A stretch of 20,113 nt of DNA from a virus. Positions within the stretch are counted from its first letter, which is position 1; each line of letters starts with the position of its first letter. Where the stretch lies: the IMG/VR virus record IMGVR_UViG_3300020459_000091, positions 1 through 20,113 of that record; one strand, written 5' to 3'. Below are positions 1-20,113 of the stretch, piece by piece. The translations under genes and the position numbers were made by a program. The notes under the pieces were generated by a model. The model saw nothing but the letters and a program-made list of their open reading frames with translations, searched no databases and was not told the origin of the DNA.

Positions 1-684
1 GAAGCATTTCAATATTATCTATTACATGCTAGTTTAGACCTTGCAAAAGAAAAAGGTCCTTGTTCAGCATTTAAATCTACAAAATATGCAGATGGTATAT
101 TACCTATTGATACATATAAGAAAGATGTTGACGAGTTAGTTAAAAGAGAATTTACTTACGATTGGGAACATTTAAGAAAAGAAATAAAAGAACATGGTTT
201 AAGACATAGTACATTGTCAGCACAAATGCCTAGTGAATCTTCTAGTGTAGTTTCAAATGCGACAAATGGTATTGAACCACCTAGAGATTATTTGTCTGTT
301 AAAAAGTCTAAAAAAGGACCTTTAAAACAAATAGTACCTGAATATTCTAAACTAAAGAACTTCTATACTTTACTTTGGGACATGAAAGGGAATACAGGAT
401 ATATAAATATCGTTGCTGTAATGCAAAAGTATTTTGACCAGGCCATATCAGGCAACTGGTCATATAATCCTGAAGATTATACTGAAGGTCAAGTACCTGT
501 ATCAGTAATGGCACAAGACTTATTGACAACATATAAATTGGGTTGGAAGACTTCTTATTATCAAAACACATATGATAGTAAGAAAGACGAAGACGAACCT
601 ACTCATCCGATTGGGTTCCACGATAATGTGCCTGAAGATAAACCAAAAGAAGAGGACGAGAATTGTGACTCGTGTACAATATAA
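1..684 (+). CDS. nrdA: Ribonucleoside-diphosphate reductase class Ia large subunit, 3' part
   Basis: Reduces ribonucleoside diphosphates to deoxyribonucleotides together with NrdB, supplying DNA precursors during infection. The reading frame is open at the window's left edge, so only the last 227 residues are present; a TTG at 214 lies inside the domain and is not a start. Visible hallmarks are the active-site region SESSSVVSNATNGIEPPR, the WDMKGNTGY and MQKYFDQ segments, and KTSYYQNTYD, whose tyrosine pair matches the radical-transfer tyrosines of E. coli NrdA. The extreme C-terminus, CDSCTI, carries the CxxC of the swinging tail that is re-reduced by glutaredoxin or thioredoxin; E. coli has a wider Cys spacing. 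nrdB starts at the base after the stop codon, so the two subunits are almost certainly co-transcribed. Identification is firm. Confidence 0.95.
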   Translation, partial: EAFQYYLLHASLDLAKEKGPCSAFKSTKYADGILPIDTYKKDVDELVKREFTYDWEHLRKEIKEHGLRHSTLSAQMPSESSSVVSNATNGIEPPRDYLSVKKSKKGPLKQIVPEYSKLKNFYTLLWDMKGNTGYINIVAVMQKYFDQAISGNWSYNPEDYTEGQVPVSVMAQDLLTTYKLGWKTSYYQNTYDSKKDEDEPTHPIGFHDNVPEDKPKEEDENCDSCTI

Positions 685-1791
685 ATGAAGACAGTATTTA
701 ATAAGAAACAGAATTTAGATACGACTAAACAACCGTTGTTTTTTGGCGAAGACCTCGCTGTACAAAGATATGATACAATGAAGTATCCTATTTTTGATAG
801 ATTATGTCAACAACAATTAGGTTTTTTTTGGCGACCAGAAGAAGTATCTTTACAGAAAGATAGAAACGACTATGCTCAACTGTCTGAATCACAAAAGTTT
901 ATATTTACATCTAATCTAAAGTATCAAACAATGTTAGATAGTGTACAAGGTAGAGGACCTTGTCTAGCATTTTTACCATTTGTAACTAATCCTGAATTAG
1001 AAGGTTGTATAGTTGCATGGGATTTTATGGAAACTATACATAGTAGAAGTTATACATACATTATAAAAAATCTATACTCACAACCAGGTGAAGTATTTGA
1101 TACTATTATACAAGATGAAAAAATTGAAAAGAGAAGTAAAGCAGTAACAGAAGCATACGACCATCTTATAAATCTAGGCTACAAATATCAATTAGATCCA
1201 AAATCAGTTGACATATATGATTTAAAGAAAGCGTTATGGCTTGCATTAGTAACTGTAAACGTATTAGAAGGTTTAAGATTCTATGTATCATTTGCTTGTT
1301 CGTTTGCATTTGGTGAATTAAAACTTATGGAAGGCTCTGCTAAAATATTATCATTGATTGCTAGAGATGAAAGTCAACACCTTGCAATGTCACAACAAAT
1401 AATCAAAGCATATCTTACAAAAGAGAATGACAAGGTTATGAATAAAGTAATAAAAGATACACAAAAAGAATGCTATAAAATATATGATGACGCAGTATCA
1501 CAAGAAAAAGAATGGGCAAGTTATCTATTCTCAAAAGGTTCTATGATAGGGCTATCTGAAAAACTATTACATCAATACGTTGAATATATAGCGAATAGAA
1601 GAATGAGAATGATAGGGCTAGAACAAAAGTATGAACACTCATCATCACAGAATCCATTACCATGGACTGTACATTGGTTCAATAGTAGATCACTTCAAAA
1701 TGCACCACAAGAAACTGAAATAGAATCATATGTTATCGGTGGTGTAAAACAAGACGTAACAAAAGATCAGTTTAAAAAATTTAAACTATAA
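685..1791 (+). CDS. nrdB: Ribonucleoside-diphosphate reductase class Ia small subunit
   Basis: Carries the di-iron centre and tyrosyl radical that start catalysis in NrdA. It has 368 residues, close to the E. coli length. By comparison with E. coli NrdB, the iron ligands are D85 (TMLDSVQGR), E116 and H119 (METIHSRSYT), E195 (VLEGLRFYVSFACSFAFG), and E229 and H232 (ARDESQHL). The radical tyrosine is Y123 in SRSYT. All are present, so this should be an active Fe-tyrosyl enzyme. The ATG follows the nrdA stop directly and the stop overlaps the next ATG (TAATG). Family membership is certain; activity is inferred from the intact ligand set. Confidence 0.96.
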   Translation: MKTVFNKKQNLDTTKQPLFFGEDLAVQRYDTMKYPIFDRLCQQQLGFFWRPEEVSLQKDRNDYAQLSESQKFIFTSNLKYQTMLDSVQGRGPCLAFLPFVTNPELEGCIVAWDFMETIHSRSYTYIIKNLYSQPGEVFDTIIQDEKIEKRSKAVTEAYDHLINLGYKYQLDPKSVDIYDLKKALWLALVTVNVLEGLRFYVSFACSFAFGELKLMEGSAKILSLIARDESQHLAMSQQIIKAYLTKENDKVMNKVIKDTQKECYKIYDDAVSQEKEWASYLFSKGSMIGLSEKLLHQYVEYIANRRMRMIGLEQKYEHSSSQNPLPWTVHWFNSRSLQNAPQETEIESYVIGGVKQDVTKDQFKKFKL

Positions 1792-2468
1792 TGAATCAAC
1801 AACCGATCCTAAATTTATTAAATAGAAGACAGCACGTTATGGCCTACGATACAGAGGACATACCTGAAAAACAATTGATTGAAGATTTATTGTGGAAAGC
1901 ATGGAAAGTAACGCCATCAAAGAATAATTTTATGCCATACCATTGTAATGTATTAGGTCCTGATAAGGTAAATGAAAAACACTCTATATGGATGAAAAGT
2001 GTAAAGAATAAAAAACACATAAATGAAAAAAACATTAAAGATCACAAAGAAGAAGGATACAATCCTTATTTTGAACATATAAGTACAGCACCTTATCTAT
2101 TAGTTTTTACACAAAGAGTTTGTGAACCTAATGAGTACTATAGAAAAAGAATAGAGGGTGGTGACTATTACGAACAAATGCACGAAGACCAGGTACAATC
2201 AATGTTAAGAACTACTACCGTAGAAGTAGGAATGTGGATGGCTAATTTATCAGCCTTTGCGTTAGAGAAAGGTCTAAATACATCTACCATAGCATGTTTT
2301 CCATACAAACCTATGTCAGCATGGGGAGATTTACCTTGGGTAAAATATCCTGTTGTATTGTTAGGTAGTATAGGTAAGGCAAAAGAATTTCGTAGAGAAA
2401 GTATGAGTGATATTGAAAAGAAAGACGACAAGAAACCAGAACCAGAAACGGTAATAAGATGGATTTAA
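1791..2468 (+). CDS. Nitroreductase-like flavoprotein
   Basis: A 225-residue protein with the pattern of the nitroreductase (FMN-dependent oxidoreductase) fold. An N-terminal RRQHVMAYDTEDIPEKQL resembles the family's RRSxRxFxxxxIPxE start, and TPSKNNFMPYH corresponds to the PSxxNxQPW flavin-binding stretch. Near the C-terminus, VEVGMWMANLSAFALEKGL and the LLGSIGKAKE segment match the usual helix and the closing L-G-x-x-G motif. The substrate cannot be read from the sequence. It starts in a TAATG overlap with nrdB and shares 10 nt with the next gene, so it is in the nucleotide-reduction operon and could take part in redox or cofactor supply (inference). An insertion rich in Lys, His and Glu around residues 70-95 is unlike typical members. 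Confidence 0.7.
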   Translation: MNQQPILNLLNRRQHVMAYDTEDIPEKQLIEDLLWKAWKVTPSKNNFMPYHCNVLGPDKVNEKHSIWMKSVKNKKHINEKNIKDHKEEGYNPYFEHISTAPYLLVFTQRVCEPNEYYRKRIEGGDYYEQMHEDQVQSMLRTTTVEVGMWMANLSAFALEKGLNTSTIACFPYKPMSAWGDLPWVKYPVVLLGSIGKAKEFRRESMSDIEKKDDKKPEPETVIRWI

Positions 2469-3007
2469 AACCTACTACAATTATTATGCTTATTGACTTT
2501 GAAGGACATCCTTTATTAGGTTCAGAATTTGTAAACAATCAACGTTTTTCTACATTGGCTTCACTACTAAATCCTGTACGAGATAGACCTCTTTTTATTA
2601 TATCAAATCATAATCCTGATAGAGATATGAAGACAGAGGAAGTTGCAAAAATTGTAAGATTAGAAAACAGACACATTTGGTTAACCGTGTCTGCTGATAA
2701 CCCTAATATCATAAGTATAGAGAAAGAGGTTGCTAGAAAAGGAATGAGTATAAAAAATGTTATAATTGGTGGCACAAATACATCTGGTTGTGTTCTAAAA
2801 AACAAACCATGTAGTGCTATGAATTGGGCAAACAAAGGTTATGATGTACAAATATTAGCAACTATGTGTGCTAATTATCAGATAACTGGTGTTAACGCTA
2901 TAGAACAAAACCAAAACTCTTTAGCAATTGTGTGGCGTGAGGTCTCACAAGCAAATATGTTTGATAAAATAAGTTACGTAAGGGAGCATGAATGTCAGAT
3001 AACGTAA
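2459..3007 (+). CDS. Isochorismatase-like (cysteine hydrolase fold) protein, paralogue A
   Basis: A 182-residue protein with landmarks of the isochorismatase/nicotinamidase fold: the first strand IIMLIDFEGH with the acidic residue D13, and the nucleophile strand VIIGGTNTSGCV with C111, followed by the NKGYDV strand. The lysine of the usual Asp-Lys-Cys triad is not evident; the corresponding region is RHIWLTVSADNP, so hydrolase activity is doubtful. Two relatives lie at 15394 and 15966 and share the LIDFxG start, the IIGG-x-x-x-x-GC motif and a late MCAxYxxxG motif. The ATG overlaps the nitroreductase gene by 10 nt. Fold assignment is inferred from motifs; the substrate is unknown. Confidence 0.6.
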   Translation: MDLKPTTIIMLIDFEGHPLLGSEFVNNQRFSTLASLLNPVRDRPLFIISNHNPDRDMKTEEVAKIVRLENRHIWLTVSADNPNIISIEKEVARKGMSIKNVIIGGTNTSGCVLKNKPCSAMNWANKGYDVQILATMCANYQITGVNAIEQNQNSLAIVWREVSQANMFDKISYVREHECQIT

Positions 3008-3171
3008 ACAAAGTACAAATAACTTGTCCTAATTGTGATGTTAGTTATTGGGTCAAGTGGAAAGACGAAGACAATGAGCCTACTACATGTCCATTTTGTG
3101 GTGCTGATACTTCTATAGATGATGATGACGCAATCTTTGAGCATGATGAAGAAGAAGACGATTGGAATTGA
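2992..3171 (+). CDS. Small zinc-ribbon protein
   Basis: A 59-residue protein with two cysteine knuckles, CPNC at residues 12-15 and CPFCG at 33-37, the classic CxxC-x17-CxxC zinc ribbon. The tail from residue 43 is strongly acidic (DDDD, EHDEEEDD), which suggests binding to a basic partner or mimicry of nucleic acid. The ATG lies 16 nt before the end of the preceding gene, and the 3' end overlaps the start of the RuvC-like gene. It may be an accessory factor for that nuclease or a transcription-related ribbon; nothing in the sequence decides this. Confidence 0.75.
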   Translation: MSDNVNKVQITCPNCDVSYWVKWKDEDNEPTTCPFCGADTSIDDDDAIFEHDEEEDDWN

Positions 3172-3688
3172 TTATAGTTTAAGCAGTCCTGCTATATGTG
3201 TATGTAGAGGTGAGTTTAAATTAGATAACTGTAAGATATACTATCTTACAAATGTAAAAAAATATGAAGGCAGTTTTTATAATGGTAAAATAAATGGCAG
3301 ATTACATCTACCCTATACCTCCGAACAACAACGACACGACCAGATATCCGATTGGGCGCTTTCTATTATTGATACTGCTATTGGTAATATTTTTATAGAA
3401 GGATACTCATTTGGTAGTAAAGGACTTGTATTCAACCTAGCAGAGAATATGGGTGCTCTCAAACATAAACTGTATAAACTCAATAAGAAATTTAAATCTA
3501 TAGTACCAGGTCAGATAAAGAAGAATGCTACTGGCAAAGGTAATGCAGATAAGCTAAAGATGTATGAGCAGTTTACAAAAGATACTGGTGTTGATTTAGT
3601 CAAAGAATTTGAACAAACAAAACTCAATAATCCAGTAACCGACATAGTAGATTCATATTATATCGCAAAATATGGGTACGAATCATAG
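3143..3688 (+). CDS. RuvC-like Holliday-junction resolvase
   Basis: Predicted structure-selective endonuclease that would resolve four-way junctions or branched DNA during phage recombination and packaging. With the start at 3143 (MMKKKTIGIDYS) it has 181 residues. RuvC-type RNase H fold signatures are D10 in the first strand (IGIDYSLSS), E86 in IFIEGYSFGSKG, and the late pair D167/D170 in TDIVDSYYIAK; the GKGNADK loop before the last helix matches the DNA-contact region. ATG codons at 3119, 3143 and 3146 are possible. I chose 3143 because it places the first catalytic strand near the N-terminus, as in RuvC, with a short GAG just upstream. Overlap with the zinc-ribbon gene suggests translational coupling. 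A promoter and new transcription unit follow. Confidence 0.82.
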   Translation: MMKKKTIGIDYSLSSPAICVCRGEFKLDNCKIYYLTNVKKYEGSFYNGKINGRLHLPYTSEQQRHDQISDWALSIIDTAIGNIFIEGYSFGSKGLVFNLAENMGALKHKLYKLNKKFKSIVPGQIKKNATGKGNADKLKMYEQFTKDTGVDLVKEFEQTKLNNPVTDIVDSYYIAKYGYES

Positions 3689-3750
3689 ATGTTCTCGTTT
3701 TGTTCTCACAATTATTCCTAAAAAGTCAGTAAAATCAACGTTTTTAACGC

Positions 3751-3779
3751 TTGACAATTCCGTAATTTTATGTTAGATT
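3751..3779 (+). promoter_or_regulatory. Sigma-70-type promoter with extended -10
   Basis: TTGACA at 3751-3756, a 17-bp spacer, and TAGATT at 3774-3779 preceded by TGT (extended -10). It lies in the 101-base gap after the RuvC-like gene and points at the gene at 3790. The expected start of transcription is only a few bases before that ATG. The preceding gap holds only a weak CGTT-TTT-AACG hairpin at 3739-3749. Confidence 0.75.
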
Positions 3780-3789
3780 ATGTGTATAT

Positions 3790-4212
3790 ATGACAAAAGA
3801 ATACTTTAAAAGTTTTAATATCGTTTACAAAAGAGAATATGTTGATCCAGAGTCAGAATATGATACGTTCTGGTCTTCATCTACTATCTACAGAAATGTA
3901 CCTATAGATAAAATCAAATTCTATAGAAAACAATTACTTAAATTCAAAGACTATATGAACAAAACATATAGAGAAGACGCTACTAATTTCACAGGTGCTA
4001 CTGGTATTGAGATAGTATATCCAGATGAGTATTACCAAACATACGAAGATGTGTTCGGTCCTGAAACGGCTGCAGGTGATGACAATCTATTCAATGACTT
4101 CGGTCAGATGTTTAATGGCAGACAAGGTTTCAGAAAAGATTTTGATCCTGACTTCACAAAGAATTACAAAACTAAAAAGAAAAACCCAAATTATATTTAC
4201 AACTTAAATTAG
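3790..4212 (+). CDS. Hypothetical acidic phage protein
   Basis: A 140-residue protein that I do not recognise. The N-terminal half is rich in Tyr and Lys (YKREYVDPESEYDTFW, IDKIKFYRKQLLKFKDYMNKTYRED). The middle is acidic and aromatic (YPDEYYQTYEDVFGPE). The C-terminus is basic and ends in a run of Lys and Asn. No signal peptide or membrane span is visible. It is the first gene behind the promoter at 3751. No Shine-Dalgarno sequence stands before the ATG, and the predicted mRNA leader is only about 3-5 nt, so translation may be leaderless. Confidence 0.7.
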   Translation: MTKEYFKSFNIVYKREYVDPESEYDTFWSSSTIYRNVPIDKIKFYRKQLLKFKDYMNKTYREDATNFTGATGIEIVYPDEYYQTYEDVFGPETAAGDDNLFNDFGQMFNGRQGFRKDFDPDFTKNYKTKKKNPNYIYNLN

Positions 4213-4221
4213 GAGGACACT

Positions 4222-4491
4222 ATGCAAATTAAATTAGGAGATATGATAACAGATACAAGAGGTAGAACTGGTGAGATAATCAACATCGGTATCGCAGTAA
4301 GAAAAGAAGACATTGCTGCTGAAGATGATACCTCATTGAATGCTAAAGAATATGATACTGATCTAGGATATACAGGTGCAGTTACCTTTGGTTCTAACTG
4401 GTGCTATTTTAGTCAGATAAAATCTGTATCAACAAAAGAAGGATCAGATGTTGATATTGCTATTGAACAAGAGAATGAGTGGTGGAAATAA
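4222..4491 (+). CDS. Hypothetical small beta-rich protein
   Basis: An 89-residue protein with a strong ribosome binding site (AGGAGG, 6 nt before the ATG). The pattern is a short beta barrel: IKLGDMITDTRGRTGEIINIGIAV resembles the SH3-like or KOW-like starts seen in small phage proteins, followed by an acidic loop and VTFGSNWCYFSQIKSV. The family is unknown. Its stop overlaps the ATG of the 2H-phosphoesterase-like gene (TAATG), so the two are probably translationally coupled. Confidence 0.7.
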   Translation: MQIKLGDMITDTRGRTGEIINIGIAVRKEDIAAEDDTSLNAKEYDTDLGYTGAVTFGSNWCYFSQIKSVSTKEGSDVDIAIEQENEWWK

Positions 4492-4895
4492 TGAACGGTT
4501 ATTTTGCAGTACAATTAGATAAACAAAGTTGTAACGTTGTAAAGAAACTTGCTACAAAAGATATACTTGTATCAGATCACGTTACACTTGCATTTAAACC
4601 TATTAAGAAAGTTTATAACAAATATTCTAAACTTGTAGGTAAAAAAGTGGGTGTGTTTATCAAAGGTTACAGAGCAAACAATCACATTGACGCATTATGG
4701 GTTGACAATATGTTTGATAAAGAGTATAATAAAATCAAAAGACATGACAAAGGCGCTGCTCATATTACACTATCACACAAGAAAGGTTACAAATCAGGTG
4801 ACGCTAACACTATGTTTACAAACCCTAAAGTAAAAGATAAGAAATACGGATACGTAGAAGGAACTATAAGATATATTGATTATGACAAAAGATAA
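4491..4895 (+). CDS. 2H phosphoesterase-like protein
   Basis: A 134-residue protein with the two H-x-T motifs that define 2H phosphoesterases: H30-V-T32 in SDHVTLAFKP and H91-I-T93 in AAHITLSHKKGY, separated by about 60 residues as expected. Members of this superfamily hydrolyse 2',3'-cyclic or 2'-5' phosphodiester bonds in RNA ends or nucleotide messengers; phage T4 Acb1, which degrades CBASS cyclic nucleotides, belongs to it. Whether this protein repairs RNA or destroys a signal cannot be told from sequence. The frame could open at 4479, but the TAATG junction at 4491 and the better N-terminus (MNGYFAVQLD, the first strand) favour 4491. A consensus promoter lies inside this gene. Confidence 0.68.
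   Translation: MNGYFAVQLDKQSCNVVKKLATKDILVSDHVTLAFKPIKKVYNKYSKLVGKKVGVFIKGYRANNHIDALWVDNMFDKEYNKIKRHDKGAAHITLSHKKGYKSGDANTMFTNPKVKDKKYGYVEGTIRYIDYDKR
4702..4730 (+). promoter_or_regulatory. Intragenic consensus sigma-70 promoter
   Basis: A perfect TTGACA (4702-4707), 17 bp, then a perfect TATAAT (4725-4730), lying inside the 2H-phosphoesterase-like gene. It would transcribe the last third of that gene and the genes from 4882 on. All 12 consensus bases match and the spacing equals that of the intergenic promoters of this window, which argues against chance, although the sequence alone does not show activity. Confidence 0.5.
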
Positions 4896-5148
4896 ATGGT
4901 TAAAGATTAATAGAGAGTCGTTTACTAGAACTCTCAAAGGATTTGAAAGACCTGACTATACATTAGATATAAATGGTCTACCGAGAAATTCTATACCTAC
5001 GAGTGATAGAATATCTGGCGTATGTACTAAAGACACAAAACCTAAAGTACAACTACCCGAAGGCAAAACAATCGGCATTGCCTATAACAAGGGTAACTAC
5101 CAGATAGTTGACAAAGCCGATTTTAAAACAATGGGAAAGAAAACATGA
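4882..5148 (+). CDS. Hypothetical protein
   Basis: An 88-residue basic protein of unknown family (MTKDKWLKINRES..., with a Pro/Gly-rich middle such as INGLPRNSIPTSDR and a closing KTIGIAYNKGNYQIVDKADF that looks like a beta hairpin). I take the ATG at 4882 rather than the TTG at 4876. It overlaps the preceding gene by 14 nt without a clear ribosome binding site, so translation probably depends on coupling. It ends in an ATGA overlap with the next gene. Confidence 0.65.
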   Translation: MTKDKWLKINRESFTRTLKGFERPDYTLDINGLPRNSIPTSDRISGVCTKDTKPKVQLPEGKTIGIAYNKGNYQIVDKADFKTMGKKT

Positions 5149-5420
5149 ACGAGATGTGGAATATGAAAAAATCATTGTTATTTGCTATCGCTATAGTTGC
5201 AGTAGTATTAATATCAATGAACATGGCAAGTGCTGATGAAAAGAAGACAATCACACCACAAGAGTTTGCTACAAATATTGCTGAAGTACCAGGCAAACTT
5301 GTAAACTTTATAGGTAGTGAAGTTGAAAAAACAAAAGCATATCAGACGAAAGTTTGGTCAGAGGCAAAAACAAAGTGGCCTTGGACAATGTTAAAAGGTA
5401 ACAATGCTTCACAAGATTAG
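5145..5420 (+). CDS. Exported small protein with signal peptide
   Basis: A 91-residue protein. After a short lead (MNEMWN), the stretch MKKSLLFAIAIVAVVLISMN followed by MASA is a typical Sec signal peptide, with likely cleavage after ASA and before DEKK. Mature part: about 60 residues, charged, helical in character (FATNIAEVPGKLVNFIGSEVEK) and ending KWPWTMLKGN. The ATG at 5163 would give the cleaner signal peptide, but 5145 has a GGGAAAG ahead of it and forms the ATGA junction. It should act in the periplasm or at the inner membrane; the role is unknown. It is one of several envelope-directed products in 5.1-8.3 kb. Confidence 0.72.
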   Translation: MNEMWNMKKSLLFAIAIVAVVLISMNMASADEKKTITPQEFATNIAEVPGKLVNFIGSEVEKTKAYQTKVWSEAKTKWPWTMLKGNNASQD

Positions 5421-5595
5421 TGAATTTTGTAAAAAGATTGATAGTATTCAGGCTCTATCAAATAGGTTGTACAATTTAAAGTACAATAATCCTAAAACGG
5501 TAGAGCGGGATGCTGAAATCAATCACCTTATAGATGATATACAGGCTCAATGCAAAATAATAGGATCAGATAACAAGCCCTACGATAAACCTTGA
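5404..5595 (+). CDS. Hypothetical small helical protein
   Basis: A 63-residue protein starting within the end of the preceding gene behind AAAAGG. It is probably all-helical (ISEFCKKIDSIQALSNRLYN..., AEINHLIDDIQAQCKIIG) with two cysteines, and could form a short coiled coil. The family is not recognised. It is the last gene before a hairpin and a new promoter, so it probably closes the unit that starts at 3790. Confidence 0.6.
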   Translation: MLHKISEFCKKIDSIQALSNRLYNLKYNNPKTVERDAEINHLIDDIQAQCKIIGSDNKPYDKP

Positions 5596-5618
5596 TTTTA
5601 CTAGGGTTTTTAGGGCTT
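5575..5618 (+). terminator. Probable terminator hairpin overlapping the next promoter
   Basis: The arms AAGCCCTA (5575-5582) and TAGGGCTT (5611-5618) are perfectly complementary. Two alternative inner stems are AAACC (5587-5591) with GGTTT (5605-5609), and CCCTA (5578-5582) with TAGGG (5602-5606) followed directly by TTTTT, a rho-independent shape. It starts inside the last codons of the gene ending at 5595. The outer 3' arm contains the first two bases of the next -35 box. Confidence 0.5.
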
Positions 5619-5645
5619 GACAAATAGACTATTTTATGATAGAAT
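5617..5645 (+). promoter_or_regulatory. Sigma-70-type promoter with extended -10
   Basis: TTGACA (5617-5622), a 17-bp spacer ending in TGA (extended -10), then TAGAAT (5640-5645). It lies in the gap between 5595 and 5676 and drives the gene at 5676, leaving a leader of about 24 nt that contains AAAAGGA. Confidence 0.78.
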
Positions 5646-5675
5646 TATTAAATAAACTAACAAAAGGACTACATT

Positions 5676-6047
5676 ATGATGACTAAAGAACAAATTTTTG
5701 ACGAATTTAAGATTGCAAAAGAAAAAGATATTGCAAAATCAACAACTAAACCACCGTATGAGAATGTGTTTACAAATAGACTCAACGTATTAAAATCACA
5801 CCGTGACGCAAAAAAGTCACATCCTAAATCTTACAGACATTTAGATATTAATTTTGATAATCTAATACTTGCCTACTCGGCACCTGTACCTGTAGATCAT
5901 TTCTATAAAACAATATTTAATAAGACTTTATCAGAATACGAACATGATAAAAGACTTGCTGATCTTACAGAAAAACAAAAAGAAAGAGAAGAAGCTAAAA
6001 AATTAAAAGAAAAAGAAAATGAAAAAACTGTTGTTTCTATTAACTAG
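5676..6047 (+). CDS. Hypothetical charged protein with coiled-coil C-terminus
   Basis: A 123-residue cytosolic protein of unknown family. Residues 1-20 look helical, a central part contains basic and aromatic residues (SHPKSYRHLDINFDNLILAY), and the last 30 residues are an almost uninterrupted Lys/Glu helix (LTEKQKEREEAKKLKEKENE). ATGs at 5676 and 5679 are both possible; AAAAGGA stands about 9 nt before the first. It is the first gene behind the promoter at 5617 and overlaps the following lipoprotein gene by 29 nt. Confidence 0.68.
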   Translation: MMTKEQIFDEFKIAKEKDIAKSTTKPPYENVFTNRLNVLKSHRDAKKSHPKSYRHLDINFDNLILAYSAPVPVDHFYKTIFNKTLSEYEHDKRLADLTEKQKEREEAKKLKEKENEKTVVSIN

Positions 6048-6510
6048 TTTGTTGTTGCTCTCTAATTGTACCAGCATGAATCAGTCCACTATTGGTGCTT
6101 CAACCACAGCGGCTGTTGCTGGTACAGCGTGTTACACTTACTTAACTGAAAATCCTGCTGTTGTGGCCACGTGTGCTGTTGCAGGTTCATTTAAGGGTGC
6201 TGACTTTATGAGTGCTGAAACAGACGATCAACTTATGACAAGGGCTTTCGTAGATCATTTAGACAATGCACCTAATAGTCCAGGGTTTACTACATGGCAA
6301 AATCCTAAAACAAATAGTAATGGTATTATTAAGACTACAGGTTTCTATCTAAAAGGACCTATCAAGTGTGCTATGGTTGAAACTACACACGATCAGAATT
6401 TAGATAACACAAGATTCTTTGATTCAATACTATATGGTAATCCTTATAGACAAATGCAATGGCATGAAGTTTGTAAAATGCCTGATGGGAGATGGATGTA
6501 TGTTGATTAG
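6019..6510 (+). CDS. Predicted lipoprotein, surface-antigen-like C-terminus
   Basis: A 163-residue protein. MKKLLFLLTSLLLLSNC is a lipoprotein signal, with C17 as the likely lipidated cysteine (lipobox LLSNC, slightly off the usual L-A-G-C). A glycine/alanine-rich stretch follows (GASTTAAVAGTACYTY, VVATCAVAGSFKGADF) of the glycine-zipper type found in 17-kDa surface antigens. The C-terminus has a cysteine pair and ends VCKMPDGRWMYVD, similar to the C-x-x-DG-x-W end of the RT0821/Lpp0805 surface-antigen family. The neighbouring gene at 6500 ends in the same way. It would be anchored in the host envelope; the purpose is unknown (superinfection exclusion or envelope remodelling are possible). 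Confidence 0.7.
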   Translation: MKKLLFLLTSLLLLSNCTSMNQSTIGASTTAAVAGTACYTYLTENPAVVATCAVAGSFKGADFMSAETDDQLMTRAFVDHLDNAPNSPGFTTWQNPKTNSNGIIKTTGFYLKGPIKCAMVETTHDQNLDNTRFFDSILYGNPYRQMQWHEVCKMPDGRWMYVD

Positions 6511-6895
6511 ATTATTTTTTATATTACTATTTGCTACAAGTGTATATGCTGAAGATAGTTTTGAAAACACAATGAAGAAACTAGAGGCATTAGAAGGCAA
6601 TAATACAAAAGTTGAATACGATAAGATACAACCTATTAAGGATCAATATTGTTTTATCAAAATACAGATTAAAGAATTAGACAATGGCGAGATTGTTAAA
6701 CAAGAAGTAGTTGAATGTGCTGACGGCAGAAAAGCATATGACGGACCTAGTTATTGGGAGTTGTTCGCTCAATTCTACTATAGAGATATGTTTACACCTG
6801 CCTATTGCAGAAATTATGAAAGGCCGAAACATGCCTATCATAAACCTGGCAAAGTTTGCCTTGATAAAGATGGTAATTGGGAGGTAAAAAGATGA
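6500..6895 (+). CDS. Exported protein with signal peptide
   Basis: A 131-residue protein. The start at 6500 gives MLIRLFFILLFATSVYA, a clear Sec signal peptide with cleavage before EDSF; an in-frame ATG at 6419 would put cytosolic residues in front and is less likely. The mature part contains five cysteines and a C-terminal block YCRNYERPKHAY...GKVCLDKDGNWEVKR that resembles the CR-x-Y...C-x-x-DG-x-W end of surface-antigen-like proteins and of the preceding gene. The signal peptide's LLFATS-x-x-AED is nearly repeated in the exported protein at 17389. It overlaps the preceding gene by 11 nt and the next by 4 nt. Confidence 0.72.
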   Translation: MLIRLFFILLFATSVYAEDSFENTMKKLEALEGNNTKVEYDKIQPIKDQYCFIKIQIKELDNGEIVKQEVVECADGRKAYDGPSYWELFAQFYYRDMFTPAYCRNYERPKHAYHKPGKVCLDKDGNWEVKR

Positions 6896-7050
6896 TAAGA
6901 GGTCTATTGACACTTACAATTTTATGGGTTATCCTTGCATTTGCATGGGATCCATTTACGTCAACTGTTGAGAAAACACAGGCTGTTGACAAAACGAAGG
7001 ATATAGTATATAATGTGTTTAATAATGTAAAGGAGAAGGTGAATGAGTAA
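6892..7050 (+). CDS. Small single-span or exported protein
   Basis: A 52-residue protein in an ATGA overlap with the preceding gene and preceded by GGGAGG. Residues 2-19 (IRGLLTLTILWVILAFAW) form one hydrophobic span, either a membrane anchor or an uncleaved signal. The rest is a short charged helix (VEKTQAVDKTKDIVYNVFNN). Its end overlaps the start of the LPP20-like lipoprotein gene by 8 nt. A perfect sigma-70 consensus is written through its coding sequence. Function unknown. Confidence 0.68.
   Translation: MIRGLLTLTILWVILAFAWDPFTSTVEKTQAVDKTKDIVYNVFNNVKEKVNE
6986..7014 (+). promoter_or_regulatory. Intragenic consensus sigma-70 promoter
   Basis: TTGACA (6986-6991), 17 bp, TATAAT (7009-7014), all 12 bases matching, inside the 52-residue gene. 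Transcription would start near 7021, some 20 nt before the ATG at 7043, with AAGGAG of the ribosome binding site inside that leader. This is a sensible position for a promoter of the lipoprotein, glutaredoxin and downstream genes. Confidence 0.6.
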
Positions 7051-7651
7051 AGTACTCAAATATATAATGATCGGTTCTATAGGTCTGTTACTTGCAAATT
7101 GTTCTAGTAGCACTTATAAAATCAAACAAGAAAAGGATAAACAAGTCCTTAAAGTACCGTCTTGGTATATGAAAGATTATAACGAGAAGAAAGAATGTGG
7201 TACTAAAACGTTCGGCAAAGGCAAAGATAAAGTTTGTATCTTTGGTGTCGGTACAAGTGTTTCACCAGATTTAGAACTTGCAATTGAGAAAGGTATGATG
7301 ATTGCAAAGGCTGAACTTGCTGATAAAGTAAAAGGTGAGATGAATAAGAAAGCAAAAATATTTACTACTGAATTAGGTAAGAATACTAATAAGACCGTAG
7401 TTACAGATGTTGAAACTACATTGGTAAATATAATCAAACAAACGCCTGTAAGAGGTTATGAAGTATTTGCACAAGAGGTAACTCTAACAAAGAACGGATA
7501 CTACAGAGCATGGATTGGTTTAAGATTACCTATGGGTGAATACAATAAGATGTATAACTACTCTATTGAAACCGTAGTTGACGCTTTCAAACTAAAAGAA
7601 ATGGCTGATAAGGCCTATGACGAAGTAGAGGTTATTGCTAATGAGCAGTAA
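7043..7651 (+). CDS. LPP20-like lipoprotein
   Basis: A 202-residue protein with a lipoprotein signal (YIMIGSIGLLLANC, C20 as the lipidated cysteine). The mature part begins after a Ser/Lys linker with VPSWYMKDY, then a G-x-G segment (CIFGVGTSVSPDLELAIEKG) and a helix AKAELADKVKGEMNKK. This order (P-x-W-Y, G-x-G, then an A-x-x-x-A-x-x-A helix with ELA) is what I know from LPP20-family outer-membrane lipoproteins. AAGGAG precedes the ATG. The role in phage infection is unknown; a host-derived envelope protein is plausible. Confidence 0.62.
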   Translation: MSKVLKYIMIGSIGLLLANCSSSTYKIKQEKDKQVLKVPSWYMKDYNEKKECGTKTFGKGKDKVCIFGVGTSVSPDLELAIEKGMMIAKAELADKVKGEMNKKAKIFTTELGKNTNKTVVTDVETTLVNIIKQTPVRGYEVFAQEVTLTKNGYYRAWIGLRLPMGEYNKMYNYSIETVVDAFKLKEMADKAYDEVEVIANEQ

Positions 7652-7910
7652 AATAGAAATATATTCAAAGCCTAATTGCACCTATTGTGTAAAGGCTAAG
7701 AACCTGGTGAAGACACTAGGCTTTGAATACAAAGAAAAGATGTTTGGTAAAGACTTTAAAACACCAGACGAGTTGTTTGAGGCCGTAGGTAAACAAGTAA
7801 GAACTATGCCTCAAATAATTATAGATGATAAACATATCGGTGGGTACAACGAGTTAGTTGAATACTTTAACGATAAAGGTTTAGTAAACTTTAAGGGTGA
7901 GAAAATATAA
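7641..7910 (+). CDS. Glutaredoxin
   Basis: An 89-residue thiol-disulfide oxidoreductase of the glutaredoxin type. Beta strand KIEIYSKPNC leads into the redox motif C-T-Y-C (residues 13-16); the cis-proline is in RTMPQII and the glutathione-binding GGYNEL follows, all at normal spacing. The frame also opens at TTG 7635, but ATG 7641 is the natural start. Known phage glutaredoxins reduce the phage ribonucleotide reductase; here NrdA at the start of the window ends in CDSC, a suitable substrate (inference). The stop and the next ATG overlap (TAATG). Confidence 0.92.
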   Translation: MSSKIEIYSKPNCTYCVKAKNLVKTLGFEYKEKMFGKDFKTPDELFEAVGKQVRTMPQIIIDDKHIGGYNELVEYFNDKGLVNFKGEKI

Positions 7911-8122
7911 TGGCAATATCAGATTATTCTTCACACGATTGGCGTAAAAATACAGATGACGCTGTTGTAGTAGATGAACATGGTACAATCATTAGACCTG
8001 TGAATGCTTTAAAAGTAAAATTTACAGACCCTAAAGACTTAAAACCATATGAAGTTGACATATCAAGGCTAATAAGAGTCTTTGTTAATAACATAACAGA
8101 TCATAGAAGGAGTGTTAAGTAA
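7910..8122 (+). CDS. Hypothetical small protein
   Basis: A 70-residue cytosolic protein of unknown family. It reads as a short beta-rich unit (DDAVVVDEHGTIIRPVNALKV) followed by a helix (ISRLIRVFVNNITDHRRS). It starts in a TAATG overlap with the glutaredoxin gene and ends in a TAATG overlap with the next, so it is translationally coupled on both sides. Confidence 0.62.
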   Translation: MAISDYSSHDWRKNTDDAVVVDEHGTIIRPVNALKVKFTDPKDLKPYEVDISRLIRVFVNNITDHRRSVK

Positions 8123-8250
8123 TGCACAAGTTGAATACTGTTTTATTATTAGTACTATTGACTATAGCAGTATGTAATTCTATCGCTATAAAAAAACTAA
8201 ATGATGAAGTGTTTTGGCCTGATGGCATAATGAAACCACTAAACAAATGA
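8122..8250 (+). CDS. Small single-span membrane protein
   Basis: A 42-residue protein. Residues 6-23 (TVLLLVLLTIAVCNSIAI) form one hydrophobic span, followed by a short polar tail (KKLNDEVFWPDG). It has GAAGGAG about 10 nt before the ATG and forms an ATGA-type overlap with the gene at 8247. Size and layout fit a small membrane effector or holin-like peptide, but there is no lysis gene beside it. Confidence 0.6.
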   Translation: MHKLNTVLLLVLLTIAVCNSIAIKKLNDEVFWPDGIMKPLNK

Positions 8251-8624
8251 TGGCAGATAAAAAAGACAACGACAACGTAATATTGTTTCCTAAAATTCCT
8301 ATGAAAAGACCTAATCAAAAGGCACAGGAATTAGACGCTAAACGACAGGAGATGATGAGATTGCAACATAACAAGGTTTATGTACAGGCAATATCTGAAC
8401 AATTAACAGAGTCAATGCTATTGACATTAAGAGATGAGAATATTAATATAACAGACAAAACGTTTTTAAGTGACTATAAACTATCACTAGAGGCAATTAA
8501 GTCTATGTTGCTAAGACAAGTACATATGAAACACCCTCTACAAGAAAGAGTTGACAAGTCTGTTACAACAAAAGGTGACGGTAAAGATGTTTATGCTATT
8601 ACTATTGACTATAAAAAATTTTAA
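8247..8624 (+). CDS. Conserved-looking phage protein, helical
   Basis: A 125-residue cytosolic protein. The N-terminus DNVILFPKIPMKRPNQ is followed by long helices (KAQELDAKRQEMMRLQHNK, ISEQLTESMLLTLRDENI, KLSLEAIKSMLLRQVHMKHP). The arrangement recalls a hypothetical protein common in marine T4-like phages, but I cannot name a function. ATG 8247 and 8250 are both possible. The DNA-binding-like gene at 8711 follows after an 86-base gap holding a hairpin. Confidence 0.66.
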   Translation: MMADKKDNDNVILFPKIPMKRPNQKAQELDAKRQEMMRLQHNKVYVQAISEQLTESMLLTLRDENINITDKTFLSDYKLSLEAIKSMLLRQVHMKHPLQERVDKSVTTKGDGKDVYAITIDYKKF

Positions 8625-8649
8625 GAATTCCATAAAGCACTTTGGGATA

Positions 8650-8676
8650 GTTGCTAATGCTGGCAAAGTTAGTAAC
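8650..8676 (+). repeat. Inverted repeat (hairpin) upstream of the winged-helix gene
   Basis: GTTGCTAA (8650-8657) pairs with TTAGTAAC (8669-8676) over 8 bp including one G-U pair, with an 11-base loop. It lies in the gap 8625-8710 and is followed by ACTTTAATC, too weak a T-run for a firm terminator call. It could be an operator for the adjacent DNA-binding protein or an RNA hairpin. Confidence 0.35.
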
Positions 8677-8710
8677 TTTAATCAATGCCATACAAGAAGG
8701 AGTGAATATA

Positions 8711-9043
8711 ATGTTTAAATCATTATTCGCAAATGACTCATTAAGAGTTGTAACTAAAGCAAAAAAAACTGAAACTAGAGGCAGAAAAACTTTGTCAAAA
8801 AGACAAAAAGTTTTGAACCTTTTATCAAAAGGTGAGTCTGTGACTTGGAAAACTCTAAGGAACAAATTTGATCTAGTATCACCTAGAGCACTTGTTGATA
8901 CTTTAAGAGCAGAAGGTAACATGATCTATGTTAATCAAACTGCTAAAGGTACTTCATACAGAATGGGTGTACCAACAAAAGCGATCATCGCTGCTGGTAT
9001 CAAAAAATTATATGGGACTCCGTTCGCATATAAAAATGCCTAA
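8711..9043 (+). CDS. Winged-helix/helix-turn-helix-like DNA-binding protein
   Basis: A 110-residue basic protein. After a Lys/Arg-rich lead (AKKTETRGRKTLSKRQKV), the segment VLNLLSKGESVTWKTLRNKF is a helix-turn-helix entry, then SPRALVDTLRAEGNMIYV is a recognition helix and wing; KGTSYRMG closes the wing. This layout occurs in a family I associate with marine T4-like phages. The start at 8711 has AAGGAGTGAATATA before it; in-frame starts at 8651 (TTG) and 8657 (ATG) would add a hydrophobic lead and overlap the hairpin. A transcription regulator or nucleoid-type protein is likely; the target is unknown. Confidence 0.68.
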   Translation: MFKSLFANDSLRVVTKAKKTETRGRKTLSKRQKVLNLLSKGESVTWKTLRNKFDLVSPRALVDTLRAEGNMIYVNQTAKGTSYRMGVPTKAIIAAGIKKLYGTPFAYKNA

Positions 9044-9054
9044 TACTCAACGAG

Positions 9055-9062
9055 TATAAATA
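9055..9062 (+). promoter_or_regulatory. T4-late-type promoter motif TATAAATA
   Basis: An exact TATAAATA, the T4 late -10 element, sits in the short gap after the winged-helix gene and 56 bases before the DUF6433-like gene. The overlapping inverted repeat TACTC-AAC-GAGTA (9044-9056) ends at its left edge. T4 late promoters need no -35 box, and none is seen. The gp33 gene at 17993 supports the existence of T4-type late transcription. Confidence 0.6.
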
Positions 9063-9070
9063 GATGTATA

Positions 9071-9090
9071 GGGGTAGGGAGACTTACCCC
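9071..9090 (+). terminator. GC-rich hairpin (terminator or 5'-end stabiliser)
   Basis: GGGGTA (9071-9076) pairs perfectly with TACCCC (9085-9090) across an 8-base loop and is followed by TTT. It stands between the TATAAATA motif and the gene at 9118. If transcription starts at the late promoter, the hairpin is at the very 5' end of that mRNA; otherwise it would end transcripts from upstream. Confidence 0.5.
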
Positions 9091-9117
9091 TTTACATAAC
9101 AACATGAGGAGGGCATT

Positions 9118-9606
9118 ATGCCAATGACAACATCACAATTACATGGTATGGATACAGCAGGTTCATCTGCTCCATTACTACATGAAATTCTAATCAAAGT
9201 AAACAACGCCAAAGACAAATCAAAAAAGATTGAAGTATTAAGAGAAAACGATTCAGTACCATTAAGACAAATACTGAAAGGTGCTTTTGATCCTAAAATC
9301 AAATGGGATTTACCAGAGGGTACGCCACCATACAAAGAGAATGACGCACCAGCAGGTACTGAACATACTACACTACACACAGAAGCCAGAAGATTATGGC
9401 ACTTTGTTGAAGGCGCTAACGATAAACTTACTAAATCCAAAAAAGAAATGATGTTTATTCAAATGCTAGAAGGCCTACATAAAGATGACGCTAAACTTTT
9501 AGTATCAGTTAAAGAGAAAGAACTGAACAAAGTATATAAAGGTTTAACTGATTCTGTGGTTAAAGACGCATTTAGATGGAACGAAGAATACAAAACCATC
9601 GGATAA
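9118..9606 (+). CDS. DUF6433-like phage protein
   Basis: A 162-residue protein behind GAGGAGG. The core (LHEILIKVNNAKDKSKKIEVL, DSVPLRQILKGAFDPKIKW, LPEGTPPYKENDAPAGTEHT, RRLWHFVEGAND, EMMFIQMLEGLHKDDAKLL, KGLTDSVVKDAFRWNE) matches what I recall of the DUF6433 family, a conserved protein of T4-like marine phages without a proven function. The late-type motif at 9055 suggests late expression and hence possibly a role in the virion or packaging (inference). It is the only gene of its transcription unit; a hairpin and a new promoter follow. Confidence 0.78.
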   Translation: MPMTTSQLHGMDTAGSSAPLLHEILIKVNNAKDKSKKIEVLRENDSVPLRQILKGAFDPKIKWDLPEGTPPYKENDAPAGTEHTTLHTEARRLWHFVEGANDKLTKSKKEMMFIQMLEGLHKDDAKLLVSVKEKELNKVYKGLTDSVVKDAFRWNEEYKTIG

Positions 9607-9641
9607 CATAAATATTATAGAGTGATTCTATAAAATTCAAC

Positions 9642-9675
9642 TATAGGGTGTATTGACAAGATGTCGCACCCTATA
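9642..9675 (+). terminator. Inverted repeat, possible terminator
   Basis: TATAGGGTG (9642-9650) and CACCCTATA (9667-9675) are perfect complements with a 16-base loop, 36 bases after the DUF6433-like gene. No T-run follows, so intrinsic termination is uncertain; an RNA processing or stability element is an alternative. The rest of the gap 9607-9776 holds a CATAAATA at 9607 and the promoter at 9714. Confidence 0.45.
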
Positions 9676-9713
9676 ACCCATTGATTTATCTACATTATTT
9701 GTCCATTTTTTGC

Positions 9714-9742
9714 TTGATTCATACACTAAATTATGTTATATT
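9714..9742 (+). promoter_or_regulatory. Sigma-70-type promoter with extended -10
   Basis: TTGATT (9714-9719), a 17-bp spacer ending TGT (extended -10), TATATT (9737-9742). The leading GC of GCTTGA is shared with several other promoters of this window. It drives the gene at 9777 with a leader of about 28 nt that contains AAAAAGGAG. Confidence 0.65.
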
Positions 9743-9776
9743 TAAGTATGAAAACAACAAAAAAGGAGAATATACT

Positions 9777-9971
9777 ATGTCAAAAGTAAAACAATGGGCA
9801 GAAAATACTGCTGAACAAAAAGTTGATAATATTATTGCCAAACTTACATCTGGCGAAATAGATAGATCAACTGCTAAGACTAAAATTATGAAAGTTGATA
9901 ATTTAGAATTAGTCGGAATTGATGAACATAATATTGATGAAGTTATTTACGAGGCTCATGCTAATGCGTAA
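9777..9971 (+). CDS. Hypothetical small helical protein
   Basis: A 64-residue acidic protein (MSKVKQWAENTAEQKVDNII..., KLTSGEIDRSTAKTKIMK, then an acidic helix DEHNIDEVIYEAHANA). The start is set by AAAAAGGAGAATATACT before ATG 9777; an upstream in-frame ATG at 9681 would place the promoter inside the gene and is rejected. It is the first gene behind the promoter at 9714, so it may be well expressed. The family is not recognised. Confidence 0.66.
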   Translation: MSKVKQWAENTAEQKVDNIIAKLTSGEIDRSTAKTKIMKVDNLELVGIDEHNIDEVIYEAHANA

Positions 9972-10278
9972 ATCATTTTTTATATTATTTTTATTATTCA
10001 TCTATACATGGTCTTGGTCTATATTCAATGTTGCCAAGGCTGATGATTATAACACGGCTGTTATAAGTCATGTTATATCAGAAAAAATTAAAGGCACAGA
10101 TATTGATACATCATATATTATGGAACAAGAAATAGAAAAACTTGCCCATAAATTTATGATTGATTCAGTTACTATATTACAGGCATACCTACCTCAAATA
10201 CTAGAGGCTATTGCTGCTGATTTAAGATTACAACTTGACGAGAAATATAAGGAACAAATTTTAAATGGTAACAACTAG
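9964..10278 (+). CDS. Exported protein with signal peptide
   Basis: A 104-residue protein. MRKSFFILFLLFIYTWSWSI followed by FNVAKA is a strong signal peptide with cleavage before DDYN. The mature part is about 78 residues and largely helical (VISHVISEKIKGTDIDTSYI, QEIEKLAHKFMIDSV, LPQILEAIAADLRLQL). ATG 9958 is also possible; 9964 has GAGG at a better distance. It should act in the periplasm or stay membrane-anchored; function unknown. It overlaps both neighbours. Confidence 0.68.
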   Translation: MRKSFFILFLLFIYTWSWSIFNVAKADDYNTAVISHVISEKIKGTDIDTSYIMEQEIEKLAHKFMIDSVTILQAYLPQILEAIAADLRLQLDEKYKEQILNGNN

Positions 10279-10678
10279 AAAATCTAAAGCACTAAAACTT
10301 AAAAGAAAGCTCAAACGTGAGCTGTCTGGTAAACGTAAATATATTACAACTTACAAAGACATAAAATCTTATTTTAAATTAGTTAATTCAGCACTATTTG
10401 ATAGTAAACTTTCACCTTTTGGTCAAGTAGAAATCAAAGACCTAAAAAGACAAAAATGTATAGGTCAAGTTGTAGTGCTAGAGTGGAAAAGAGCAGGTAC
10501 TAGATTGTACAAACTAGAGATGTTACCTTCTTATCCGAACAAAAAAGATTTCTTGGATACGCTAGTCCATGAAATGGTACATTTATATCAAATGCAGAAT
10601 TTAGGCGATACAGGTAACCACAATGATTTATTCTGGTCCTTTGAACCTAAAGTAAACTACATCGGTTTACGATTATAA
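10265..10678 (+). CDS. SprT-like zinc metalloprotease
   Basis: A 137-residue protein with the zinc-protease signature H102-E-M-V-H106 in DTLVHEMVHLYQ and a plausible third ligand H119 in NHNDLFW. This is the minimal SprT/Spartan-type layout: a basic N-terminal helix (KLKRKLKREL), a beta part, then HExxH and a nearby His. The zinc-ribbon tail of full-length SprT is absent. In cells, SprT-family enzymes degrade proteins crosslinked to DNA; in phages the substrate is unknown. The start overlaps the exported protein's end by 14 nt. Confidence 0.8.
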   Translation: MVTTRKSKALKLKRKLKRELSGKRKYITTYKDIKSYFKLVNSALFDSKLSPFGQVEIKDLKRQKCIGQVVVLEWKRAGTRLYKLEMLPSYPNKKDFLDTLVHEMVHLYQMQNLGDTGNHNDLFWSFEPKVNYIGLRL

Positions 10679-10692
10679 AAGAAAGTTATATT

Positions 10693-10968
10693 ATGAAAGG
10701 TGAGAAGAATCATATTGACGAGTGGTTACAAAAACAAATCAAAAAAGGTATTTCTATTATTGATAAAGTATTAGACAATAATATTAATGAGTGGGAATTG
10801 TATTACACAGGTCATTTACAAAGAGATATACTAACAAATTTCCCAGGCAGAACGAGTAAAAAGATTTTCAAAGGTTATAGAAACCATTTGAACAACGATA
10901 ACCTTGTGTTTATACAAAAGAAGTTTGAAGAACACGGTTATGAATATTATGTAAAGAGAGGTATATAA
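10693..10968 (+). CDS. Hypothetical basic protein
   Basis: A 91-residue protein, GAAAG before the ATG. Helical N-terminus (HIDEWLQKQIKKGISIIDKV), then WELYYTGHLQRDILTNFPGR and a Lys/Asn-rich part ending EEHGYEYYVKRGI. It could be a small nucleic-acid-binding protein by charge, but I recognise no family. Its stop overlaps the next ATG (TAATG). Confidence 0.62.
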   Translation: MKGEKNHIDEWLQKQIKKGISIIDKVLDNNINEWELYYTGHLQRDILTNFPGRTSKKIFKGYRNHLNNDNLVFIQKKFEEHGYEYYVKRGI

Positions 10969-11258
10969 TGAAACTATTGAAAAAACATAAAGAGATATTA
11001 AACGAATTAATCAAAGGTAAAGGCTACTGGAAGACGCCTACTGTACCTAAAGATTACAAAGACAAAACAAGTGTGCTAGATATACTTGTGCCATTGTACT
11101 TAAAAGGCTTATTGACGTTTCAAAGACAATACGACATACCACTAATCGGACCTAGTAACGAACACATGGTTAGATTCAAATGGTATGATGTTATGATTGA
11201 TAAAAAGAAAACAATTAAAGACTTAAAAAAGGTGGTTAAAGATGGGCAAATCGTATAA
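10968..11258 (+). CDS. Hypothetical protein, winged-helix-like in outline
   Basis: A 96-residue basic protein. The order of elements (LLKKHKEILNELIKGKGYWK, SVLDILVPLYLKGLLTFQRQ, then strands IPLIGPSNEHMVRFKWYDV) resembles a three-helix winged-helix domain in which LVPLYLKGLLTF is the third helix leading to a wing. This is an impression from secondary structure only. It overlaps the glucosaminidase gene by 17 nt. Confidence 0.58.
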   Translation: MKLLKKHKEILNELIKGKGYWKTPTVPKDYKDKTSVLDILVPLYLKGLLTFQRQYDIPLIGPSNEHMVRFKWYDVMIDKKKTIKDLKKVVKDGQIV

Positions 11259-11925
11259 TTGGCATAGACTCGCAAATCAGGCTTGGTTTTATACAAAGGT
11301 ATTTTTTACAGTATTAACTTTAATGGTTGCTGCTTATGCCTACGGTACATACAATCCTAATAAAACAGCAAAGGCTGTAGTCAACGAAGAACTTGATTTA
11401 TTCTATATGCAAAAGATAGAAGAAATGGGACTACAAGAGCCTGAATTTACATACAGCAATGATATTCAGTTTGTACGTGCTATGCACAAATGTATAAACT
11501 ATATTAATTTCTCCTTACCAAAAGATAAAAGAGTACCTTATGAGATGATTATAGGTCAGGCTGCGTTAGAGTCTGGTTGGGGTAACAGTAGATTTGCTAT
11601 GAAGGCAAACAATCTATTTGGTATAAGAACATGGAGTGAAGATACTCCACACCTCTTACCACAAGGCATAACAAAATGGCCAGGTTGGGGTGTGAGAGCT
11701 TTTGCTAGTAAATGCGATAGTGTAAAAGAATATGTAAGATTACTAAACAACCATAATGCTTACAAAGAGTTTAGAGTATTAAGACAAAAGATGTTAGATA
11801 AAAATCAACAACTTGATTCTATACAACTTATCAAAACTTTAGATAAGTTTTCTACTACAGCAGATTATGACAAAAGAGTTATAAGAATGATAAAGAAAAT
11901 AAGAAAACTAGAGGAGAATAAATGA
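11242..11925 (+). CDS. Membrane-anchored glucosaminidase (Bax/FlgJ-type)
   Basis: A 227-residue peptidoglycan hydrolase. Residues 17-36 (YTKVFFTVLTLMVAAYAYGT) form an N-terminal membrane span. The catalytic domain has the glucosaminidase hallmarks IIGQAALESGWGNSRFAMKA with catalytic E110, NLFGIRTW, and WGVRAFASKCDSVKEYVRLL with the closing NHNAYKEFR segment. It would cleave glycan strands from the outer face of the inner membrane. The single N-terminal span without an evident cleavage site could be a signal-anchor (SAR) arrangement, so it may be the endolysin or an envelope-entry enzyme. A small membrane protein gene overlaps its stop by 4 nt, as in a lysis cassette. Confidence 0.82.
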   Translation: MGKSYNWHRLANQAWFYTKVFFTVLTLMVAAYAYGTYNPNKTAKAVVNEELDLFYMQKIEEMGLQEPEFTYSNDIQFVRAMHKCINYINFSLPKDKRVPYEMIIGQAALESGWGNSRFAMKANNLFGIRTWSEDTPHLLPQGITKWPGWGVRAFASKCDSVKEYVRLLNNHNAYKEFRVLRQKMLDKNQQLDSIQLIKTLDKFSTTADYDKRVIRMIKKIRKLEENK

Positions 11926-12113
11926 CAGCAGAGTATGGAGTAGGAATGTTCTTTTTTGGCATGACAGTAACCCTTATAGGTTTTTTGATTGCCTTTATGG
12001 TTGTCAACTACAATCTAAAACAAGAACGTAAAAAGAAATACAAAGAAACAGGTCCATTAGCAGACTTGCACAAATACATGCCAGGTGTTAAATACGGAGA
12101 TGATTGTCAATGA
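11922..12113 (+). CDS. Small single-span membrane protein, holin/spanin candidate
   Basis: A 63-residue protein in an ATGA overlap with the glucosaminidase gene, GAGGAG before the ATG. Residues 8-28 (MFFFGMTVTLIGFLIAFMVV) form one membrane span, followed by a basic stretch (QERKKKYKE) that should stay in the cytosol. One span plus a charged tail directly after a peptidoglycan hydrolase suggests a pinholin-like or accessory lysis role; this is inference from position only. Confidence 0.64.
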   Translation: MTAEYGVGMFFFGMTVTLIGFLIAFMVVNYNLKQERKKKYKETGPLADLHKYMPGVKYGDDCQ

Positions 12114-12325
12114 GTTATGCTCAATCAGAAAATCACAAAAGAAACGTAAGAGTTTTAGCAGAGGGTGCTCAAGGCAAAAAGATGACACGTAAGGTTGATA
12201 CGTGGGAATACGAATCACTTGCAGATTGTATTAGATCAGATCAAGTGCCTGCTGAAGAAATTGCAGAAATATTTACTGATAAAGCATACTATAATTGGTA
12301 TAAAAAGAAGTATTTTACAGCTTGA
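12110..12325 (+). CDS. Conserved-looking small phage protein
   Basis: A 71-residue protein. The pattern NHKRNVRVLAEGAQGKKMT, KVDTWEYESLADCIRSDQVP, AEEIAEIFTDKAYYNWYKKK looks like a small family common in marine T4-like phages, function unknown. I choose ATG 12110 over TTG 12104; it overlaps the previous stop (ATGA). The last codon and stop run into the -35 box of the next promoter. Confidence 0.66.
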   Translation: MSYAQSENHKRNVRVLAEGAQGKKMTRKVDTWEYESLADCIRSDQVPAEEIAEIFTDKAYYNWYKKKYFTA

Positions 12326-12350
12326 CATTGCAGTAAAATTGATATATAAT
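12322..12350 (+). promoter_or_regulatory. Consensus sigma-70 promoter
   Basis: A perfect TTGACA (12322-12327), 17 bp, TATAAT (12345-12350), preceded by GC as in other promoters here. The -35 box overlaps the stop codon of the preceding gene. Only 7 bases separate the -10 box from the ATG at 12358, so transcription should start at or next to that codon. Confidence 0.82.
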
Positions 12351-12357
12351 AGACCCT

Positions 12358-12540
12358 ATGATACATGAAGAAGACATAAAAAGACAAGAAGACCCAAAGA
12401 TTAGAAGACTCAAGGCGTTAGCAAAAGCATGTGCTAATGCTCAACTTGACTCTTTCAAAAATTTATGGTATAATAAACTTATGCAACTTGCTAAACAATA
12501 CAACATGACGGACTATGTTATGAGAAAGCTGATACACTAA
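12358..12540 (+). CDS. Hypothetical protein with apparently leaderless start
   Basis: A 60-residue basic, helical protein (IHEEDIKRQEDPKIRRLKAL, ACANAQLDSFKNLWYNKLMQ). No ribosome binding site can precede ATG 12358 on the mRNA because the -10 box ends 7 bases upstream. An in-frame ATG at 12481 (residue 42) again follows a TATAAT box by 6 bases, which would give a 19-residue product. The stop overlaps the next ATG (TAATG). Family unknown. Confidence 0.58.
   Translation: MIHEEDIKRQEDPKIRRLKALAKACANAQLDSFKNLWYNKLMQLAKQYNMTDYVMRKLIH
12446..12474 (+). promoter_or_regulatory. Intragenic sigma-70-type promoter with extended -10
   Basis: TTGACT (12446-12451), a 17-bp spacer ending in TGG (extended -10), TATAAT (12469-12474), inside the 60-residue gene. 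It would add transcription of the gene at 12540 and the sufE region. An ATG follows the -10 box by 6 bases. Confidence 0.5.
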
Positions 12541-13136
12541 TGAATATATTTTACGTAGATAAAAATCCAAAGACAGCAGCCAAGATGATGTGTGATAAAC
12601 ATATTATCAAAATGATACTAGAGTCTGCTCAAATGCTATGTACAGCAAAACGTGTACTTGATGGCACAGAATATTTTGATACTACAAAGAATGGTCGTAA
12701 GATAAAAAGATGGCGACTAGATAACTCTAATGAAGAAGCAATCATATACAAGGCAGGTTGGCTAGGTCACCCTAGTACACAATGGGTACTAAAGTCAGCA
12801 TACAACTATATGTGGTTGTTCAATCACTTCATAGCACTTAACGAAGAATACAAATTAAGATGGCAAAAAGATACAGACCATGTATCAATAACTAAACTTG
12901 CTGATCTACTAAAACACCCACCTAAAAATGCACCACTAAATGCAATTCAAACAGACGCTACACCAGCAATGCCAGATCATTGTAAGATACCAGGTGACGT
13001 TGTTGGCTCATACAGAAAGTATTACATACTAGAGAAAAGAAGATTTGCCAAGTGGGAAAAACATGGTGCAGTTATGCCTGATTGGTATGCTCAAGGAATT
13101 GCAGATGATAAAACAACGAATACAGAGCAAGGGTGA
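12540..13136 (+). CDS. Phage protein of the family often annotated pyrimidine-dimer glycosylase-like
   Basis: A 198-residue protein. The start MNIFYVDKNPKTAAKMMCDK followed by HIIKMILESAQMLCTAKRVLDG, later GHPSTQWVLKSAYNYMWLFN and PAMPDHCKIPGDVVGSYRKY, matches a family frequent in T4-like cyanophages that databases often label pyrimidine dimer DNA glycosylase. It is not similar to T4 DenV at the N-terminus as I remember it, so a repair function is unproven. Conserved Asp, Lys and His in the first 25 residues look like active-site residues. It starts in a TAATG overlap, and the next gene begins inside its last 32 nt. Confidence 0.6.
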   Translation: MNIFYVDKNPKTAAKMMCDKHIIKMILESAQMLCTAKRVLDGTEYFDTTKNGRKIKRWRLDNSNEEAIIYKAGWLGHPSTQWVLKSAYNYMWLFNHFIALNEEYKLRWQKDTDHVSITKLADLLKHPPKNAPLNAIQTDATPAMPDHCKIPGDVVGSYRKYYILEKRRFAKWEKHGAVMPDWYAQGIADDKTTNTEQG

Positions 13137-13509
13137 TGACCTTAAAATGTTGCAAGGCCATGATAGACTTGCATATTTAATTGACATTGCCAAAGACGTA
13201 GAATCATTACCACAAGAAGTAAAAACAGATCAAAATAGAATACGAGGTTGTGCTAGTAATCTATGGTTGATTGGTGGAGCAAAAGAAGATAATACAATGA
13301 TATATAAAATAGACGCTGACGCATTTATAACAAAAGGCACAGCGAAGTTAGTAACAGACCTAGTCAATGGTTGTCCTAGAGATGAAGTGGCTGCTCTTAC
13401 TATAGAGGATTTCTTACCTTTAGGTGTTAGAGAACTACTTACAATGCAAAGACAGAATGGATTAGGGTCATTAATACAGAGGATAGTAGATATAGCAAAT
13501 ACTAAATAG
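13105..13509 (+). CDS. SufE-like sulfur acceptor for Fe-S cluster assembly
   Basis: SufE takes sulfur from the cysteine desulfurase SufS on a conserved cysteine and passes it to the Suf scaffold. This 134-residue protein shows the family signature: GHDRLAYLIDIAKDVESLP, then NRIRGCASNLWL with the acceptor C49, then GTAKLVTDLVNGCPRDEVAAL and LGVRELLTMQRQNGLGSLIQ. Length equals that of E. coli SufE. Start 13105 has AAGGAA 6 nt upstream; ATG 13147 would cut off the first helix. No SufS or SufBCD gene is near, so it must work with host partners, perhaps to keep Fe-S supply running in infection (inference). Confidence 0.88.
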   Translation: MIKQRIQSKGDDLKMLQGHDRLAYLIDIAKDVESLPQEVKTDQNRIRGCASNLWLIGGAKEDNTMIYKIDADAFITKGTAKLVTDLVNGCPRDEVAALTIEDFLPLGVRELLTMQRQNGLGSLIQRIVDIANTK

Positions 13510-13513
13510 CAAT

Positions 13514-13894
13514 ATGAATAATGTAAGAGATTTTATACAATTAAATATAAACTTTTTGAATGATATTCAAAGTTACCATTGGCAAACAGAGTCATATTCT
13601 GAGCATGAAAGCACAGGTGAATATTATGAAAAGTTTAGTAAATTAAATGACGAATTAGTAGAAACGTGGCAAGGCAAAGTAGGCACAAGAATTAACTTTA
13701 GTGCTGAATTAAGACCTGGCATAATGAATTACGCTGACAATGGTCAAGTTAGAGGTGAAGTACAAAAACAAGTAGCACGAATAACGAAGATTGCAGAAAA
13801 CAGCAAAGTAAAAGGACAAATGGATTTAGAAAGCATACTAGAAGATATGCTTATGGCGACTAATCAATTATTGTTTCATCTAACGCTTAAATAA
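13514..13894 (+). CDS. DUF5856-like (ferritin/Dps-like) protein
   Basis: A 126-residue helical protein. The QSYHWQTESYSEHESTGEYY segment, with His and Glu at spacings used by Dps and ferritin-like helices, and the following FSKLNDELVETWQGKVG match what I recall of the DUF5856 family of T4-like marine phages. Iron or DNA binding is suggested by the Dps-like motif but not shown. It begins 4 bases after sufE, so the two are certainly co-transcribed. Confidence 0.7.
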   Translation: MNNVRDFIQLNINFLNDIQSYHWQTESYSEHESTGEYYEKFSKLNDELVETWQGKVGTRINFSAELRPGIMNYADNGQVRGEVQKQVARITKIAENSKVKGQMDLESILEDMLMATNQLLFHLTLK

Positions 13895-13895
13895 A

Positions 13896-14210
13896 ATGCC
13901 CATATACACATTTACAAATAAAAGAACTGGTAAAGAGTTTACCGAGATGATGACTATTGACGAGATGGAAAAGTATCTTAAAAAGAACAAACACATCAAA
14001 CAAAATATATCAGGCATAAGAATTGTTGCAGGCGTAAGTGGTGCTAGTTATAGATCAGATAGTGGTTGGAAAGAAACATTATCAAAAGTAGCAGAAGCAC
14101 ACCCAATGAGTGCTTTAGCAAATGAGATGGGAACAAAGTCAACAAAACAAATCAAAACAGAGCAAGTGATGAAAAAACACAAGGCTAGACAAAATGCAAA
14201 AAATAAATAA
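13896..14210 (+). CDS. Conserved-looking phage protein (FmdB-like start without cysteines)
   Basis: A 104-residue basic protein. MPIYTFTNKRTGKEFTEMM resembles the beginning of FmdB-type zinc ribbons (MPxYxF...C), but there is no cysteine, so it cannot bind zinc that way. The rest (IDEMEKYLKKNKHIKQ, IRIVAGVSGASYRSDSGWKE, TLSKVAEAHPMSALANEMG) has the look of a family shared by marine T4-like phages. The C-terminus is Lys/Gln-rich. It starts one base after the preceding stop. The late-type motif at 14202 lies in its last codons. Confidence 0.66.
   Translation: MPIYTFTNKRTGKEFTEMMTIDEMEKYLKKNKHIKQNISGIRIVAGVSGASYRSDSGWKETLSKVAEAHPMSALANEMGTKSTKQIKTEQVMKKHKARQNAKNK
14202..14209 (+). promoter_or_regulatory. 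T4-late-like promoter motif AATAAATA
   Basis: AATAAATA, one base off the T4 late -10 element, at the end of the preceding gene. The expected start of transcription, about 6 bases on, falls on the GGGG (14215-14218) that opens the structured leader. Support comes from the same arrangement at 9055 and 17361; alone the motif would be weak in such AT-rich DNA. Confidence 0.4.
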
Positions 14211-14216
14211 TATAGG

Positions 14217-14287
14217 GGTGCAGAGCGAGCAACTGAACAACAACGGTCGTATACCAGAGTCTAATAAGTCAATCCGCTCATTGCACC
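14217..14287 (+). promoter_or_regulatory. Structured leader RNA with long-range stem
   Basis: GGTGCA (14217-14222) pairs with TGCACC (14282-14287) and GAGCG (14223-14227) with CGCTC (14275-14279), leaving only a 2-base bulge (AT, 14280-14281): an 11-bp stem closing a 47-base loop that contains a minor GGT/ACC hairpin (14245-14255). The region is clearly more GC-rich than its surroundings and ends 10 bases before the AAGGAG of the gene at 14310. It is not a tRNA: no D or T arm can be drawn. It could be a 5'-end stabiliser, a regulator of the gene at 14310, or a small RNA. Confidence 0.5.
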
Positions 14288-14309
14288 TACCTAAACAAGG
14301 AGAAAACTA

Positions 14310-14699
14310 ATGGCAGACATACCTGATTTTATGAGGGAGTTTGATACCGATGTAGATTATGGTTTTACTCCTGTATCAAAAAAACCTGCTGACGACACGC
14401 CAGCAATAGACACAAAGGTTATAGAAGACTCTAATTTAGAGATTGCAAAAGTCAAATCAGATGTAGGCGATATTAAGTCTATGATGAATGAGATTATGCA
14501 AATTGTAGCAGAGAAAGACTCTGTTAGCAAAGAGATACAGGACGCTGACGTATCGGCGAGATTTAAAGAGATTGAAAAGACTATACTACCGTTTTTGTAT
14601 AATCTTTCAAAAACCAATGAACCTTACATACATTGGCCTAATAGAGGACCAATCATTAAGGCTCAGATGGATAAAATATTAAAACTTACAAGGGGATAA
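14310..14699 (+). CDS. Conserved-looking phage protein, possibly structural
   Basis: A 129-residue acidic protein behind AAGGAG. N-terminus ADIPDFMREFDTDVDYGFTP, a Pro/Asp/Ala linker, a coiled-coil middle (VKSDVGDIKSMMNEIMQIVA, ARFKEIEKTILPFLYNLSK) and a conserved-looking end YIHWPNRGPIIKAQMDKILK. I associate this layout with a protein found in marine T4-like phages, function unknown. The late-type motif and structured leader in front suggest late expression and a possible role in particle assembly (inference). Confidence 0.68.
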   Translation: MADIPDFMREFDTDVDYGFTPVSKKPADDTPAIDTKVIEDSNLEIAKVKSDVGDIKSMMNEIMQIVAEKDSVSKEIQDADVSARFKEIEKTILPFLYNLSKTNEPYIHWPNRGPIIKAQMDKILKLTRG

Positions 14700-14700
14700 T

Positions 14701-14874
14701 ATGTTAGAAATAAAAGCTCATCACAAAGAATTAAAACGAGCGGTGAATGAAATTGAAGATAAAAGAAAACAAGACAGATCAAATAAATTATGGTACGATA
14801 TAAGAACCTTAAAGAAAATAAAACTTATAGCAAAGGATAAATTAAATGCAACTAAGCAAAAACTTTTCACTTAA
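14701..14874 (+). CDS. Small DUF465/YdcH-like helical protein
   Basis: A 57-residue basic protein starting 2 bases after the previous stop. It is a helical hairpin: EIKAHHKELKRAVNEIEDKR, then KLWYDIRTLKKIKLIAKDKL. The second helix, L-K-K-x-K-L-x-x-K-D-x-L, is the signature of the DUF465/YdcH family of small proteins. Function of that family is unclear. The M15 peptidase gene begins inside it (29 nt overlap). Confidence 0.6.
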   Translation: MLEIKAHHKELKRAVNEIEDKRKQDRSNKLWYDIRTLKKIKLIAKDKLNATKQKLFT

Positions 14875-15316
14875 AGAACTAACTGCTTCTCAAACAGCAG
14901 ATAGACATGGTATTAGTAATAATCCAAGCGAAGATCATATGGATAATTTAAAGAAACTATGTGATAATGTTCTACAAAAAGTTAGAGATCACTATGGCAA
15001 GGTAGTATCAGTATCTAGTGGGTACAGATCACCCGAGTTATGTGTGAAGATAGGATCATCAATGAAATCACAGCATGCCAAAGGGCAAGCTGCGGACTTT
15101 GAAATCTTTGGCATTGCGAATGCTGATCTAGCAAAATATATTATTGATAGTTTAGATTTTGACCAATTGATATTAGAATTTCACAATCCAGAGGAACCTA
15201 ATAGCGGATGGATTCATTGTTCATATAAGAACAAAGAAGAAAACAGAAAACAAGTATTAAGAGCATACAGAAATGATGATGGTAAGACGGTATACGAACC
15301 GTATGACCCTAGTTGA
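14846..15316 (+). CDS. M15-type peptidoglycan peptidase (endolysin candidate)
   Basis: A 156-residue D-Ala-D-Ala carboxypeptidase/endopeptidase-like protein of the M15A_3 type. Motifs in order: FSLKELTASQTADR and the N-terminal helix, VSSGYRSPELC (58-66), SQHAKGQAADFEI with zinc ligands H77 and D84, and SGWIHCSY with H124 as third zinc ligand. All needed residues are present. It would cut peptide cross-links in the cell wall; no signal peptide is visible, so a holin or tail delivery is needed. ACTTT-free start: the ATG lies within the preceding gene. After the UGA stop the frame stays open for 25 codons (see findings). Confidence 0.86.
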   Translation: MQLSKNFSLKELTASQTADRHGISNNPSEDHMDNLKKLCDNVLQKVRDHYGKVVSVSSGYRSPELCVKIGSSMKSQHAKGQAADFEIFGIANADLAKYIIDSLDFDQLILEFHNPEEPNSGWIHCSYKNKEENRKQVLRAYRNDDGKTVYEPYDPS

Positions 15317-15394
15317 GCTGTTGAACGTCTTAATGATGACAAGAAAATAGAGCAAGACAAGATCATTGACTTGTATATGCAAAAAGGTATATAA
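15317..15394 (+). other. In-frame 25-codon extension after the M15 stop codon
   Basis: In the frame of the M15 peptidase the UGA at 15314-15316 is followed by 25 sense codons with coding-like composition (AVERLNDDKKIEQDKIIDLY...), ending with TAA at 15392-15394, which overlaps the ATG of the next gene in the same TAATG junction used elsewhere in this window. It has no good start codon of its own. Either UGA is read through, or it is a recent premature stop. Confidence 0.45.
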
Positions 15395-15966
15395 TGAATA
15401 CTCTTATATTATTAATAGATTTTATTGGACACCAAGTCCTTTCTGAAAACTACATAAACAATAGAAGATACCAAGAGGTACAGAAAATACTATCTGATCC
15501 TCGTATTGACAAGTCAAAAATAATATTTTGTACCACAGACTCAAGCCGTGTTGACGTGAGGTTAAACGAGCTTGAGTTTATGGCAAGCAACCTAGACATT
15601 AAGTTTTTTAAATACGAAGATGATTGGACCTTTGATATGTTAAGTGATAAACTCGCAGAGTCATTTGATTTTGATATGAATCCTAACAACACTCAAATAA
15701 TCATAGGTGGATGTAATCTAGCAGGTTGTGTAACAAAAGCAACTAAACCTATGAACGCAATCGCAGCCTGTGAAGCAGGTTATCCCACTACAATATACTT
15801 ACCAATGTGTGCTGAATATGAGCAACCTGGTATTAATGATGTTGAAAGAATGATGATGGGATTAGTAGAGGTCTATAAACAAATTAAAAAATATAGAGCA
15901 TTTAAAATTACACTTGAAAACGATTTTAGATACTTAAACTTACCTAGAACACATGGAACTCTATAA
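15394..15966 (+). CDS. Isochorismatase-like protein, paralogue B
   Basis: A 190-residue member of the three-gene set in this window. It begins NTLILLIDFIGHQVLSENYI (D9 in the first strand, as in paralogue A), has the nucleophile strand IIIGGCNLAGCV with C112, and continues with NAIAACEAGYPTTIYLPMCA. Lysines K70 or K73 (LDIKFFKYEDDW) could complete an Asp-Lys-Cys triad, but this is not certain. A start motif D-F-x-G-H replaces the D-x-Q-x-x-F of ordinary isochorismatases, so substrate choice probably differs. AAAAAGG precedes the ATG, and the stop overlaps paralogue C (TAATG). Confidence 0.62.
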   Translation: MNTLILLIDFIGHQVLSENYINNRRYQEVQKILSDPRIDKSKIIFCTTDSSRVDVRLNELEFMASNLDIKFFKYEDDWTFDMLSDKLAESFDFDMNPNNTQIIIGGCNLAGCVTKATKPMNAIAACEAGYPTTIYLPMCAEYEQPGINDVERMMMGLVEVYKQIKKYRAFKITLENDFRYLNLPRTHGTL

Positions 15967-16610
15967 TGGATAATACAATAATATTATTAATAGATTTTGA
16001 AGGTTTAAAAGGTTTACAGGATCAAAACTATTTAAAAAACAGATACAATGCTCTTATGGATATACTACAACAAAGAAGTATTGATAGAGAAAAATGTATT
16101 GTGATTTTTAACACTTACAATGTTGATACAGAAAAAAATATAATAGAAGATGAACAATTAAGAGAAGTATGTAAATTTGCATGGCTTGAAAAATGGAATG
16201 TGTATAACACAACAAAAGAAACTGGTGTTGGTTTAACAGACATAGACATAGAGTATTTTATAGACCTTATGAAAGAAAGAAGACCAGAATTTAAAATTGA
16301 TCCTGCAACAACAAAAATAGTAATAGGTGGTACAGAAACAGCAGGTTGTTGTTTAGTAAACAAAAAACTAGGTGCCTTACATTGGGTGAAAAGAGGCTAT
16401 AGAACAACAATGTACTTGCCAATGATGGCTGAATATTCAAGTATAGGACACGATTGGTATACAAAACAACAAAGTGGTTTTGCTAACTTCTGGAAAGAGA
16501 TATGCAATAATCCTGACCCTATGATATTCAAAAAATTATCTATAAGAAGTAATTTTAACTCACTTACACACGATTTACCGTGGACTTTAGAAAGAATAAG
16601 GCCATTATAG
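15966..16610 (+). CDS. Isochorismatase-like protein, paralogue C
   Basis: A 214-residue protein, the longest of the set. NTIILLIDFEGLKGLQDQNY carries D10; KIVIGGTETAGCCLVNKKLG carries C128 (next to a second Cys); GALHWVKRGYRTTMYLPMMA and EYSSIGHD follow, aligned with MNWANKGYDV and ANYQITGVN of paralogue A. K76 or K84 could be the triad lysine. It has a larger insertion between the first acidic residue and the nucleophile than its relatives. It sits in tandem with paralogue B and closes the operon; a promoter starts at the stop codon. Confidence 0.62.
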   Translation: MDNTIILLIDFEGLKGLQDQNYLKNRYNALMDILQQRSIDREKCIVIFNTYNVDTEKNIIEDEQLREVCKFAWLEKWNVYNTTKETGVGLTDIDIEYFIDLMKERRPEFKIDPATTKIVIGGTETAGCCLVNKKLGALHWVKRGYRTTMYLPMMAEYSSIGHDWYTKQQSGFANFWKEICNNPDPMIFKKLSIRSNFNSLTHDLPWTLERIRPL

Positions 16611-16611
16611 C

Positions 16612-16640
16612 TTGACAATCTTGTAATAATCTGATATAAT
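16612..16640 (+). promoter_or_regulatory. Consensus sigma-70 promoter with extended -10
   Basis: A perfect TTGACA (16612-16617), a 17-bp spacer ending TGA (extended -10), TATAAT (16635-16640), beginning right after the preceding stop codon. It drives the nuclease gene at 16672 with a leader of about 25 nt containing GGAAAGG. Confidence 0.85.
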
Positions 16641-16671
16641 GATTATATAAATTTATACGGAAAGGTATATT

Positions 16672-17373
16672 ATGTTTAAACATGTTAAATTGAATGAAGA
16701 AGTATTGCCTAAATCTTTAGGTGTGAAAGGCAAGAATCAAAACGGTGTAAGATATTATACTATTGATGGTGTTAATATGCCTTCCGTTACATCTATACTA
16801 GGACAAATACCAGAAAAACAAGCAGGTCTACAGGCATGGCGAAATGCAGTTGGTGAGAAAATGGCTAACTACATATCAACGTCTGCTGTCAATAGAGGTA
16901 AGACAACTCATACCTTAATTGAGAATCACCTGAAGAACGAAGACGAGAAGTCAGTAGGTATAACTGCTGTTACACCACTAGGACTTTTTAGAATAATCAA
17001 ACCATATCTTGCTAGACTAGACAACATACATTGCCTAGAAGAATACCTATACTCAAAAGAAATAGGTGTTGCAGGTCAAGTAGATTGTATTGCTGAATAT
17101 AGAGGCAAACTATCTGTTGTTGATTTTAAGACCTCTACAAAGAGAAGGGATGCTAATTACAATTATGCTAACTTTTTACAATGCTCGGCATATGCAAAAA
17201 TGTATGAAGAGCTATACCCAAATCACAAAATAGAACAAACTGTTATATTAGCCACATGTGAAGACGGTTTTGTACAAGAATGGATACATACCGAAGACAA
17301 AATCAAAGAGCACCAAGAGCTGTTTTATAAGCACACACAGGAGTTTTTTGAGAGAAATAATATAAATAGTTAG
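16672..17373 (+). CDS. PD-(D/E)XK nuclease, MGME1-like exonuclease
   Basis: A 233-residue nuclease of the RecB/MGME1 type. Motifs: the N-terminal MPSVTSILGQIP, the helix with NRGKTTHTLIENHL (H80), E130 in YSKEIGVAGQVDCIAE with D138, the core D151-x-K153 in LSVVDFKTS, and Q170 in FLQCSAYAKMYEE. All catalytic positions are present. Family members act on single-stranded or end-processed DNA. T4-like marine phages carry this nuclease near replication genes; here it precedes gp33 and gp59, so a role in replication or recombination is likely. Confidence 0.84.
   Translation: MFKHVKLNEEVLPKSLGVKGKNQNGVRYYTIDGVNMPSVTSILGQIPEKQAGLQAWRNAVGEKMANYISTSAVNRGKTTHTLIENHLKNEDEKSVGITAVTPLGLFRIIKPYLARLDNIHCLEEYLYSKEIGVAGQVDCIAEYRGKLSVVDFKTSTKRRDANYNYANFLQCSAYAKMYEELYPNHKIEQTVILATCEDGFVQEWIHTEDKIKEHQELFYKHTQEFFERNNINS
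17361..17368 (+). promoter_or_regulatory. T4-late-type promoter motif TATAAATA
   Basis: An exact TATAAATA in the last codons of the nuclease gene, 20 bases before the ATG of the exported protein. Its position directly before a separate gene, and the hairpin that follows at once, match the arrangement at 9055. Confidence 0.5.
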
Positions 17374-17387
17374 ACCAAAAGGTCAAC
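17369..17387 (+). repeat. Hairpin covering the ribosome binding site
   Basis: GTT-A-GACC (17369-17376) pairs with GGTC-AAC (17381-17387): 7 bp with one bulged A and an AAAA loop. The GG of the likely ribosome binding site AAAAGG (17377-17382) lies in the 3' arm, and the hairpin ends one base before the ATG, so folding would hide the start region. Confidence 0.5.
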
Positions 17388-17388
17388 T

Positions 17389-17724
17389 ATGAAAAAACTA
17401 TTAACACTAATAACACTATTATTCGCTACAAGCACATTTGCTGAAGATACACTTAAATACGATTTTCAATGGATGCACGTACCAGTAGTTTGTGGTACAT
17501 CACCAGAGGTAATGCGTTACCTTAAAGACAATGATTTCATATTGAAGAGCGTATCTGTAGGTAGAGAAGGCGCCTCAGCGACAGGCGATCCATCTTATTT
17601 TGTTGCTTACTACATGAATGAAAAAGGCGATCAATCTGTTGCCGCTATAACTTCACCTTCAGGACATGAAACTTGTATGATGTATAGAAGTTTTGATTTA
17701 CAAACACCTGGTGATAAAGTTTAA
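17389..17724 (+). CDS. Exported protein with signal peptide
   Basis: A 111-residue protein. MKKLLTLITLLFATSTFA is a classic Sec signal peptide, with cleavage before EDTLKY. The mature 93 residues contain two cysteines (VVCGTSPEVMRYL, ETCMMYRSF) that could form a disulfide, and a beta-rich end (YFVAYYMNEKGDQSVAAITS). The LLFATS-x-x-AED cleavage region closely matches that of the gene at 6500. It is preceded by a late-type motif and a hairpin, and followed by a new promoter, so it may form its own transcription unit. Function unknown. Confidence 0.76.
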   Translation: MKKLLTLITLLFATSTFAEDTLKYDFQWMHVPVVCGTSPEVMRYLKDNDFILKSVSVGREGASATGDPSYFVAYYMNEKGDQSVAAITSPSGHETCMMYRSFDLQTPGDKV

Positions 17725-17727
17725 AGC

Positions 17728-17756
17728 TTGACAAATTAGTCTAATTGAGATATAAT
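17728..17756 (+). promoter_or_regulatory. Consensus sigma-70 promoter
   Basis: A perfect TTGACA (17728-17733), 17 bp, TATAAT (17751-17756), three bases after the preceding stop and again preceded by GC. It should drive the operon from 17781 through gp33 and gp59; the leader of about 18 nt contains GTGAGG. Confidence 0.85.
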
Positions 17757-17780
17757 ATTATAATAAAGTGAGGATAAATT

Positions 17781-17993
17781 ATGAGCGATAATAATATGCC
17801 TATGGGGCAAGATACACACGACCATGATATGACTTATGAAAATGAGCAATCAATGGTGACTATACCGTTACGTGAGTACGATAAATTAAAAGCACAAGGT
17901 CAGTACATAACAGACCCGAGTCTAATTTCTATAATAGATAAAATAGAAGAACTAACAAGAGCATTAAGAAAACACATAGTTAGAAAACTATAA
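17781..17993 (+). CDS. Hypothetical small protein upstream of gp33
   Basis: A 70-residue protein. The N-terminal third is polar with Met, His and Asp (NNMPMGQDTHDHDMTYENEQ), followed by MVTIPLREYDKLKAQGQYI and a helix SLISIIDKIEELTRALRKHI that could form a coiled coil. It is the first gene of the gp33-gp59 operon. In T4 the corresponding neighbour of gene 33 is dsbA, but I see no resemblance that would justify that name. The stop overlaps gp33 (TAATG). Confidence 0.66.
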   Translation: MSDNNMPMGQDTHDHDMTYENEQSMVTIPLREYDKLKAQGQYITDPSLISIIDKIEELTRALRKHIVRKL

Positions 17994-18214
17994 TGTTGAT
18001 GAATAGTAAAAAGTTTGCTCAAATAATAGAGGCAATAGTAAAAGAGAAAAGGATGTCCTATCTGGATGCCGTACTCAAATATTGTGAAGAAAATGATATT
18101 GACACAGCGTCTGTAGGTCCTTTAATTAACAAGTCACTAAAAGAAAAGATAAAAGAAGAGGCAGAAAAACTAAACTTGGTTGAACGATCAAGCACAGCGA
18201 TCTTACCTATATGA
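17993..18214 (+). CDS. 33: gp33-like late-transcription co-activator
   Basis: In T4, gp33 binds RNA polymerase and the sliding clamp and makes late transcription depend on replication. This 73-residue protein (T4 gp33 is longer, about 110) shows the compact core I know from marine T4-like gp33: FAQIIEAIVKEKRMSYLDAV, LKYCEENDIDTASVGPLINK, SLKEKIKEEAEKLNLVE, and a hydrophobic C-terminal end ILPI that could be the clamp-binding tail. Its place directly before gene 59 repeats the T4 neighbourhood. TATAAATA motifs elsewhere in the window fit a working late-transcription system. Confidence 0.75.
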   Translation: MLMNSKKFAQIIEAIVKEKRMSYLDAVLKYCEENDIDTASVGPLINKSLKEKIKEEAEKLNLVERSSTAILPI

Positions 18215-18813
18215 ACAGTTATGAGGCTTATACATTATATTTGGCTATTAAACTACACTTCACTTCCGATAGTTATGATTTTTACAGGCACAATGCCAAA
18301 GTTAATTCAACATTTAACACATTTTTAAAACGTAATGATAGGTTCTTTTTTCATAAACTTACAACTAAATATACAAAGGAAGAAATGCTAGACTATTTTG
18401 TATCTAATTTCTTCCATAATTCAAAAACATGGATAGGTAACCTAGTTAGAGCAGATGGAGAAACAACTTATAACAAGTGGAAGAAATATAATCAATCTTT
18501 TACGTACAACTTTAGAGCTGATTGTGTATTGCTTTCTAATGTCATTAATGATAATAGGATTCAGTTTGATGATGTGTTTCGTGTACATAGTGGGCAACAT
18601 CCACGATTGCTACGACTACTTCTATCTGAAAAAATATCAGTACAGACAATCATCATCTTGGATAAAGTTTTATCATTTGTCAAAAGATGGGACAAAGAGA
18701 TTGCTGAAACAGTTATCTGGCCTGAAAAATCGTTTAAAATAAAGAAATTATCACCTTTTATTAAGTTTAACCTTACTAAATGTAAGTTTATAATGAAAGA
18801 GGTGTTTGTATGA
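18211..18813 (+). CDS. 59: gp59-like replicative helicase loader
   Basis: T4 gp59 binds forked DNA and single-strand-binding protein gp32 and loads helicase gp41. This 200-residue protein is near the T4 length (217) and can be aligned along its length: YEAYTLYLAIKLHFTSDSYD with the T4 YKLYLMIKQHM region, RFFFHKLTTKYTKEEMLDYF, VSNFFHNSKTWIGNL (T4: SNLVANQDAWIGDI), KKYNQSFTYNFRADCVLL, HPRLLRLLLSEKISVQTIII (T4: FKLLQSNIISFETFILLD). The ATG overlaps the gp33 stop by 4 nt and the stop overlaps the next ATG. Confidence 0.86.
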   Translation: MNSYEAYTLYLAIKLHFTSDSYDFYRHNAKVNSTFNTFLKRNDRFFFHKLTTKYTKEEMLDYFVSNFFHNSKTWIGNLVRADGETTYNKWKKYNQSFTYNFRADCVLLSNVINDNRIQFDDVFRVHSGQHPRLLRLLLSEKISVQTIIILDKVLSFVKRWDKEIAETVIWPEKSFKIKKLSPFIKFNLTKCKFIMKEVFV

Positions 18814-18983
18814 GTGATGACTATGTACCTACGCCGTGCATAAACATATGTACAATTGACCAAGATAGTGGTTATTGTATGGGTTGTAGTAGAACACAAG
18901 ACGAAATAGATAAATGGGGAAGACCTGAAACAACTAAAGAATGGAAAGAAAACAATTTGAAAGAGTTAGATGGCAGAGGGTAA
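18810..18983 (+). CDS. DUF1289-family small cysteine protein
   Basis: A 57-residue protein with four cysteines in the DUF1289 layout: TPCINICTIDQDSGYCMGCS followed by RTQDEIDKW. C10, C14, C23 and C26 could bind a metal or Fe-S cluster. DUF1289 proteins are common in proteobacteria and have no firm function; one in a phage was probably acquired from a host. It starts in a 4-nt overlap with gp59. Confidence 0.82.
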   Translation: MSDDYVPTPCINICTIDQDSGYCMGCSRTQDEIDKWGRPETTKEWKENNLKELDGRG

Positions 18984-19134
18984 ATTAACAGAGCAAGAAG
19001 TAAGAGAAGAATATAGACAACAACGTAAGGACAAAACATTTGCCTCATGTTGGCCTGCTAATAATGATAGTTTTTATGAGTGGTGCTCACAATACCTAGA
19101 CTATCAACACATAACAAAGAAAAAAAGGAAATGA
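18970..19134 (+). CDS. Hypothetical small charged protein
   Basis: A 54-residue protein overlapping the DUF1289 gene by 14 nt and the next gene by 4 nt (ATGA). N-terminal charged helix (GKLTEQEVREEYRQQRKDKT), then ASCWPANNDSFYEWCSQYLD with two cysteines and three aromatic residues, and a basic tail (KKKRK). No family recognised. GAGTTAGATGG stands before the ATG without a clear ribosome binding site, so coupling is likely. Confidence 0.6.
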   Translation: MAEGKLTEQEVREEYRQQRKDKTFASCWPANNDSFYEWCSQYLDYQHITKKKRK

Positions 19135-19442
19135 CCATAGAACCTATAAAAGAAAAATTAGATGATAAGATTGCCAAACTAAACTCAAGCAGAGTTTATA
19201 AAAAGGTAACACCTAGAGGTGACTTGTCATGGTACATCAAGTGGGCAAGTAGTATTACACTAATCATTGCTATGATGTTTACAGCAGTAGAATTGTTTCC
19301 TATAAACATGTTTATTGCTAACATAGGTTTCATAGGTTGGTTAATTGTAGGTTTGTTATGGCATGATAGGTCGTTAATCGTATTGAATGCTATATCACTT
19401 GCAATATATTCTATGGGTATATTGAATTATTATTATGGCTAA
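19131..19442 (+). CDS. Small multi-span membrane protein (DUF6552-like)
   Basis: A 103-residue protein. After a charged lead of about 32 residues (KEKLDDKIAKLNSSRVYKKV), three hydrophobic segments follow: WASSITLIIAMMFTAVELF, MFIANIGFIGWLIVGLLWH and LIVLNAISLAIYSMGILNYY. The pattern W-L-I-V-G-x-L-W-x-D-R between the second and third span resembles the DUF6552 family as I recall it. AAAAAAGGAA precedes ATG 19131; the frame could also open at GTG 19080 but that ignores the ribosome binding site. Role unknown. Confidence 0.72.
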   Translation: MTIEPIKEKLDDKIAKLNSSRVYKKVTPRGDLSWYIKWASSITLIIAMMFTAVELFPINMFIANIGFIGWLIVGLLWHDRSLIVLNAISLAIYSMGILNYYYG

Positions 19443-20113
19443 ATATTTTGATGAAGAATGGCCTAAAGAGGAAGAGATATTAAGAATTGGGTTAGAACAA
19501 TCCAGAAGAAACAAGGCAGATAGATTTCCTACTGCTGATGAAAGATGGCCTAGACAAGGTAAGATTATGAAGAAAAGAGCATTTATTATAGGTAATGGTG
19601 AGTCACGTAAGAACTTTGACTTGACAACATTAAAGAAGTATGGTAAGATATATGCTTGTAATGCTTACTATAGAGATAACCCATTGCCAGATGTATTGAT
19701 CGCAGTTGATAGCACAATGACACATGAAATATACCACAAAGGTATTGCTCATAAGATACCTTGTTATTTTAGAGAGTGGACTAAAGTACCTAACTTTATG
19801 TATGATACAATGTTACAAGGCATGTTACATACACAGGATAAAGACAATGCAGATAAGATAGTTACAAATGCAGATAAAGGTGACATGTACGTTATGAATG
19901 CTCATACAATCAAAGGTGAGGCAACGATAAGAAAAGAAGATGGCACGAAGTTTAAAAAAGATATTGACAACACCCACATTTATGTATCGTGGATCACAGA
20001 CGGCGATAAGACACAAGAATGGGAAGACCCAGGTTATCATGCTGGTGCTACAGCAGGCCATGTTGCATGTAAATATAGTGAACTAGATGAGGTTTATATG
20101 ATAGGTATGGATT
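19435..20113 (+). CDS. MptE/DUF115-like protein, 3' end outside the window
   Basis: The frame is open to the right edge (226 residues visible). Core: KKRAFIIGNGESRKNFDLTT, KYGKIYACNAYYRDNPLPDV, LIAVDSTMTHEIYH, later YHAGATAGHVACKYSELDEV and YMIGMD. The first strand IIGNGESR and the CNA-x-Y-R-D and AVD-S/T segments recall Rossmann-like DUF115/MptE or sialyltransferase-like proteins that recognise sugars or nucleotides. Two starts are possible: 19435 (8-nt overlap with the previous gene, adding a charged 44-residue lead) and 19567, which has AAGG upstream and begins right at the core. Identification is tentative. Confidence 0.6.
   Translation, partial: MAKYFDEEWPKEEEILRIGLEQSRRNKADRFPTADERWPRQGKIMKKRAFIIGNGESRKNFDLTTLKKYGKIYACNAYYRDNPLPDVLIAVDSTMTHEIYHKGIAHKIPCYFREWTKVPNFMYDTMLQGMLHTQDKDNADKIVTNADKGDMYVMNAHTIKGEATIRKEDGTKFKKDIDNTHIYVSWITDGDKTQEWEDPGYHAGATAGHVACKYSELDEVYMIGMD

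What the first reader, a model, noticed from the sequence alone, without database searches (positions are those of the whole stretch)
9055..17387. Recurring module: late-type promoter motif followed at once by a hairpin
At 9055 (TATAAATA, hairpin 9071-9090), 14202 (AATAAATA, stem 14217-14287) and 17361 (TATAAATA, hairpin 17369-17387) the T4-late-like motif is followed within 0-8 bases by a stem that would be at or near the 5' end of the mRNA, and then by a ribosome binding site and a gene. In AT-rich DNA the motif alone is weak evidence, but the repeated arrangement, and gp33 in the same window, make a common late-leader design likely. The hairpins may protect late mRNAs from decay.
Basis: partly seen in the sequence, partly recalled or inferred. 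Interest (0 to 1): 0.62.

Follow-up and report, generated by a model that had tools for sequence, protein, structure and literature searches.

The report
Late phage promoters with unrelated hairpins
A virus of the ocean bacterium SAR11 uses T4-style late promoters, but the three hairpins beside them are not one shared design: one looks like T4's known trick for keeping a gene silent until late in infection, one sits at the very start of a message, and one belongs to an unrelated conserved RNA structure.

Summary
The window is a fragment of a T4-like pelagimyophage (relatives HTVC008M, Mosig). The motif is a real late-promoter signal: intergenic TATAAATA is 4-6 times commoner than permuted words in three related genomes. 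The 'common late-leader design' fails: 75 intergenic motifs there show no excess of downstream hairpins over 134 controls (p = 0.84).

The sites are three different things. Site 17361 fits the T4 gene e/soc/49/I-TevI switch: a conserved sigma-70 promoter upstream reads through the nuclease gene, that mRNA hides the RBS and AUG of gene 17389 in a hairpin (-9.9 kcal/mol), and the late start falls inside the 5' arm (-1.0). Site 9055 (DUF6433 gene) has a G+C-rich stem 0-3 nt from the predicted late start; its sequence has turned over among relatives while pairing is kept, as expected of a 5'-end stabiliser. Site 14202 is probably not a promoter; its stem closes a ~70-nt covarying RNA inside a conserved small ORF, absent from Rfam.

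Start sites, translation and half-lives are inferred, not measured.

The parts
9043..9057 (+). Upstream hairpin ATACTC-AAC-GAGTAT abutting and overlapping the late motif, just after the stop of gene 8711
   Evidence: Different but complementary arms in relatives
9055..9062 (+). T4-type late promoter motif TATAAATA; predicted start 9068
   Evidence: (T/C)ATAAATA kept in relatives while flanks change
9070..9091 (+). Hairpin at the predicted 5' end of the DUF6433 late mRNA
   Evidence: z -5.5; stem sequence turned over with pairing kept
9118..9606 (+). DUF6433 / phrog_461 gene, function unknown
   Evidence: Pfam PF20025 E 1e-44; PHROG
9642..9675 (+). Hairpin after the DUF6433 gene, no T run
   Evidence: -16.8 kcal/mol, z -3.9
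14202..14209 (+). AATAAATA overlapping the stop codon of gene 13896-14210; probably not a promoter
   Evidence: TCTAAATA in close relatives
14194..14310 (+). Small ORF (38 codons) containing the structured element; its stop overlaps the ATG of gene 14310
   Evidence: Same frame open in 52 of 52 variants analysed
14213..14287 (+). Conserved structured RNA element; outer helix 14218-14227 with 14275-14286
   Evidence: 6 of 10 pairs change on both sides, 97% of cells paired; model match 97 bits; no Rfam match
16612..16640 (+). Consensus sigma-70 promoter TTGACA-17-TATAAT of the nuclease gene, source of readthrough mRNA
   Evidence: 12 of 12; present in relatives
16672..17373 (+). PD-(D/E)XK nuclease gene
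   Evidence: PHROG 298 E 6e-56; Pfam PDDEXK_1
17361..17368 (+). T4-type late promoter motif TATAAATA; predicted start 17374
   Evidence: kept as (T/C)ATAAATA in relatives
17366..17390 (+). Inverted repeat that hides SD (17378-17382) and AUG (17389) in readthrough mRNA only
   Evidence: -9.9 versus -1.0 kcal/mol; variants keep pairing
17389..17724 (+). Gene for a 111-aa protein with a signal-peptide-like start, function unknown
   Evidence: No PHROG or Pfam match
17993..18214 (+). gp33, late-transcription coactivator
   Evidence: Pfam PF16805 E 3e-24

Best explanation
Two genuine T4-type late promoters (9055, 17361) each carry a selected hairpin with a different job, and the third site is unrelated. 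Site 17361 is a timing switch of the T4 gene e kind: early sigma-70 mRNA of the nuclease gene runs into gene 17389 and folds its Shine-Dalgarno and AUG into a hairpin, so the protein is not made early; late RNA polymerase (gp55/gp33/gp45) starts inside the 5' arm, so the late mRNA cannot form the hairpin and is translated. Site 9055 gives the DUF6433 late mRNA a G+C-rich stem 0-3 nt from its 5' end with a free ribosome binding site, which most likely slows 5'-end-dependent decay. Site 14202 is a fortuitous motif beside a conserved structured RNA. Shown by computation: the motif is concentrated between genes, the hairpins are conserved with compensatory change, an early-type promoter lies upstream of 17389 with no terminator-like site between. 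Inferred: start sites, translational silencing, mRNA protection.
For: Late motif: intergenic 22/14/21 versus 3.9/3.3/3.4 for permuted words in three genomes. 17361: z -4.7; readthrough -9.9 versus late -1.0 kcal/mol; four arm variants keep pairing in relatives, readthrough -9.9 to -10.8; perfect sigma-70 promoter at 16612-16640 with matching sites in all relatives examined; same geometry as T4 e, soc, 49 and I-TevI (PMC3014915, PMC2988022), and the same scan recovers T4 e, 49 and I-TevII. 9055: z -5.5; unrelated stem sequences in relatives, stem 0-3 nt from the predicted start; own arms pair better than swapped arms (-15.9 versus -9.0). 14202: motif not conserved; covariation.
Against: No start site is mapped. 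The same scan gave only a low score for T4 soc, and a genome-wide excess of RBS-hiding hairpins at late motifs is weak. At 9055 the lowest 4-5 bp of the stem lie before the predicted start, which suggests selection also on readthrough RNA, and a second conserved hairpin abuts the motif from upstream. Few independent changes support the 17361 hairpin.
Confidence: 0.6

Rival explanations
1. One reading: one common late-leader module in which each late promoter is followed at once by a 5' hairpin that protects late mRNA.
For: Fits 9055 and its relatives; a few other late leaders have hairpins, e.g. the HTVC008M tail sheath gene at 66784.
Against: No excess of hairpins after 75 motif sites, p = 0.84; many late motifs lie 5 nt before the ATG; at 17361 the late RNA would lack the 5' arm; 14202 motif not conserved.
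Confidence: 0.07
2. Site 9055 is an RNA-processing site: two tandem hairpins around an A/U-rich linker are cut (RNase E type), giving the upstream mRNA a 3' hairpin and DUF6433 mRNA a 5' hairpin.
For: Both hairpins keep pairing while sequences change; the downstream stem extends upstream of the predicted start; the linker is single-stranded A/U.
Against: ATAAATA is invariant among variants with a leader hairpin and equals the late-promoter word enriched genome-wide, more than a cleavage linker needs.
Confidence: 0.25
3. The inverted repeat at 17366-17390 is a DNA operator for a repressor of the late promoter, not an RNA hairpin.
For: It overlaps promoter, start and RBS; I-TevI operators overlap T4 late promoters (PMC2988022).
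Against: Variants change both arms in ways that keep pairing, with differing loop lengths and bulges, unlike a fixed operator sequence.
Confidence: 0.1
4. Chance structure in AT-rich DNA.
For: General intergenic leaders are as structured as those after late motifs.
Against: 0 of 200 shuffles fold as well at 9063-9100 and 17366-17400; pairing kept through sequence turnover.
Confidence: 0.05

Closest known systems
T4 late promoters (8-bp TATAAATA box; gp55, gp33, gp45)
   Same: Same word, concentrated between genes, before baseplate, sheath and portal genes in HTVC008M; gp33 in the window, gp55 and gp45 in the relative
   Different: T as well as C at the first base is common; ATG exactly 5 nt after the box is frequent (likely leaderless), unlike T4
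T4 gene e / soc / 49 / I-TevI late-promoter-in-hairpin translational switch
   Same: Site 17361: RBS and AUG hidden in readthrough mRNA, late start inside the 5' strand, early promoter upstream
   Different: Different gene (unknown 111-aa protein), different phage family and host; repression not measured
5'-terminal stabilising stem-loops of bacterial mRNAs (ompA type)
   Same: Site 9055: G+C-rich stem close to the predicted 5' end with a free RBS
   Different: Phage late mRNA; half-life not measured; stem extends upstream of the predicted start
Aeromonas phage 25 seg43 leader hairpin
   Same: Very stable hairpin just upstream of an unsequestered RBS (PMC2988022)
   Different: Its role is also unknown; homing endonuclease gene; no homology tested

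Membership tests
T4-type late promoter | 8-bp TATAAATA consensus, concentrated between genes | tested here: met
   22/14/21 intergenic versus 3.9/3.3/3.4 for permuted words
T4-type late promoter | Transcription starts about one helical turn downstream | not testable with these tools
   Only indirect: ATG peak at 5 nt after the box
T4-type late promoter | Phage encodes gp55, gp33 and gp45 | tested here: met
   gp33 in the window; gp55 and gp45 annotated in HTVC008M
T4-type late promoter | Box kept at site 14202 | tested here: not met
   TCTAAATA in close relatives
T4 gene e-type translational switch (site 17361) | SD and/or AUG sequestered in a helix of longer transcripts | tested here: met
   Predicted fold 17366-17390, -9.9 kcal/mol
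T4 gene e-type translational switch (site 17361) | Late promoter placed so that late RNA lacks the 5' strand | tested here: met
   By geometry, start assumed at 17374: -1.0 kcal/mol
T4 gene e-type translational switch (site 17361) | Upstream early or middle promoter with readthrough | tested here: met
   Sigma-70 consensus 16612-16640, no + strand terminator-like site between; readthrough itself not observed
T4 gene e-type translational switch (site 17361) | Translation reduced from the long RNA | not testable with these tools
   Needs a reporter experiment
5'-terminal stabilising stem-loop (site 9055) | Stem within a few nt of the 5' end, RBS free | tested here: met
   0-3 nt in the window and 13 relatives, conditional on the assumed start
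5'-terminal stabilising stem-loop (site 9055) | Longer mRNA half-life | not testable with these tools
   Needs an experiment
   75 motif sites versus 134 controls, p = 0.84

The most novel reading that the evidence does not exclude
The stem at 14217-14287 is the closing helix of an undescribed cis-acting RNA of pelagimyophages: a covarying outer helix around a nearly invariant core (and, in most relatives, a second hairpin), written into a translated small ORF that is fused in frame to a lipoprotein or ends on the next gene's start codon, and regulating that gene.
Probability: 0.35. Interest if true: 0.65.

Novelty: new member of a known kind. Interest (0 to 1): 0.45.

Why it matters
A 2020 survey reported that prediction of middle and late promoters was unsuccessful in pelagimyophage genomes (PMC7029224); here the late word stands out clearly, so late units of abundant ocean phages can be delimited. 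Site 17361 would extend the T4 gene e timing device to phages of SAR11 and gives a precise, testable prediction. It also shows that 'promoter plus hairpin' in these compact genomes hides several unrelated devices, one of them possibly a new RNA element.

Tried and rejected
Rfam on the window: only a sub-threshold snoRNA match, taken as chance. Hairpin enrichment after late motifs: none. A genome-wide excess of RBS-hiding hairpins at late motifs: weak at best. The DUF6433 leader in cyanophages, HTVC008M and Melnitz: the gene follows its neighbour at once there, so the hairpin leader is peculiar to the window's clade. The 14213-14287 element as a mere late leader: rejected, motif not conserved. 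As a purely protein-level feature: disfavoured, since compensatory changes in the outer helix come with amino-acid changes and some synonymous sites outside the search pattern never vary. Its occurrence in bacteria: one hit, in a phage contig binned with a bacterial MAG. PHROG hits for the fused lipoprotein: only E about 0.1, one to an Rz-like spanin family; not used.
Full report
WHERE WE ARE. The window is a fragment of a T4-like myophage related to Pelagibacter phages HTVC008M and Mosig. Its own record is only the 20,113-base window, so genome-wide tests used a near relative, contig G001 (165,693 bases, L087-L095), and the complete genomes of HTVC008M (L081-L083) and Mosig (L084-L086). gp33 is at 17993-18214 (Pfam Trans_coact, E 3e-24).

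THE MOTIF. TATAAATA (9055, 17361) and AATAAATA (14202) are as described. The word occurs only four times in the window, all on the + strand, against 10 expected on both strands. In the three genomes TATAAATA is found between called genes 22, 14 and 21 times, against means of 3.9, 3.3 and 3.4 for 55 permuted words, although only 5% of the DNA is intergenic; inside genes it is depleted (7, 7, 9 against 26-31) (genes called by a simple script). In HTVC008M the sites precede the DNA end protector, several baseplate wedge genes, the tail sheath and the portal gene. By sequence criteria this is a late promoter. A published survey could not detect late promoters in pelagimyophages (PMC7029224); the Melnitz paper listed 15 by a TATAAAT search (PMC9004378).

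WHERE TRANSCRIPTION STARTS (inferred). T4 late RNA starts about one helical turn downstream of the box (PMC2988020). In these phages the ATG often follows the motif after exactly 5 nt: 4 sites in G001, 6 in HTVC008M, 4 in Mosig, 4 in the OM43 phage Melnitz-3, but 1 in T4 and 0-1 in each of four cyanophages, with 0 for the reversed pattern; a spacing of 8 nt gives 3 in all nine genomes. A start 6 nt after the motif would make these mRNAs leaderless. I use that start below; it is not mapped.

NO COMMON LEADER HAIRPIN. For 75 intergenic motif sites the 40 nt from the predicted start have mean z -0.12; 134 other intergenic leaders have -0.37 (one-sided p = 0.84); 7 of 75 versus 16 of 134 have z below -2. 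The proposed module is not a general design.

SITE 17361. The inverted repeat ATAGTT-A-GACC-AAAA-GGTC-AACTAT (17366-17390) starts in the last three bases of the motif and ends in the start codon; the Shine-Dalgarno (17378-17382) is in loop and 3' arm. Readthrough RNA folds at -9.9 kcal/mol (z -4.7), RNA from 17374 at -1.0. In relatives the motif stays (T/C)ATAAATA while the arms vary: GACC/GGTC with a bulge, TTAG/CTAA, TTAAG/CTTAA and a G-U version, readthrough -9.9 to -10.8, late -0.7 to -1.6. The nuclease gene upstream has a perfect TTGACA-17-TATAAT promoter at 16612-16640, with a matching site in every relative examined including HTVC008M and Mosig, and no terminator-like site lies between it and 17389 on that strand. 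This is the architecture of T4 genes e, soc, 49 and I-TevI, in which long early RNAs hide the RBS and late RNAs start within the 5' strand (PMC3014915, PMC2988022). The same scan recovers T4 e, 49 and I-TevII, though soc scores low. Another clear candidate is G001 91570, where a 14-bp repeat (z -5.9) brackets the late promoter and covers SD and AUG of a small gene.

SITE 9055. The predicted late RNA begins 0-3 nt before a G+C-rich stem in the window and in 13 relatives with the motif, although stem sequences differ: GGGGTAG/CTTACCCC, GGCGGC/GCCGCC, GAGGTC/GGCCTC, GTGGTC/GGCCAC, GGGCGT/ACGCCC. Own arms pair at -15.9 kcal/mol on average, arms swapped between lineages at -9.0, with one G-rich arm pairing well with several partners. 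The RBS lies outside. This suits a 5'-end stabiliser; stem-loops are known to protect bacterial mRNAs (reviewed in PMC7509114). Against a purely late role, the lowest 4-5 bp lie before the predicted start. A second hairpin (9043-9057), also conserved as structure, abuts the motif from upstream, so RNA processing is a live rival. The gene is DUF6433, found in 487 phage records, but in HTVC008M, Melnitz and cyanophages it follows its neighbour directly without such a leader.

SITE 14202. AATAAATA overlaps the stop of the upstream gene and reads TCTAAATA in close relatives. The stem, however, is the closing helix of an element found in over 100 stretches of viral contigs: 6 of 10 pairs show changes on both sides, 97% of cells pair, no shuffle reaches either value, and sliding the partners destroys the signal. 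Its core is nearly invariant; in most relatives a second hairpin follows. Part of that invariance is forced by the DNA search pattern, but some codons outside it are also fixed. The element lies in a small ORF, open in 52 of 52 variants analysed, while no other frame is always open (one variant outside that set, L102, has an in-frame TAA). The ORF is fused in frame to a lipoprotein in many relatives and ends on the next start codon in the window. Rfam has no match. A cis-regulatory RNA is the most novel reading; its function is not established.

CONCLUSION. Real late promoters; two real but different hairpin devices; one unrelated RNA element. All functional steps remain predictions.

Noticed in passing
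HTVC008M 6267, 7549, 18914, 31119, 49747, 142347; G001 29246, 48795, 90928, 148125; Mosig and Melnitz-3 sites: Late motif exactly 5 nt before an ATG, 4-6 times per genome in SAR11 and OM43 phages but 0-1 in T4 and four cyanophages: probable leaderless late mRNAs.
   Followed up: partly
G001 134991-135055 (L093:14991-15055): A glutamine riboswitch (Rfam RF01739) begins 7 nt after a TATAAATA, so a late mRNA may start directly with a riboswitch; an 11-bp hairpin abuts the motif upstream.
   Followed up: no
L088:3200-3486, L083:45103-45461, L086:11467-11805: tmRNA genes close to gp33 in G001, HTVC008M and Mosig; none detected in the window.
   Followed up: no
G001 14622 and 134991; HTVC008M 36494 and 69415; Mosig 45198; window 9055: Hairpins whose 3' arm abuts or overlaps the late motif from upstream; at other sites a terminator with a T run lies just before the late promoter.
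   Followed up: partly
window 14194-14310 and relatives (L046, L131, L248 and others): Conserved small ORF carrying a structured RNA, fused in frame to a lipoprotein in many relatives; the sequence SEQLxxNGRIPES is highly conserved.
   Followed up: partly
window 2459-3007, 15394-15966, 15966-16610: Three proteins that start with the same LIDF(E/I)G pattern look like paralogues, two of them adjacent; no family match for the one tested.
   Followed up: no
L248 (NZEU01000015.1): A contig of a Porticoccaceae MAG carries this pelagimyophage gene cluster and is probably a misbinned phage.
   Followed up: no
window 12322-12350, 16612-16640, 17728-17756: Three perfect sigma-70 promoters (TTGACA-17-TATAAT, 12 of 12) mark probable early operons, one just before the gp33 operon.
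   Followed up: partly
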